Origin: Bacteroidota bacterium
GTDB taxonomy: Bacteria > Bacteroidota > Bacteroidia > 2-12-FULL-35-15
Assembly: GCA_029237775.1 (NCBI GenBank)
Contig: JAQZBR010000002.1
Coordinates: 310,001-374,000 of the forward strand
Direction of reading: 5' to 3'
DNA: 64,000 bases
Positions within the stretch are counted from its first letter, which is position 1, and the number at the start of each line of letters is the position of its first letter. The notes under the pieces were generated by a model. That model did not search any database, was not told where the DNA came from, and worked only from the letters and a program-made list of their open reading frames with translations. This document shows positions 1 to 64,000 of the stretch, piece after piece. The position numbers and the translations under genes are program-made.

Positions 1-104
1 TCACCGGTCGGCTGAAAGTCTGATATGATCCTGAATTCCATCTTGCAAATTTACGAAAATTAGCAGAAAGAATTCCGTAAGGTAGCGCGGAATTATAATT
101 TGAC

Positions 105-240
105 AAGATTCTGATTTCGAAGCTGCGCGCGGGAATGAATCAACCCGATGCAGTGTTGTCTGTGGGAAGCGACCGTTGATTCTTGTCCCGATAGCTATCG
201 GGATTTTTGTAACTTTTTGTGTCAAGACAAAAAGTTAAAT
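105..240 (-). repeat. composite stem-loop intergenic element, copy A (inverse orientation, nested palindrome)
   Basis: AACTTTTTGT/ACAAAAAGTT (211-236), TCCCGATAGCTATCGGGA (186-203), GAATCAAC/GTTGATTC (137-144 / 175-182). Confidence 0.8.
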
Positions 241-247
241 CAAATTT

Positions 248-1039
248 TTAAATAAAATCAGAACTATTCCAGATCCTCCAGCCTTCTTCTGCCTGCTGCT
301 TCAGCATGGATAAACCGTTGACCGTTGCAGCACCTTTTTCTTTTCCGCGTTTCAGGAATTCTGTTTCGGCCGGATTGTAAATAAGGTCATACAGCAAGTG
401 AGTTGGAGTGATGTATTCATATGGTATTTCCGGAGCAGCTGCTGTGTCGGGAAACATGCCGACCGGAGTTGTATTGACAATAAGCTTAAAGGCTTTCATC
501 ATGTGCTCGTTCAGCTCGCTGTACTCAAAAACATTTTTAAACACAACCTCTGATTCGTTTTTAAAAAATATAGGGGTTTTATCGCGTGTTGCAAAAAAAC
601 AATCAATACCTATTTCTTTCAAAACATATTGAACAGCCCTGGAACCACCACCTGTACCGAGGATCAGGGCTCGCTCATGTTGTATTTCCAGAAAAGGTTT
701 GATCGACTGCCGGAATCCGAATACATCGGTATTGTATCCTTTAAGAAATGGTTTTCCGCTCCCTCCGGTAATCTTAATGCAATTAACGGCACCTACAGTT
801 TTGGCTGTTGGATCCAGCTCATTAAGGAACGGTATCACACTTTCTTTGTAAGGAATGGTTACGTTCAAGCCGCTGAGATCAGGATTGTCCATCAGCAACT
901 GAGGCAGAAGATCTATATTGGCCAGAGGATATAACTCATACCCACAATTCATTATATTTTCTTCCTTAAACTTTTCAGAAAAATAATTCTTCGAAAAGGA
1001 GTGAGTTAGGGGATAGCCGATCAGACCGTATTTTTTCAT
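248..1039 (-). CDS. aroE: shikimate dehydrogenase
   Basis: N-terminus MKKYGLIGYPLTHSFSKNYF, SGLNVTIPYKE and GAVNCI motifs, ILGTGGGSRAV nucleotide-binding loop. Confidence 0.96.
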   Translation of the reverse strand: MKKYGLIGYPLTHSFSKNYFSEKFKEENIMNCGYELYPLANIDLLPQLLMDNPDLSGLNVTIPYKESVIPFLNELDPTAKTVGAVNCIKITGGSGKPFLKGYNTDVFGFRQSIKPFLEIQHERALILGTGGGSRAVQYVLKEIGIDCFFATRDKTPIFFKNESEVVFKNVFEYSELNEHMMKAFKLIVNTTPVGMFPDTAAAPEIPYEYITPTHLLYDLIYNPAETEFLKRGKEKGAATVNGLSMLKQQAEEGWRIWNSSDFI

Positions 1040-1040
1040 G

Positions 1041-2186
1041 CTATTTTAAATAAGCTTTATTAAAAAATTGTTTCTGAAACCATAATTCAAATGCCGGATC
1101 CAGGAATTCAAATATACTTCCAGTTTCATGAATCAGATCATTGTTGATCAGAATATCTTTATTTTTACTAACGTTGCGCGGAGTGCCGAGATTGTATTGC
1201 TGCATCACCGATGTGCTTGTAAATTTTATTTCGCCTTTCGCGACTGCCTTCAACAAGTTGATCTGTGTATTACTCAAACTTTCTATTTCCTTCTGATACA
1301 ATGGTGTATTGGCCTGTATCAGCTCCTTCAATGCATTGTTGATCTCCGTGGCAGTGACTTTCTTTTTTGTAAGATTCCATGTATAATGAGAAAGCTGCTG
1401 CACATACCAGGAATGATCCTTCATGAGTTTTGGAATTATTGCTGCTTCCGTTTCGCTGATCAATTTGCCTGAAGAAGCGAAACTTTTCACAATGAATCTT
1501 ATCCATTTTTCCCTTGCGATTCTTTCCAGAAGGATGATATCGCCAAAGCGGTAAAATGGTTTGCCGGGATTATTGAATATTTCCGTCATCATATGCCTTT
1601 TGCTGCCGTATATACAATATGTAACGGAATGATGTCGCTGCCAGCAGGCCCGCATTTTCTTTTCAAATTCTATGTAATCGTTAAAGTTTGCAAGGTTCTG
1701 GAACTCATCCAGACAAATGATAAAACGAATGCCTTTTTTTTTTGCTATTGATTCAGGCAGGTCCAGTACTTCTGTGCTATGCTTCTTTAATTCTTTCCAG
1801 TCAAAACTCAGACTGAAATCCGTTTCCTCAAAGCTCATGCTGAATTTCGGTATCAACTTTTTGAAGAATTCTTTTCCGGTATTGATCCATTCCTGCCATT
1901 TGGTGGAAGAAGCTTTCAGCACTTCACGCGCAAACATTTCAAGAAATTCCTCCTCGCTACTGGCGGAGAAAAGATCGATCATAACGGTCTTCACCTTTTT
2001 CTCCTTTTTATTGATGTCAGTAATTACTTTTTCAACCAGGGAAGATTTCCCCCAACGTCTGGGTGATATCAGCATAGTGTTTACACCGTTGAGCAGATTG
2101 CTTTTCAGCTTCTCCGAATCCTTTTCCCGATTGGTAAAAGCTCTGGAGCTAACGGTTGTACCGTAAATAAATGGCGAGTCTTTCAT
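1041..2186 (-). CDS. archaeal-type AAA ATPase (ATP-binding protein)
   Basis: Walker A-like SPRRWGKSSLVEKV, Walker B-like FIICLDEFQNL, typical N-terminus (FTNREKDSEKLKSNLLNGVNTMLISPRRWGKSS). Confidence 0.85.
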   Translation of the reverse strand: MKDSPFIYGTTVSSRAFTNREKDSEKLKSNLLNGVNTMLISPRRWGKSSLVEKVITDINKKEKKVKTVMIDLFSASSEEEFLEMFAREVLKASSTKWQEWINTGKEFFKKLIPKFSMSFEETDFSLSFDWKELKKHSTEVLDLPESIAKKKGIRFIICLDEFQNLANFNDYIEFEKKMRACWQRHHSVTYCIYGSKRHMMTEIFNNPGKPFYRFGDIILLERIAREKWIRFIVKSFASSGKLISETEAAIIPKLMKDHSWYVQQLSHYTWNLTKKKVTATEINNALKELIQANTPLYQKEIESLSNTQINLLKAVAKGEIKFTSTSVMQQYNLGTPRNVSKNKDILINNDLIHETGSIFEFLDPAFELWFQKQFFNKAYLK

Positions 2187-2190
2187 TTCG

Positions 2191-2250
2191 ATTATTTTAT
2201 ACTACTTGGTATTATACCATTTGGTATTATACCCAAAGGTATAAAAAATT
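2191..2250. repeat. 15-bp tandem iteron-like array (two exact TTGGTATTATACC copies with degenerate flanking units)
   Basis: TTGGTATTATACC at 2206-2218 and 2221-2233; partial units at 2191-2205 and 2236-2250; GGTATTATACC core is palindromic. Confidence 0.8.
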
Positions 2251-2280
2251 AGGATGTGCGACTTGATATTCCCGCATTTT

Positions 2281-2688
2281 TTATGATTGAGCCAGCAACT
2301 TGAGTATTGATTCTGATTTGAAATGACGGTTTATGGAATAGTCGACAGAATTGTCATTTACGTGCTTATACAAGAGGAGTGCCTTTCTGTAGATAGGATA
2401 AGGAGATGAGGACTCTGGCGCATATTCAAACAAAAGATCAGCAATCAGCTCAACATGAACATTACTAAGTTTTTTAGTCTCATAAAGAAAAGATAGGATT
2501 TGATCCTCAGGAATAAAAGCAAGGGAATTAAGATCAATGTCGAGTTGTTCTTTCAGAACACTATCCGTCAGCTCAATTCCTTCCATGATCCTGCCCTTAA
2601 GCTTAAGCCCCAGCAGATCTGCGAGAGCTTTCTGTAATACTTTGCCCAGCTTATCTATTTCGCGTTTTAAATAGTCTTCCTGCGGCAT
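2281..2688 (-). CDS. hypothetical protein
   Basis: 135-aa ORF, in line with the neighbouring minus-strand genes; no recognised family. Confidence 0.7.
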   Translation of the reverse strand: MPQEDYLKREIDKLGKVLQKALADLLGLKLKGRIMEGIELTDSVLKEQLDIDLNSLAFIPEDQILSFLYETKKLSNVHVELIADLLFEYAPESSSPYPIYRKALLLYKHVNDNSVDYSINRHFKSESILKLLAQS

Positions 2689-2696
2689 TTGAAGGA

Positions 2697-3335
2697 TCAG
2701 GCTTGAGTATTGTTGCGTTTAGCTTTGATGAATTCAATAATAATGGGAAGGACAGAAATGAAGATGATCCCGAGGGCTACCAGCTCGATATTCTTTCTGA
2801 TCCATGGGATCTCACCTAAAAAATAACCTGCAAGGGTAAGGGAACCTATCCATAAAATTCCTCCAAGGATATCGAAGGAAAAGAATTTCCTGTAATCCAT
2901 TTCAGCAACACCTGCAACGAAAGGAGCAAAGGTTCTCACGATCGGGACAAACCGGGCCATAATAATGGTCTTCGGCCCGTGCTTTTCATAAAACAAATGT
3001 GTCTTGGCAAGGTATTCAGGCTTAACGAGGTTCTTTCCCCGAAACTTGATCTGCAGCGCCCGTAGCCCTATCTTTCTTCCAACCCAGTAATTGGTCTGAT
3101 CGCCAAGAACTGCGGCTATAAAAAGCAGAATGAGCAAATAGGAAAGATTAAGATATCCCAGCCGTGCAAAAAGCCCTGCAGTAAACAGGAGGGAGTCACC
3201 GGGTAAAAAAGGCATGATCACCAAACCAGTTTCAATAAAGATCACCAAAAACAAAATGATATAAACAGCATCATTGTAATTCTGAAAAAGCCATTCGAAA
3301 TCGAGGTGAAGGATATGCTTGAATAATTCTACCAT
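2697..3335 (-). CDS. DedA family (SNARE-associated/VTT domain) membrane protein
   Basis: FIETGLVIMPFLPGDSLLFTAGLFA ... ARFVPIVRTFAPFVAGVAEM DedA signature. Confidence 0.95.
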   Translation of the reverse strand: MVELFKHILHLDFEWLFQNYNDAVYIILFLVIFIETGLVIMPFLPGDSLLFTAGLFARLGYLNLSYLLILLFIAAVLGDQTNYWVGRKIGLRALQIKFRGKNLVKPEYLAKTHLFYEKHGPKTIIMARFVPIVRTFAPFVAGVAEMDYRKFFSFDILGGILWIGSLTLAGYFLGEIPWIRKNIELVALGIIFISVLPIIIEFIKAKRNNTQA

Positions 3336-3398
3336 TTTTTTTAGGAAATTAGTTAATTGGGAAATGGTTATTAGGCTGTGTGTAAGAATAAGTTTAGC

Positions 3399-3419
3399 CC
3401 CCTCTCCTTTGGAGAGGGG
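3399..3419. repeat. intergenic hairpin CCCCTCTCC-TTT-GGAGAGGGG
   Basis: perfect 9-bp stem, 3-nt loop. Confidence 0.85.
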
Positions 3420-3437
3420 ATGAAGGGGTGAGGTCTC

Positions 3438-3752
3438 TTAATATTTGGTCAACGAAGGATCTATCTCATTTGCCCAGGCAATGATCCCGCCTTTGAGGTT
3501 ATAGACATTGTTGTAGCCTTCGTTTTCAAGCGCCTGACAGATTGCCCCCGAACGGGCACCGCTTCTGCAGTGAATCACCACTTTTTTATCTTTAGAAATC
3601 TTGTCAAGATTTTCCATCACATCTCCCATTGGAATATGTTCGCCACCCATTTCACAAATTTCAAGCTCGTGTGATTCACGAACATCTATAAGCTGAAAAT
3701 CAGCCTTTTCATCCTGCATTTTTTTTAGTTCGGATACTGTTACTTCTTTCAT
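3438..3752 (-). CDS. rhodanese-like domain protein
   Basis: DFQLIDVRESHE and active-site loop HCRSGARS. Confidence 0.95.
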   Translation of the reverse strand: MKEVTVSELKKMQDEKADFQLIDVRESHELEICEMGGEHIPMGDVMENLDKISKDKKVVIHCRSGARSGAICQALENEGYNNVYNLKGGIIAWANEIDPSLTKY

Positions 3753-3754
3753 AT

Positions 3755-3889
3755 ATCTACGAATTACAAATATTTACGAATTATTATCTACGAATTACGA
3801 ATCTGTGGTACAGATAGCGAATCTTTACGAATTTACGAATCTGTGTTATCTACGAATTACAAAAAATACGAATGTACAAATCTGTGTTT
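3755..3889. repeat. intergenic repeat cluster (ATCTACGAATTAC x3, TTTACGAATCTGTG-like units)
   Basis: ATCTACGAATTAC at 3755-3767, 3786-3798, 3848-3860, interspersed with TACGAAT units. Confidence 0.85.
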
Positions 3890-3957
3890 ACTTCATGGCT
3901 TGGGTAGTCGGGAATAAAAGGATTTTCAAATTTCGATAAGCTAATTCTCCAATTGTT

Positions 3958-4740
3958 CTATCCTTCCTGTTTCTTCAATTCTGCCGGTAAATGACTGAAA
4001 AAAGTATCGCCACGTAAGCCTAAGCGTAATGTTTCCAAAGGAATCACATCATCATGAGCGATATTCCCAAGATTAGTGTTGTGACCCAAAAGTTTCAAAA
4101 ACCAAACCTGCTGTGATTTTTGAGGCGCTTCCCAAAGAATATCATCCTTTTTAACTTTTGCAAGGATCTTGTTGATCAGAAGCGTGTGTGCATTTCCGTT
4201 CGAGCGATAAATACCAACATTGCCGCTTTCACGGGCTTCAGCGATCACCTTCCAGGATCCTGCCTGCAGTTCTTTGTTCATCATCGACACCCACATTGCA
4301 GGGTGAATTATGAGCCCGGCTTCTTTGGAACCCACTTCAGATAATACCGTAAAGTTCTTAGAAAGCTTATTGATGTATTCGCATTTTTTATCGTGAGGCA
4401 TCACAATTGAACCGTCAGATACTTCTGCGCAATCCAGTTTCAGCTTATCAATAAGCTTCATGTAATCATCAAACATGTTGCGGACAATAAAAGCTTCGAA
4501 CAGCGTGCCGCCAAGATAAATTTTCAGCCCGGCTTCTTTATAAAGTTTTATTTTTTGCTCCAGATTTTTAGTAACGTACGAGGTTCCAAAGCCGAGTTTG
4601 ATAATATCGGTATACTCAGCGCTGGCAGAAATAAAGTCCTCTGCCTGGCGAATGCTGAGCCCTTTGTCCATCATCATTGTAAGTCCATTATTACGCGGCT
4701 TCAAAGGACGCTCAGGGATGTGCGGTAAATTAAAATTCAT
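3958..4740 (-). CDS. phosphosulfolactate synthase (ComA-like)
   Basis: RPLKPRNNGLTMMMDKGLS, DIIKLGFGTS, KIYLGGTLFE, EVSDGS motifs of the phosphosulfolactate synthase family. Confidence 0.9.
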   Translation of the reverse strand: MNFNLPHIPERPLKPRNNGLTMMMDKGLSIRQAEDFISASAEYTDIIKLGFGTSYVTKNLEQKIKLYKEAGLKIYLGGTLFEAFIVRNMFDDYMKLIDKLKLDCAEVSDGSIVMPHDKKCEYINKLSKNFTVLSEVGSKEAGLIIHPAMWVSMMNKELQAGSWKVIAEARESGNVGIYRSNGNAHTLLINKILAKVKKDDILWEAPQKSQQVWFLKLLGHNTNLGNIAHDDVIPLETLRLGLRGDTFFSHLPAELKKQEG

Positions 4741-4741
4741 A

Positions 4742-6154
4742 CTATTTTTTATAGGATTCTATTAAGTCTGTGATACTCGTATTCCCTTTGAGGTCGGGAA
4801 GGTACTCAAATAATTCATTATGCTTTTCATAATCAAGGGCAAGTGCGCTCTGTAAAAAGCTCAGCGCTTCCTGCTTCTGTCCGATGCTCATCAGGCAACC
4901 TGCTATTCTATATTGCAGTGCTGCATTCTGAGGATGATGTTTGATCCCTTCCGCAAGGATCTCCAATGATCCGTTCTTGTTTTCCTGCTCGAATAAAAGG
5001 TTAGCATAATCAAGCCAGATCTCCGCATTGCTCGGATCAAGATCGATCACTTTTTTAAAGGATTCTTCAGCGTCTTCGTAAAATTCCATCTTTTGCTGCA
5101 GCTCGCCATAGATATACCAGTATTCGGCATTCTCTTTTTCAAGCTCAAGCGCCTTCTTCACGTAGTGAATCCCTTCAGAAGTCTTTTCCTGCGCATCAAG
5201 CACAATTCCAATCCCAAGCCATGCATCCGCCAGCTGAGAATTCAAGGAAATGGCCTTGTTGTAGTAGATCAGTGCATGGTCGAAATCATCTTTCTTCTCG
5301 TAACACTCACCGATATAGTAAAACGTGATCGCGTCCGGCTCTTCCACCTTCAATGTTTCTTTATAAACTTCAATTGCTTCATCAAGCCTGTTCAGATTAG
5401 CCAATGAATTCGCTTTATTAAAATATGCTGAAGCAAAATCATCCTGGATGGCTATCGCATAATCGTAAGCATCGATCGCCTTCTCGAATAATCCCAAACG
5501 ATTATAAGCCACTCCCAGGTTAAACCAGGCCGTAGCCGTATAAGGGTGCAGATCAGTGAATTCAGTATAATATTTTACGCTTTCTTCCGATTGTCCGTTC
5601 AGCTCATAGCAAAAAGCAAGCTCATATAAAGCAGCTTCGTTCTCCGGGTTGAGAGCTATGGCTTTTTTCAGGTAGTAGATCGCATCATCGAATTTTGATG
5701 TATTCTCGAATTCAAATGCCATGGCGAGATAGATCTCATCCAGCTCTTCGGCATGTTCAGCAGCTTTCTTGTAATTTTCAATCGCCTGATCGGTCAGGCC
5801 CATCTGACTGTAAATACTGCCTTTGGTCATGTACAGCTCAGCATTTGAAGGTTCCATGCTTTCTACAAAAGAAAGGATCTCCAGCGCTTTCTGGCTTTGA
5901 TTGGTCGCTGCAAGGATCTGCGCTTTTCTTAAAAAGAATACAGTTGAAAAAGGATACTGCCCGATTGCAAATTCTATTACCTGTAAGGATTTTTTAGGAT
6001 TGTTTTTATCGATGTAATAATCTATGATATCCTCAAACTCTTCTGAATCAAAAAAGTAATGCTTTCCATTCTGGATCATCTCCTCATATCTGTCGACAAG
6101 TATCAGGATCTGCTTCGCTCCCTTATGTTCATTTTCCCCGAATTCTTCGCTCAT
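4742..6154 (-). CDS. tetratricopeptide repeat protein
   Basis: many TPR units (e.g. AWFNLGVAYNRLGLFEKAIDAYDYAIAI). Confidence 0.95.
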   Translation of the reverse strand: MSEEFGENEHKGAKQILILVDRYEEMIQNGKHYFFDSEEFEDIIDYYIDKNNPKKSLQVIEFAIGQYPFSTVFFLRKAQILAATNQSQKALEILSFVESMEPSNAELYMTKGSIYSQMGLTDQAIENYKKAAEHAEELDEIYLAMAFEFENTSKFDDAIYYLKKAIALNPENEAALYELAFCYELNGQSEESVKYYTEFTDLHPYTATAWFNLGVAYNRLGLFEKAIDAYDYAIAIQDDFASAYFNKANSLANLNRLDEAIEVYKETLKVEEPDAITFYYIGECYEKKDDFDHALIYYNKAISLNSQLADAWLGIGIVLDAQEKTSEGIHYVKKALELEKENAEYWYIYGELQQKMEFYEDAEESFKKVIDLDPSNAEIWLDYANLLFEQENKNGSLEILAEGIKHHPQNAALQYRIAGCLMSIGQKQEALSFLQSALALDYEKHNELFEYLPDLKGNTSITDLIESYKK

Positions 6155-6324
6155 CTCTCTGTGGTTTTATTATGTCAGAAAAACAATCAAGGTATTAAAT
6201 TGTTCTATTTTCTGATTTTGGTAGCGAAAGTAAGAAAAAAGGGGTGATTTATTGCAGATTATTTTGAACAGGGAATAGTTAATTGTTTCGGGCAGAATTT
6301 CAGGGAAATAAGGCTTCAAAATCG

Positions 6325-6332
6325 TATCTTTG
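6325..6332 (+). promoter_or_regulatory. putative Bacteroidota -7 box TATCTTTG upstream of glmM
   Basis: TATCTTTG matches TAnnTTTG; no convincing -33 TTG found. Confidence 0.45.
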
Positions 6333-6369
6333 TCACCTTTAAAAATTAAAATAAACATAGAATTATATT

Positions 6370-7809
6370 ATGGCTTTAATTAAATCTATATCAGGGATCA
6401 GAGGTACGATAGGCGGAAAGCCGGGGGATGGGTTAAGTCCCTTGGATATTGTGAAATTCACGTCTGCTTACGCGGCATGGATATCTGCGAGAAAAGGCCC
6501 GGGTCAGAAGCTGAAAATAGTTGTCGGCCGTGATGCCCGCATATCAGGTGAAATGGTCAATAACCTTGTGCTTGGTACATTACAGGGTATGGGGGTTGAT
6601 ATTGTTGATATCGGATTATCCACAACCCCAACTGTTGAGATCGCAGTCCCGGAGGAACAGGCAGATGGCGGGATCATCCTGACAGCGAGCCACAATCCCA
6701 AGCAATGGAACGCATTGAAGCTCCTTAACGAAAAAGGTGAGTTCATATCTGAAAAAGATGGTGCTGAGCTTTTAGAAATAGCTGAAAATGAAAAGTATGC
6801 GTATGCAGATGTGAACTCTTTAGGAAAGATCACACACAACGATACTTATATAAAAAAACACATTGAAAAGATCCTTGCGCTTAAGCTGGTGGATATTCCG
6901 GCAATTAAAGCCGCGAAATTCAAGGTTGTGATCGATTGTGTGAACTCCACAGGAGGAATTGTTCTGCCTCAGCTTCTCGAAGCATTAGGCGTGGCAAATG
7001 TGGTAAAGTTGTACTGCGACCCGACAGGAGAATTTCCTCATAACCCGGAGCCTTTACCGGAGAATTTACGTGATATCTCCAAAGCCGTTGTAAAAGAGAA
7101 AGCGCATGTTGGAATCGTTGTGGATCCCGATGTTGACCGTTTGGCGCTCGTTTGCGAAGATGGCGAAATGTTTGGAGAAGAATATACCCTTGTCGCTGTA
7201 GCAGAATACGTATTGAATAAAGGCCGTACCCCGGCTGAAAAAGCGGCAGGTAAAAAAGGAAATACTGTTTCAAATTTATCATCCACACGTGCTTTGCGGG
7301 ATGTCACCGAAAAGCACGGAGGAGCTTACCATGCATCTGCAGTAGGCGAAGTGAACGTGGTAAAGATGATGAAAGAAACGAAAGCAATAATCGGAGGAGA
7401 AGGTAACGGTGGGATCATTTTGCCGGAATTACATTACGGACGTGATGCTTTGGTTGGGATCGCGATCTTCTTATCGCACCTTGCAAAATACGGAAAGACC
7501 TGCTCAATGCTGCGTTCAACGTATCCCGACTATCATATCTCAAAAAACAAGATCGAGCTTACGCCAGAGATCAATGTAGATAAGATCCTCGAAGGGGTTC
7601 AGCAGAAATACAAAAAACAGCCTGTTAACCTGGTTGATGGCGTGAAGATAGAATTCGACAAAGAGTGGGTTCATTTACGAAAATCGAATACGGAGCCGAT
7701 CATTCGGATCTATTCGGAAAGTGAAAGTGAAACCACTGCGAATAATCTAGCAAAGAAGATCATGCTGGATATACGTGAGTTAATTAAAACACAACAAATT
7801 GCTGTTTAG
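6370..7809 (+). CDS. glmM: phosphoglucosamine mutase / phosphohexomutase
   Basis: SGIRGTIGG, TASHNPKQWNALK phosphoserine loop, DPDVDRLALV metal loop, GEGNGGI sugar loop. Confidence 0.92.
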   Translation: MALIKSISGIRGTIGGKPGDGLSPLDIVKFTSAYAAWISARKGPGQKLKIVVGRDARISGEMVNNLVLGTLQGMGVDIVDIGLSTTPTVEIAVPEEQADGGIILTASHNPKQWNALKLLNEKGEFISEKDGAELLEIAENEKYAYADVNSLGKITHNDTYIKKHIEKILALKLVDIPAIKAAKFKVVIDCVNSTGGIVLPQLLEALGVANVVKLYCDPTGEFPHNPEPLPENLRDISKAVVKEKAHVGIVVDPDVDRLALVCEDGEMFGEEYTLVAVAEYVLNKGRTPAEKAAGKKGNTVSNLSSTRALRDVTEKHGGAYHASAVGEVNVVKMMKETKAIIGGEGNGGIILPELHYGRDALVGIAIFLSHLAKYGKTCSMLRSTYPDYHISKNKIELTPEINVDKILEGVQQKYKKQPVNLVDGVKIEFDKEWVHLRKSNTEPIIRIYSESESETTANNLAKKIMLDIRELIKTQQIAV

Positions 7810-7893
7810 GTACGGATACTAATAAAAAACGAATTTATGAATCCGGGTGTTAAGCACAGATTCGTAAATTCGTATAAGATTCACTATCTGTAC
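7810..7893. repeat. two-tier palindromic intergenic element
   Basis: GTACGGATA(7810-7818)/TATCTGTAC(7885-7893) outer and ACGAATTTATGAATC(7829-7843)/GATTCGTAAATTCGT(7859-7873) inner inverted repeats. Confidence 0.85.
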
Positions 7894-7911
7894 AAAATTT
7901 AAGAAAACATA

Positions 7912-9057
7912 ATGAAGATCTACCTAGACAACGCAGCCACCACAGCCCTCGACAAAGAAGTCCTGGATGCAATGCTTCCATACATGACCGAGCATTTCGG
8001 CAATCCATCGTCTACACATGGATTTGGGCGTAAGACACGTGCCGCTATTGAAGGTGCTCGTAAATCGGTAGCGAAGTCACTCAATGTTTCTCCCTCTGAG
8101 ATCTTCTTTACTTCCGGGGGCACTGAAGCCGACAATCAGGCAATTCGCTGCAGTGTGCACGATCTGGGTATCAAACACGCGATCACTTCTCATATTGAGC
8201 ATCATGCTGTGCTACATACCCTCGAAGCTCTTGCAGCAGCCGGGACAATTAAATTGAGTTTTGTGAACCTCACTCCAAGCGGACATATTGACCTGAAACA
8301 CCTTGATCAATTGCTAAGTGAGAATGAGCGCACATTAGTTTCGTTGATGCATGCGAATAACGAGATCGGCAACCTTCTTCCTTTAAAAGAAGTAGGGGAG
8401 ATCTGTCAGAAATACAATGCTGTGTTCCATTCTGATACTGTTCAGACAATGGGTCATTACCACATGGATCTTCAGAAAGTGAAGGTTCATTTTATCACCT
8501 GCGCAGCTCATAAATTTCACGGGCCAAAAGGTGTCGGTTTTTTATATGTGAACGGAGATGTGAAGATCAATCCGCTTATTTACGGAGGTTCTCAGGAACG
8601 CAACATGCGCGGTGGGACAGAAAACCTATACGGAATTATAGGTCTGGCAAAAGCATTGGAAATTGCCAACCGCGATATGGATGAGCATCAGAAGCATATC
8701 ATGGGCCTGAAGCAATACATGGTGGAACAGTTAAAAGCTGCAATTCCCGGTGTGGAGTTCAATGGAGCATGTCTGGATAATTGCCTGTACACTGTTCTGA
8801 ACGTTCGTTTCCCTAAAACGGACAATGCTGAAATGTTATTGTTTAATCTGGATATAGCAGGAATTGCCGCATCAGGCGGAAGTGCCTGTACCAGCGGGAG
8901 CAACCAGGGTTCACATGTGTTGAGAGGCATCAAGTCTGACGTGAGCTGTCCTTCGGTGCGGTTTTCATTCTGCAAATACAATACAAAAGAAGAGATCGAT
9001 TATACGGTGAATAAGCTGAAAGAGCTGTTTACGGTGAAGGAGATGGCTTCGAAATAG
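7912..9057 (+). CDS. cysteine desulfurase (IscS/NifS family)
   Basis: YLDNAATTALD, HSDTVQTMGH, THE PLP-lysine region AAHKFHGPKG, SGGSACTSGS active-site Cys loop. Confidence 0.95.
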   Translation: MKIYLDNAATTALDKEVLDAMLPYMTEHFGNPSSTHGFGRKTRAAIEGARKSVAKSLNVSPSEIFFTSGGTEADNQAIRCSVHDLGIKHAITSHIEHHAVLHTLEALAAAGTIKLSFVNLTPSGHIDLKHLDQLLSENERTLVSLMHANNEIGNLLPLKEVGEICQKYNAVFHSDTVQTMGHYHMDLQKVKVHFITCAAHKFHGPKGVGFLYVNGDVKINPLIYGGSQERNMRGGTENLYGIIGLAKALEIANRDMDEHQKHIMGLKQYMVEQLKAAIPGVEFNGACLDNCLYTVLNVRFPKTDNAEMLLFNLDIAGIAASGGSACTSGSNQGSHVLRGIKSDVSCPSVRFSFCKYNTKEEIDYTVNKLKELFTVKEMASK

Positions 9058-9105
9058 GGTTTACACAAAGGTAGTAGACGTGCTGTACCGTAGAAAGTTA
9101 AGAAC

Positions 9106-10350
9106 TTACACCGGCACCACCTGCTCAAACTTCAATTCGAACTTCGTTCCATTATCCACTGTAAATTTATAATTACCATCGAGTTGCTCTGAGAGTGACT
9201 GAATAACGACCATTCCCAAAGATTCACTGTCTTTATAATTTTCCTTTAATCCAACCCCATTGTCACGAACCATTAGGCGCAGCATGTTTCCAATACTGGT
9301 GAATTCGATATCGATAACGCCATTGCTTCTGCCTTTGAAGGCATATTTGTAGCAATTGGTCAGTAATTCGTTAAGGATCAGTCCGCAGGGGATTGCCGTA
9401 TTTACATTCAGCTTAATATTGCTGATATGGGTGTTCACGATCACCGATTCTGAAATAGTAGGATAGGAATACTGGATCTCATCGATAAGCTCCTTGGTGT
9501 ATTTTGCGAAATCAACATCGCTCATGTTCTCGCTTTTGTAAAGCCTATCATGAATAAGTGCCATCGATTTAACCCTGTTCTTGCTTTCCAGAAGTATATT
9601 GCGCGCCTCATCATTTTCAACCGTGCTGATCTGCAGATTAAAGAGACTTGTTATAATTGCAAGGTTGTTCTTTACCCGGTGATGGATTTCTGCCAGCAAA
9701 ATTTCCTTTTCTGTTAATGCATGTTTTATAGCCTGTTCCGTTGCCTTACGCTCATTTAGCCTTTGCTGAAAAACCTCGCCCTCACGGATGTTATTCGAGA
9801 TGGTTAAATACATGAAAAATCCGATCGCAGAAGAGCTGCAGAGAATGTTAAAGCAAAACATCCTGTATTGATCGGCTGCGGTTAAATGATTGGACCAAAA
9901 CAGCCCGTAATGCGTGGAGAGATTTATTATAAGCAGGATAATTGGCAGGGTAAGATGGAAAATAAGCAGACGTTTTTCTTTAAAATCATGAAGAAACGAG
10001 ATCGCGAGGATCAATGGGAAATAATAAAGGTAGGTACCGGATTCGATGCCTGAATATGAATCGAAAAAGAAAATGATCCCTGAAATCACGATCAGAAATG
10101 AGGATGTAGCTACACGATGGTAACCTGAGGCATTCATCCAGAATACAACTACACAAAAGAAAGCTGAAAATTCAACGATGATAGCAGAGTAGGTGTCGCC
10201 AAGCAAATAGTTATTCAATCCGCTCAGGAGACAAATAAAAAAAGTAATGAAGCAAAACTGGTTGGTAAGGGAAATGCGCTTTCTTAATTTATCACCATAG
10301 GATGGCTTCATACCTATGAATGAAATTGATCTCCAGAATTCCTTCAGCAT
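9106..10350 (-). CDS. membrane sensor histidine kinase (HisKA_2 type)
   Basis: LLAEIHHRVKNNLAIITSLFNLQ and LILNELLTNCYKYAF, DNGVGL motifs; N-terminal hydrophobic segments. Confidence 0.93.
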   Translation of the reverse strand: MLKEFWRSISFIGMKPSYGDKLRKRISLTNQFCFITFFICLLSGLNNYLLGDTYSAIIVEFSAFFCVVVFWMNASGYHRVATSSFLIVISGIIFFFDSYSGIESGTYLYYFPLILAISFLHDFKEKRLLIFHLTLPIILLIINLSTHYGLFWSNHLTAADQYRMFCFNILCSSSAIGFFMYLTISNNIREGEVFQQRLNERKATEQAIKHALTEKEILLAEIHHRVKNNLAIITSLFNLQISTVENDEARNILLESKNRVKSMALIHDRLYKSENMSDVDFAKYTKELIDEIQYSYPTISESVIVNTHISNIKLNVNTAIPCGLILNELLTNCYKYAFKGRSNGVIDIEFTSIGNMLRLMVRDNGVGLKENYKDSESLGMVVIQSLSEQLDGNYKFTVDNGTKFELKFEQVVPV

Positions 10351-10513
10351 AATATTTTAAAAGTTTAAACTTACATTTTTTTTGAGCATTCAGAATACTT
10401 TTTTATCCCAACAATTAGTAATTGATAGAAATCACTTTTATATTTACGGAACAGACAATCTTCGCGGAAGCTCTGAGCTTGTCTGACAAAATTAAAAGCT
10501 CAAATAAATAAAC

Positions 10514-11278
10514 GTGAAGGTCACATTCTTAGGTACAGGTACATCACAAGGAATTCCGTTAATTGCCTGTCCGTGCAGCGTATGTAACTCAGCTGATCCG
10601 AAGGATAACCGGTTGAGAACGTCTGTGCTTATTGAAGTGGACGGCAAGAATTTCGTAATAGATACCGGTCCTGATTTCAGGATGCAAATGCTTCGTGAAA
10701 ATGTAAAACACCTCGAGGCTGTCATCTTCACCCACGAACATAAAGATCATACAGCAGGCTTCGATGATATCCGTGCATTCAATTTTGTGATGAGAAAAAA
10801 GATGAACGTGTATGCTACGGAAAGAGTTCAAAACGCCATCAGAAGGGAATTCGCATACATATTCAGTGATTTCAAGTACCCTGGAATTCCAGAAATAGAA
10901 TTGCATCTTATAAAGAACGAAACTTTTGAAATAGATAATGTTGAATTCACTCCAATAGAGGTAATGCATTATAAGCTGCCTGTTTTGGGATTCAGAATTG
11001 GTGCGTTTACATATATCACAGACGCGAATGCTATCTCGGAAGAGGAGAAAGAAAAGATAAAAGGTTCAAAAATCCTCGTTCTTAACGCCCTTCGCAGGGA
11101 AGAACATATTTCACATTTTACGCTGCAGCAGGCAATTGATCTCGTAAAAGAACTAAAACCTGAACAGGCATATTTTACTCACATCAGTCATCAGCTCGGA
11201 CTTCATTCTGAGGTGGAAAAGGAGCTTCCTGAAAACATTCATCTGGCATATGACGGATTAAAGCTGGACTTGATATGA
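10514..11278 (+). CDS. MBL-fold metal-dependent hydrolase (PhnP-like), GTG start
   Basis: FLGTGTSQGIPLIACPCSVC, FTHEHKDHTAGFDD motifs. Confidence 0.92.
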   Translation: MKVTFLGTGTSQGIPLIACPCSVCNSADPKDNRLRTSVLIEVDGKNFVIDTGPDFRMQMLRENVKHLEAVIFTHEHKDHTAGFDDIRAFNFVMRKKMNVYATERVQNAIRREFAYIFSDFKYPGIPEIELHLIKNETFEIDNVEFTPIEVMHYKLPVLGFRIGAFTYITDANAISEEEKEKIKGSKILVLNALRREEHISHFTLQQAIDLVKELKPEQAYFTHISHQLGLHSEVEKELPENIHLAYDGLKLDLI

Positions 11279-11353
11279 CAATTATCTGCATTCAGCGAGC
11301 ACATTTTCTGAAATAACAATTCGGATTATTTTTGTAGAACAGAATTTCTAAAA

Positions 11354-12184
11354 ATGAACATAAAATCAAAATTTGCATTATCTCTGATCGTAGTTACTGC
11401 CGGATTAATTTTCAGCGATGCTTTGACGCAGGATGCGGACAGTAATACCTCGGCTGCTCCGGCAGGCAGGACCGGCTCTCCCGGTGATGGCCTTACCTGT
11501 ACGAGTTGTCATGCAGGCACCGCAACAACATCTGCAGGACTGATCACTTCAAACATACCGGTAAGTGGTTATACACCCGGCCAAACCTATACTATAACTG
11601 CGAGCATCACGCAGGCAGGAAAAACTAAATTCGGATTCCAGGTCTCACCACAAAACGTGGCAGGGACGAAGCTAGGGACTTTGCTTGTGACTAACACTAC
11701 GCTCACCCAGCTTGTCGGGACAGGAGGAAAGTACATCACACACAAAACAGCAGGAACATCTTTCCCGTCCGGTACTGCAACATGGTCCTTTGACTGGACG
11801 GCTCCGGTTGCCGGAACCGGTAATGTTACCTTTTATGGTGCTTTTAATATCACAAACAGTAGCAATACAAATAGTGGGGATATAATCAAACTTTCAACAT
11901 TGCAGGTAACAGAAAATGTTTCGACAGCTATTGCGGAGCGTGATAAATTTGATTTTAATGTTTATCCAAACCCTGTCACCGACAGGGTTTACATTTCAGC
12001 GGGAGATCTGAACGCGAATTCAGCAGCGATCAGTATCATTAATATTCAGGGGCAGGCCGTGAAAACTATTTCTGACTTCGTTCCCGGCACTTATATAAAT
12101 GTTGAAGAACTTGCCAAAGGGTATTACATTATTAAGATCGAAACAGAGAGTGGTAGTTCTTTTAAAAAGATCGTCAAAAACTAA
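11354..12184 (+). CDS. secreted choice-of-anchor-type protein with CxxCH motif and T9SS C-terminal sorting domain
   Basis: signal peptide; GSPGDGLTCTSCHAG; C-terminal FNVYPNPVTDRVYI...KGYYIIKI...FKKIVKN. Confidence 0.85.
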   Translation: MNIKSKFALSLIVVTAGLIFSDALTQDADSNTSAAPAGRTGSPGDGLTCTSCHAGTATTSAGLITSNIPVSGYTPGQTYTITASITQAGKTKFGFQVSPQNVAGTKLGTLLVTNTTLTQLVGTGGKYITHKTAGTSFPSGTATWSFDWTAPVAGTGNVTFYGAFNITNSSNTNSGDIIKLSTLQVTENVSTAIAERDKFDFNVYPNPVTDRVYISAGDLNANSAAISIINIQGQAVKTISDFVPGTYINVEELAKGYYIIKIETESGSSFKKIVKN

Positions 12185-12189
12185 AACTT

Positions 12190-12218
12190 AAATCCCGGAT
12201 CATCTCCGGGATTTTTTT
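12190..12218. terminator. rho-independent terminator
   Basis: AAATCCCGGA-tcatc-TCCGGGATTT followed by T-tract. Confidence 0.85.
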
Positions 12219-12220
12219 TA

Positions 12221-13078
12221 TCAGAAGCTGTCCTGGCTTTTCATTTTCTGCAGAATTGTAATTACCTCTTTTGCTTCCCGAACATCATGAACCCTGATGA
12301 TCTTTGCGCCTTTCTGGAGCGCGATCGTATTTAATACAGAGGTTCCGTTGATTGAATCTTTTGATTTGATATTCAGCAACTTATTAACAATAGACTTTCT
12401 TGAAATTCCGACCAGGAGCGGACATCCCAATTCTGTAAATTTATCGAGATGGCGCATGAGCTCAAAATTGTGATCGACCGTTTTTCCGAATCCAAATCCC
12501 GGATCGAGGATTACATGTTCCGCACCCAGATCCTGAAGTTTTTTTAGTTGCATACTAAGAAATTCATATACCTCTTTCACCACATATTCGTATGTAGGAT
12601 CAATTTGCATGTTTTGCGGAGTGCCCTGAATATGCATCAAAATGTATGGGACTTTAAGCCTTGCTACGGTTTCAAACATCGTTTCATCCATAGTTCCGCC
12701 TGAAATATCGTTTATGATATCGGCTCCCAGATCTACGGCCTTTTCTGCAATGGATGCGCGAAAGGTATCCACCGAAAGCAATGTTTCAGGAAAGTGTTTT
12801 TTGATCGAGCTTACCACCTTTAACAGTCTTTCCGATTCTTCCTCTTCACTTATAAGTTCTGCTCCGGGCCGCGTAGAGCAGGCACCAATGTCGATAATAT
12901 CAGCACCCTGTTCAATCATTTTACCCGTATGATCAAGCCATTCAGCCGATGTAGTGTATTTTCCGCCATCGAAGAAGGAATCGGGGGTAACATTTAAAAT
13001 GCCCATTATCATCGGGTTGGCTCTTTGGTCAAAAATCCGCCCGATTTTAGAAGAAAAAAATGTATCTTGTGCGCTCAT
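12221..13078 (-). CDS. folP: dihydropteroate synthase
   Basis: IMGILNVTPDSFFDGG, DIIDIGACSTRPGA, LSVDTF, DPGFGFGK motifs. Confidence 0.96.
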   Translation of the reverse strand: MSAQDTFFSSKIGRIFDQRANPMIMGILNVTPDSFFDGGKYTTSAEWLDHTGKMIEQGADIIDIGACSTRPGAELISEEEESERLLKVVSSIKKHFPETLLSVDTFRASIAEKAVDLGADIINDISGGTMDETMFETVARLKVPYILMHIQGTPQNMQIDPTYEYVVKEVYEFLSMQLKKLQDLGAEHVILDPGFGFGKTVDHNFELMRHLDKFTELGCPLLVGISRKSIVNKLLNIKSKDSINGTSVLNTIALQKGAKIIRVHDVREAKEVITILQKMKSQDSF

Positions 13079-13169
13079 TAATAATTTAGGTAAAAGGGGT
13101 TATTGGGTTAAATGGTTATTTAGGCACAGCCTGATTTAATCAATCAACCACTCAGCTATTTTCTGATTT

Positions 13170-13706
13170 ATGAATAAGACATCTACACAGTACGATACTG
13201 CCATAAATTCCTGTAAAGATATTTTTATTAAAAAAATGAAAGATTATGGTACAGCCTGGCGTGTGTTGCGTACGAGCTCTATTACCGACCAGATCTTCAT
13301 TAAAGCCCAACGTATTCGTAACATCGAGGATAAAGGTACTCAAAAAATCAACGATGATGTTCGCTCCGAATATATCGGCATAATCAATTACTCAATTATC
13401 GGCCTTATACAACTTAGTATGAAAAATGACAGCAGGATGGAATTGCCTGTTGATGAAGTCAGCCGTTTGTATGATATGTATTCCAGCGAAGCAAAGGGGC
13501 TGATGGAAAATAAGAATCACGACTATGGTGAAGCCTGGAGAGATATGAGAGTAAGCTCACTGACTGACCTCATCCTGATGAAGATCCTACGGATCAAACA
13601 AATTGAAGACAACAAAGGCGAGACCCTGATCTCAGAAGGAGTAGACGCTAATTTTCATGATATGATCAATTATTCAGTTTTTGCATTAATCAAACTAAGC
13701 GAGTAA
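13170..13706 (+). CDS. DUF1599 (nucleotide-modification-associated domain 1) protein, internally duplicated
   Basis: two ~60-aa copies: DYGTAWRVLRTSSITDQIFIKAQRIRNIED... and DYGEAWRDMRVSSLTDLILMKILRIKQIED... Confidence 0.85.
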   Translation: MNKTSTQYDTAINSCKDIFIKKMKDYGTAWRVLRTSSITDQIFIKAQRIRNIEDKGTQKINDDVRSEYIGIINYSIIGLIQLSMKNDSRMELPVDEVSRLYDMYSSEAKGLMENKNHDYGEAWRDMRVSSLTDLILMKILRIKQIEDNKGETLISEGVDANFHDMINYSVFALIKLSE

Positions 13707-13708
13707 AC

Positions 13709-14821
13709 ATGAAAGCATTAACTAACATTTGCCGCATCCTGGTTGGAGCATTGTTCATTTTCTCGGGTTTCATAAAAGCTAATGATACACTCGGATTCTC
13801 ATATAAACTGGTTGAATACTTTGAAGTATTCCACATGGATTTTATGGTTCCTGCAGCACTTCCGCTGGCGATCTTCATTTGTATCTTTGAGATCATTTTA
13901 GGATTTACCCTTTTGATGGGCGCTCGAACGAAGCTTACATTGTGGCTTCTTCTCCTGATGATCATTTTCTTCACCTTCCTTACATTCTATTCCGCATATT
14001 TCGATGTAGTGAAGGAATGCGGCTGCTTCGGTGATTTTCTTCACCTTACTCCATGGCAGTCGTTCACAAAGGATCTGGTATTGCTTATACTTATTATCAT
14101 TCTGTTTATCGGCAGGGATTACATTCAGCCTGTATTTAGCCCGCGGGTGGAAAATGCTTTGTTAATAATCATTCTGGCTGCTACTACCGCATTTCCTCTG
14201 TACACTTACAATTATCTTCCTGTTATTGATTTCCGTGCGTATGCGATCGGAAAGAACATTCCGGAACAAACCAAAGGCGTTCCTGACGAAGTGAAGTTTT
14301 ATTATCGCCTGAAGGATAAAAGGACAGGAGAGATCAAAGAAGTTGATAAATGGCCGGAGAACTGGGATCAGATCTATGATTATGTTGATAACAGAACAGA
14401 AGTAACTAAAAAAGGGATCGATCCTAAGATCAAAGATTTTACAATAACAGCTCTTGAAGGAGGAGATTACACACAGGACATCATCGAAAATCCTAATTAC
14501 AATTTCCTGTTGGTCGCTTATGATCTGGAAAAAGCTAACAAGGATGTGTTCGGAAAAATCAATGACTTTGCCGCTCTTTGCAAAAGCGACAGTGTTACAT
14601 TTGTCATGCTTACTGCGTCAACACCTGACGTGATCGCAAAATTCAAGCAGGAAACAAAAACTGATTTCACGTATTATACAACTGACGGGACTGTTTTAAA
14701 AACAATGATCCGCTCCAATCCGGGCCTGATGATGCTCAAGGGTGGAACGGTGATAGATATGTGGCATTACCATTCTTTCCCATCATACAGTGATGTGAAA
14801 GAAAAATATTTTAAGAAGTAA
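13709..14821 (+). CDS. DoxX-like / BT_3928-type membrane protein
   Basis: RILVGALFIFSGFIKANDTLGFSYKLVEYFEVF N-terminus typical of the Bacteroidota family; ECGCFGDF. Confidence 0.85.
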   Translation: MKALTNICRILVGALFIFSGFIKANDTLGFSYKLVEYFEVFHMDFMVPAALPLAIFICIFEIILGFTLLMGARTKLTLWLLLLMIIFFTFLTFYSAYFDVVKECGCFGDFLHLTPWQSFTKDLVLLILIIILFIGRDYIQPVFSPRVENALLIIILAATTAFPLYTYNYLPVIDFRAYAIGKNIPEQTKGVPDEVKFYYRLKDKRTGEIKEVDKWPENWDQIYDYVDNRTEVTKKGIDPKIKDFTITALEGGDYTQDIIENPNYNFLLVAYDLEKANKDVFGKINDFAALCKSDSVTFVMLTASTPDVIAKFKQETKTDFTYYTTDGTVLKTMIRSNPGLMMLKGGTVIDMWHYHSFPSYSDVKEKYFKK

Positions 14822-14823
14822 CA

Positions 14824-15900
14824 GTGACTAAATTTATACTTAAAAGACTGATGTATGGCTTCCTGGTTTTGCTGGGGGTTATCACTGTTGTATTTCTTCT
14901 TTTTAATGTGCTTCCGGGAGATCCTGCGCGAATGATGCTTGGCCAACGGGCTGACCAGGCTTCCATCGATGCTATCAATAAGGATCTTGGGAGAGATAAG
15001 TCTCTGACTATTCAGTTCGTCATGTATCTGAATGATTTGTCTCCAATATCGGTGCATGATGCCGAAAACAAATCTCATTATCTTTATCTGAGTTCAGATA
15101 AGTATCCTTCATACATCAAACTTTTTTCTGCCGGATCTAAAGTGGTGATCCTCAAATCGCCTTATCTGCGGAGGTCCTACATCACCAAAAGGAGGGTGTC
15201 TGACATTATAAAAGACACAATGCCTGCCACAGTAGTTCTTGCATTTGCCGCAATTCTTTTCGGTTCCTTTTTCGGAATTCTGTTAGGGATCTGGGCAGCG
15301 ATCAAAAAAAATTCCTGGTTCGATAAAGGCTCACTGGTCTTCGCGATCTTCGGAATGGCGCTTCCCTCATTTTTTGTCGGACTTATCATCTCTTGGTTAT
15401 TCGGTTATATACTACGTGATTATACAGGGCTTAATCATCAGGGGTCGCTTTATTATATTGATGATTTCGGAGATCAGAAGCTTGTTTTAAAAAACCTTTT
15501 ATTGCCGACATTAACACTTGGATTAAGACCTCTTGCTATCATTATTCAGTTAACACGTGGATCTTTGCTCGATGTTCTTTCACAGGATTATATCCGGACT
15601 GCAACAGCAAAAGGATTGAGCTTTTACAAGGTAGTGTTTAAGCACGCATTAAAGAACGCTTTAAATCCTGTGATCACTGCAATTTCGGGATGGTTTGCCG
15701 GGTTAATGGCAGGAGCAGTATTCGTGGAAAGAGTATTTAACTGGCGGGGCATCGGAAATGAAGTGGTTGATGCTTTAGAAAAAAACGATCTTCCTGTTGT
15801 AATGGGTGCAACCCTCGTGTTTGCTGTGGTATTTGTTATCATAAACATCACGGTTGATATAATTTATGGTGTGCTGGATCCGCGCGTAAGAGTCCAATAA
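14824..15900 (+). CDS. ABC transporter permease (DppB/OppB type)
   Basis: RLMYGFLVLLGVITVVFLLFNVLPGDPARMMLG; LDVLSQDYIRTATAKGLSFYKVVFKHALKNALNPVI. Confidence 0.93.
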   Translation: MTKFILKRLMYGFLVLLGVITVVFLLFNVLPGDPARMMLGQRADQASIDAINKDLGRDKSLTIQFVMYLNDLSPISVHDAENKSHYLYLSSDKYPSYIKLFSAGSKVVILKSPYLRRSYITKRRVSDIIKDTMPATVVLAFAAILFGSFFGILLGIWAAIKKNSWFDKGSLVFAIFGMALPSFFVGLIISWLFGYILRDYTGLNHQGSLYYIDDFGDQKLVLKNLLLPTLTLGLRPLAIIIQLTRGSLLDVLSQDYIRTATAKGLSFYKVVFKHALKNALNPVITAISGWFAGLMAGAVFVERVFNWRGIGNEVVDALEKNDLPVVMGATLVFAVVFVIINITVDIIYGVLDPRVRVQ

Positions 15901-15922
15901 GGTTGTTTACCTGAAAATTTCA

Positions 15923-16900
15923 ATGAAAAAAAATATTTTATTAGTCATCCTGTCTTTAAGCTTAACAGCTTCAATAAGCTCTCAAACGTCTGGGAAATAC
16001 AACACACTCATAGCTCAGGCTAATTCTCTTTACGAGAACAGATCATACAAACAATCCGCAAAAACATATTCTCAGGCCTTTGCATCAAACAGCTGGAAAG
16101 GCTACCGAGTTGACCGGTACAATGCAGCACGCGCCTGGACGCTGGCAGGGAATAAAGATTCCGCATTCTATCAGCTCTTCAAAGTAGCTGATGCATTCAA
16201 GTATGATAATTATGATTATATAGCGCACGACTCGGTTTTAACTTCTCTCTACAAGGATGAACGTTGGGAAAAACTATTAAGTGCTGTTAAGAAGAATATC
16301 GGGACTGAAGAAGCAAAAATGAATAAAAAACTTCTTCGTTTGATGGACAGTGTTTATCACGATGATCAGGCTTACCGCTTTTTGCAGATCAGTATCGATA
16401 AAGAATACGGTGCGGATTCTGAAAAAGGGAAAGAGATCAGAACTACGATCAGAACAAAAGACTCTATTAATGAGAGTATCGTAACTAATCTGCTTGATAA
16501 TTACGGTTGGCTCAGCACAGAAGTAGTGGGAAGTAATGGCAACGCGACTCTTGCATTAGTCCTTCAACATTCATCCTTCAGCACTCAGAAAAAATATTTG
16601 CCAATGATGAGAGAGGCTGTGAAAAATAAAAAAGCAGATGCTTATGACCTTGCATTGATCGAAGACAAAGTTGCTTTGAAAGAGAAAGGAAAACAGATCT
16701 ACGGGACTTATTTGATTGCCGCTTCAAACAAAAAATATTTTATTGCGCCTATTGAGAATCCGGAACAGGTTGACAAACGCAGAGCTGAACTGAATCTGGT
16801 TAGTATGAACGAATATCTTAAGAACTGGGGGATGCATTGGGATATCAGGAAGTACGAAGAAGATCTTTTACTTCTTCAAAAAGAAAACATTAACTATTAA
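15923..16900 (+). CDS. exported TPR / DUF6624-like protein
   Basis: signal peptide, TPR-like N-terminus, C-terminal YGWLSTEVVGSNGNATLALVLQHS. Confidence 0.7.
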   Translation: MKKNILLVILSLSLTASISSQTSGKYNTLIAQANSLYENRSYKQSAKTYSQAFASNSWKGYRVDRYNAARAWTLAGNKDSAFYQLFKVADAFKYDNYDYIAHDSVLTSLYKDERWEKLLSAVKKNIGTEEAKMNKKLLRLMDSVYHDDQAYRFLQISIDKEYGADSEKGKEIRTTIRTKDSINESIVTNLLDNYGWLSTEVVGSNGNATLALVLQHSSFSTQKKYLPMMREAVKNKKADAYDLALIEDKVALKEKGKQIYGTYLIAASNKKYFIAPIENPEQVDKRRAELNLVSMNEYLKNWGMHWDIRKYEEDLLLLQKENINY

Positions 16901-16920
16901 TAGCTTAAACCACCGTTAAT

Positions 16921-17673
16921 ATGAGAAGAAAGATCGTTGCCGGAAACTGGAAAATGAATAAGGATCTGAAACAGGGATTGGAACTGATAGACGAGATCGT
17001 AAACATGAACTCAGCTGAAGATGTTTTGAAAATAATCGCAACACCCTTCATCCATATCAGCTTAGCGGCAGATAAACTGAAAGATAAAACGGATTTTGCC
17101 GTTGCAGCACAAAATTGTCACCAGTCGAATGCCGGAGCATACACCGGGGAAGTTTCGGCAGAGATGATCCGTTCCACCGGTGCGGCTTATGTGATCATAG
17201 GACATTCAGAAAGAAGAAGTTATTTTAACGAAAGCACTTCTGTTCTTACACAGAAAGTTAATATTGCTTTGGGCAATGATCTTACACCCATCTTTTGCGT
17301 GGGGGAAAGTCTGGACGATCGCAACTCAAATCAGCATCTGGAAGTGGTTCGTCAGCAATTAAAAGAAGCATTGTATCATTTATCGCCTGCTGACTTCTCA
17401 AAATTAATTATTGCATATGAACCGGTTTGGGCGATAGGTACCGGAGTCACTGCTACCAGCCATCAGGCGCAGGGGATGCATAATTTCATCCGTTCAGAGA
17501 TCAATAAAAAGTACGGTAAGGACATCTCAGAAAACACTTCCATACTTTACGGAGGAAGCTGCAATGCTGAAAATGCGCGCGAGTTGTTTTCATGTCTTGA
17601 TGTAGATGGCGGGCTTGTCGGTGGAGCTTCTCTGAAAGCGGCAGATTTTGTGGCAATCGCCAATTCATTTTAA
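16921..17673 (+). CDS. tpiA: triosephosphate isomerase
   Basis: VAGNWKMNKD, IGHSERR, AYEPVWAIGTG, YGGSCN. Confidence 0.98.
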   Translation: MRRKIVAGNWKMNKDLKQGLELIDEIVNMNSAEDVLKIIATPFIHISLAADKLKDKTDFAVAAQNCHQSNAGAYTGEVSAEMIRSTGAAYVIIGHSERRSYFNESTSVLTQKVNIALGNDLTPIFCVGESLDDRNSNQHLEVVRQQLKEALYHLSPADFSKLIIAYEPVWAIGTGVTATSHQAQGMHNFIRSEINKKYGKDISENTSILYGGSCNAENARELFSCLDVDGGLVGGASLKAADFVAIANSF

Positions 17674-17682
17674 AAACTCATC

Positions 17683-18519
17683 ATGAATTATATTGAATTA
17701 ACTGTTAAGGTTGAACCGAAAGAACAGGGGAGCGATGTGCTCATCGCGCAATTATCCGAACTGGATTTTGAAAGCTTTGTTGAAAATGATGAGGGATTTC
17801 AGGCTTATATCAAAGAAGATCTGTTTGATGAAAGTAAGCTTAACCTAAGCTTGTCGCTGTATGTTGACTTTTTTAAGATTTCTTGTACCAGCAAAATTAT
17901 CCCGCAGCAGAACTGGAATAAGGAATGGGAGAGCAGCTTTCAACCCATTGAAGTGGATGGCAAATGTTATATCCGCGCACCCTTTCATGATCCGAAGGAC
18001 GGTTTTGAATTTGATGTTATTATAGAACCTAAGATGTCGTTTGGAACAGGGCATCACAACACAACACAGCTGATGATCAGTAAGTTGATGAAGCTGGATG
18101 TTAAAAATAAATCATTGCTGGATATGGGATGCGGTACCGGGGTTTTGGCCATTGTGGCGTCAATGATGGACGCTGATCCGATAACGGCTATTGATATTGA
18201 CGACTGGAGTTATGAAAACACTGTTGAAAATTTGTCCAGGAATAATATCAACAATGTCCTTGTTCATAAAGGGGATGCTCAAATTTTGCAAAAAAAAGTT
18301 TTTCATACTATATTAGCGAATATCAATAAAAATGTACTGCTGGCCGATTTGCCCGTGTATGTTCAGTCGCTCGAAAAAGCAGGAAACCTGATTTTAAGCG
18401 GCTTCTTTGAAACAGATATCACAGAACTGAAATTCAAAGCTACTGAACTCGGATTAAAATTTGAAGACAAAGCTGTAAGTGAGCAATGGACCATGCTGCA
18501 TTTTATTAAACCCGCTTAA
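17683..18519 (+). CDS. prmA: ribosomal protein L11 methyltransferase
   Basis: MSFGTGHHNTTQLM, LDMGCGTGVLAI, LANINKNVL. Confidence 0.95.
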   Translation: MNYIELTVKVEPKEQGSDVLIAQLSELDFESFVENDEGFQAYIKEDLFDESKLNLSLSLYVDFFKISCTSKIIPQQNWNKEWESSFQPIEVDGKCYIRAPFHDPKDGFEFDVIIEPKMSFGTGHHNTTQLMISKLMKLDVKNKSLLDMGCGTGVLAIVASMMDADPITAIDIDDWSYENTVENLSRNNINNVLVHKGDAQILQKKVFHTILANINKNVLLADLPVYVQSLEKAGNLILSGFFETDITELKFKATELGLKFEDKAVSEQWTMLHFIKPA

Positions 18520-18525
18520 TACCAC

Positions 18526-21500
18526 ATGAAAAAAATAAGCATTCTTTTTTTACTTTTTACAGGCCTTCTCTTTTCTCATAAAGCATCCGCACAGGTAAAT
18601 CCGATAAAACAATTTTCAGAAGATCCGGTTAAGTTTCTGGAAGAGATCAAAATCATGTTTGAAGCAACAAACATGGATAAGAAGGAAATCAGGGATTACA
18701 TGGAGGCCTTCACGCTTGTCTGGAACAGTCCGGAATACACTCAGACATTAAAAAAAGCTACGTACGACTGCTGTAATCTGATGGTGAAAAGGAAGATAAG
18801 GATCTTGCCTGAATTTAAAAGCTATCTTAATTCAGTTCAGAATTTTGCAAAATCAAAGCAAAGTGAAGATCACTTTCTCAGCTGGCAGGAATGTATCAAT
18901 AAGATCCTGAATGCAAAGATCCTGAAAAACTATTCCGATTATCTGTTGATGAGCGAGAACCTCTTTGCCACTAACACTTTCTATAAAACCGCTGTTGTTG
19001 AATTTGCTTCTAATAATAACAAATACATTTTTGAATACGACAGCATTCCCAAGGTTATTTTTCCAAGTTTAAATCTTCGCTACTTTAATAATCAGAACGA
19101 TAGCGGAGTTGTTTACAACACACGCGGTGTTTATTATCCTTACAAAGGGATCTTTATTGGCGAAACCGGAAAAGTAAACTGGGTGCGTGCCGGACTTGAT
19201 GAAAACACGGTTTGGGCGGAGCTTAAGAAATATCAGATTACATTAAAGACAAGCGGATTCACTGCTGATTCCGTTGTTTTTTACAACAAGAATTATTTTC
19301 AGAAACCATTAATTGGCCAATTAGTTGAAAAGGTCGTTTCAGAAAAGGAGGGGAATATTTCATATCCGCGATTTGATTCCTACAGCAAACGAATGTTGAT
19401 CCCAAATATCACCAAGGATGTTGATTATGATGGCGGATTTCTTCAGCGGGGCCCAAAGTTCCTTGGATCGGGTAATAAGGAGGAAGATGCTAAGTTACTT
19501 TTTAAACGAGATGGTAAGGTTGTGATGATTGTTGGTGCAAAGCTGATTGGTGTAACCAAAGAAAAACTCACGGCAGAAACTGCTAATATTAAAATCTTTT
19601 TCGATAAAGACTCAGTAACCCACCCTAGTGTCAACTTTAAGTTTATGATCGCGGACAGAAGCCTTTCTTTGGTTCGTAATAATGACGGGGTTTCCAGGTC
19701 ACCTTTCCTGAATTCATTTCATATGGTCGACATGTACTTTGAGGAGCTTGCATGGAGGATCGATGATCCGAAAATAGATCTTAGAATGCTTGTGGGTAAT
19801 TCGCAGGAAGACGCTCTTTTTGAATCATCAAATTATTTCAGAAGTGAAAGATATGAGTCGGTGCAAGGTATCGACCCTGTTAATCCGCTTTATCAAATGA
19901 GAGAATTTGTGATGAAAAAGAACGGTGAAAGCAGAAACTTCACCGGTGCTGAATATGCCAAGTATATCCGCTTTGGGTTGAAAGATGTTCAGCCTATGCT
20001 GGTTCGCCTGTCAGCTCAGGGTTTCATTATCTATGACATTGAAGACGATGAAGTGACAGTGAACGAAAAGCTCTTTACCTACATTTCTGCAAAAGCCGGA
20101 CATGTGGATAACGATGTGATCCAGTTTCCTTCTGTGATGCGAAATGCAAGTAATGCCAGCATAAATCTGTTAAATTACGACATGACGATTTTCGGTGTAA
20201 AGCAGGTCTACATGAGTGATTCACAGAATGTGGTTATTTATCCCTCGGAAAGAAAGATCATACTTAAAAAGAACCGTGACTTCACATTTGGAGGAGTTGT
20301 TCATGCCGGTAGGTTTGATTTTTTCGGTAAGGAATTCTCATTTAATTATAATAAGTTCATTATTAACCTGACCAACGTTGATTCATTGCGTTTGATGGTG
20401 AAATCGCGTGAACCTGATGCTTATGGAGAATATCCACTCGTGAAAGTCAAAACAGTTGTAGAGCATATTAACGGAACCCTTGAGATTGATAACCCTGCCA
20501 ACAAATCAGGCCGAAAACCATTTCCTCAGTATCCGATCTTTAACAGCCTTAAAGAATCTTTCACTTATTATGATAAGAAGGAGATTCAGAATAAGAAATA
20601 TCCTAAAGAAAAATTCTATTTCCATCTTGAGCCTTTCGTGATAGACAGTTTGGATAACTTCTCCAATGAAGGTCTGAACTTTAAAGGAGAAATGGTGAGT
20701 GCCGGGATATTTCCTGTTTTTAAAGAATCGCTCACTTTACAGTCCGATTACTCACTTGGATTTATCACACAAGCACCGGCAGCCGGATATCCGCTTTACG
20801 GAGGGAAAGGTACCTATAATGCTGCTGTTAAGTTAAGTCATCAGGGATTAAGAGGAGATGGTTCTATAAATTATGTTACTTCGGTCACACGATCCAAGGA
20901 TTTCATCTTTTTCCCGGATTCCACTAATGCGATAGCCCAGACGTTTGATGTAAATCAGCAAAAAACAAAACCGGAATTCCCTCAGGTTCATGGAGATAGT
21001 GTGAAGATGCACTGGGTGCCGCAAAAGGATGTAATGCTTGTTCAGAATAGTAAGGTTAAAAAATTCCAATCTTATAATGGTCAGGCACAATTTGATGGCT
21101 GGCTGTCACTAACTCCTAAACAACTTTTCGGACACGGAACAGCAGATTTCTCCAATGCTAAAATGGATGCAAAGCTTATTAAGTTCAGATCGAATGCATT
21201 TGATTCCGACACGGCTAATTTCAGCTTGAAAGCGCTTGATCTTGCCGGGATTGCATTTGCAACAGATAACGTAAATGCAAAAGTGGATTTCGATAAACGA
21301 TTTGGTGAATTTAAATCAAACGGAAAAGGATCCATTGTAAAGTTCCCTGTAAACCAGTACATCTGTTTCATGGATAACTTTAAGTGGTTCATGGATGAGA
21401 ATAATATTGAGTTAGGTTCAAGCAAAGCAGGACAGAAGGCAGCGAATGAAGATCTTGATCTTAGCGGTCCGCAATTTATCTCGGTGCATCCAAAACAGGA

Positions 21501-23004
21501 TTCACTTGCTTTCTATTCTCCTTCTGCTAAATACGATCTGAAGAAATATGTGATCACCGCCAAAGAGGTTAAATACATCAATGTTGCTGATGCGAGGATC
21601 TATCCTGACAAAGGGGATGTCATCATCGATAAGGATGCAGTTATGCGGACGTTCACTAATTCCAAGATCATCGCCAATGCAATTACAAAGTATCACAGCT
21701 TATACAATTGTACGGTAAATGTTTTCGCAAGAAAGAGCTATGCCGGTTCAGGCTATTATGATTATGTGGATGAGATCAAAACGAAACAGACATTCTATTT
21801 CAGTAATGTCAGCGTTGATACTACATTCCAGACATATGCTGAAACCGATATTCCGGATTCAAGTAAGTTCCGTTTAAGTCCGAATTTTGAGTACAAAGGG
21901 AAAGTGAAACTTAAAGCAACAAATCAGTTCCTTGTGTTTGATGGAGCTGCAAGGATATCTCATGATTGTGCCGCAATTCCTAAAGTATGGTTCAAATTTG
22001 AATCGGAGGTTAACCCGAACAATATTTATATTCCTGTAGGAAAAGATCCGAAAGATATTGCCGGTAAACCTCTGGCTGCATCTTTAATGGTAACAACAGA
22101 CTCAACACATTTCTATTCCGCATTCCTATCTCCTAAAGAGTCTACGAATGATCCCCATGTTCTTCCGGCTGCAGGATTCCTGTTCTTCGATAAAGGCACA
22201 CGTGAATACAGGATCTCCAATAAAGAAAAGCTGGTAGAAAGGTCTTTACCGGGAAATTATCTGAGCTTAAACACGGCACAGTGTAAAGTGTATGGAGAAG
22301 GTAAGATCGATCTGGGAGGTGATTTCGGCCAGGTGAAATTAGAGTCCTATGGAAGTGCCGTTCATTTCCTGATACCTGATTCAGTAACCTTCGACATGTT
22401 GCTTACACTGGATTTCTTTTTTGATGACGGAGCTCTGGATAAAATGTCGGACGCGCTTGTCACTTCAGCAGACCTGAAACCAACAGATTTTTCAAGGCCC
22501 GTATTTGAAAAAGGGATGCGTGAAATGTTAGGAAAGGAGCAGGCTGATAAGTTGATCTCTCAGTTGAACCTATACGGTTCTTACAAAAAGTTCCCGGATG
22601 AGCTGAAGAAGACAATTTTCTTCACCGACTTAAAATTAAAATGGAATAAGGATACACGTTCTTATACATCCAACGGTAAGATCGGAATTGGAAACATGGG
22701 TAAGACCCAGATCAATAAATATGTTGATGGAAGGGTAGAGCTCGTGAAGAAACGCGGTGGTGACATCTTAAATGTTTATCTGGAGATCGATCCGAATAAC
22801 TGGTACTATTTCAATTATACAAGAGGAACAATGCTGGCAGTTTCTTCCAATGAGGCCTTCAATACGGCCATAAAGGAGCTTAAACAAGAGAAGCGCGAGA
22901 AAGCAGGGGATAAAGACAAAAAAGAGCCGAACTATTATTTTAATGTTTGTCCGCCAAGCAAAAAAACTCAGTTCCTCCGTAAAACGCAAAGCGCAGAAGA
23001 ATAA
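18526..23004 (+). CDS. large exported protein of unknown function
   Basis: 1492-aa ORF with signal peptide (MKKISILFLLFTGLLFSHKASAQ); beta-rich-looking body; no recognised domain. Confidence 0.9.
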   Translation: MKKISILFLLFTGLLFSHKASAQVNPIKQFSEDPVKFLEEIKIMFEATNMDKKEIRDYMEAFTLVWNSPEYTQTLKKATYDCCNLMVKRKIRILPEFKSYLNSVQNFAKSKQSEDHFLSWQECINKILNAKILKNYSDYLLMSENLFATNTFYKTAVVEFASNNNKYIFEYDSIPKVIFPSLNLRYFNNQNDSGVVYNTRGVYYPYKGIFIGETGKVNWVRAGLDENTVWAELKKYQITLKTSGFTADSVVFYNKNYFQKPLIGQLVEKVVSEKEGNISYPRFDSYSKRMLIPNITKDVDYDGGFLQRGPKFLGSGNKEEDAKLLFKRDGKVVMIVGAKLIGVTKEKLTAETANIKIFFDKDSVTHPSVNFKFMIADRSLSLVRNNDGVSRSPFLNSFHMVDMYFEELAWRIDDPKIDLRMLVGNSQEDALFESSNYFRSERYESVQGIDPVNPLYQMREFVMKKNGESRNFTGAEYAKYIRFGLKDVQPMLVRLSAQGFIIYDIEDDEVTVNEKLFTYISAKAGHVDNDVIQFPSVMRNASNASINLLNYDMTIFGVKQVYMSDSQNVVIYPSERKIILKKNRDFTFGGVVHAGRFDFFGKEFSFNYNKFIINLTNVDSLRLMVKSREPDAYGEYPLVKVKTVVEHINGTLEIDNPANKSGRKPFPQYPIFNSLKESFTYYDKKEIQNKKYPKEKFYFHLEPFVIDSLDNFSNEGLNFKGEMVSAGIFPVFKESLTLQSDYSLGFITQAPAAGYPLYGGKGTYNAAVKLSHQGLRGDGSINYVTSVTRSKDFIFFPDSTNAIAQTFDVNQQKTKPEFPQVHGDSVKMHWVPQKDVMLVQNSKVKKFQSYNGQAQFDGWLSLTPKQLFGHGTADFSNAKMDAKLIKFRSNAFDSDTANFSLKALDLAGIAFATDNVNAKVDFDKRFGEFKSNGKGSIVKFPVNQYICFMDNFKWFMDENNIELGSSKAGQKAANEDLDLSGPQFISVHPKQDSLAFYSPSAKYDLKKYVITAKEVKYINVADARIYPDKGDVIIDKDAVMRTFTNSKIIANAITKYHSLYNCTVNVFARKSYAGSGYYDYVDEIKTKQTFYFSNVSVDTTFQTYAETDIPDSSKFRLSPNFEYKGKVKLKATNQFLVFDGAARISHDCAAIPKVWFKFESEVNPNNIYIPVGKDPKDIAGKPLAASLMVTTDSTHFYSAFLSPKESTNDPHVLPAAGFLFFDKGTREYRISNKEKLVERSLPGNYLSLNTAQCKVYGEGKIDLGGDFGQVKLESYGSAVHFLIPDSVTFDMLLTLDFFFDDGALDKMSDALVTSADLKPTDFSRPVFEKGMREMLGKEQADKLISQLNLYGSYKKFPDELKKTIFFTDLKLKWNKDTRSYTSNGKIGIGNMGKTQINKYVDGRVELVKKRGGDILNVYLEIDPNNWYYFNYTRGTMLAVSSNEAFNTAIKELKQEKREKAGDKDKKEPNYYFNVCPPSKKTQFLRKTQSAEE

Positions 23005-23009
23005 AGAAA

Positions 23010-23666
23010 TTGATTTCGCCATTACACATAGCATTGTTGATTGGAGCCTACTTATTAGGCTCCATCCCGACTGCCGTATGGATAGGTAAATATTTTTACA
23101 GGATCGATGTTCGCGAATACGGAAGCGGAAACGCAGGTGCAACAAATACATTCAGGGTTCTGGGAAAAAAAGCCGGAATACCCGTACTGATGATCGATGT
23201 ATTAAAAGGGTTTGGCGCAGTGAGCCTTGCACATATCAGTAATTACACACCGCACAGCAATCAGTTCATAAATCTTCAGCTGGTGTTGGGAATTGCCTCA
23301 TTAATAGGCCATATCTTTCCAATCTTCGCTTCTTTCAGAGGTGGCAAGGGAATTGCCACATTGCTTGGAATTGTTCTCGCTGTTCACTTACCCGCAGCCC
23401 TGATCGCGATCGGGATCTTTATAATAATACTTCTCATAACCAGTTATGTTTCCCTGAGTTCGATGTCGGCTGCGGTCCTGTTTCCATTTATAATGGTAGG
23501 GATCTTTAAAGAAACAGTCCCTGCACTTATTATTTTTTCAATACTTATCGCGATCATGGTCCTTATCACACATCAGAAGAACATTGAACGACTGCTACGG
23601 AGAGAAGAGTCAAAGGCGAAGATCATCAAGAAAAAGACAAAAAAAGAAGCTCCTTCAGATGTATGA
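23010..23666 (+). CDS. plsY: glycerol-3-phosphate acyltransferase PlsY (TTG start)
   Basis: GSIPTAVWIGK, YGSGNAGATNTFRVLGKKAG, FRGGKGIAT. Confidence 0.95.
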   Translation: MISPLHIALLIGAYLLGSIPTAVWIGKYFYRIDVREYGSGNAGATNTFRVLGKKAGIPVLMIDVLKGFGAVSLAHISNYTPHSNQFINLQLVLGIASLIGHIFPIFASFRGGKGIATLLGIVLAVHLPAALIAIGIFIIILLITSYVSLSSMSAAVLFPFIMVGIFKETVPALIIFSILIAIMVLITHQKNIERLLRREESKAKIIKKKTKKEAPSDV

Positions 23667-23741
23667 TTGCAAGATCTTACGCGTTATCCCTTTAACTTTA
23701 TTTGGCATTTTTCTTTCTGCCTAACAATTACATTTGTTTAA

Positions 23742-24518
23742 ATGATCAACAGGCAGCACTATAGAATAACGGACTTCAGGACTTTATCCCTGTGTTTCGT
23801 ATTTATCCTGCTCCATGTTTTCACACATGGCCTTCATGCACAGAGTACGATAAAAATTTCCGGACAGGTGTATGACAAAGAGAATCGCTTTCTTCCATTG
23901 CCTAAGGTTGCCGTCATTAACAAGCGGACAAATACAGGCGTGTATGCTGATGCTGAAGGAAAATTTTCAGTCAGCGGATTACAAAGCGACACCTTGCTTT
24001 TTTCCGTAATAGGTTATAATTCTAAAAAGGTTTGCCTGAAAGATTCCATTATTAAGCCACAGTATCATATTGAAATCGAAATGAGCAAGCTTCATTACAC
24101 ACTTAAAGAAGTAAGTGTTTTTGGCACGCGCTCACTTGCGGATATTGATAAGGATATTGCAAAGCTTGATTCAACAAGAAGAGCAAGATACTATCGTGAA
24201 ATAAATGGAATTGAAAGTCCGATCACTTATTTGTATGAGCGGTTCAGCAAGTTTGGCAAATCGAAGCAGAAGGTGGCAGAGTGGGAGAATGAAGATCTGA
24301 AGAAAGATATCTTAAAAGACCTCTTTAGATTATATGTCAAGAACGAGATCATCGAACTTAGCGAAGAAGAGTTTGAAGCCTTTATATTATACTGTAATTT
24401 GAGCGAAGAGTTTATCAAGACGGCTTCTCAATTTGAGCTCGTTATGGCGATCAAAGGAAAGTATGAAGCATTCAATGCTTCCAAGGATTATTACAATCCG
24501 CATGAAAAGCGATGGTAA
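23742..24518 (+). CDS. exported carboxypeptidase-regulatory-like domain protein
   Basis: ISGQVYDKENRFLPLPKVAVINKRTNTGVYADAEGKFSV. Confidence 0.8.
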   Translation: MINRQHYRITDFRTLSLCFVFILLHVFTHGLHAQSTIKISGQVYDKENRFLPLPKVAVINKRTNTGVYADAEGKFSVSGLQSDTLLFSVIGYNSKKVCLKDSIIKPQYHIEIEMSKLHYTLKEVSVFGTRSLADIDKDIAKLDSTRRARYYREINGIESPITYLYERFSKFGKSKQKVAEWENEDLKKDILKDLFRLYVKNEIIELSEEEFEAFILYCNLSEEFIKTASQFELVMAIKGKYEAFNASKDYYNPHEKRW

Positions 24519-24596
24519 GGTTTATAGATCCGAAACCTTAGATTGCTGTCTTTTTTGATATTATAAAAAAACGCGAAATAATACTTTGGCGTTTTT

Positions 24597-26696
24597 ATGA
24601 GCATCTGGAATCAGGCACCATTAGTACGTTTATTATTTCCTTTTTTAGCAGGTATCCTATCTGCTATTTACAGCCCGGTCCAAATCGATAATTATTTCTT
24701 GATCATTCTTCCGTATCTGGCGATCATTGTCGTGTTTGTTTTTATACCCGCATTCAGAATTACTTATAAGCGTTCCTGGATTTTTGGCCTTCTGGCGAAT
24801 GTACTGTTGTTTGCTACAGCGTATCAGCTTACGATTTACAAAACGGAAAAGTTCAATGATGATCATTTTCAAAAACGCCTGGATACGGAATATGTCTTTC
24901 ATGCACGCATCATTCAATCGCCTGTTGAAAAAGAACGATCTTATAAAATGACCGCAGAAATTCTTTCGGTCAGAACAAGGAATAAGTGGCAGTCGTGTAG
25001 CGGAACGTTAATGCTTTACTTAAAGAAGAATACAAACGCATCGTTGTTGAAGTATGGTGATGAATTAGTTATAAAAGAAACTATAAATGAAATTAGCCCG
25101 GTTAAAAATCCGGGAGAATTTGATTATAGAAGGTTTCTGGCCTTTCATAACATCAATCATCAATGCAGCGCTGATTCGTCTGGATGGGTATCTACAGATC
25201 AGAACTCAGGAAATTTTATTCTTCAATATTCATTCAAGCTAAGAGACGCCCTTCTAAAAATTCTGTCTGATAATGGTATTAGTGGAGATGAATACGCGGT
25301 TGGTGCAGCACTAATGCTTGGTTACTCGGATATGCTTGATGCTGATATAATCTCAGCCTATTCAAGCACGGGAGCACTCCACGTTTTGTCCGTCTCGGGA
25401 TTACATGTTGCTATTGTTTATGTAGTATTCAACATGCTTTTATTCTTTCTTGCGAAGCTCAAACATGGTAATATTATAAAGGCAGTGATATTGATCATCC
25501 TGTTGTGGTTCTATTCCGCTCTCACCGGGTTATCGCCTTCTGTTCTCAGAGCTTCTACCATGTTCAGTTTTATAATTGTCGGGAAAGCGTTTAGCAGATA
25601 CACTAATATTTACAACACGTTAGCAGCATCCGCTTTTTTACTTCTTGCTATAAATCCGTTTCTTATAATGGAGGTGGGATTTCAGCTTTCATATATTGCC
25701 GTGATCGGAATTGTCTATTTACAGCCGAAGATCTATAACTGGTATGAGCCAACTAACTGGTTTTTTGATCAGGTATGGACTATAACGGCCGTTTCAATAG
25801 CTGCACAGATAGCAACGTTCCCATTAGGTTTACTTTACTTTCATCAGTTTCCTAACTATTTTCTGCTCTCCAATTTCATTGTCATCCCCGTTTCTACCAT
25901 TATCATTTATTTGGGGATAGCCCTTTTCGTCCTGTCAAAGATTTCCGTGATTGCCGCTTATCTTTCCTTAGGATTTAAATGGAGTGTGTGGTTTCTTAAC
26001 GAATCGGTAAAGACAATCGAGAAGTGGCCAAACGCATTATTAGAAGGAATCTCTATCAGCGTTTTAGAAACATGGCTGTTATATTCTGTCATTCTTCTTT
26101 TCCTTTATTATTTTGTTCATCGCAACATCAGATCGCTTTATCTGGCTTTAGGATCAGTAATTCTTATTCTGATTTCCCAGATAATTGAGCAACAACAACA
26201 ATTCAGACAAAGCAAGCTCGTGGTGTACAGTGTTCCAAGGACGACTGCAATTGATTTTATCAGCTCAAGATCAAACACACTTTACACAGATACTGTCTTC
26301 GCCAAAAACGGGAGCTCTTTATTGTTTCATGTAAAGCATAATTGGTGGGACCTTGGCGTTAAATATTCCACGGTTGTTACTAAAGATCTTTACAAAACCA
26401 ATTTGATAATCAAGAAAAATGTGGTTCTGTTTTGTAATAGAAAAATAGTGGTACTTGATCACTCCTCCGCTAGGCATTTTCAGACTATCAATAATCTGAA
26501 TGTCGATTATCTGATTATCTCAAAAAACACGAAATCTGATTTAAAGGAAGCGATCAGAGCGTTAAAGCCGAAACAGCTGATCTTCGATTCGTCTAACTCT
26601 CGTTACTTAATTGAAAAGTGGAAAGATCTGTGTGAAGATTTACAGCAACCGTATTATTCGGTGCCTGAGTCAGGCGCTTTTGTTGCTGACCTCTGA
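24597..26696 (+). CDS. comEC: ComEC/Rec2 family competence protein
   Basis: HVLSVSGLHVAIVYVV, TGLSPSVLRASTMFSFIIVG, VGFQLSYIAVIGI. Confidence 0.93.
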   Translation: MSIWNQAPLVRLLFPFLAGILSAIYSPVQIDNYFLIILPYLAIIVVFVFIPAFRITYKRSWIFGLLANVLLFATAYQLTIYKTEKFNDDHFQKRLDTEYVFHARIIQSPVEKERSYKMTAEILSVRTRNKWQSCSGTLMLYLKKNTNASLLKYGDELVIKETINEISPVKNPGEFDYRRFLAFHNINHQCSADSSGWVSTDQNSGNFILQYSFKLRDALLKILSDNGISGDEYAVGAALMLGYSDMLDADIISAYSSTGALHVLSVSGLHVAIVYVVFNMLLFFLAKLKHGNIIKAVILIILLWFYSALTGLSPSVLRASTMFSFIIVGKAFSRYTNIYNTLAASAFLLLAINPFLIMEVGFQLSYIAVIGIVYLQPKIYNWYEPTNWFFDQVWTITAVSIAAQIATFPLGLLYFHQFPNYFLLSNFIVIPVSTIIIYLGIALFVLSKISVIAAYLSLGFKWSVWFLNESVKTIEKWPNALLEGISISVLETWLLYSVILLFLYYFVHRNIRSLYLALGSVILILISQIIEQQQQFRQSKLVVYSVPRTTAIDFISSRSNTLYTDTVFAKNGSSLLFHVKHNWWDLGVKYSTVVTKDLYKTNLIIKKNVVLFCNRKIVVLDHSSARHFQTINNLNVDYLIISKNTKSDLKEAIRALKPKQLIFDSSNSRYLIEKWKDLCEDLQQPYYSVPESGAFVADL

Positions 26697-27653
26697 TCAT
26701 TTAAAGATCTCTGTCATTATTCTTCCGTTGGCGGTTGGCATTCGGAATCCCATTAAATGAGCTACAGTTTGCGTGATATCAATTTGCTCGTGAGGCTGAC
26801 TGCAAATATGATTCTTCTTAAAGTCTGGGCCCATAGCAAAGAACTCTATGTGTTTACATCCGTCACACGTATCCGTATGAGAAACATATCCATCAAGGTG
26901 ACCCGCAGTATGCCTTCCGTGATCATTTGTTACGATCATTGTTGTTTGGTCCCGGTAAAAAGGATCTGCTTGGATCTGTTGCCAGATCTGCCATACATAG
27001 TTGTCCGTATCTTCAATTCCCTGAATATAAGCCAAAGAGTCTGCTGCATGCGCAGCTGCATCCGGTTGCTTAAAATTAATCAGCATCATTTGCGGTTTCT
27101 GAAGTGATAGTGTGCTTTCCACTATTCTCAAGGTAGTTGTATCCTGACGATAACCACTACCAAGTCCGGCTGTCCCGCAATTAGTCATCGGCCGGTATTT
27201 ACCCTGCCATTCAGGATCGAGGCAATCAGATAAAATTTCAAGCTTATCCTTTGTTGCAATAACCCATGCTTTCGAAGAAGAGCTCCCTGTAAATTTTAAC
27301 CAATACTGAAATATGGAAGGATTCTGCGGATATTCCAGCCCGCTATTGTTGATATTCTGATAAACTCCCGTTGTGATGGCTGAATGGCCCGCATTTGTAA
27401 AGCAGTAGCCGTTGTTATAAAATTGAGTGCACAGAACTCCTTCTCTTAGCATTTCTGATCGATGCGGAATCAGGGGGCGACCTGTAAGCCCCCACGTTTC
27501 GGTATACCTGGGTCCGTCAACTACAATTATCACAAGCTTATTAGTCCTGAATGCCAGGCTTTTCTTTTCTGAAACAGGATCCTTACGACATCCGAAATAG
27601 ACAGATACGAAAGCGACAATGGCCGTCAGGGCTATTTTCATTTGCTTATTCAT
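26697..27653 (-). CDS. alkaline-phosphatase-superfamily (sulfatase/phosphodiesterase-like) lipoprotein
   Basis: lipobox-like VYFGC; VIIVVDGPRYTETWG; TNAGHSAITTGVY; VTNDHGRH. Confidence 0.85.
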   Translation of the reverse strand: MNKQMKIALTAIVAFVSVYFGCRKDPVSEKKSLAFRTNKLVIIVVDGPRYTETWGLTGRPLIPHRSEMLREGVLCTQFYNNGYCFTNAGHSAITTGVYQNINNSGLEYPQNPSIFQYWLKFTGSSSSKAWVIATKDKLEILSDCLDPEWQGKYRPMTNCGTAGLGSGYRQDTTTLRIVESTLSLQKPQMMLINFKQPDAAAHAADSLAYIQGIEDTDNYVWQIWQQIQADPFYRDQTTMIVTNDHGRHTAGHLDGYVSHTDTCDGCKHIEFFAMGPDFKKNHICSQPHEQIDITQTVAHLMGFRMPTANGRIMTEIFK

Positions 27654-27683
27654 TCTATCAAATTTAACGATTAAATTTGTGCC

Positions 27684-28709
27684 ATGAAATTTAATATAGG
27701 AGATAAGGTTCGCTTTCTGAATGAGAAAGGGGAGGGTGTTGTTACAAAATTTATCAATAAATCCACTGTGGGTGTGATGATTGAAGAGGGTTTTGAAATT
27801 CCTGTAATGATCTCTGAATTAGTAAGTGTTTTTGACGAGAGCAAAATACAGCCTGTATTGAGAAACGAAATTGTAGAAGAGCCTGTCATCAGCTACCGTA
27901 CAAAAACGGAGTTGAGAAGAGAAACTCCCAGGGGAATTTATATTGCATTATCACCTGAGAACATTCATAATATAGCACACTCTAATTTCAATATTTGGTT
28001 GATCAACCACACAGATTATCAGGTGATGTTCAGTGCCTCGTTCTTTAAAGGCAAAGGCTACCAGTTACTGGAGAAAGGTGAAGCGAAAGCCTTTCAATCT
28101 ATTTTAATGGAAACTGTTGATAAGAAGGAGCTCGACTTGTTATCAACGTTGAAGATTGATGTCATCTTTTTTGATGAAAAGCCATATGATTACCAGCAGC
28201 CAATTTCGGAAATCATAAAAATTAAGGCTGTCAAGCTTTATAAAGAAAATGCTTTTGCCCACACAGATCTGATCCCTGAAAAATGCCTGTTGATCAACGT
28301 ATCAGATTTTCAGCAGGATCTTTATTTCAACTCTCCCGAGGCGTCTAAGACAGATCTTTCAAAATTGTTGTTTCAAAAAAAGACAATCACTCAGCCTGTT
28401 AAAACATCTAAGCCGCACAAGACTAACAATGCCGCTTATGAAATGGAGATCGATCTTCATATTGAAGAGCTTATCGATAACTATGGAGGAATGAGTAACG
28501 CGGAGATCGTGATCGTTCAGCTCCGACATTTTCAGCAAGCTCTGGATAAGGCTATCAACGAACATTACAGGAGTCTGACGGTTATCCATGGGGTTGGTAA
28601 CGGGCGATTAAAACAGGAAGTGCGTGCGATTCTCAGTTCAATGGGCTTGCGTTATCATGATGGCTCCTATTCAAAATATGGTTTCGGAGCCACAGAGGTG
28701 ATCTTTTAA
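27684..28709 (+). CDS. DUF2027 / Smr domain protein
   Basis: N-terminal KFNIGDKVRFLNEKGEGVV; C-terminal Smr EIDLHIEEL...LTVIHGVGNGRLKQEVRAIL. Confidence 0.92.
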   Translation: MKFNIGDKVRFLNEKGEGVVTKFINKSTVGVMIEEGFEIPVMISELVSVFDESKIQPVLRNEIVEEPVISYRTKTELRRETPRGIYIALSPENIHNIAHSNFNIWLINHTDYQVMFSASFFKGKGYQLLEKGEAKAFQSILMETVDKKELDLLSTLKIDVIFFDEKPYDYQQPISEIIKIKAVKLYKENAFAHTDLIPEKCLLINVSDFQQDLYFNSPEASKTDLSKLLFQKKTITQPVKTSKPHKTNNAAYEMEIDLHIEELIDNYGGMSNAEIVIVQLRHFQQALDKAINEHYRSLTVIHGVGNGRLKQEVRAILSSMGLRYHDGSYSKYGFGATEVIF

Positions 28710-28719
28710 GAAAGTGTCA

Positions 28720-28814
28720 ATCGAGTTCGACCGCAGGGAGAGTATCGAGAAGTGTTTAAAAAATCTTTCAGCCGGTTCTCGATACAATTCGCGAAAAGCG
28801 AAACACTCGAACTG
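28720..28814. repeat. intergenic inverted-repeat element (GTATCGAGAA/TTCTCGATAC)
   Basis: GTATCGAGAA 28742-28751 and TTCTCGATAC 28776-28785; inner hairpin TTCGC-gaaaa-GCGAA 28788-28802; AGTTCG/CGAACT flanks. Confidence 0.8.
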
Positions 28815-28873
28815 ACTATGACACAAATAAAAACAGCTATCACCCAATAACCAATTCCTAATTAACTAATTAC

Positions 28874-28881
28874 TATCTTTG
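28874..28881 (+). promoter_or_regulatory. putative -7 box TATCTTTG of rnpB
   Basis: TATCTTTG placed ~6 nt before the predicted RNase P RNA 5' end. Confidence 0.55.
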
Positions 28882-28886
28882 CACTG

Positions 28887-29303
28887 CAAGTTGTTCTATC
28901 GCTGCTCAGCCCGCAAGGGAAGGGGAGAGGAAAGTCCGGGCAACACAGAGCATCCCACTTCCTAATAAGAAGGCTTTGCAGAAATGCAGGGACAGAATAG
29001 TGCCACAGAGAATTACCGCCTTTCAGGTAATTTTGAGTTTGCTTGCAAGCTCAGATTATTTAACCTGAAAGGTAAGGGTGAAAACGTGAGGTAAGAGCTC
29101 ACGGTAGCAGCTGGCAACAGTTGCTAGGGGTAAACCTTGGGAGTTGAAAGATCAAATAAGTCACACGTAAAAGCTGCTCGCTTGAACACTTCGGTGTGGT
29201 GTGATGGGTAGATTGCTTGAGCCTTTCGGTGACGAAATGCCTAGATAAATGATAGAAACCTTCCGCTTGCGGAAGGGACAGAACCCGGCTTACAAACTTG
29301 CTT
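28887..29303 (+). ncRNA. rnpB: RNase P RNA (bacterial type A)
   Basis: GAGGAAAGTCCGGGCAACACAGAGCA, ACAGAAT...GGTAAGGGTGAAAACGTGAGGTAAGAGCTCAC, GGCAAC...AAACC, GATAGAAACC...GGGACAGAACCCGGCTTACA; 5'/3' ends complementary. Confidence 0.95.
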
Positions 29304-29436
29304 GGTACGGATAACTAATCTGTACGAATATACAAATCTGTGTGTGGGTGTCATGCTGAACTTGTTTCAGGATCTGCGCGTGAGTATCTTCGCAATCTAA
29401 TCTCTAACAATCCTTAATTCGTTTTATTAGTTATCC
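29304..29436. repeat. intergenic repeat element bounded by inverted repeats
   Basis: GGATAACTAAT 29309-29319 and ATTAGTTATCC 29426-29436; contains TACGAATATACAAATCTGTG unit. Confidence 0.75.
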
Positions 29437-29517
29437 ACTGCCCCAGATTCATGATTTATCTTATTCGTAAGTCGCTACACGCAGAATCGTAATCCGCAAA
29501 CATTCGCTGTTCGTTGA

Positions 29518-30795
29518 TCAATACCCGTATTTATCTCCCCAGCGTTGTTTCAAAAAAGCCCTCAACTCCTTTTCCCGTGCATTATTCCCCGGTTCAAAGA
29601 ACTTCATTCCTTTAATCGCATCCGGTAAATATTCCTGCGAAGAAAAATTATTATCGTAGCCATGACTGTATTGATATTCCTTACCATAACCGATATCCTT
29701 CATTAATTTGGTGGGAGCATTTCGTAAGTGGAGTGGGACCGGCTGATCACCTTTTTGCTGAACCGCCTGCATCGCTTCATTGATAGCCATATAAGAGGCG
29801 TTACTTTTTGCAGAGGTTGCAAGATAGATAACCGTTTGTGATAAGATGATTCGAGATTCGGGGAAGCCAATTACATTAACGGCCTGAAAACAATTATTAG
29901 CAATAACCAATGCAGTCGGATTGGCATTTCCGATATCTTCCGAAGCAAGGATCAATAATCTTCTCGCTATGAAAGATGGATCTTCACCGCCTTCTATCAT
30001 TCGTGCAAGCCAATAAACAGCAGCGTTAGGGTCGCTGCCGCGAATTGATTTTATGAACGCTGAAATAATATCATAATGATTTTCGCCCGCTTTATCATAA
30101 ATAGCTATATTCTGCTGAACTATACCTGATACTTTTTCGTTCGTGATCTCGACTTCGTTTCCACCGATTGCGTTAATAACAAGCTCAAACACATTCAGCA
30201 GCTTTCTTCCATCACCACCCGATAATCTTAAAAGAGCCTCATTTTCAGTTATCGTAATCTTTTTTCTCTTTAATTCCGTATCAGTCGTAATTGCCTGATC
30301 AAGCATGTCGAGGAGGTCCGTTTTATCAAGATGTTTCAGTATGTAAACCTGGCATCGCGAAAGTAAGGCAGAGATCACTTCAAATGACGGATTCTCGGTT
30401 GTTGCACCAATCAAAGTGACCGTTCCTTTTTCTACTGCTCCAAGCAATGAATCCTGCTGCGATTTGCTGAACCTATGGATCTCATCAATAAAAAGAATGG
30501 GATTAGCCTGAGCAAACATTCCGGTTCCTTTTGCTTTGTCAATCACATCACGAATGTCCTTAACACCGGAGTTAATGGCACTCAGTGAATAGAACGGACG
30601 TTTGAGCTGATGCGCGATTATATTGGCCAGCGTGGTTTTACCAACTCCCGGAGGGCCCCATAAAATAATAGAGGGGAGGATGCCGGACTTTATTGCATTT
30701 CTTAGAATAGCACCATCACCTACAATGTGCTTTTGCCCAATGTAGTTGTCCAATGTTGTCGGACGCATTCTCTCAGCTAAAGGTGCTAAACTCAT
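29518..30795 (-). CDS. rarA: replication-associated recombination protein A (MgsA/RarA AAA ATPase)
   Basis: LAERMRPTTLDNYIGQKHIVG, WGPPGVGKTTLA, LFIDEIHRFSKSQQD, GATTENPSFEV. Confidence 0.96.
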   Translation of the reverse strand: MSLAPLAERMRPTTLDNYIGQKHIVGDGAILRNAIKSGILPSIILWGPPGVGKTTLANIIAHQLKRPFYSLSAINSGVKDIRDVIDKAKGTGMFAQANPILFIDEIHRFSKSQQDSLLGAVEKGTVTLIGATTENPSFEVISALLSRCQVYILKHLDKTDLLDMLDQAITTDTELKRKKITITENEALLRLSGGDGRKLLNVFELVINAIGGNEVEITNEKVSGIVQQNIAIYDKAGENHYDIISAFIKSIRGSDPNAAVYWLARMIEGGEDPSFIARRLLILASEDIGNANPTALVIANNCFQAVNVIGFPESRIILSQTVIYLATSAKSNASYMAINEAMQAVQQKGDQPVPLHLRNAPTKLMKDIGYGKEYQYSHGYDNNFSSQEYLPDAIKGMKFFEPGNNAREKELRAFLKQRWGDKYGY

Positions 30796-30880
30796 TTTAT
30801 TTCATATCTATTATTTGATCCTTGGCGGTCATATGGTGTACTGCCATTATTTTAATATGGATTTCTTCAGAAGGGAATGG

Positions 30881-31240
30881 CTATTTCATTCCTGTATTTA
30901 TCCAGCATTCGATCTTGTCGATCGATGCCTGATCCATTTTTTCAGCGTGCGCAGGCATTGCCATAAATCCGGATTCATGCTTGATCGTTCCTAAAAGATA
31001 ACCATTTGAACCGGCCTTTTTAACAGATGCAATGTCTCCAAGGTTATATCCTGCTTTCATATTTGTATTGTGGCATCTAACACAATTCTGATCCATCAGA
31101 GGCTTAATGTCAGCCGTATAAGTGTATGCGGTATTCGTGCAATCAGTTCTTTTAGCAGTTGTTGCAGTCGTTTTCTCTTTTGTTTTGCATGCTGCAAATG
31201 CAATTACCCAAAGGCTTGCTGCGAAAAGTTGTTTCTTCAT
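30881..31240 (-). CDS. c-type cytochrome-like lipoprotein
   Basis: lipobox IAFAAC; heme motif CVRCH; C-terminal IDKIECWINTG. Confidence 0.88.
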   Translation of the reverse strand: MKKQLFAASLWVIAFAACKTKEKTTATTAKRTDCTNTAYTYTADIKPLMDQNCVRCHNTNMKAGYNLGDIASVKKAGSNGYLLGTIKHESGFMAMPAHAEKMDQASIDKIECWINTGMK

Positions 31241-31243
31241 AGT

Positions 31244-32158
31244 TTATTTTTTCTGTAGTTCCAATGCTTTTGTTTGTTTATTCCAATTGGCAGGCTTCTT
31301 ATGCTTCCATCTTCTGTGTGTCCACAGCCAGAACTCCGGTTGATTCCTGATATCCTGTTCCAACATCATGGTTGCCTTCTCCATGATCTCACCGTAAGCC
31401 ATTTCCTTCGGTTTGTCAGTCACATCAAACAATTCAAAGGTATAGTGGCCTCTTTTCACCTTGTTGATCCTCCCATATAGAACAGGATAATCATACTCTT
31501 TTGCATACTTTTCAACGCCAAATAATATGCCCGTATCCTGTTTGAGGAATTCCATCCAATAGGCATTATCAGGATTTGAAGGAGATTGATCGATCGCGAA
31601 AATAGTAGCCGTCCTTCTTCCAGCCTCTTCATCAAATACCTTTTTCACGTCTCTTGTCGAGATCATGTACAAACCGTATTTGCTTCGGGTATTACGCATC
31701 TTTTCATCAAAATATTTGTTGCTGAGAGGCTTGTAGATCCCCACAGCCTTATGTTTGATGAATGAATCAACCGCGACCGCGAAGATCTCCCAGTTGTTAT
31801 AATGTCCTCCGGCAATAATTACGCTCCTGTTTTGATCATAATATTTATTGATCACTTCCGGGTTGGTGCAGACCACTCTTTTTTTAACCTCTTCTTCGGA
31901 AATGGTGAATGTTTTCAGGCTTTCTAACACGAGGTCACAAAAATGATGGTAGAATTTCCTGCAGATCTCTTCCTGTTCTTTTGCGCTTTTTTCGGGGAAA
32001 GACCTTTGAATATTTGCAAGCACAACCTTCTTGCGATAGCCCGTTACGCGATAAAGAATAAAAAAGAGAAAATCGGATATAGCGTACAACACCGGAAAGG
32101 GTAGGGAGGATATTGGTAAGATGACCAGGTAATATAAAATGCGGTTAACAATATTCAT
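31244..32158 (-). CDS. lysophospholipid / lipid A acyltransferase (LpxL/HtrB family)
   Basis: VIIAGGHYNNWEIFA HX4-type motif; FAIDQSPSNPDNA; WLWTHRRWKHK. Confidence 0.92.
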   Translation of the reverse strand: MNIVNRILYYLVILPISSLPFPVLYAISDFLFFILYRVTGYRKKVVLANIQRSFPEKSAKEQEEICRKFYHHFCDLVLESLKTFTISEEEVKKRVVCTNPEVINKYYDQNRSVIIAGGHYNNWEIFAVAVDSFIKHKAVGIYKPLSNKYFDEKMRNTRSKYGLYMISTRDVKKVFDEEAGRRTATIFAIDQSPSNPDNAYWMEFLKQDTGILFGVEKYAKEYDYPVLYGRINKVKRGHYTFELFDVTDKPKEMAYGEIMEKATMMLEQDIRNQPEFWLWTHRRWKHKKPANWNKQTKALELQKK

Positions 32159-32325
32159 ATGATCGGATTTAGCCGGAATGCTCTGAATTCAGTGAAACAA
32201 GAGTTATCAGGAATTATTAAGATTTGTGTAAATAACTTTCAAAAAACAAAGATAAAGTATAGTTTTACAAACCTATTTCAATTCGTGGCAAAAAAATTGT
32301 TTGTTTTAAATATAAAATATAAATC

Positions 32326-32784
32326 ATGAAAAACCCAATTACATTTAAAGCACTTTTGCTGGGAACAGGGCTTCTTGCTGTTTCAACTGCCTTCTCCCAA
32401 AAAGCAGCACCTGCTCAAAAAAACAAATTTCTTGAAGGGAAAAAATACAATGTTCAATTCTATGAAGTTAAGCCAACCGGAAGGGGCAAAGCTCTTGCAA
32501 GTAATTTTATTATCAAAGGCGGAAAAGTTGAAAGCGATCTGATGTATGAAAAGATGCAGTTAAATCCGGCAGCCTACAAAGTTGTTTTGGACACAACCTA
32601 CACGGAAGATGAGACAGAAATGCACATGGTGAAGATCGAGGCTGAATTAGCCGAAGAGAAAAATGAGTTTAAATGGGAAGCTACCATCACTAATTATGAT
32701 GTTGAAGGAACTATAATTCAGATGAAGAGTGGAGTGGAGAAGAAGAAGTATGAGTTTGCCGGCACGGAAAAGACAAAAAAATAA
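32326..32784 (+). CDS. secreted hypothetical protein
   Basis: signal peptide ALLLGTGLLAVSTAFSQ; no known domain. Confidence 0.75.
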   Translation: MKNPITFKALLLGTGLLAVSTAFSQKAAPAQKNKFLEGKKYNVQFYEVKPTGRGKALASNFIIKGGKVESDLMYEKMQLNPAAYKVVLDTTYTEDETEMHMVKIEAELAEEKNEFKWEATITNYDVEGTIIQMKSGVEKKKYEFAGTEKTKK

Positions 32785-32797
32785 CAACAAACATTTT

Positions 32798-32838
32798 AAA
32801 AGAGAAAGCCTCCCGATTTGGGAGGCTTTCTCTTTTTT
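32798..32838. terminator. bidirectional rho-independent terminator between convergent genes
   Basis: AAAAGAGAAAGCCTCCC-gattt-GGGAGGCTTTCTCTTTT, 17-bp stem. Confidence 0.93.
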
Positions 32839-32845
32839 GTTTTAT

Positions 32846-35383
32846 TTATTGATCTTCTTTCTTAGATTTTTTAGCCTTTGGTTCTTTCGGCTTGCTGATC
32901 TTGATGAGGATCTCTTGTTTCTCTTTATCGAAATTGACTTCGATCACATCTCCTTCAGTTAAGCTGGATTTGATGATCTCTTCAGCCAACGGATCTTCAA
33001 GATACTTCTGGATCGCGCGTTTTAAAGGACGGGCACCGAACTGAACGTCATAACCTTTTTCAGAAATAAAATCTTTAGCATCGTCTGAAACTCTGATCTG
33101 ATAACCAAGTCCATTGATACGGCCATATAAGCTGTTCAATTCGATATCAATGATCTTGTGAATATCTTCACGTGATAAAGAGTTGAACATCACAACGTCA
33201 TCGATACGGTTTAAGAACTCAGGAGCAAACGCTTTTTTCAAAGCTCCTTCAATAACACCTTTAGCGTGATCTTCTTCGTTTTCTTTCTTGGTAGAGGTTG
33301 TGAAACCAACACCTTGTCCGAAATCTTTCAGCTGACGGGCACCAATATTCGATGTCATGATAATGATCGTATTCTTAAAATCGATCTTACGGCCTAAGCT
33401 GTCTGTCATCTGTCCGTCATCCAGCGCTTGTAATAACAAGTTGAATACATCCGGATGCGCTTTCTCGATCTCATCTAAAAGAACTACTGAATATGGACGT
33501 CTGCGAACCTTTTCAGTCAACTGACCACCTTCTTCATAACCCACGTATCCCGGAGGCGCTCCCACTAAACGGGAAACCGCAAATTTCTCCATGTACTCAC
33601 TCATATCTATGCGGATAAGAGCGTCATCATTGTCAAATAAATATTTAGAAAGGATCTTCGCTAATTGCGTCTTACCGACACCTGTCGGACCAAGGAAAAT
33701 AAACGAACCAATTGGTTTGTTAGGATCTTTTAACCCGGCACGGTTACGCTGAATCGCTTTTACCACTTTTTTAACCGCATCATCCTGGCCGATCACTTTA
33801 CCTTTCAGCTCATCAGCCATTTTCATCAGCTTGTCGCCTTCGTTCTGAGCAACACGCTGAACAGGAACACCTGTCATCATCGCTACGACTTCAGCAACAT
33901 TATCTTCGCTTACTGTTTCGCGGTGAGTTTTGCTTTCTTCTTCCCACGCTTTTTTAGCTGTTTCCAACTGCTCTAATAAAGTACGTTCAGTATCACGTAA
34001 ACGTGCTGCTTCTTCATACTTCTGAGAGCGGACAACCTTATTCTTTTCTTCTTTTATTTCTTCAAGCTTTTTCTCAATATCAACGATCGTTTTAGGAACA
34101 TTGATATTGGTGATGTGAACACGTGATCCAGCTTCATCAAGAGCATCAATCGCTTTGTCGGGCAAGTGACGATCAGTGATATAACGTGAAGTAAGCGACA
34201 CACAAGCTTTGATAGCTTCGTCCGTATATGTCACATTGTGGTGATCTTCGTATTTAGATTTAATGTTGTTAAGTATCTGTAATGTTTCTTCCTGAGTTGC
34301 AGGCTCAACAATTACTTTCTGGAAACGTCTTTCGAGCGCACCGTCTTTTTCAATGTACTGGCGGTACTCATCAAGAGTAGTAGCACCGATACATTGGATT
34401 TCTCCACGAGCTAATGCAGGCTTGAACATATTTGAAGCATCAAGCGAGCCTGAAGCCCCACCCGCACCAATAATAGTATGGATCTCATCTATGAAAAGGA
34501 TCACATCCGGAGATTTTTCCAATTCATTCATAACAGCTTTCATACGTTCCTCAAATTGTCCACGGTATTTTGTACCTGCAACGAGAGAGGCTAAGTCAAG
34601 AGTAACCACGCGTTTGTTAAACAATACACGGGAAACTTTACGCTGAACGATACGAAGGGCTAAACCTTCTGCGATAGCAGATTTACCAACACCGGGTTCA
34701 CCGATAAGGATAGGATTATTTTTCTTTCTACGTGAAAGGATCTGTGATACACGCTCAATTTCTTTTTCACGTCCTACAATAGGATCGAGTTTTCCATCTT
34801 CAGCAGCCTTTGTTAAGTCGCGGCCGAAATTATCAAGAACGGGCGTTTTTGATTTGCTGTCAACAGGCTTCTTAGTGCTGCTTGCGCTGAAGCTGTCATC
34901 ATCGGAATCATCATCAGGAGGAGTTCCGGGGAATTCAGCTTTAGGATCGGATTTAGAAAGTTCAAGCTCACGTTTAATTACATCGTAATCGATGTTAAAT
35001 TTATGAAGCGCTTTGGTGGCAACGTTATCTTCATCCTTCAAAATAGAAAGGATAAGATGTTCCGTACCAATAACGGGGCTTTTAAATAGTTTTGCTTCAA
35101 GATAAGTTATCTTTAAAGCTCTTTCGGCTTGTTTCATTAAAGGAATATTGGCCAGATTGTTCACCTTGTGAGTACCCGTTCCAATAGCATCTTCTACAGT
35201 CTTCCGAAGCTCCACCAGATCGGTACCGATAGCTTTCAAAAGCTGGATAGCAGTACCTTCGCCTTCGCGAATGATTCCGAGTAATAAGTGTTCAGTACCG
35301 ATATAATTATGACCTAAACGTAAGGCCTCTTCACGGCTATACGTGATAACATCTTTAACTCTCGGTGAAAATTTTGCTTCCAT
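32846..35383 (-). CDS. clpC: ATP-dependent Clp protease ATP-binding subunit ClpC
   Basis: Clp_N repeats, [28 protein letters not shown]-like segment, ClpB D2-small domain. Confidence 0.97.
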
Positions 35384-35717
35384 AATTGGGCTTTGTCTTT
35401 AATTTAAATTATAAAACGTCTAACAAACTTAAGAGTTTCAAATGCTATCAAAAATAACGTTTTTAACGTCAAAATCAAAAGTACTTTCTGAAATCGATGC
35501 CTGCGGTATATTGCCTTTCTTTTTATCAACAAACAAACTGTTAATATGTTGATAATTTAAGGGCGAAAAACAAGCTGAAACTGTATTCAAATGAGTATTT
35601 TCGAACTCCTAAATTTACACTTACAGAATAACAACTATTGTGCTAAATTATTTATATGCCAATTATTCTGAAAAACGCATGAACCTTACTATATAACACG
35701 TAAAAGAAATAGAAATT

Positions 35718-38315
35718 ATGGCAGACGGAGAAAAAATTATTCTTATCAATATCGAGGAAGAAATGAAATCGGCATACATCGACTATTCTATGTCGGTTAT
35801 CGTTTCGCGCGCCCTTCCTGACGTTCGGGACGGTTTGAAGCCGGTTCACCGCAGGGTGCTTTACGGAATGCTTGATCTTGGCGTTTTGTCAAATCGTCCG
35901 CATAAAAAGTCAGCTCGTATCGTAGGAGAGGTGTTGGGGAAATATCACCCGCATGGCGATTCATCTGTATATGATACGATGGTCCGTATGGCGCAGGATT
36001 GGAGCTTACGTTACCCTTTGGTTGACGGCCAAGGTAACTTTGGTTCTGTTGATGGTGATAGTCCGGCTGCCATGCGTTATACCGAGGCACGTTTGAAGAA
36101 GATCGCAGAAGAAATGCTTGCAGATATTGAGAAGGACACAGTTGACTTCCGACCTAACTTTGATGACAGCTTGACTGAACCAACGGTTCTTCCTGCTAAA
36201 TTCCCTAATTTATTAGTAAACGGTGCATCCGGAATTGCCGTGGGTATGGCTACGAATATGCCTCCTCACAATCTGACTGAGATCCTCAATGCTACAGTTG
36301 CTTATATTGATAACAGAGATATTGATATTGCAGGCTTGATGCAATACGTAAAGGCTCCGGATTTCCCTACCGGAGGCATAATCTATGGTTACGAAGGTGT
36401 TAAAGATGCCTTCCATACAGGCCGCGGACGTATCATAATGCGCGCTAAAACAAATGTTGAGATCGCAGATAATGGGCGTGAGCGCATTATCGTAAACGAA
36501 ATTCCGTATCAGATCAATAAAGCGGAGATGATCCGCAAGACTGCTGATCTGATCAATGATAAGAAGATTGAAGGTATTTCTGATATCCGTGATGAGTCGG
36601 ACAGAGACGGGATGCGTATCGTTTACGAAATTAAACGCGATGCGATTACGAATGTAGTGTTGAATAATCTTTTTAAATACACCGAACTGCAGACATCTTT
36701 CAGTGTAAATAATATTGCTCTGGTTGGCGGCCGTCCAATGATGCTGAACCTGAAAGACATGATCGTTCACTTCGTTGATCACCGTCATGAGGTTATTGTC
36801 CGCAGAACAAAATACGAATTAGCACAAGCTGAAAAGCGTGCTCATATCCTGGAAGGTTATCTGATCGCGTTAGATCACCTGGACGAAGTAATTAAGCTTA
36901 TTCGTGAATCTGCTACACCGGGAGAAGCTCAGGATGGATTGATGCAAAATTTCGGATTAAGTGAGATTCAAGCTAAAGCAATTCTTGAGATGAGGCTACG
37001 TGTACTCACTGGCCTTGAGAGAGATAAGATAAAAGCAGAGTACGATGAATTGATGAAATTGATCACCCATTTACGTGCAGTTTTAGCTGACGAAGGATTA
37101 CGTATGCAGATCATTAAAGATGAATTGGCGGAGATAAAAGAGAAGTACGGGGATGAGCGTAAATCGGAGATCGTTTATGCGGCAGGAGATTTCAGGGTAG
37201 AAGATATGATCGCTGATGAGGACGTTGTGATCACTATTTCCCATATGGGTTATATCAAGCGTACAATGCTGAGCGAATACCGCACACAGGCGCGCGGAGG
37301 TAAAGGCGCAAAAGGAAGCAATACACGTGATGAAGACTTTATCGAACATTTATTCACCGCGTCCACACATAATTATCTGTTATTATTTACGGAACAGGGT
37401 CGTTGCTTCTGGATGCGTGCATTTGAGGTTCCGGAAGGAAACCGTCAATCGAAAGGACGCGCTATCCAGAACCTGATCAATATCCCAAGCGATGATAAAG
37501 TCAAGGCATTCATTAACGTGAAGAACCTTGCTGATGAAGATTATATCAACAATAACTTCATCATCATGTGTACGAAGAATGGAATCATCAAGAAAACAAC
37601 GCTTGAGGCTTATTCAAGACCGCGTCAGAATGGTATTAACGCGATCACGGTGCGTGATGGAGATACTTTACTTGAGGTGTTATTGACCAACGGAACCAAC
37701 GAGATCATGCTGGCTTCAAAAGCAGGTAAGGTTGTTCGTTTCAACGAGTCTGCCGTGCGCCCAATGGGCCGTAATGCTTCGGGAGTAAGAGGAATTAACC
37801 TTGGAGACGAAAACGACAATGAAGTGATCGGAATGATTGCGATGCCGGATAAGGAAAGCGATGTAATGGTGGTTTCTGAAAAAGGATACGGTAAGCGTTC
37901 AGATATTGAAGAATATCGGGTTACAAACCGTGGTGGGAAAGGTGTAAAAACTATCAATATCACAGACAAGACAGGAACTCTCATCGCGATCAAAGATGTA
38001 ACCGATAAGAATGACCTGATGATCATCAACAGATCAGGAATCATTATCCGATTATCTGTAGCTGATCTTCGAGTGATCGGAAGAGCGACTCAGGGAGTGA
38101 GATTGATCAATCTGAAGGAGACTGATTCGATAGCTGCTGTAACAAAAGTTGATATCGATGAGACTGTGGAAGAGATCGAGAATGCAGCAACTGCTGAAAA
38201 TCCGGAGAACACAGAAAATTCAACAGAGCCTTATGAAAATAACGATGGTGGCGCGTCTGATAATACAGAAACCAACGATGGCAAGGATGTTGATTCCGCG
38301 CCTGAAAATATTTAA
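35718..38315 (+). CDS. gyrA: DNA gyrase subunit A
   Basis: [47 protein letters not shown], GyrA-box-like [10 protein letters not shown], acidic C-terminal tail. Confidence 0.97.
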
Positions 38316-38327
38316 AACCAATCCTTT

Positions 38328-39581
38328 ATGAAAAGAATAATTTTAATTATCGCTGCATCCGTATCTATTATTAGTGCAAATGCCCAATCTGCCAAGGTTG
38401 TTTCAGCCTGGAAATATCTTAAAGATTATAACGATACTCAGGATGCTGACTATCTTACAAAAGCTAAGGAAGCGATCGATCTTGCTTCTGAAAACCCCGA
38501 CACTAAGGAACAGGCTAAAACTCAGGTTTATCGCGGGCAGATCTACGTAAATCTGTTCCAGAAGAGTTTGAAGGCGGAAACTGCAAAGGCGACCGATCCG
38601 GATCCTAAGAAAAAAGAGACTGCCGCATTTCAGGCTGTTTCTGCTCAGGATCTTTACACCGCTTATGATGCGTTCGCGAAAGCAAAAACCCTTGATACCA
38701 AAGGCAATTACACCTCTGAGATCAACAAAGGAATCAGCGATGTATCCATTTACATTTCAAACAAAGCGGTTTACGATTACAACGCAAAGAATTATGGAGC
38801 GGCATTACAGTCTTTCGAAAAAGCTTTTGCGATCAGCGGATCGAAAGACACTGCAACTTTGAATAATCTTGCGATCACATCGGAACGTGCCGGAGATTAT
38901 GAAAAAGCCAAGCAGTACTATCAGAAAATGATCGACATGAAAGTAGGTAGAGCTGCCACTTATACACAATTAATGGGTGTTTATACAATGCTTAAAGACA
39001 CCGTAGGTGGTTTTGAAGTTCTGAAAAAAGGCCGTATAGCTTATCCAAACGATATTAACCTGTTGCTGAACGAGACGGATTTTTACATCAAAGCAAATAA
39101 AAGCTCTGAAGCATTAGCAAATCTTAACCAGGCTATCCAGGCAAAACCTAATGATCACATTCTGTATTTTGCACGTGGTAACATGTATGACAATCTTTCA
39201 AACCCAAAAGATCCGAAAGGAAAAGAATTAGAGAAGCCGAAAGATGCTGATGAAAAAATGAAGCTGGCTGAAGCTGATTACAAGAAAGCTCTGGAAATAA
39301 AGCCGGATTATTTTGATGCACTCTACAACCTTGGCGCCCTTTACTATAATAACGGGGTAAATTTGGGAAATAAAGCCAATACTATCACTGACCAAAAGAA
39401 ATACGAGGCAGAAATAACCCATGCAAATGATGAGTTTAACAAGGCTGTCCCTATCCTTGAAAAAGCCTTATCCATAAATGGCAAGGACAGAGCGACAATG
39501 ACTGCTTTAAAAAACATTTATTATCGTCTCCAGATGAAAGAAAAAGGTGACGCAATGAAGGAAAAGCTTAAAGGAAATTAA
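38328..39581 (+). CDS. exported tetratricopeptide repeat protein
   Basis: signal peptide; repeated TPR motifs. Confidence 0.9.
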   Translation: MKRIILIIAASVSIISANAQSAKVVSAWKYLKDYNDTQDADYLTKAKEAIDLASENPDTKEQAKTQVYRGQIYVNLFQKSLKAETAKATDPDPKKKETAAFQAVSAQDLYTAYDAFAKAKTLDTKGNYTSEINKGISDVSIYISNKAVYDYNAKNYGAALQSFEKAFAISGSKDTATLNNLAITSERAGDYEKAKQYYQKMIDMKVGRAATYTQLMGVYTMLKDTVGGFEVLKKGRIAYPNDINLLLNETDFYIKANKSSEALANLNQAIQAKPNDHILYFARGNMYDNLSNPKDPKGKELEKPKDADEKMKLAEADYKKALEIKPDYFDALYNLGALYYNNGVNLGNKANTITDQKKYEAEITHANDEFNKAVPILEKALSINGKDRATMTALKNIYYRLQMKEKGDAMKEKLKGN

Positions 39582-39597
39582 TTTTGCTTATATCAGG

Positions 39598-39630
39598 AAA
39601 CGGAGAACAGGAATGTTCTCCGTTTTTGTT
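39598..39630 (+). terminator. rho-independent terminator
   Basis: AACGGAGAACA-ggaa-TGTTCTCCGTT then T-rich tract. Confidence 0.88.
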
Positions 39631-39742
39631 TTTACCTCCTTGGCTATTAAAATCTCCCGAATAGCAACGTTTAGCTGCCTATTCACGATAATACTCCGAT
39701 AGGTCCTACTTCTGGTATAAATTTGTACAAATAAAATTCAAA

Positions 39743-39907
39743 ATGAATAACTCTTCACACACATATCATACGAATACGGGCAATACTGAGAAGTATTGTC
39801 GCCATCCATTTCTTAGAGAAGGGCTGCGTGGAGAAAAGGTCTGTGTTAATTGCGGAAGAACGGTTTATTCAGGACAAACTAAAGGAAATAAAGAACTTCC
39901 AAAATAG
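39743..39907 (+). CDS. 54-aa zinc-ribbon-like small protein
   Basis: manual translation MNNSSHTYHTNTGNTEKYCRHPFLREGLRGEKVCVNCGRTVYSGQTKGNKELPK*; C-x-x-H-like and CxxC pair; below ORF-track cutoff. Confidence 0.6.
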   Translation: MNNSSHTYHTNTGNTEKYCRHPFLREGLRGEKVCVNCGRTVYSGQTKGNKELPK

Positions 39908-39916
39908 CGGAATTGT

Positions 39917-40375
39917 ATGAAGAGGCTTTCAGGAAAAATAATTTTGGTTGATGATCATCATTTTGAAAAGGACTTTCTTAAAATGGCCCTGGAGGAATTG
40001 TCAATACATGTAGATCTTGAATTTTTCAGCAACGCTGAATCTGCACTTGATTTTTTAAGGCAAACCAGGGAGAATATTTTCCTGATCATTTCGGATATGA
40101 ATATGCCGGGCTTGAACGGTTTGGATTTTAAAAGAACAATTGATGGAGACAAAGCTCTCCGGATAAAATCTGTCCCGTTTATCTTTTCAAGTTCAGGTGC
40201 AACCAAGCGACAATTAGAAGAGGCGTATGATTACAGATTGCAGGGTTATTTTATAAAGCCTCAAGATGTAAAAGACATGGCTAAACAGCTCGAGTTAATT
40301 ATTAATTATTGGATTGTAAGTATTCGGCCTGATACTGAAGAGTTGGGAGATCAGAAGAGTGTATATAAACTTTAG
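39917..40375 (+). CDS. single-domain response regulator
   Basis: ILVDDHHFEKDFLKMAL, LIISDMNMPGLNG, FIFSSSGA, KPQDVKD. Confidence 0.93.
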   Translation: MKRLSGKIILVDDHHFEKDFLKMALEELSIHVDLEFFSNAESALDFLRQTRENIFLIISDMNMPGLNGLDFKRTIDGDKALRIKSVPFIFSSSGATKRQLEEAYDYRLQGYFIKPQDVKDMAKQLELIINYWIVSIRPDTEELGDQKSVYKL

Positions 40376-40531
40376 AGACTAAAACACTTCTTTTAACTTA
40401 GCGGGGAGGGATAACTGAATTGCTTGCACAACAGAACATATTGAGATACAGCGTGTGGCTATTTAACATAATATTAATTATAAGACAATAACTATAATCA
40501 AAGTATAGGTTACTTCGTAGTAATTACTATA

Positions 40532-40945
40532 CTATACCAATTCTACCGTCTCAAACCAGTATTTAATGAAATTCATGATCTTCTTATTCGTTTCCGATTC
40601 CGTATCAGGTTTCTGAATAAATGAACTTGCTCCCAACTCATAACATTCCCTGATCATTTTCGGATCTTTACTTTCGCTTAGAATCACTACCGGAATATGA
40701 TTCCATTTAGTCGCGCTCTTCAAAGATTTTAAAATGCCCGATGCATTTAAAGGAACTGCATGCATGTTCAGCAAAATCAATGAGGGTAACTTCGTTCTAT
40801 CCGTGTTTTCCATAAAATCGAAAAATTCACCGCTGGTTGAGACAAATTTCACATCCGCATCGAATTTATGCTCCTCAAAATAAACTTTTGTTATAAAACG
40901 ATCCGCATCATCCGGCTCGAGCATTAATATGGTTGGCTTATTCAT
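40532..40945 (-). CDS. single-domain response regulator (start at MNKPTILMLEPDDADR)
   Basis: LMLEPDDADRF, LPSLILLNMHAVPLNASG, VVILSES, FIQKPDTE; ORF-track start extended upstream. Confidence 0.88.
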   Translation of the reverse strand: MNKPTILMLEPDDADRFITKVYFEEHKFDADVKFVSTSGEFFDFMENTDRTKLPSLILLNMHAVPLNASGILKSLKSATKWNHIPVVILSESKDPKMIRECYELGASSFIQKPDTESETNKKIMNFIKYWFETVELV

Positions 40946-40961
40946 GATTATAATTTTAGAC

Positions 40962-42542
40962 TTAATTAAATTCCTGATCATTAGAAACATTCGTATCCTG
41001 CGCAGCTAAAAACTTTTTGCTCAGATTGCTGCTCAACTGTTTCTGATATTCATCCTGAAGCCATTTCAGATAATTATCGGTACTCTTAGCAATGCAATAT
41101 GAATACTTTTTAATCCTGTACCGGATATCTTCTTCCAACAGCCTTACAAGCTCCTGGGCTTCATCAAAATTTTCGCTGTTCTCAAAAATGATCCGTGAAT
41201 GCTGATTTATAGAACGTTCCAAAGCAATTTTCGGGCGTAATCCTTCTTTCGCTACACGCTCATATTCATCCTTCATACTAAAATCAATATCTTCTGATTT
41301 ACTGAATCTCGCTCTTAAAGCTGCCGGCATTTTATACGCCAGCTGACGTTCAATCTCCTGATCACTTCTCAGATTTTCCAGGTACATATCCGGAGAACGA
41401 AATATCTCATGCCAATTGACGAAAGAATCCCACAGCCCGAAACGGGCAGCATTATTCCCAAGGTCGATTACAGTAAATGTACTTTTATTAGGCAAAACAC
41501 GAGAGCCACGACCAATCATCTGATGATACAGTGTTAAGGATTTTGTCGCTCTGTTAAGGATTATCGTTTCAACAGTCGGCTCATCAAATCCCGTTGTAAG
41601 GATTCCCACCGAAGTTAATATCGCATCGGGTTTGGTTTTAAACCACGTAAGAATTGCTTTTCGCTCCTGCTCACTGTTCGTATTGTCGAGGTGTCTGATA
41701 TCGTATCCTGCATTTTTGAAGAGCAGCTCCACATGCTTGGAAGTATTGATCCCGTTGTTAAAGATCAATGTCTTTTTCCCCTTCGATTGCTCTTCATACG
41801 CAGCAACAAGCTTCTCCTGCATCAGGCTGTTCGTATATAGCCGGTCGGAAGAGCTTACCGTATAATCACCATCGATCCCGACTTTTAATGATCCCAGGTT
41901 CACATCATAAGAGTATGTCGTTGCCTTTGACAAAAATCCTTTTTCTATTAATTCCGGAATTGAATGCCCAACGATCAGCTCATTATAAGTCTCCTTCATA
42001 GGAAGTTTTATATTGGAGCTTAAAGGAGTTGCAGTAACACCGAGGATCACACTCTTTTCTAAGAATTTAAACAGTTTCTTAAATGAATTGAAGTGCGCCT
42101 CATCAATAATCACCAATCCTACATTCTCCACTTCCAGCTTTTCATCCTGCAGCCTGTTGTTCAGCGTTTCAACCATCGCGACAAAACACATATATTCCTC
42201 CTGGTCCGGCAATGTTTTTACCTTGCTGTCGATGATCTTATTCTTAACGCCAAACTCGTTCAGCATGTCGGAAGTCTGCGCACAAAGCTCGATACGATGC
42301 GTCAGAATCAATACCTTTTTCCCACTCTCCTTAATATATCTTTTCGCGATCTCTGAAAAGATCACGGTTTTCCCCCCGCCTGTCGGCAGCTGAAAAAGCA
42401 AATTGTATTTCTCCGTGTGATTATTAAGGCAATTGAAGATCCTGTTTATGGCTTCCTGCTGGTAGTCATAAAGCTGTTTCCCGATCTTCTTTTCTTCAAT
42501 ATCGACAGGCTCTGGAGTTATATTTGGTTCATCTAACTCCAT
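40962..42542 (-). CDS. DEAD/DEAH (SF2, RadD/UvrB-like) helicase
   Basis: LFQLPTGGGKTVIFSEIA, VIIDEAHFN, GVTATPL, QMIGRGSRVLPNK. Confidence 0.93.
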   Translation of the reverse strand: MELDEPNITPEPVDIEEKKIGKQLYDYQQEAINRIFNCLNNHTEKYNLLFQLPTGGGKTVIFSEIAKRYIKESGKKVLILTHRIELCAQTSDMLNEFGVKNKIIDSKVKTLPDQEEYMCFVAMVETLNNRLQDEKLEVENVGLVIIDEAHFNSFKKLFKFLEKSVILGVTATPLSSNIKLPMKETYNELIVGHSIPELIEKGFLSKATTYSYDVNLGSLKVGIDGDYTVSSSDRLYTNSLMQEKLVAAYEEQSKGKKTLIFNNGINTSKHVELLFKNAGYDIRHLDNTNSEQERKAILTWFKTKPDAILTSVGILTTGFDEPTVETIILNRATKSLTLYHQMIGRGSRVLPNKSTFTVIDLGNNAARFGLWDSFVNWHEIFRSPDMYLENLRSDQEIERQLAYKMPAALRARFSKSEDIDFSMKDEYERVAKEGLRPKIALERSINQHSRIIFENSENFDEAQELVRLLEEDIRYRIKKYSYCIAKSTDNYLKWLQDEYQKQLSSNLSKKFLAAQDTNVSNDQEFN

Positions 42543-43666
42543 TAAGCTCTGCGGATCTTTTGTATTGATATTTTAAGTTCACTCTCGATTGTCTTCAATC
42601 GCTTCATTTCAGTGCTTGTCACTAAGCTTATCGAAAGCCCTTTCTTTCCCGCACGTCCTGTTCGTCCGCTTCGGTGAGTATAATACTCAAGCTGATCGGG
42701 CAGCTGATAATGGATCACATACTGCAGATCCGTAATGTCTAATCCCCGTGCAGCCATATCAGTCGCAACAAGGATCTGAACTTTCTCATTCTTGAATGCA
42801 CGCAAAACTTTCTCACGATCGCGCTGTTGGAGATCACCATGAATTGCTTCAGCTGAATAATTGCGGGCAATCAGTTGTTTTGAAAGTGACTGAGTGCCAT
42901 CCTTCGTTTTGCAAAATACGATTCCTCTGCCTTTTCCCTGCGTTCTTAAAAACTCCAAAAGGGTTGTCAGCTTGTCTTTTGCATCTATACATTGAACGTA
43001 CTGATGTTCAATATCACGATTCACCACATTTTTAATGTCCACCTGAACCTTATAAGCATCCTCTTCCATATAAGAATGAATGATGCGGTCAAGCGATTCC
43101 GGAATGGTAGCTGAGAACAACCAGATCTGACGCTGTCCGTTGGTTTGTTTCAACACAGTGTCAATGCTGTCCTTAAAACCCATACTCAGCATTTCATCTG
43201 CCTCATCAAGAACAATGGTTTTAATATCAGTCAAACTGAGCGCTTTTCTTTCCAATAGGTCGATCAACCTTCCCGGAGTAGCAACAACAATATGTGTAGG
43301 CCGACTTAAATTCTTTGTCTGGATCTCAATAGGCTCACCGCCATATACTGATTCAATGAAAATTCTTGATGGATTATATCGCGCAACGCGGAATAATTGT
43401 TTTGCAATTTGCTGCGCAAGTTCGCGTGTCGGACAAAGCACAAGCGCCTGCACTTTGCTGTTATTCGTGTCGATCTTCTGTAATAACGGAAGTCCGAACG
43501 CCATCGTTTTACCGGTACCGGTCTGCGCCTGGCCAATAAAATCAAAGCCTTCCTTCAATAAATAAGGAATCGATTTTCTCTGGATCTCTGTAGGGTCAAA
43601 GATGTTGTTTTCTACCAGTCCTTTGATCAGAGCATCTGTAACACCTAATTCGGTAAATGTTTGCAA
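42542..43666 (-). CDS. DEAD-box RNA helicase (RhlE/CshA-like)
   Basis: AQTGTGKTMAFGLP, PTRELAQQI, VLDEADEML, FSATIP, HRSGRTGRAG. Confidence 0.96.
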   Translation of the reverse strand: MQTFTELGVTDALIKGLVENNIFDPTEIQRKSIPYLLKEGFDFIGQAQTGTGKTMAFGLPLLQKIDTNNSKVQALVLCPTRELAQQIAKQLFRVARYNPSRIFIESVYGGEPIEIQTKNLSRPTHIVVATPGRLIDLLERKALSLTDIKTIVLDEADEMLSMGFKDSIDTVLKQTNGQRQIWLFSATIPESLDRIIHSYMEEDAYKVQVDIKNVVNRDIEHQYVQCIDAKDKLTTLLEFLRTQGKGRGIVFCKTKDGTQSLSKQLIARNYSAEAIHGDLQQRDREKVLRAFKNEKVQILVATDMAARGLDITDLQYVIHYQLPDQLEYYTHRSGRTGRAGKKGLSISLVTSTEMKRLKTIESELKISIQKIRRA

Positions 43667-43781
43667 ACTAATTTAATTTTAATGATTTGCAAAGATAGTT
43701 TAAAAGACGGATGAGTCACTGTTTCTCGCAATTTCATTCCGTCATTTTTTGTATATTTACGTAAACAGAATTTCCCCCGAT

Positions 43782-46466
43782 ATGAATCCAATAAAATACT
43801 GCATTGCAGCGCTTTGTCTTTTACATTCTTCTATAGCATCAGCTCAACATTTTATAAAAAAAGAGCCCGGTGTTCCTTTGACGTTCGTGGAAATGCAGCG
43901 ACAGTTCAATGCATGGTCTAAAACTGTGGACCTGAAAACTACAAAGCACTGGAAATATTTCAAGCGCTGGGAGAATGACATGCAGCTCAAAACCAATGGC
44001 CATGGTGAACTTGCAGATCCGGCCTTGTATATAAATGAAGCGATAAATGCGGCAGCTGCAAAACAACCTTCCAACAATATGCGTCTTTCGGGTTCCAACT
44101 GGTCGCCTGTAGGCCCTTTTGCATTGCCGGGTAATTTAACCGGTTACATGCAGAATGGTGTCGGACGAATTAATTGTCTCGCCTTCCACCCTACCGATCC
44201 AAACACTTATTTTGTTGGCGTTGCACAAGGCGGTGTATGGAAAACAAGTAACAACGGACAAAGCTGGACACCACTAACCGATAATCTTCCTATTACAAGA
44301 GTCAGTGATATCACTATCGATCCAAACAATCCGAACACCATGTACATTTCGCTTTGTGATTTCGAATACATTGACGTAGCCTTGAACATCGATGGTAGAA
44401 AAAGAAATACGCATTATGGACTTGGCGTCTACAAAACTACTGATGGAGGCCTAAACTGGTCGCCCACAGGATTGAGCTTTCAACTAACAAATGGTGATGC
44501 TTCCCTGATCAGAAAAGTTTTGATCAATCCCGCAAACAGCAACCAGCTTGTAGCATGCGGTGTTACCGGGATGTATACTTCCGCAAATGGAGGGGTTTCA
44601 TGGACACATACACTCGACACATTATTCTGGGATATGGTTCAGGATAAAGTAAATCCAAGTGTTTTATACGCGGCATCGGGATGGCTTTACTCGTCAAACT
44701 ACGGACATGCAGCAATTTACAAGTCAACAAATTTTGGAAGCACCTGGACTCAACTAAATACCGGAATTCCAACAACAGGCACAGTTCAAAGGATCAAGCT
44801 AGCCATTGCTCCTTCCGATAATAATTACGTATATGCGTTCGCTGTCGATGCTTCTGACGGAATGTACGGGATCTATAAATCAACAAATGCCGGATCAACC
44901 TGGCAGTATTTGAATCCGGGAGTAAATGTTCTGGAGTATGATCAGGGATTCGGTTCAGGCGGACAAGGTACTTACGACCTTGGATTCAATGTTAACTTCA
45001 CAAATAAGGATATTGTTTATACAGGCGGTGTAAATATCTGGGCATCTTCAGACGGAGCGCAAACGTTTGAACCAGTGAGTCACTGGACACTAAGCTACGG
45101 AGCAACACTACATGGCGACATCCATTTCATTGAAACAAATCCGCTTACAGGCGATGTGTTTGTCTGCAGTGATGGAGGAATTTACAGAACTGACAACGTA
45201 ATTTCCCAGGACTGGTCATTAGCATCAGGAGGCTCACCGTGGCCAACTAACTGGACGGATATCAGCAACGGATTGGCTATTACTTCATTTTACCGGATCT
45301 CCTCTTCACGAAATGTAGCGGGCAGATTATGCGCTGGCGCTCAGGATAATGCCACCTTTTATTTTGATGGAACAAGTTGGAATACAATTTTTGGCGGTGA
45401 TGGTATGGACACATATCTTGATCCTATTGATGACAATGTAGTGATCGGCTCCAGCCAATATGGAAATTTCTACTACTCGCCTGACGGAGGCTTTTCTGCC
45501 TATGATCTCGGGGCAAATGTAAATTTTGAAAACGGTGAATGGACCTCCCCTATCGTTGCCGACTATAATAATTATGGAACTCTGTATGTCGGTTTAACTA
45601 ATGTAAGCGCTTCCTATGATGGAGGAAATTCCTGGAACGGCTTGAGTCCGCTTCCATCAAATGGTATTTATGATAATGAGATCTCTGCTTTGGCTGTTTC
45701 TAACTCTAACTCATCAGTGATGTATGCAACCAGGAGGATTCGTTTTGAATATGGTTCGCCTTCAGGAGCATACTTTACTAATGACGGAGGTGCAAGCTGG
45801 AATGACATTACTTCCAACCTACCCGATTCAATCTACTATACAAGTATTGATGTAAGTCAGACAGATGCAAACACCGCATATATTGCACTTGCGGGGTTAA
45901 CTGCAGGACAAAAAGTTTACAAGACCACTAATGCAGGTCTAAGCTGGCAGAACATTTCCTTCAACCTTCCGAATGCGCCTGTGAATTGTATCAAGACGGT
46001 TCCGATGAGTGGAGAGCTTATGGTAGGAACAGATTTCGGGGTTTATATTTTTGATAATCTAAACAGTGTTTGGTTAAGCAGGAACACGGGGTTGCCGAAT
46101 GTTATCGTGTCGGATCTTGAATTCAACCCGATTTTAAATAAGATCTATGTTGCAACATTTGGTCGTGGAATCTGGGAAAGTGAGCTGAGTGCCATAACCG
46201 GAATCAACCAAGCTCCTGTAGCGAACAGCAGCGTTGAGCTTTTCCCTTCACCCAATAATGGAAACTTTACGTTGAAATTTTCTGACGCGTTCACAGGCGA
46301 AAAACTTAACATAGAAGTAATTGACGTTATGGGAAGAAAAGTTTACTCAAACACAATGAGCGGTCAGGCCGAGATCAAATTGGCTTTGGAACTTTCTTCA
46401 GGATTGTATTTCGCAAAAGTTAAGAGTAAGGATTTTAGCGGTGTAAAGAGCTTTACGGTAAAATAA
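43782..46466 (+). CDS. secreted BNR/Asp-box (sialidase/VPS10-like beta-propeller) protein with T9SS sorting domain
   Basis: about eight SxDxGxxW-like motifs (KTSNNGQSWTPL, KTTDGGLNWSP, FTNDGGASWNDI ...); C-terminal ELFPSPNNGNFTLKF...FTVK; start trimmed to MNPIKYCIAAL. Confidence 0.9.
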   Translation: MNPIKYCIAALCLLHSSIASAQHFIKKEPGVPLTFVEMQRQFNAWSKTVDLKTTKHWKYFKRWENDMQLKTNGHGELADPALYINEAINAAAAKQPSNNMRLSGSNWSPVGPFALPGNLTGYMQNGVGRINCLAFHPTDPNTYFVGVAQGGVWKTSNNGQSWTPLTDNLPITRVSDITIDPNNPNTMYISLCDFEYIDVALNIDGRKRNTHYGLGVYKTTDGGLNWSPTGLSFQLTNGDASLIRKVLINPANSNQLVACGVTGMYTSANGGVSWTHTLDTLFWDMVQDKVNPSVLYAASGWLYSSNYGHAAIYKSTNFGSTWTQLNTGIPTTGTVQRIKLAIAPSDNNYVYAFAVDASDGMYGIYKSTNAGSTWQYLNPGVNVLEYDQGFGSGGQGTYDLGFNVNFTNKDIVYTGGVNIWASSDGAQTFEPVSHWTLSYGATLHGDIHFIETNPLTGDVFVCSDGGIYRTDNVISQDWSLASGGSPWPTNWTDISNGLAITSFYRISSSRNVAGRLCAGAQDNATFYFDGTSWNTIFGGDGMDTYLDPIDDNVVIGSSQYGNFYYSPDGGFSAYDLGANVNFENGEWTSPIVADYNNYGTLYVGLTNVSASYDGGNSWNGLSPLPSNGIYDNEISALAVSNSNSSVMYATRRIRFEYGSPSGAYFTNDGGASWNDITSNLPDSIYYTSIDVSQTDANTAYIALAGLTAGQKVYKTTNAGLSWQNISFNLPNAPVNCIKTVPMSGELMVGTDFGVYIFDNLNSVWLSRNTGLPNVIVSDLEFNPILNKIYVATFGRGIWESELSAITGINQAPVANSSVELFPSPNNGNFTLKFSDAFTGEKLNIEVIDVMGRKVYSNTMSGQAEIKLALELSSGLYFAKVKSKDFSGVKSFTVK

Positions 46467-46576
46467 TTTTTTTGGAAATTGACTTTATACACATTCCGTT
46501 GTGAATACCATTTTTCGGGTTACTCATTCTGTCATTCACAATTATATACATTTGACCGAACCAAAACTCGAAACAA

Positions 46577-47083
46577 ATGTTAACAATCAATTTTTTAGTG
46601 ATCGCGCTCGCTGCTTTAATTCCGATGGTGATCGGATCGATATGGTATAACCCAAAAGTATTTGGAACAATCTGGATGCATGTTTCAGGGGTTTCAGAAC
46701 CTGATACGAAACGCGGACACATGTGGGTGACTTTCCTGCTAACTTATGTATTTTCTTTTTTAATGGGAATTACGATAACATTTATGGTGATTCATCAGTT
46801 CGGAGTGTTCTCCACACTTGCCAACGAAGTTGGATTCTTAAAAGATTCTAACAGTGAGGCTACTATTTTCTTTAATGATTTCATGGCAAAATACGGAACC
46901 AACTTCCGCACGTTTAAGCATGGCGCATTTCATGGGACAATGACCGGATTTACAATCGCTCTCCCTGTTTTAGCTGTCAACGCAATGTTTGAAGGAAAAG
47001 GCTTTAAGTATATTGCACTTAACGCAGGTTATTGGATCGTTTCAATGGCTCTAATGGGTGGTGCCATCTGCGCATTCAACTAA
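46577..47083 (+). CDS. DUF1761 membrane protein
   Basis: AALIPMVIGSIWYNPKVFGTIWM; three to four hydrophobic segments. Confidence 0.9.
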   Translation: MLTINFLVIALAALIPMVIGSIWYNPKVFGTIWMHVSGVSEPDTKRGHMWVTFLLTYVFSFLMGITITFMVIHQFGVFSTLANEVGFLKDSNSEATIFFNDFMAKYGTNFRTFKHGAFHGTMTGFTIALPVLAVNAMFEGKGFKYIALNAGYWIVSMALMGGAICAFN

Positions 47084-47106
47084 TCAATTAATAATAAATT
47101 TAATCG

Positions 47107-47137
47107 GAGGCCTTTCATTTTTTGAGAGGCCTTTTTT
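47107..47137 (+). terminator. putative rho-independent terminator
   Basis: AGGCCTTTC...GAGAGGCCT followed by T6. Confidence 0.65.
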
Positions 47138-47200
47138 ATGTCCCAAACATTCACTTGCACATTCGTTTTTATACCTAATTTTGTTTTGAAAATTTCACAA

Positions 47201-47887
47201 ATGAAGAACAGTATCCCACCTGGTGCAATTGAATTTCTGAAACTCGTCAAGAAAAACAATAATCGTGACTGGTTCAATGCGAACAAAGAGAGGTATCTTA
47301 AAGAACACGAGGCAATCATCGCTTTTGCTGACGATCTTTTGAAAGAAATGAACAAGCATGATCATATAGAAACACCTTCCGGCAAAAAAAGTCTGCACCG
47401 GATCTATCGCGACACAAGATTCTCAAAAGAAAAAACTCCTTATAAAATCAACTGGAGCGGAAGCTTTAGCCGGGCGACAAAAAAGCTACGCGGTAGTTAT
47501 TACTTCCACATTGAGCCCGGAAACAGTTTTGTTGGCGGAGGTTTCTGGGGCCCGAATCCGGACGATCTTAAGCGCATCCGTCAGGAAATTGATTATGACG
47601 CAAAACCATTCCGGAAAGTATTGAACAGCAAAAGCTTTAAAGAGACCTTCGGAACTCTACAGGGAGAGCGATTAACTTCTGCTCCACAAGGCTTTAAGTC
47701 AGACCACCCGGAGATCGATCTGTTGCGCTATAAACAATTCCTATTAATGAAAAAGTTCAGTGATAAAGAAGTGCTCAACCCGGATTTCCTTAAACAGGTA
47801 AATGATACATTCAAAAAGATGCGCCCATTTTTCGATCTCATGAGTGAAGTGCTGACAACCGACTCTAATGGGATCTCAACTGTTTAA
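47201..47887 (+). CDS. DUF2461 family protein
   Basis: FLKLVKKNNNRDWFNANKERYLKEHEA, YRDTRFSKEKTPYKINW; start trimmed to ATG at 47201. Confidence 0.93.
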   Translation: MKNSIPPGAIEFLKLVKKNNNRDWFNANKERYLKEHEAIIAFADDLLKEMNKHDHIETPSGKKSLHRIYRDTRFSKEKTPYKINWSGSFSRATKKLRGSYYFHIEPGNSFVGGGFWGPNPDDLKRIRQEIDYDAKPFRKVLNSKSFKETFGTLQGERLTSAPQGFKSDHPEIDLLRYKQFLLMKKFSDKEVLNPDFLKQVNDTFKKMRPFFDLMSEVLTTDSNGISTV

Positions 47888-48547
47888 ATGAGAAAGCTGT
47901 TTTCTTATATTTTATTATGCTCCGGAGTTTTCTTCTTCATGTTAATGATGAAGATCACTATACCCTATTTCTCGTTCGAATATGATGTGGATTTTCTTTT
48001 AACCAAACAAAGTGTCCTGCACATCAGCGTCTGGCGCATCGCTTTCTATTCCCATATCTCGAGCAGCCTTATTATTCTACTTGCCGGGATTATTCAATTC
48101 ATTAAAACGGTGATTATCCACAAGCCGCAAATACATCGCGCAATCGGCAAGGTGTATATATCTTTGATATTGTTTGTAAGCGCACCGGCAGGATTTGTTA
48201 TGGCTATTTATGCGAATGGAGGAATAGCGGCTAAAACTTCGTTCGGGATCATTTCGGTTTTGTGGTGGTATTTTACATTTACCGCGTACCGAAAAGTAAG
48301 AGCCGGGAAGATTCAGGAGCACCTTAACTTTATGTACAGAAGTTTTGCGCTTACCTTATCAGCTATCACCTTAAGAATTTATGTACTCGTGCTCCCATCA
48401 GTTATACATTTGCCGGCAAAAGAAATGTACACGTTGGTTTCCTTCCTGAGCTGGATCCCTAATTTGATGGTAGCAGAATGGCTGATCAGAAAAACATTCT
48501 TCTATAAAGATGTTATTCTGAAACCGCAAGAACAGGCTGCTCAATGA
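47888..48547 (+). CDS. DUF2306 membrane protein
   Basis: HISSSLIILLAGIIQF...HRAIGKVYI...EHLNFMYRSFALTLSAITLR. Confidence 0.88.
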   Translation: MRKLFSYILLCSGVFFFMLMMKITIPYFSFEYDVDFLLTKQSVLHISVWRIAFYSHISSSLIILLAGIIQFIKTVIIHKPQIHRAIGKVYISLILFVSAPAGFVMAIYANGGIAAKTSFGIISVLWWYFTFTAYRKVRAGKIQEHLNFMYRSFALTLSAITLRIYVLVLPSVIHLPAKEMYTLVSFLSWIPNLMVAEWLIRKTFFYKDVILKPQEQAAQ

Positions 48548-49718
48548 TCTTTCCGTCCGGCTTGATCAAGAATGACGTTTCTTTTATCTGCGTGGTTCCC
48601 GTTACGTAATTATCAAAATCTTTTTTATTGTATGGTTTCTTCCACTCACGTTTATGCACCGTGCTTGTAAATGTATTCGTGTTGAATTGAAGTGTTATTA
48701 ATTGTTCCCCAGATTGCAGTGCAACAATCTTAGAATCGATGATCTCGGCTTTCTTATTATAGATAACTAAACGATGATAAATGTGTCTCATATCGATCGG
48801 ACAAGCATTCTCTGAAGTATCCACCGCATAAATTACGGCATGTAACGAATCACCGATTGGTGTGATATGAGTAAAATTGAACTGATGCCAGCTGTCGGGC
48901 TTTTCTCTTTTCTCAAGCAGATAATTCATGTATATGTATGATGAGCTCGGCCCCTCCAATTCGTAGTTGCTGTTTTGGCCGTTAAATTCATCGTATTGAA
49001 AATTACGCACAGTCAGCTTGTTTATTTCAAACACAGGAGATACATCTTTGATGGACGAAAGCATTTCCTTAAATGTGCTTTCAAGCTTATTGTACGCTGT
49101 AAGCTCCTCATCTGAAAGAAACAGAAGCATCATTTTCTTCGTCTCTTCTGAAGTGGCATCGATCTTCAGTCGTTTATCGGAGAACAGCTTTTTCTTCAGT
49201 TCCGGTATATCGAACCCTAATTCCCGGGCGTTGTAAATGAGGTCTCCATACAAATATCCTCGTGCAGCGACTTCTGCAACAAGGTATTCATAGTAAGTGT
49301 CCTGATCAGGCTGGCCAAAGACAAAAACCTGCGATGACTGATCAGAATTATCTCGGATATAACTTGAGTTTACGATCGGGTAATACAATTCAGTCAGCTC
49401 TTCATAATCGCCCGATCTTTCCAGAAGAGATGCGAGCTTTTTATAATATTCCAACTTCGGATTTAAAGTGATCGCTCTCTTTACGAAATATGTGGCCGTT
49501 GATAAGTCATTACTTTCAGCCTCTGAACTTTTCTTTATATAGGATTCAGCCATTTCTGAATTGGCATCTTTATACGTTTGCATATAAGTATAAATTGAAT
49601 CGCCACGATAGATCGAGCTTGCGCGTAAGGCAGGAACATCCCGGTACTCTGTCACGATCTTTTTGTCGCAGGACAGAAGCAGCACCGATAAAGCAGTAAA
49701 TAAAAATAAGTTTTTCAT
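48513..49718 (-). CDS. lipoprotein with TPR-like region (paralogue B)
   Basis: start trimmed to MKNLFLFTALSVLLLSC; lipobox LLSC; C-terminal TSFLIKPDGKIIEQP. Confidence 0.8.
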   Translation of the reverse strand: MKNLFLFTALSVLLLSCDKKIVTEYRDVPALRASSIYRGDSIYTYMQTYKDANSEMAESYIKKSSEAESNDLSTATYFVKRAITLNPKLEYYKKLASLLERSGDYEELTELYYPIVNSSYIRDNSDQSSQVFVFGQPDQDTYYEYLVAEVAARGYLYGDLIYNARELGFDIPELKKKLFSDKRLKIDATSEETKKMMLLFLSDEELTAYNKLESTFKEMLSSIKDVSPVFEINKLTVRNFQYDEFNGQNSNYELEGPSSSYIYMNYLLEKREKPDSWHQFNFTHITPIGDSLHAVIYAVDTSENACPIDMRHIYHRLVIYNKKAEIIDSKIVALQSGEQLITLQFNTNTFTSTVHKREWKKPYNKKDFDNYVTGTTQIKETSFLIKPDGKIIEQPVLAVSE

Positions 49719-49719
49719 A

Positions 49720-50904
49720 TTAGTTCTTTGCAAATACAACTGAATCAGAATAATTAGCAGGGACAGAAAGCTCAACGATCTCACCGTTATCATTCAGACG
49801 AAATGTGGCCGTGGCCAGAAGTTCATATTTATCAACTTCATTTTCATCAAACGGCACTTTATCTATTGATTGTTTCCAGATGCGTTTATAGTCCTGAAGT
49901 ACGATCTCATTATTTTTAATTGTCCCTACTTTCACTTTCTCAGCCGAAAATTGTCCTGCAAAGACTTTCGTGGCAATGATATTCCCTTCGTTATCATAGG
50001 TTGACAACCTCGTGATCACCGGTTGCATCTCAGATTCCCAAAAGCTGATCGAAGAATATATCAGTGCCGTATATGCGGGTGTTTCAGCGACCTTTGCGAT
50101 ATAAAAGAAGTCATGCGACACATCCCGCCCGAAGCTTGTGTTCTGCATCTCAGGAATGAAACGTGCGAAATCGTAGCTGATCGATTGCTTGTTTCTCATG
50201 TCATCAAGGTTTTGAAAAGTGATCGCATAAGGTTGCTGATACACTTCAAAGGATTTTTTATAGAGATCAAAAACATTTTCTGCTTTTCCATCTTTTGTCA
50301 ATACACGACTTAGCATCTCTTTGTATTCTGCTGTAGCAGCAATTGAACGGAGGTTCTGATCTTTTAATAATAGAGATGTGTCCGAAAATCCACTGTTAAA
50401 TGCATTTTCAAGGTTATAGACCACATTATAAATACCAATAGTTTCATCGCTTTTTAACAGAATATTATTAGCAGCCGCCAGCTTGTAATACACAATCGAA
50501 GCCGGCTGAAAGTTGAGGTATTTCGCCACTTCAAAAGCCTCAACCGCATCCTTAACTGAAGCAGTGGATGATTTGGCATCAAGCAAAGCATTACCCAATT
50601 CATAATATGTCTTAGCATCCGGATAGGTCAGGATCGATTGACGGAACACTGATACAGCAGACTGAGGATCTTTTTTATTTTTATATGTATCAATTGCCTT
50701 CAGAAAGAGCTGTCGGCTCTGATTCTTTATTGAATCGGTTCCGGATTCACGTGAATCGAAGATCACATCATACACCATCTCCTTGTTAAAGATCTCCGAT
50801 TCAGTCAGCTTCTGATACTTGACGCGTGCAATGTAATTTTTTTCTGTTTGCGAGCAACTAACAGCAAGTACAGCCATCAGAAGCCAAAGGGGAATTGTTC
50901 TCAT
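49720..50904 (-). CDS. lipoprotein with TPR-like region (paralogue A)
   Basis: MRTIPLWLLMAVLAVSC lipobox; C-terminal ATFRLNDNGEIVELS similar to neighbour. Confidence 0.8.
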   Translation of the reverse strand: MRTIPLWLLMAVLAVSCSQTEKNYIARVKYQKLTESEIFNKEMVYDVIFDSRESGTDSIKNQSRQLFLKAIDTYKNKKDPQSAVSVFRQSILTYPDAKTYYELGNALLDAKSSTASVKDAVEAFEVAKYLNFQPASIVYYKLAAANNILLKSDETIGIYNVVYNLENAFNSGFSDTSLLLKDQNLRSIAATAEYKEMLSRVLTKDGKAENVFDLYKKSFEVYQQPYAITFQNLDDMRNKQSISYDFARFIPEMQNTSFGRDVSHDFFYIAKVAETPAYTALIYSSISFWESEMQPVITRLSTYDNEGNIIATKVFAGQFSAEKVKVGTIKNNEIVLQDYKRIWKQSIDKVPFDENEVDKYELLATATFRLNDNGEIVELSVPANYSDSVVFAKN

Positions 50905-50910
50905 CTTGAT

Positions 50911-51522
50911 TTATTTATATGGTGGGCCTGCGATCCAACCTACGATAGATTTACGGCAGCCTTTAGTAACCGGACTAACTCTGTGTAATGCAAATGAAGG
51001 AAAAATAATAGCTGTTCCTTTTGTGCGCGGAGCGTTCACCACTTTTTGATTGATCATGAACTGAAGATCTCCTCCTTCATATTCTTCACTGTCGGATAGC
51101 TGAACGGTAATACTTAATTTACGATTGGAAATATCTCCGGGACCAAAGTCCATGTGCCAGTCAAAGAAACCTGTGTTGCTGTAACTAGCCAACTGTAGCT
51201 CCGTCTGAAACCCGGTGATCTCAAATTTGAATCTGTTGGTGTTTGTCTGAATACAAGCCGCAGAAAGCTTATCGTAGATCCAGTCGTTAGCTCCAGGTTT
51301 AAGGAACATGATCTGTGACTTTCTTAATTCATCTCGCATCTCTTCCCTACCCGCGTTATTCACTGCTGCATCACGCGCAGTTTCTTCATTCCAGGTATTT
51401 CTGATCTGTTCAACTTCTTCTTCTGTGAAGAAATTCGGGAACCAAACATGGTCAGCAAAATCCGGATTTAGATCTTTTCTTTTAATTGATGGTAAGAACC
51501 TGAATGGTTTGATGATTGGCAT
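50911..51522 (-). CDS. 2OG-Fe(II) oxygenase (PKHD-type prolyl hydroxylase-like)
   Basis: FFDWHMDFGPGD (HxD), FPSFALHRVSPVTKGCRKSIVGWIAGP (H...R); start trimmed to MPIIKPFRF. Confidence 0.9.
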   Translation of the reverse strand: MPIIKPFRFLPSIKRKDLNPDFADHVWFPNFFTEEEVEQIRNTWNEETARDAAVNNAGREEMRDELRKSQIMFLKPGANDWIYDKLSAACIQTNTNRFKFEITGFQTELQLASYSNTGFFDWHMDFGPGDISNRKLSITVQLSDSEEYEGGDLQFMINQKVVNAPRTKGTAIIFPSFALHRVSPVTKGCRKSIVGWIAGPPYK

Positions 51523-51641
51523 GATACCCGTTTCTGTGTACAACAAAGTAATTGCATTTATTTTAAATTCTGAATTTTCGGGAGGACGAAATATTAACAT
51601 TTCAAAACAGGAAAATATGTATTTTCACAAAAAAATACGGT

Positions 51642-52916
51642 ATGTCAGAAAAACCCAATAACAAGGCTCTTACTTTTATATTCATCACTGTTTTAATTGA
51701 TGTAATAGGGCTGGGTGTAATTATTCCGGTGATCCCGAAATTAATTGAAGAGCTTACTGGTGGCGGGTTAAGCGAAGCTTCACAATACAACGCATGGCTT
51801 ACCGTAGCTTATGGTGTTATGCAATTCGTTTTTTCCCCAATCCTTGGCGGACTGAGCGATAGATTTGGAAGGCGTCCCGTTTTGCTTCTTTCGCTTATGG
51901 GCTTAGGCCTTGATTATATATTTATGGCCCTCGCTCCTACTATTGCATGGCTTTTTCTCGGGCGTGTCATTGCGGGATTGTGCGGGGCTAGTTTCAGCAC
52001 TGCTGCCGCGTACATAGCCGATATCAGCACTCCCGAGAAACGAGCACAAAATTTTGGCCTGATCGGAGCGGCTTTTGGTGTTGGATTTATCATCGGGCCA
52101 ACCATTGGTGGACTTTGCGGAGCCTGGGGAGCGAGAATACCATTCTTTGTCGCAGCCGGATTCTCATTGTTGAACTTTGTCTTCGGTTATTTTATTTTGC
52201 CGGAATCCCTTCCGGAAAGTAACAGAAGAAAGTTTGACTGGAAGCGAGCAAATCCGATCGGATCTTTACTCAACCTTAAAAGATATCCGGTAATTGCCGG
52301 ATTGGTTGTTTCATATCTCCTGCTTTTTATGGCCGGTAAATCGGTAGAGTCTACATGGACGTTCTATACAATGCTTAAATTCCACTGGAATATAGTATGG
52401 GTTGGTATTTCATTAAGTGTTGTCGGAATTCTTGTCGCAATCGTGCAGGGAGGACTCATCAGAATGATCATACCGAAACTGGGAAACAAGAAATCAGTTT
52501 ACACCGGCCTCTTCCTTTATCTTGCCGGACTGATACTTTTTGCATTTGCCACTAAAGGCTGGATGATGTTTGCCTTCCTTGTGCCTTATTGTTTGGGCGG
52601 CATTGCAGGACCTGCTTTACAGGGAATCATGTCGAGCCAGGTACCTGTTAATGAACAAGGCGAACTTCAGGGCGCATTAACAAGCTTGATGAGCCTTACC
52701 ACTATTCTGGGTCCGCTGATGATGAATAATCTCTTCTATTATTTTACGAAGGAAGATGCTCCCATTTACTTCCCCGGAGCTGCTTTTATTGCGGGCGCCA
52801 TTTTGCTTTTACTGGGAATCCTGTTCGCTGTAAAATCCTTAAACAGATATCATGACGCGGTTACTGCTTCGGATGCCGCTAATGTTGCCGTCTCAGAGGT
52901 AAAGATTACCGAATAG
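51642..52916 (+). CDS. MFS transporter, TetA-like (TCR/Tet)
   Basis: [35 protein letters not shown], 12 hydrophobic segments. Confidence 0.93.
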
Positions 52917-52956
52917 ATCCCTGCCGGGCTGGTATTATTTTTTACTCTTTTACCTT

Positions 52957-53484
52957 ATGAAAGCAGTAATAAAACGTCCGGTCATTAAGCATTTTTTTCT
53001 GAAAGATGATGGCACATTTCCCAACAATGGAAAGCTACCGGTATTGCTTTATAAATCCGCCTGGCAGCTTCCTCTGTTCAGAGTAACCTTTATCAAATCC
53101 GAATTGAGATCACATTTCTGGGAGAACTCCTGGAGAAACGGTGTTCACGAATATCATCATTATCACAGCACCGCGCATGAGGTATTATGTGCTTACAAGG
53201 GGGAAACCAAACTTCTTCTCGGGGGCAATAACGGAGTGATTGTAGATTTTTCTGCAGGTGATGTTCTGATCATTCCGGCAGGCGTGGCACACAAAAACAT
53301 CCAGCCCGACAATCCATTGAAATGTGTTGGTGCTTATCCGAAAGGACAGAATTACGATATGAATTACGGTGAGGACAAAGAAAGGCCTGCTGCGGATAAT
53401 AATATTAAAAATGTTTCATTGCCACTGGCAGACCCTATTTTCGGTAAAGACGGACCTTTAATGGATTATTGGCACAAACGTTAA
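52957..53484 (+). CDS. cupin-domain protein
   Basis: YHHYHSTAHEVLCAYKGE...GDVLIIPAGVAHKN. Confidence 0.9.
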   Translation: MKAVIKRPVIKHFFLKDDGTFPNNGKLPVLLYKSAWQLPLFRVTFIKSELRSHFWENSWRNGVHEYHHYHSTAHEVLCAYKGETKLLLGGNNGVIVDFSAGDVLIIPAGVAHKNIQPDNPLKCVGAYPKGQNYDMNYGEDKERPAADNNIKNVSLPLADPIFGKDGPLMDYWHKR

Positions 53485-53499
53485 ATACTTATCAATAGG

Positions 53500-54213
53500 C
53501 TAGCCGGAAAAGCGCATTAACTCCTGCCCTACTTTCAACCCAGATCTCTCAATTGAACTCTTATCCACATTGTATCGCACCTTGTCATCGTCCAGCAGGA
53601 AGGAGATGTGTGTTCCAGTAACAGACTCATCCGTGACAAGAAGGGTTTTATTGTTTTTCACCGTGCTTTTTATTGAACTGAAATTATAGTTTTGCGATGA
53701 AGTGACATACACAAGATTGTACCGGTTCCCTTTTTTATATTTTTCCACAATGATCTTCTTTCCGGAAACTTTCTTTTCAAGCATAAATGCCCGAAGCTGT
53801 TTAACAGCAGCATCATCACCGGCTACACCTATCACGAACTCAATACCATTGTATTCGATCGGCCACTCAATGTATTTGGTAAAGTTGTAAATGAATAATG
53901 ACTTCTTTTCGTATTCCTGAGTTTTGGTAAGTGTACTTTTGCGCGCATAACCGGAACTTTTACCTTTCTCTTTTTTCAGGCTCGTTTCGTTCAGCCTGAT
54001 CCTGAGCGAATCGATAATAGAATCCTTTTCTGCGATGACCAATTGAAGCGAATCGTTTCGGGCACTCAATTTCGCCTGTTGTGAACCTGAAAGAGAATCT
54101 CTTATAGATGCGATCTTCTGGAATTCCGAATATTTCTTTTTTGTTACGCAAGAAGCTAAACCCAGCAAAAAGGCGGAAAGAATTAAGATATGTTTGAGTG
54201 AACTGGTTTTCAT
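53500..54213 (-). CDS. YfiR/DUF4154 family lipoprotein
   Basis: lipobox GLASC; KSLFIYNFTKYIEWP...LLVTDESVTGTHISFLLDDDKVRYNVD. Confidence 0.9.
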   Translation of the reverse strand: MKTSSLKHILILSAFLLGLASCVTKKKYSEFQKIASIRDSLSGSQQAKLSARNDSLQLVIAEKDSIIDSLRIRLNETSLKKEKGKSSGYARKSTLTKTQEYEKKSLFIYNFTKYIEWPIEYNGIEFVIGVAGDDAAVKQLRAFMLEKKVSGKKIIVEKYKKGNRYNLVYVTSSQNYNFSSIKSTVKNNKTLLVTDESVTGTHISFLLDDDKVRYNVDKSSIERSGLKVGQELMRFSG

Positions 54214-54248
54214 AATCGGGCGCTAAAATAAGATAAAAGACAATTCTT

Positions 54249-54710
54249 TTAACTTACTTTTTTAATTCTGTAGGATATTCCGTTAAAATTGAATGGCGAT
54301 GAAACCTCTTTATGGTTTAAAAGCGCAGCACCTATTGGTGACGCAGGCGACACAGCAAAATATGGCTCATTTCCAATCAGGAGCTTTCCTGCACTTATCG
54401 ACAAAAAATAGTTCCCTTTGTCCGTCATGACCACTGAGCCAGAGGTAATAGCTGAGGAAATTTTACCCCTTTCGATCATCTGTAATGCCTTCAGAAGTTT
54501 TTCTGCTTCCTGAAGCTGAACAGAAAGCTTTTCCTGCTCTAATTGTGCCATCGCCCTTCCGGTTTCATGCTTATCCCCTGCACTGCTCTTGCTATCATCG
54601 TTTGCAGATTCCCTTGCATCTCCTATCGCATGTTTAAGTGTTTCGAGTCTGCTGCTTGCATACTCCCAACATAAATCATAGAGCTTTTCCTTCAATTCCT
54701 TATCACCCAT
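54249..54710 (-). CDS. GreA/GreB-like C-terminal domain protein
   Basis: start trimmed to MGDKELKEKLYDLC; coiled-coil then VMTDKGNYFLSISAGKL...FAVSPASPIGAALLNHKEV. Confidence 0.75.
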   Translation of the reverse strand: MGDKELKEKLYDLCWEYASSRLETLKHAIGDARESANDDSKSSAGDKHETGRAMAQLEQEKLSVQLQEAEKLLKALQMIERGKISSAITSGSVVMTDKGNYFLSISAGKLLIGNEPYFAVSPASPIGAALLNHKEVSSPFNFNGISYRIKKVS

Positions 54711-55449
54711 TATTATCCACCCTTTTATTTTTAATTCCCTTTTTCTTCTTCCACAAGCTATAATAGAACCCGAAACCAAAGCTGTAAAACTGAGTCGAAC
54801 CTGTGATACTTTTTGGGAATTGTGTCCAGTCGTTCAATGCAAGCTCATAAGGATCGAAAGTCTTGTCGAACACACTGTAGCTGAGTGTAGCGCCAATGCC
54901 GAAATTAGATTCGATCAGAAAAAAGAGATTTATCTCCGGCTCAAAGTAGTTACATGTATATTTGGTTGGCAAGATCCTGCTCTTGTCTTTCGCCACGAGT
55001 CCCGTGTACCTGCCAGTACTTTGTCCGGCAGTGACAGCTGCGGAAAAGATCACTTTATTCTTTTCACCAACATACACATCGCCACCAAGCTTTACGCCTA
55101 TATTATTGATGGTCAGGCTGGCGTTGTAATCGTTGATCTTGTTTTCTGTTATTTTGAGTAGGCCATTCTTGTATGTACCTCCAACAAAAATTCCCTTATA
55201 GACGTAAAGGTTTAAGCCTCCGCTTGCCTCGTAAATACCGACAAATGACTTCTTAAAAGAAGTGTTTTTTGTAGGATGAGGCACAGTAACTGAAACCCGT
55301 GGACTTAAAACATAATATCGTTTAGGTGCTGGCGGAGTTTCCACTTCAGGAGTTTCCTGCACTGCCACCTGGTCATCCTCCTGCGCCACGAGAGATGTTG
55401 CAGAGAAAAACATTAAACTAAACAAGCAGTATTTCCAGGTTGCTCTCAA
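54703..55449 (-). CDS. predicted outer-membrane beta-barrel-like protein
   Basis: signal peptide; alternating beta strands ending in aromatic residues. Confidence 0.7.
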   Translation of the reverse strand: MRATWKYCLFSLMFFSATSLVAQEDDQVAVQETPEVETPPAPKRYYVLSPRVSVTVPHPTKNTSFKKSFVGIYEASGGLNLYVYKGIFVGGTYKNGLLKITENKINDYNASLTINNIGVKLGGDVYVGEKNKVIFSAAVTAGQSTGRYTGLVAKDKSRILPTKYTCNYFEPEINLFFLIESNFGIGATLSYSVFDKTFDPYELALNDWTQFPKSITGSTQFYSFGFGFYYSLWKKKKGIKNKRVDNNG

Positions 55450-55574
55450 TGAGATGTTATTAGAATTACAAAAATAAGATGTTTCCCGAACATCCTAATT
55501 TTTAAAGGCTCAAGATACCTTTTTAAATAAGATGGCAGATAAACTGATTTTCTTTCATTTTGAAAGAATTTTAT

Positions 55575-55582
55575 TATCTTTG
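55575..55582 (+). promoter_or_regulatory. putative -7 box TATCTTTG of tRNA-Arg
   Basis: TATCTTTG 24 nt upstream of the tRNA 5' end. Confidence 0.5.
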
Positions 55583-55605
55583 CATCGCTTTTCAATAAGC
55601 AAGCT

Positions 55606-55679
55606 GGTTTTGTAGCTCAACTGGATAGAGCATCTCACTACGGATGAGAAGGTTTGGGGTTCGAATCCCTACAAGACCA
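55606..55679 (+). tRNA. tRNA-Arg (anticodon ACG)
   Basis: acceptor GGTTTTG/CAAGACC, D-stem GCTC/GAGC, anticodon stem TCTCA/TGAGA with loop CTACGGA, T-arm TGGGG-TTCGAAT-CCCTA. Confidence 0.97.
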
Positions 55680-55692
55680 CTTAATTTTTCAC

Positions 55693-55723
55693 CCTGTAAG
55701 GTACCTCTTACAGGTTTTTTTTT
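55693..55723 (+). terminator. rho-independent terminator after tRNA-Arg
   Basis: CCTGTAAG-gtacct-CTTACAGG then T9. Confidence 0.93.
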
Positions 55724-55824
55724 GCGCTTTATTGATTTAACTTATGGTGTAACAATTTTCACCCCAATGTTACTCAGCTTTACATTGGCGCAAAAATGAA
55801 AGAGTAATTAATAAAGATGATATT

Positions 55825-56381
55825 ATGAATAAAACGAACGAACTTGCAAGATTAAACGCCCTTAAAAGGTATGAAGTGTTAGATACCCCTCCTGATGGGA
55901 GCTATGACAGAATTGTTTCAATCGCTTCGAAAATATTCAATATGCCTATTGCACTCATTACCTTGGTTGATGAGAACAGGATTTGGTTCAAAGCGAAGCA
56001 CGGACTGGCGGATGTGAACGAAATACCACGCGAACCCGGACTTTGCGCATCCGCGATACTCTCTGATGAAGTCTATCTGGTTGAAAATGCGAAAGAAGAC
56101 CCAAGAACTCTTGCTAACCTCTTGTCTGTTCCGATTTCGGCCTGCAATTTTACGCAGCGGCTCCTCTAACCACAAAAGACGGACACAATATCGGAAACCT
56201 TTGCATAATTGACAGAAAGCCAAGATTTCTAAGCAAAGAACAGATGCAGTTACTACAGGAACTTTCCCAAGTGGTGGTCGATGAATTTGAGTTAAGAATT
56301 GCAGCTCTGATTCAAAATAGAAATCAAAACGACAGAATATCAGAGCTTGAGATTCAGCTCAGCGAAAAAAGAGCCGGTTAA
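55825..56381 (+). pseudogene. GAF-domain protein, frameshifted (single-base deletion near 56118)
   Basis: frame 1 encodes MNKTNELARLNALKRYEVLDTPPDGSYDRIV...EDPRTLAN; downstream frame encodes LVCSDFGLQFYAAAPLTTKDGHNIGNLCIIDRKPRFLSKEQMQLLQELSQVVVDEFELR...AG*. Confidence 0.88.
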
Positions 56382-56509
56382 GATTTTAATTAGCACTTAA
56401 TTCTTTAGCGGTTCGAAGCAGAATATTCCGGCCTGATGAATCAATTTGTTGTCAAACTATTCCATTCCCGGAATTATAATACATTTGCATAGAACCAAAT
56501 CTCACTTTC

Positions 56510-57454
56510 ATGCTTCCAGTATCTACCATTATCTTAATAGTGTTTGCACTATTACTTTTGTTTCTATCATTCGTCACCGTGCAGCAGGGCACTATTGCTG
56601 TGATCACCGTTTTCGGGAAATACCGCAGGATCATGCAGCCGGGACTAAACATGAAGATCCCTTTCATTGAACGGGTTTACAGAAGGGTTTCAATTCAAAA
56701 CCGCTCCGTGGAATTGGAATTTCAGGCAATCACCATCGATCAGGCGAACGTATATTTCAAAGCGATGCTTTTGTACGCGGTTGTGAATACAAATGAAGAG
56801 AGTATCAAGAACGTTGCATTTAAATTCATTGATGACAGAAGCTTGATGCAGGCCCTGGTTCGTACCATTGAAGGTTCTATTCGTGGTTTCGTGGCAACAA
56901 AAAGACAAGCAGAAGTTTTATCCCAAAGAAGAGAGATCGTTACAGATGTAAAAGAGCAGATCGATCAAACCCTTGAGACATGGGGTTATCACCTTCTTGA
57001 TCTTCAATTGAACGATATCACTTTTGATGAGGCGATCATTAAATCAATGGCGCAGGTTGTTGCATCCAACAACTTAAAAGCTGCTGCAGAAAACGAAGGA
57101 CAAGCGTTACTGATCACCAAAACCAAAGCTGCTGAAGCGGAAGGAAATGCAATCAAGATCGCGGCTGAAGCTGAGCGTCTGGCAGCACAATTACGCGGTC
57201 AAGGGGTTGCTTTATTCCGTGAAGAGGTGGCTAAAGGTATGACTCAGGCAGCTAAAGAAATGGAGCAGGCAAACCTTGATACTTCTGTGATCTTGTTCTC
57301 GATGTGGACTGAGGCAATTAAAAATTTCGCAGAATACGGAAAAGGAAATGTGATATTCCTTGATGGTTCAAGTGACGGAATGCAGCGCACGATGAATGAA
57401 ATGATGGCGATGAATAAATTGATGGATCCGAAAAGGATTGACAATAAGAAATAG
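56510..57454 (+). CDS. SPFH/band 7 (slipin/stomatin-like) protein
   Basis: QQGTIAVITVFGKYRRIMQPGLNMKIPFIERVYRRV; coiled-coil with KAAEAEGNAIKIAAEAE. Confidence 0.93.
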   Translation: MLPVSTIILIVFALLLLFLSFVTVQQGTIAVITVFGKYRRIMQPGLNMKIPFIERVYRRVSIQNRSVELEFQAITIDQANVYFKAMLLYAVVNTNEESIKNVAFKFIDDRSLMQALVRTIEGSIRGFVATKRQAEVLSQRREIVTDVKEQIDQTLETWGYHLLDLQLNDITFDEAIIKSMAQVVASNNLKAAAENEGQALLITKTKAAEAEGNAIKIAAEAERLAAQLRGQGVALFREEVAKGMTQAAKEMEQANLDTSVILFSMWTEAIKNFAEYGKGNVIFLDGSSDGMQRTMNEMMAMNKLMDPKRIDNKK

Positions 57455-57502
57455 TTTTTTATCATCGAGGGAGCGAGGATTTAAGACTAGGCAGTTGGCG
57501 GT

Positions 57503-57579
57503 CGGCAAAGGATGAGGGTTCTTTTGGAACGTCATTGCGAGGAGGAACGACCGAAGCAATAGACAATAGACAATAGACA
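57503..57579. repeat. intergenic REP-like sequence with 3 x AATAGAC tandem repeat
   Basis: GTCATTGCGAGGAGGAACGACCGAAGCAAT followed by AATAGAC at 57558, 57565, 57572. Confidence 0.7.
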
Positions 57580-57580
57580 A

Positions 57581-57621
57581 AAAAAAGAGCAATCTTCCGC
57601 CTGGAAAAATTGCTCTTTTTT
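57581..57621. terminator. bidirectional terminator between convergent genes
   Basis: AAAAAAGAGCAAT (57581-57593) / ATTGCTCTTTTTT (57609-57621), 13-bp perfect stem. Confidence 0.9.
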
Positions 57622-59680
57622 ATTGCTTGATAATTCGTTGGGATGAAATACCTGTTTTTAAAATGTAAATTCCTGAGGAAAGATTTGTGAGATCAAGGGT
57701 AAACCGATCATCATTTTTTACACCTGATAAAAGCACTTTTCCACTAAGATCATAAACACTCACTTCTCCCCTGGCCTCTCCGATAATGTTAAAAAGGCCG
57801 CATGACGGGTTTGGATATACTTTTAAATCAGTATCGATGGATTTAACAATACCCGTACTAACATTCTGCAGAAAAAAGAAATCAATAATACTGCTCATTG
57901 CTGCGTTGCGTTGTGCAGGATTAAAAACCGTTTCAAAGGGAAATGTCCAATGTACAACCTTTCCTGAAGCGCTTCCGCCAGGAAATGTTCCTGCAAAATG
58001 TAAGCCCGAGCTTTCAGCTCCGTTGCAGTAAGTCATGTCAGCTATTGCTGCAGGATTTATTATAATCACATCCGGATAATCTACATTATACGTACCATGT
58101 GTTCCGTTGTCGAATTGTATCGAGTCCGGTGTGTAAAAATTATTTTGCATTACTGAACTGTAGCATGAGTTGGCTATACCCGAATTTGGTGCATCATATA
58201 GATAAGTAGCCATTAGATAATTATGATAGAAATCTTTATCACTAATGCTTCCCAGGTTATCAAGGTCCCATCCTATCTCTGAACCGCTGACAAATAAATT
58301 TCCACCCGACTGTAAATATTGTTTTATTAAAGTCTGCTCCGCGGTGCTGAATGTTTCGTTGGTTGAGCTCTCTTCACCAAGAATGTAGTCCACTGCATAA
58401 TAATCCGTCAAATTGATCAAGCCTGATGTCAGCGCTTCGTTGGTACAGGATGAAAAACCTTTTGCGTTATTCAATACCGCATTTCCATGCTGAATGATAA
58501 AATTAAAAGTATTACCTGTTGATGCACGGTCAAAACCATTCACAATTAAAACACTGTCGGATAAAGTGGATGTCACAGCTCCAAGCAATTCCGAAACTGC
58601 TGATGTAACATTATAGGACTGGTTGAAAGCTTCCAGTTTAACGAAATAGATCTGATCACTGTTAAGCCCTGTGATCTGCAGGTTGGTTTTAAGTAATGTC
58701 AGAGGAGAATTAAAAGTGGTTCCGTCAGTACTCAGATAAACTTTGTAGTGTGTCACATTCGGATCATTTGCAACAAATAGCTTTATTGATGTTGAGCTTA
58801 ATCTTGTTACTGCGAACGCGGTCGTCTTGCTTAAGGTCGTAACGGCTGTGTTATATGGATACTGTGGGTTTGCCATTGCGCCTTCATCACTCAGCAAAGG
58901 ATTCAGTGTTGAGGATTGCAAAATAGTTTTCACTGTTGTCGGGTTCCCATTATAAACAACAGCATTCTGGACCAAACGTATCCCGTGACTGTAATCCATG
59001 TAGGTGTCCGAATGAACGTTGCTTAAGGGCTGAATAGCCGTTCCGCTTGTGTAATGCCATCCATAGATCACAACACGGTTTGGTGTTGTGTAAATACTGT
59101 TGCTGACGACCACATCTTTTTTATCACCCGAAACTAAGTTGCCTAATGGATAAGTTGAGATCACCGAATTTCTTTGTCCCCTTACAGTAGTGTTATGCTG
59201 ATCAAAAACGGGGACTGTTGTCATTGTTCCACTTGCAGAAATAGTTGAAGGAGATAATTTAACTGTCGCGGCCGACCATATATCATTCACCATTTTGCGG
59301 GTTGGTAAGGTGCATAAAGTAAGGTCTGCAATGTCAGTTGCAAGCATCGGGCTCATCGGACAAAGAAAATAATTTGTATCACATCCGATAGCGAGATAAT
59401 CCGGAATGGCATAATACATAACGGATTGAGTAACGCCTGAGATAACTGCAGTGCTTGTAACAGGAACAAGATTCCGGTAAAAGTCGGGAACATTACCATT
59501 TGCAATTTCGGTGTAAATCATATTCTCTCTTGCTGTTAATGAAAGGCCTGATGAGCTGATCGTTGCAACGAACTGACTGCCGGTCAATGCTGATGAAGAA
59601 CGCGGTGGAAGATTAAGGGTTTGTGCTGATGCAGTAAGACTTATATAAATCAAGGACAGGAAGTGTGTTAATCTTTTCAT
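57620..59680 (-). CDS. secreted protein with T9SS C-terminal sorting domain
   Basis: start trimmed to MKRLTHFLSLIYISLTASAQ; fibronectin-III-like segment; C-terminal LKVYPNPSCGLFNIIGEARGEVSVYDLSGKVL...QRIIKQ. Confidence 0.9.
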   Translation of the reverse strand: MKRLTHFLSLIYISLTASAQTLNLPPRSSSALTGSQFVATISSSGLSLTARENMIYTEIANGNVPDFYRNLVPVTSTAVISGVTQSVMYYAIPDYLAIGCDTNYFLCPMSPMLATDIADLTLCTLPTRKMVNDIWSAATVKLSPSTISASGTMTTVPVFDQHNTTVRGQRNSVISTYPLGNLVSGDKKDVVVSNSIYTTPNRVVIYGWHYTSGTAIQPLSNVHSDTYMDYSHGIRLVQNAVVYNGNPTTVKTILQSSTLNPLLSDEGAMANPQYPYNTAVTTLSKTTAFAVTRLSSTSIKLFVANDPNVTHYKVYLSTDGTTFNSPLTLLKTNLQITGLNSDQIYFVKLEAFNQSYNVTSAVSELLGAVTSTLSDSVLIVNGFDRASTGNTFNFIIQHGNAVLNNAKGFSSCTNEALTSGLINLTDYYAVDYILGEESSTNETFSTAEQTLIKQYLQSGGNLFVSGSEIGWDLDNLGSISDKDFYHNYLMATYLYDAPNSGIANSCYSSVMQNNFYTPDSIQFDNGTHGTYNVDYPDVIIINPAAIADMTYCNGAESSGLHFAGTFPGGSASGKVVHWTFPFETVFNPAQRNAAMSSIIDFFFLQNVSTGIVKSIDTDLKVYPNPSCGLFNIIGEARGEVSVYDLSGKVLLSGVKNDDRFTLDLTNLSSGIYILKTGISSQRIIKQ

Positions 59681-59708
59681 AGTCAAATATCGTGAAATAA
59701 TAGTCATT

Positions 59709-59816
59709 TAACTTTTTGTCTTGATACAAAAGTTACAGAAAAATCAAGAACCAACGATCTCTCCAAACGGGCAACACGACATCGCGTTGGTTCAAGCCTT
59801 ACGCGCGTCTTCGTAG
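59709..59816 (+). repeat. composite stem-loop intergenic element, copy B
   Basis: AACTTTTTGT/ACAAAAGTT hairpin, then GAACCAACG (59748-59756)-28 nt-CGTTGGTTC (59785-59793), then CGCGCGTCTTCG. Confidence 0.85.
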
Positions 59817-60048
59817 AAAGTTTAATTGCAAACATTAATCAATTTCACAGGAGTACCGGACCTCATGCTTAAGGAGCGGGAGCTCCGTGGTTGATTTATA
59901 ATCAAGCGCGAAGCGATAATCTGTAAAAATCCAATTACAATACTTAGAAAATCTGTGAATCTGTGGCAACATTTGTAAAACACTGAATCATAAAAAAATC
60001 TTTTGAAGATCTGCGTACGAGAATTAGTAACCTGAACATCATATAGCG

Positions 60049-60070
60049 ATCCCGTGTCGTGGCACGGGAT
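60049..60070. repeat. intergenic hairpin ATCCCGTG-tcgtgg-CACGGGAT
   Basis: 8-bp perfect inverted repeat. Confidence 0.8.
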
Positions 60071-60110
60071 GACCGATAATTTCGTTAGCCTATAAACAAT
60101 GTACGGTAAC

Positions 60111-60142
60111 AAAAAAACCACAGTCCTTTCGAACTGTGGTTT
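60111..60142 (-). terminator. rho-independent terminator of deaD
   Basis: minus strand AAACCACAGT-tcgaaagg-ACTGTGGTTT followed by T-tract. Confidence 0.88.
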
Positions 60143-60164
60143 TGCATTAAGAATCTATTATTTA

Positions 60165-62111
60165 TTAGAACTGTTTACGAGGGCGTTTTTCTCTTGAAAA
60201 ATTACTCTTTCTTTCGCCACCTGCAGGTGATTCGCTTCTTGAAGATGAACTTCTTTCACGATCACTGAACGATGGTTTACGCTCGCTAAAGCTTCTTTCA
60301 GAACTTCTCTCTCTTCTTTCTCCACCTCTTTCAGAACGGTCTCCGCCAGAACTTCTTCTGTCGCCACCAAAGCTTCTGCGTTCTCCACCGCCATAACCTC
60401 CACGGTTACCGCCTCTATCGCCACCGAATGAGCGTCTTTCTCCTCCGCCTGATCCGCCACGGTTCCCACCGAAGCTTCTTTCACGTGAACGGCCTTCGCC
60501 TCCACCTGCTGCACCGCGGGATTCGATACGTACATTACGATCATTGTAACGTGCGTTCTTGAAAGTTCCCTGGATGATCTCAGCTGCTTCTGTTTTCACT
60601 TCAATGAAAGAGAAGCTTGACTTCACATCAATGTTCGTGATCATATTCATGTCAACACCTGAAACTTCTGCAATGTATTCCTTCATTGACGATGCATCAA
60701 GCTTATCCATCTCACCGATGTTGATGAACAACTTAGTGATTCCCGGAGTTGAGAACGACTGACGCTCTTCTCTTCCTGCTCCTGTTTTTGCATTCAGGTC
60801 AGGTGCATTCTTGTAATAATTAAGGAAACGGTTGAACTCAGTAGAAACAAAACGTTTGATGATATCTTCTTTTGAAAGATCTTTCAATTCATCGTAGATC
60901 TTCGGCATGTACTGCTCGATCGCAGATTCCTGAACCTCTACATTGTGGATCTTTTTAACAAGACTGAACAATTGTTTTTCACAAGCTTCAAATCCTGTAG
61001 GAAGAACTCCTGCAATGAATTTTTTCTTGATGATACGCTCTATGATACGGATCTTTCCAACTTCTTTCATGTTGATGATCGCAATAGAGATACCTAACTT
61101 ACCTGCGCGGGCAGTACGTCCCGAACGGTGTGTATAATTCTCGATCTCATCAGGAAGGTTGTAGTTAATAACGTGAGTTACGTTATCCACATCGATACCG
61201 CGCGCAGCCACATCCGTTGCAACAAGCATCTGTAAAGAACGAGAACGGTAACGCTTCATAACGTGATCACGCTGAGCCTGGGAAAGGTCGCCATGCAATG
61301 CATCAGCACCATAGCCATCCTTAATAAGTGAATCAGCGATCTCCTGTGTTTCCATACGTGTACGGCAGAATACGATAGCGAAGATATCCGGGTTTGAATC
61401 CGCGATACGTTTTAACGCAGCGTATTTGTCGCGTGCATGCACACAATAGTAGATATGTTCGATGTTATCATTACCGGAATTTTTGGTTCCTGCAGTGATC
61501 TCCACCGGGTTAGTCATATAATTCTTAGAGATACGAAGTACTTCATCCGGCATTGTTGCAGAGAATAACCAAGTATTTTTTTCTTCAGGAGTCTGGGATA
61601 AGATAGTATCAAGATCTTCCTTGAAACCCATGTTAAGCATCTCATCAGCCTCATCAAGGACAGCAAAACGAACGTTTGATAAATTAACACGTCTGCGGTC
61701 GATCATATCATTCAAGCGGCCCGGAGTTGCAACAACGATCTGTGCTCCTCTTTTGATCTCGCGTGACTGAGTGTCGATACTCGCTCCACCGTAGATAGCT
61801 ACAATGTTTGCGTCTTTAATATACTTTGTGTAACTCTGTAAGTCACGTGTGATCTGCATACACAATTCGCGTGTAGGACAAATGATCACTGCTTGTGTAT
61901 CACGTGAAGTGAAATCCACAAGGGAAGTTAATGGCAACCCGAAAGCTGCTGTTTTTCCGGTACCGGTTTGCGCAAGGGCAACTAAATCGGTATTACCGGT
62001 TAATAATGCAGGAATTGTTTTTTCCTGAATAGGTGTAGGAGCTTCAAACCCCAATTCTGTTACAGCTCTAACGATAGCATCGTTAAGCCCTAACGCTTCA
62101 AATTTGTTCAT
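60165..62111 (-). CDS. deaD: DEAD-box ATP-dependent RNA helicase (DeaD/CsdA type) with RGG/SR-rich tail
   Basis: AQTGTGKTAAFGLP, PTRELCMQI, VLDEADEML, FSATMP, HRSGRTARAG; DbpA-like RNA-binding domain; GGERRSFGGDRGGNRGG tail. Confidence 0.95.
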   Translation of the reverse strand: MNKFEALGLNDAIVRAVTELGFEAPTPIQEKTIPALLTGNTDLVALAQTGTGKTAAFGLPLTSLVDFTSRDTQAVIICPTRELCMQITRDLQSYTKYIKDANIVAIYGGASIDTQSREIKRGAQIVVATPGRLNDMIDRRRVNLSNVRFAVLDEADEMLNMGFKEDLDTILSQTPEEKNTWLFSATMPDEVLRISKNYMTNPVEITAGTKNSGNDNIEHIYYCVHARDKYAALKRIADSNPDIFAIVFCRTRMETQEIADSLIKDGYGADALHGDLSQAQRDHVMKRYRSRSLQMLVATDVAARGIDVDNVTHVINYNLPDEIENYTHRSGRTARAGKLGISIAIINMKEVGKIRIIERIIKKKFIAGVLPTGFEACEKQLFSLVKKIHNVEVQESAIEQYMPKIYDELKDLSKEDIIKRFVSTEFNRFLNYYKNAPDLNAKTGAGREERQSFSTPGITKLFINIGEMDKLDASSMKEYIAEVSGVDMNMITNIDVKSSFSFIEVKTEAAEIIQGTFKNARYNDRNVRIESRGAAGGGEGRSRERSFGGNRGGSGGGERRSFGGDRGGNRGGYGGGERRSFGGDRRSSGGDRSERGGERRERSSERSFSERKPSFSDRERSSSSRSESPAGGERKSNFSREKRPRKQF

Positions 62112-62135
62112 TGAATGTTTATTAAGTTAAATAAT

Positions 62136-62201
62136 CCGAAGAAATGCTTCGGCACAGTTGTCAACTTGTTTGGGCAATTTCGGTCCCGATAGCAATCGGG
62201 A
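62136..62201 (-). promoter_or_regulatory. two hairpins in predicted deaD 5' UTR
   Basis: CCGAAG-aaatg-CTTCGG (62136-62152) and TCCCGAT-agca-ATCGGGA (62184-62201). Confidence 0.55.
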
Positions 62202-62256
62202 TATTTTCAGTTGTAAATTCGTCTCAGCAAAAATCCTATTTTGACTAAAACCGTTG

Positions 62257-62286
62257 CAAAGATACGAAAATAAATGGCTTGAACAA
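62257..62286 (-). promoter_or_regulatory. putative deaD promoter: TTG-N19-TATCTTTG
   Basis: minus strand TTG (62286-62284), 19-nt spacer, TATCTTTG (62264-62257); matches the Bacteroidota sigma-70 consensus. Confidence 0.65.
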
Positions 62287-62366
62287 GAGGGTAAGTGTAT
62301 ATTTAAATTTTCAAACTTGCACAATAACACGAAAACACTTGATCTCACTGCATTTAAGGCTGATAA

Positions 62367-62939
62367 TTATTTTGCCTTATTATAAAAATCATAAAGCTCA
62401 TTATCCAGCGCTTCAGCAATTTCCTTATAAGTACGTGTTTTAACACCTGCTTTGTTTGTCCGGATAAATGATGGAAAAGGAGAGTCTAACTGAACGAGAT
62501 TTCGGTCTTGTATAATTAATCCTTCAATTTTACTGGTGGTGCTTTCACCGAATTCAGCTATCAGGTAATTTATTGTATTAAAAGTTGAATCTTTTTCAAG
62601 CCCTCCGTTCATAAGGCTTCCAAAATCCCCGTTCTTAATTGAGTTTGTATTTGCCGAATAGAAAAAATAAGTCTTGCAAAAAGTGATCTGCTCCGTAAAT
62701 GCTTGTGCTATCTCTTTGTTTTTAGAAAGCTGTTCTTCCCTTAGTTTCTCAGCCTCAGCTGTTCTCCCCGCGCTTATTAGCCCGTTAATTGCATTCTCTG
62801 AGGTTTTAAGCTTGATCAATAAAGCACCATTCTTAAGCATGAGAATTTCAGCAGCAGCTTTTTCACGTCCACTTTGACTAAAAACTGAGGTGGCCGGCAG
62901 TATAAATACCAACCATAAAACAATTACGTGATTTTTCAT
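62367..62939 (-). CDS. secreted hypothetical protein
   Basis: signal peptide VIVLWLVFILPATSVFSQ; no known domain. Confidence 0.75.
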   Translation of the reverse strand: MKNHVIVLWLVFILPATSVFSQSGREKAAAEILMLKNGALLIKLKTSENAINGLISAGRTAEAEKLREEQLSKNKEIAQAFTEQITFCKTYFFYSANTNSIKNGDFGSLMNGGLEKDSTFNTINYLIAEFGESTTSKIEGLIIQDRNLVQLDSPFPSFIRTNKAGVKTRTYKEIAEALDNELYDFYNKAK

Positions 62940-62953
62940 TTTGGGATTATGAT

Positions 62954-63388
62954 CTATTCTTCCTCCAGATGTGCAGAAGGATCGTAAACGAAGAGATGGA
63001 CAAGTCCTACCACTACTCCGCCAATGGATTGTTCAATAGTCTGCCACGTTACATCCAGCAACATGTTTTCCAATTTGGAACCGGTGCTGAATGAAACTCC
63101 AACCACGGTCGCAACAAGGAAAAATGCGACTCCGCACATAGCACCGGAAATAAGTCCGCGTACAATAGGTTTACGCTTAAAATTCTTTTCCAGGATCTTG
63201 ATATCAATTGCTTTTGAAACAACAAAACCGATCATGATGTAAACTAAAGCAGCGAAGAAAAGAAATAAGTGTTTTGAATATGAAAGCCTTGAAAAGTCGG
63301 TAAGCACCAAACCGTGCCAAACGTACGACAATAAGAACATCACAAGAGATGATGCGACACAGGAAATAAAAAAGCGTTTGTTGATCAT
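62954..63388 (-). CDS. hypothetical membrane protein
   Basis: four hydrophobic segments. Confidence 0.75.
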   Translation of the reverse strand: MINKRFFISCVASSLVMFLLSYVWHGLVLTDFSRLSYSKHLFLFFAALVYIMIGFVVSKAIDIKILEKNFKRKPIVRGLISGAMCGVAFFLVATVVGVSFSTGSKLENMLLDVTWQTIEQSIGGVVVGLVHLFVYDPSAHLEEE

Positions 63389-63545
63389 TATATTTTTAGC
63401 GGATACAAAGTTACGCTTTTAATTTGATTTTAAAAGCCTTGGGGGCTTCATTCAAAGTAAAAATTTACTGATTTTTGCATTTATAGCAGACATGATAATT
63501 TTACTATCTTTAAACCTTTAACAAATAGTATAAAGAAGCCAATTC

Positions 63546-64000
63546 ATGAGAAAAAAAACGGTACTGATCCTTGCTTGCATGCTTCTGGCTTTTATAGCAT
63601 GCAGAAAAGAATTCGAAAAACCTTCCTGGGACACGAATGTTCTCGCCCCTTTGGTGAGTGCTTCTATGAATATCAATAATATTCTCCCGGATTCTATTTT
63701 GCAAGAAAATGCCGACAGTTCCATGAAGATCCTATTTGAGGGTGATATCTATAAGATCTCAATGGACACTCTCTTTAACATTCCGGATACGACTTTAAAA
63801 AATTCATTCACCATTCCCTTCGGTAACCCAAGCTTTGCTCCAGGTGCAACTGTAATTAATAATTCAATTTCTGAAACAACTTACAATCTGGGCGGGCCTC
63901 AGCTACGCAAGATCATTATTAAAAGAGGGTTTGTAAAGTACTCTGTAAAAAGTAAGATCCACGAGAAGACTCATTTTCTTTACAAGATCCCGTGTGCAAA
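63546..64000 (+). CDS. lipoprotein, 3' truncated by window edge
   Basis: MRKKTVLILACMLLAFIACRKEFEKPSWDTNVLAPLVSASMNINNILPD..., lipobox AFIAC, open to position 64000; absent from ORF track because no stop lies within the window. Confidence 0.88.
   Translation, partial: MRKKTVLILACMLLAFIACRKEFEKPSWDTNVLAPLVSASMNINNILPDSILQENADSSMKILFEGDIYKISMDTLFNIPDTTLKNSFTIPFGNPSFAPGATVINNSISETTYNLGGPQLRKIIIKRGFVKYSVKSKIHEKTHFLYKIPCA

Follow-up and report, generated by a model that had tools for sequence, protein, structure and literature searches.

Among described mobile DNA, the repeat family reported here lies closest to REPs, which are 20–40 bp long (PMC3733652), and to MITEs such as MITECca01 of Cardinium (PMC9769881). 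Transposases of the TnpA_REP type are relevant here as well, and those of subclass 2.6, from Bacteroidetes, have been reported with atypical flanking secondary structures (PMC6006769). Like REPs and REPtrons, the elements are short, non-coding intergenic hairpins that occur in tens of copies and sometimes as inverted doublets; they differ in being longer (~108 or 182 bp), in having a hairpin loop that can pair with sequence downstream of it, and in not being found beside the Y1 genes examined. The GT[AG]G foot of REPs is absent 5′ of the first hairpin (P1), where T-rich, non-conserved sequence is found instead, and GTAG occurs in the element only 3′ of its CTTCG motif, in part of the copies. 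With MITEs the family shares the character of a short, non-coding, multi-copy sequence whose number varies between species. By behaviour it is REP/MITE-like, yet by test it belongs to neither class.

The window, by which we mean the whole 64-kb stretch of Bacteroidota DNA that was analysed, contains two copies of the element, A and B (Table 1); under the covariance model described below, the third-best place in it scores 19.5 bits, compared with 105 and 85 for B and A. An earlier note on this DNA had described two composite stem-loops with their parts in the same order and with central loops of 28 nt identical at 19 of 28 positions, and re-examination of the window sequence upheld this description, as well as the T-A to C-G double change between the central arms of A and B, which is genuine. 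The hairpin arms that it reported are present but needed correction, as the first hairpin of B is short of one A and the ninth central pair of A is G/G, leaving 8 bp. Two features had been overlooked, namely an 18-bp palindrome nested in A and the complementarity between the P1 loop and a downstream stretch. The palindrome, TCCCGATAGCTATCGGGA, has five exact copies genome-wide, two of which are nested at the same place in element copies, and TCCCG..CGGGA palindromes resembling it lie inside other copies of the element (L054, 1501-1633; L134; L140).

Table 1. Positions of the two element copies and their parts in the 64-kb window.
Feature	Position	Strand	Basis
Copy B, whole element	59708-59816	+	cmsearch 105.1 bits, E 3e-19
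Copy B, P1 hairpin AACTTTTTGT-CTTGAT-ACAAAAGTT, 3′ arm with one A lost	59710-59734	+	sequence, helix counts
Copy B, P1 5′ arm AACTTTTTGT	59710-59719	+	
Copy B, P1 loop CTTGAT, complement of ATCAAG at 59743-59748	59720-59725	+	phylum-wide N-N′ covariation, 89/92
Copy B, P1 3′ arm ACAAAAGTT	59726-59734	+	
Copy B, ATCAAG, downstream partner of P1 loop (pseudoknot-type helix)	59743-59748	+	
Copy B, P2 5′ arm GAACCAACG	59748-59756	+	
Copy B, conserved CATCG preceding P2 3′ arm	59780-59784	+	alignments A1, A4
Copy B, P2 3′ arm CGTTGGTTC; 28-nt loop between P2 arms	59785-59793	+	
Copy B, conserved tail AAGCCTTACGCGCGTCTTCG	59794-59813	+	alignments A1, A4
Copy B, CGCGCG in tail	59802-59807	+	
Copy B, CTTCG in tail	59809-59813	+	
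Copy A, whole element, lengthened by nested palindrome	115-238	-	cmsearch 85.4 bits, E 2.6e-15
Copy A, P1 hairpin AACTTTTTGT-CTTGAC-ACAAAAAGTT	211-236	-	sequence
18-bp perfect palindrome TCCCGATAGCTATCGGGA, nested in copy A at the N′TCAAG site	186-203	no strand	sequence
Copy A, P2 5′ arm GAATCAACG	174-182	-	
Copy A, P2 3′ arm GGTTGATTC, all but the innermost of its 9 positions paired	137-145	-	
Copy A, conserved tail, CGCGC..CTTCG	118-131	-	

P1 is a hairpin of 10 to 11 bp with the loop CTTGAN. Shortly 3′ of it, beyond CAAAA, lies N′TCAAG, with which the loop can pair, giving the topology of an H-type pseudoknot. Immediately 3′ of TCAAG stands P2, a 9-bp stem with strongly variable arms, and in the 3′ part of the element CATCG precedes the P2 3′ arm, which is followed by a tail with CGCGC and CTTCG. 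The shared module, 38 nt long with a 10-bp hairpin, reads NNNCTTTTNN-CTTGAN-N′N′AAAAGN′N′N′-CAAAA-n-N′TCAAG. Arm covariation, on which the earlier note had let its claim stand or fall, lies far above shuffled and slid controls when 99 distinct copies, taken from this species and its relatives, are considered together. Paired cells make up 97.5% of 1916, double-sided changes are found in 17 of 20 pairs, and covariation scores 0.635, where shuffled alignments give 0.188 and slid ones at most 0.132; fitting the alignments to the model structure leans these counts towards it. An alignment made with MAFFT without using structure (A1) gave the same covariation picture. Among 92 distinct 38-mers from many genera, N and N′ form a Watson-Crick pair in 89 (TA 47, AT 24, CG 18), compared with a mean of 36 and a maximum of 53 after shuffling; these sequences share ancestry, so no probability is implied. 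The inner pairs of P1 are formed in up to 91 of the 92 distinct modules, and sequence constraint beyond pairing is evident at CTTTT, CTTGA, CAAAA and TCAAG. The pseudoknot-type pairing of loop and downstream stretch is the distinctive feature of the family. H-type RNA pseudoknots likewise pair a hairpin loop with downstream sequence and have an A-rich loop after a stem; the element differs from them in being almost without G-U pairs, in varying between species, and in standing in both orientations to genes.

A simple pattern search of the genome returned about a dozen copies, and a covariance model trained on 12 of these raised the number to 30 in the 4.08-Mb genome (E ≤ 1e-5), a lower bound given that 150 candidates were scored. 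All 30 are intergenic, the one overlap being with a merely predicted 109-codon frame, and the orientations of the flanking genes (++ 10, -- 9, -+ 6, +- 2) reveal no fixed orientation. The model also matches 38 of 59 relatives; the further copies that the earlier note had made a test of its claim do exist. Within the genus there are two size classes, of ~108 and ~182 bp, the longer having an additional inner hairpin, and species of the same genus carry from none to more than 40 copies per genome. No element scored above the gathering threshold of any family in Rfam 15, and no published description was found in the open-access literature, whether by sequence or by topic. The family consists of short, non-coding, dispersed DNA repeats that are apparently undescribed.

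Across a phylum-wide sample of 398 genomes, the covariance model matches 70; outside the genus most of these matches are weak, since no more than about the first 38 nt are shared there. The exact module pattern with one mismatch allowed is present in 58 of the 398, the reversed control giving zero throughout, and the earlier guess that a AACTTTTTGT..ACAAAAAGTT motif would prove common across Bacteroidota was borne out by these phylum scans. When named genomes were scanned with a fixed module pattern, at least 120 stretches matched; among the 80 matches listed, 78 are from Bacteroidota or relatives (Balneolaceae, Rhodothermia, Ignavibacteriales, Neomarinimicrobiota), and carriers include Chryseobacterium, Flavobacterium, Mucilaginibacter, Parabacteroides and Elizabethkingia. 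The body 3′ of the module has a lineage-specific sequence, yet where examined by eye it is again a segmented hairpin. The other two of the 80 listed come from Propionigenium maris (Fusobacteriota) and a Patescibacteria MAG (L440 and L394); these modules outside the usual range reflect either transfer or binning error.

Comparison of orthologous sites suggests that the elements are not fixed in place. Copy A is flanked by aroE and uvrB, which stand 209 bp apart here; in G009 and G029, two relatives with uvrB 95-98% identical, copy A is missing and the gap measures 48 and 54 bp, respectively. No module was detected in this gap in any other relative that keeps the gene pair. Since sister species lack copy A in this gap, the elements are evidently gained and lost over time. 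A comparison within a second genus showed three intergenic elements of G329 to have no counterpart at the corresponding sites in its relative G446, where the gaps differ in other ways too. No insertion event was seen at base-pair resolution among the relatives compared, because the nearest of them are too diverged. In 95 copies the core element has neither a fixed end nor a target-site duplication, the best offsets for the latter being no better than expected from thousands of tries, and terminal inverted repeats were not found for the core alone; in these respects the core differs from MITEs. The likeness to MITEs is greater in the sister genome G030, where the core forms part of a larger unit of ~240 bp, repeated almost without change and ending in the inverted sequences GTRAAGYTTTCRAAATAA (L085-L104, about 20 copies examined), and where 4-bp direct repeats, e.g. 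TAGG, TAAG and TTAG, border the unit in part of the copies.

No autonomous version of the element and no mobilising gene was found. Y1 transposases were examined because of the atypical structures reported beside subclass 2.6, and one may postulate that the elements are the cognate REPs of a TnpA_REP (RAYT) transposase, for instance of that subclass. A Bacteroidota host, multi-copy intergenic hairpins, inverted doublets and the description of subclass 2.6 itself (PMC6006769) all speak for this; nevertheless, no module lay beside Y1 transposase genes at any of 44 loci in carrier genomes under a strict detector, the single match that a looser detector gave in 71 Y1 loci, partly overlapping these, was poor and chance-like, and the association was rejected on these two scans. 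Moreover, the single Y1 gene of this genome (L025, G000:C5:278584-278928) has no flanking element copy, no Y1 match was found in G029 despite its 23 copies, and the REP-type foot is missing, all of which makes this explanation very improbable. The motifs DHCH and YVVNQKEHH of the genome's own Y1 gene, read by eye from the DNA, resemble those of subclass 1.2 (PMC6006769). Mobilisation by a reverse transcriptase was rejected in turn, since presence of such a gene does not track copy number: RVT_1 has no match in G029, G033, G034, G010 or G026, despite 7-23 copies in each. We give the least credence of all to an integron-like process, in which a site-specific recombinase would act on the module and yield head-to-tail arrays. 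The elements do resemble attC sites in their imperfect palindromes, freely varying arms and some same-orientation arrays, and head-to-tail arrays occur in several genomes, with 38 tandem neighbour pairs within 700 bp; however, the genes between array copies are ordinary chromosomal genes at variable spacing, not one cassette per site, on which ground integron-like arrays were rejected, and many arrays are plain tandem duplications, flanks included. The element is also without the conserved R-box arm ends of attC sites.

A different possibility is that the copies are transcribed and that a structured RNA, with an H-type pseudoknot and a hairpin, serves as a multi-copy small RNA or as an element of transcript stability or processing. 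The pseudoknot topology with its A-rich third loop and the conserved unpaired motifs are consistent with this, and on either strand RNA minimum free energies fall well below those of dinucleotide-shuffled sequences, with phylum-wide mean z of -3.6 and -3.2. A preference for folding of the opposite strand is strong in raw RNA energies; it vanishes or slightly reverses against dinucleotide shuffles, and was dismissed as a composition effect. A selected RNA fold should tolerate G-U pairs, however, and the element does not favour them: among about 1,900 P1 and P2 cells of copies from the genus, 12 are G-T (0.6%) and 28 A-C, so that G-U is no commoner than A-C, whereas the 101 pairs of the RNase P encoded in this window include 8 G-U (8%) and 1 A-C. 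The near-absence of G-U favours a DNA hairpin over RNA, and it points either to pairing at the level of DNA or to replication copying one arm onto the other. In P2 of the own genus, A-C outnumbers G-T by 20 to 4 over distinct arm pairs (p 0.0015), an excess that would fit folded RNA or single-stranded DNA from the opposite strand; phylum-wide the figures are 28 and 20, which is not significant. Given also that the copies have no orientation relative to flanking genes, vary in presence between species and lack an Rfam match, we regard a structured RNA as unlikely. The earlier note had offered a small RNA, a REP-like element or a mobile hairpin as identities; the first is unsupported, since the helices show no preference for G-U and the copies no set direction relative to genes, and the latter two fit best. 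Less likely again is covariation that reflects no function at all. Template switching during replication is a known mechanism in quasi-palindromes generally, and by copying arm onto arm it could make pairing a mutational by-product in degenerating repeats, in agreement with helices that are near-perfect and keep almost only Watson-Crick pairs; by itself, however, it would not account for elements at new sites, nor for the conservation of CTTTT, CTTGA, CAAAA and TCAAG between genera. It can coexist with mobility of the elements.

On balance, the elements are probably non-autonomous mobile DNA of the REP/MITE kind, with a folded module recognised by a trans-acting mobiliser. A trans-acting protein would recognise the module as folded single-stranded DNA, e.g. 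on the lagging-strand template, and would then move or copy the element; Watson-Crick pairing would be kept because it is the fold, and not the arm sequence, that is recognised. Several points count against mobile DNA: the core showed no target-site duplication or fixed end, neither an autonomous version nor a mobilising gene was found, no insertion was seen to the base pair, the module is under strong sequence constraint beyond pairing and has an A-rich third loop, as found in RNA pseudoknots, and the A-C excess in P2 of the own genus would fit a folded RNA as well as single-stranded DNA. More tentatively, as a possibility on which we would not insist, the 38-nt hairpin-plus-pseudoknot module may be the recognition signal of an undescribed mobilisation system common to Bacteroidota and their close relatives, in which the protein acts on folded single-stranded DNA with the loop locked to the downstream stretch and each lineage adds its own variable hairpin body. 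If the elements are mobile DNA as proposed, a single unannotated repeat family is dispersed between the genes of many Bacteroidota; it would contribute to variation among genomes and, as it covaries without G-U pairs, be a trap for searches for RNA motifs, and it would point to a mobiliser not yet known.

Several further observations concern the arrangement and setting of the copies. Where inverted doublets occur (L030, L040, L111, L151, L256, L396, L438), the modules mostly face outwards, with about 8 such cases to 2 of the other kind. The exact module is also present in 22 stretches of IMG/VR contigs (L494-L515), which may be phage, prophage or misfiled chromosome. Finally, seven modules in the same orientation lie within a surface-polysaccharide gene cluster (L139, G391:C5:20000-38000), which includes a NusG-like (UpxY-type) frame, so named from its translation alone.
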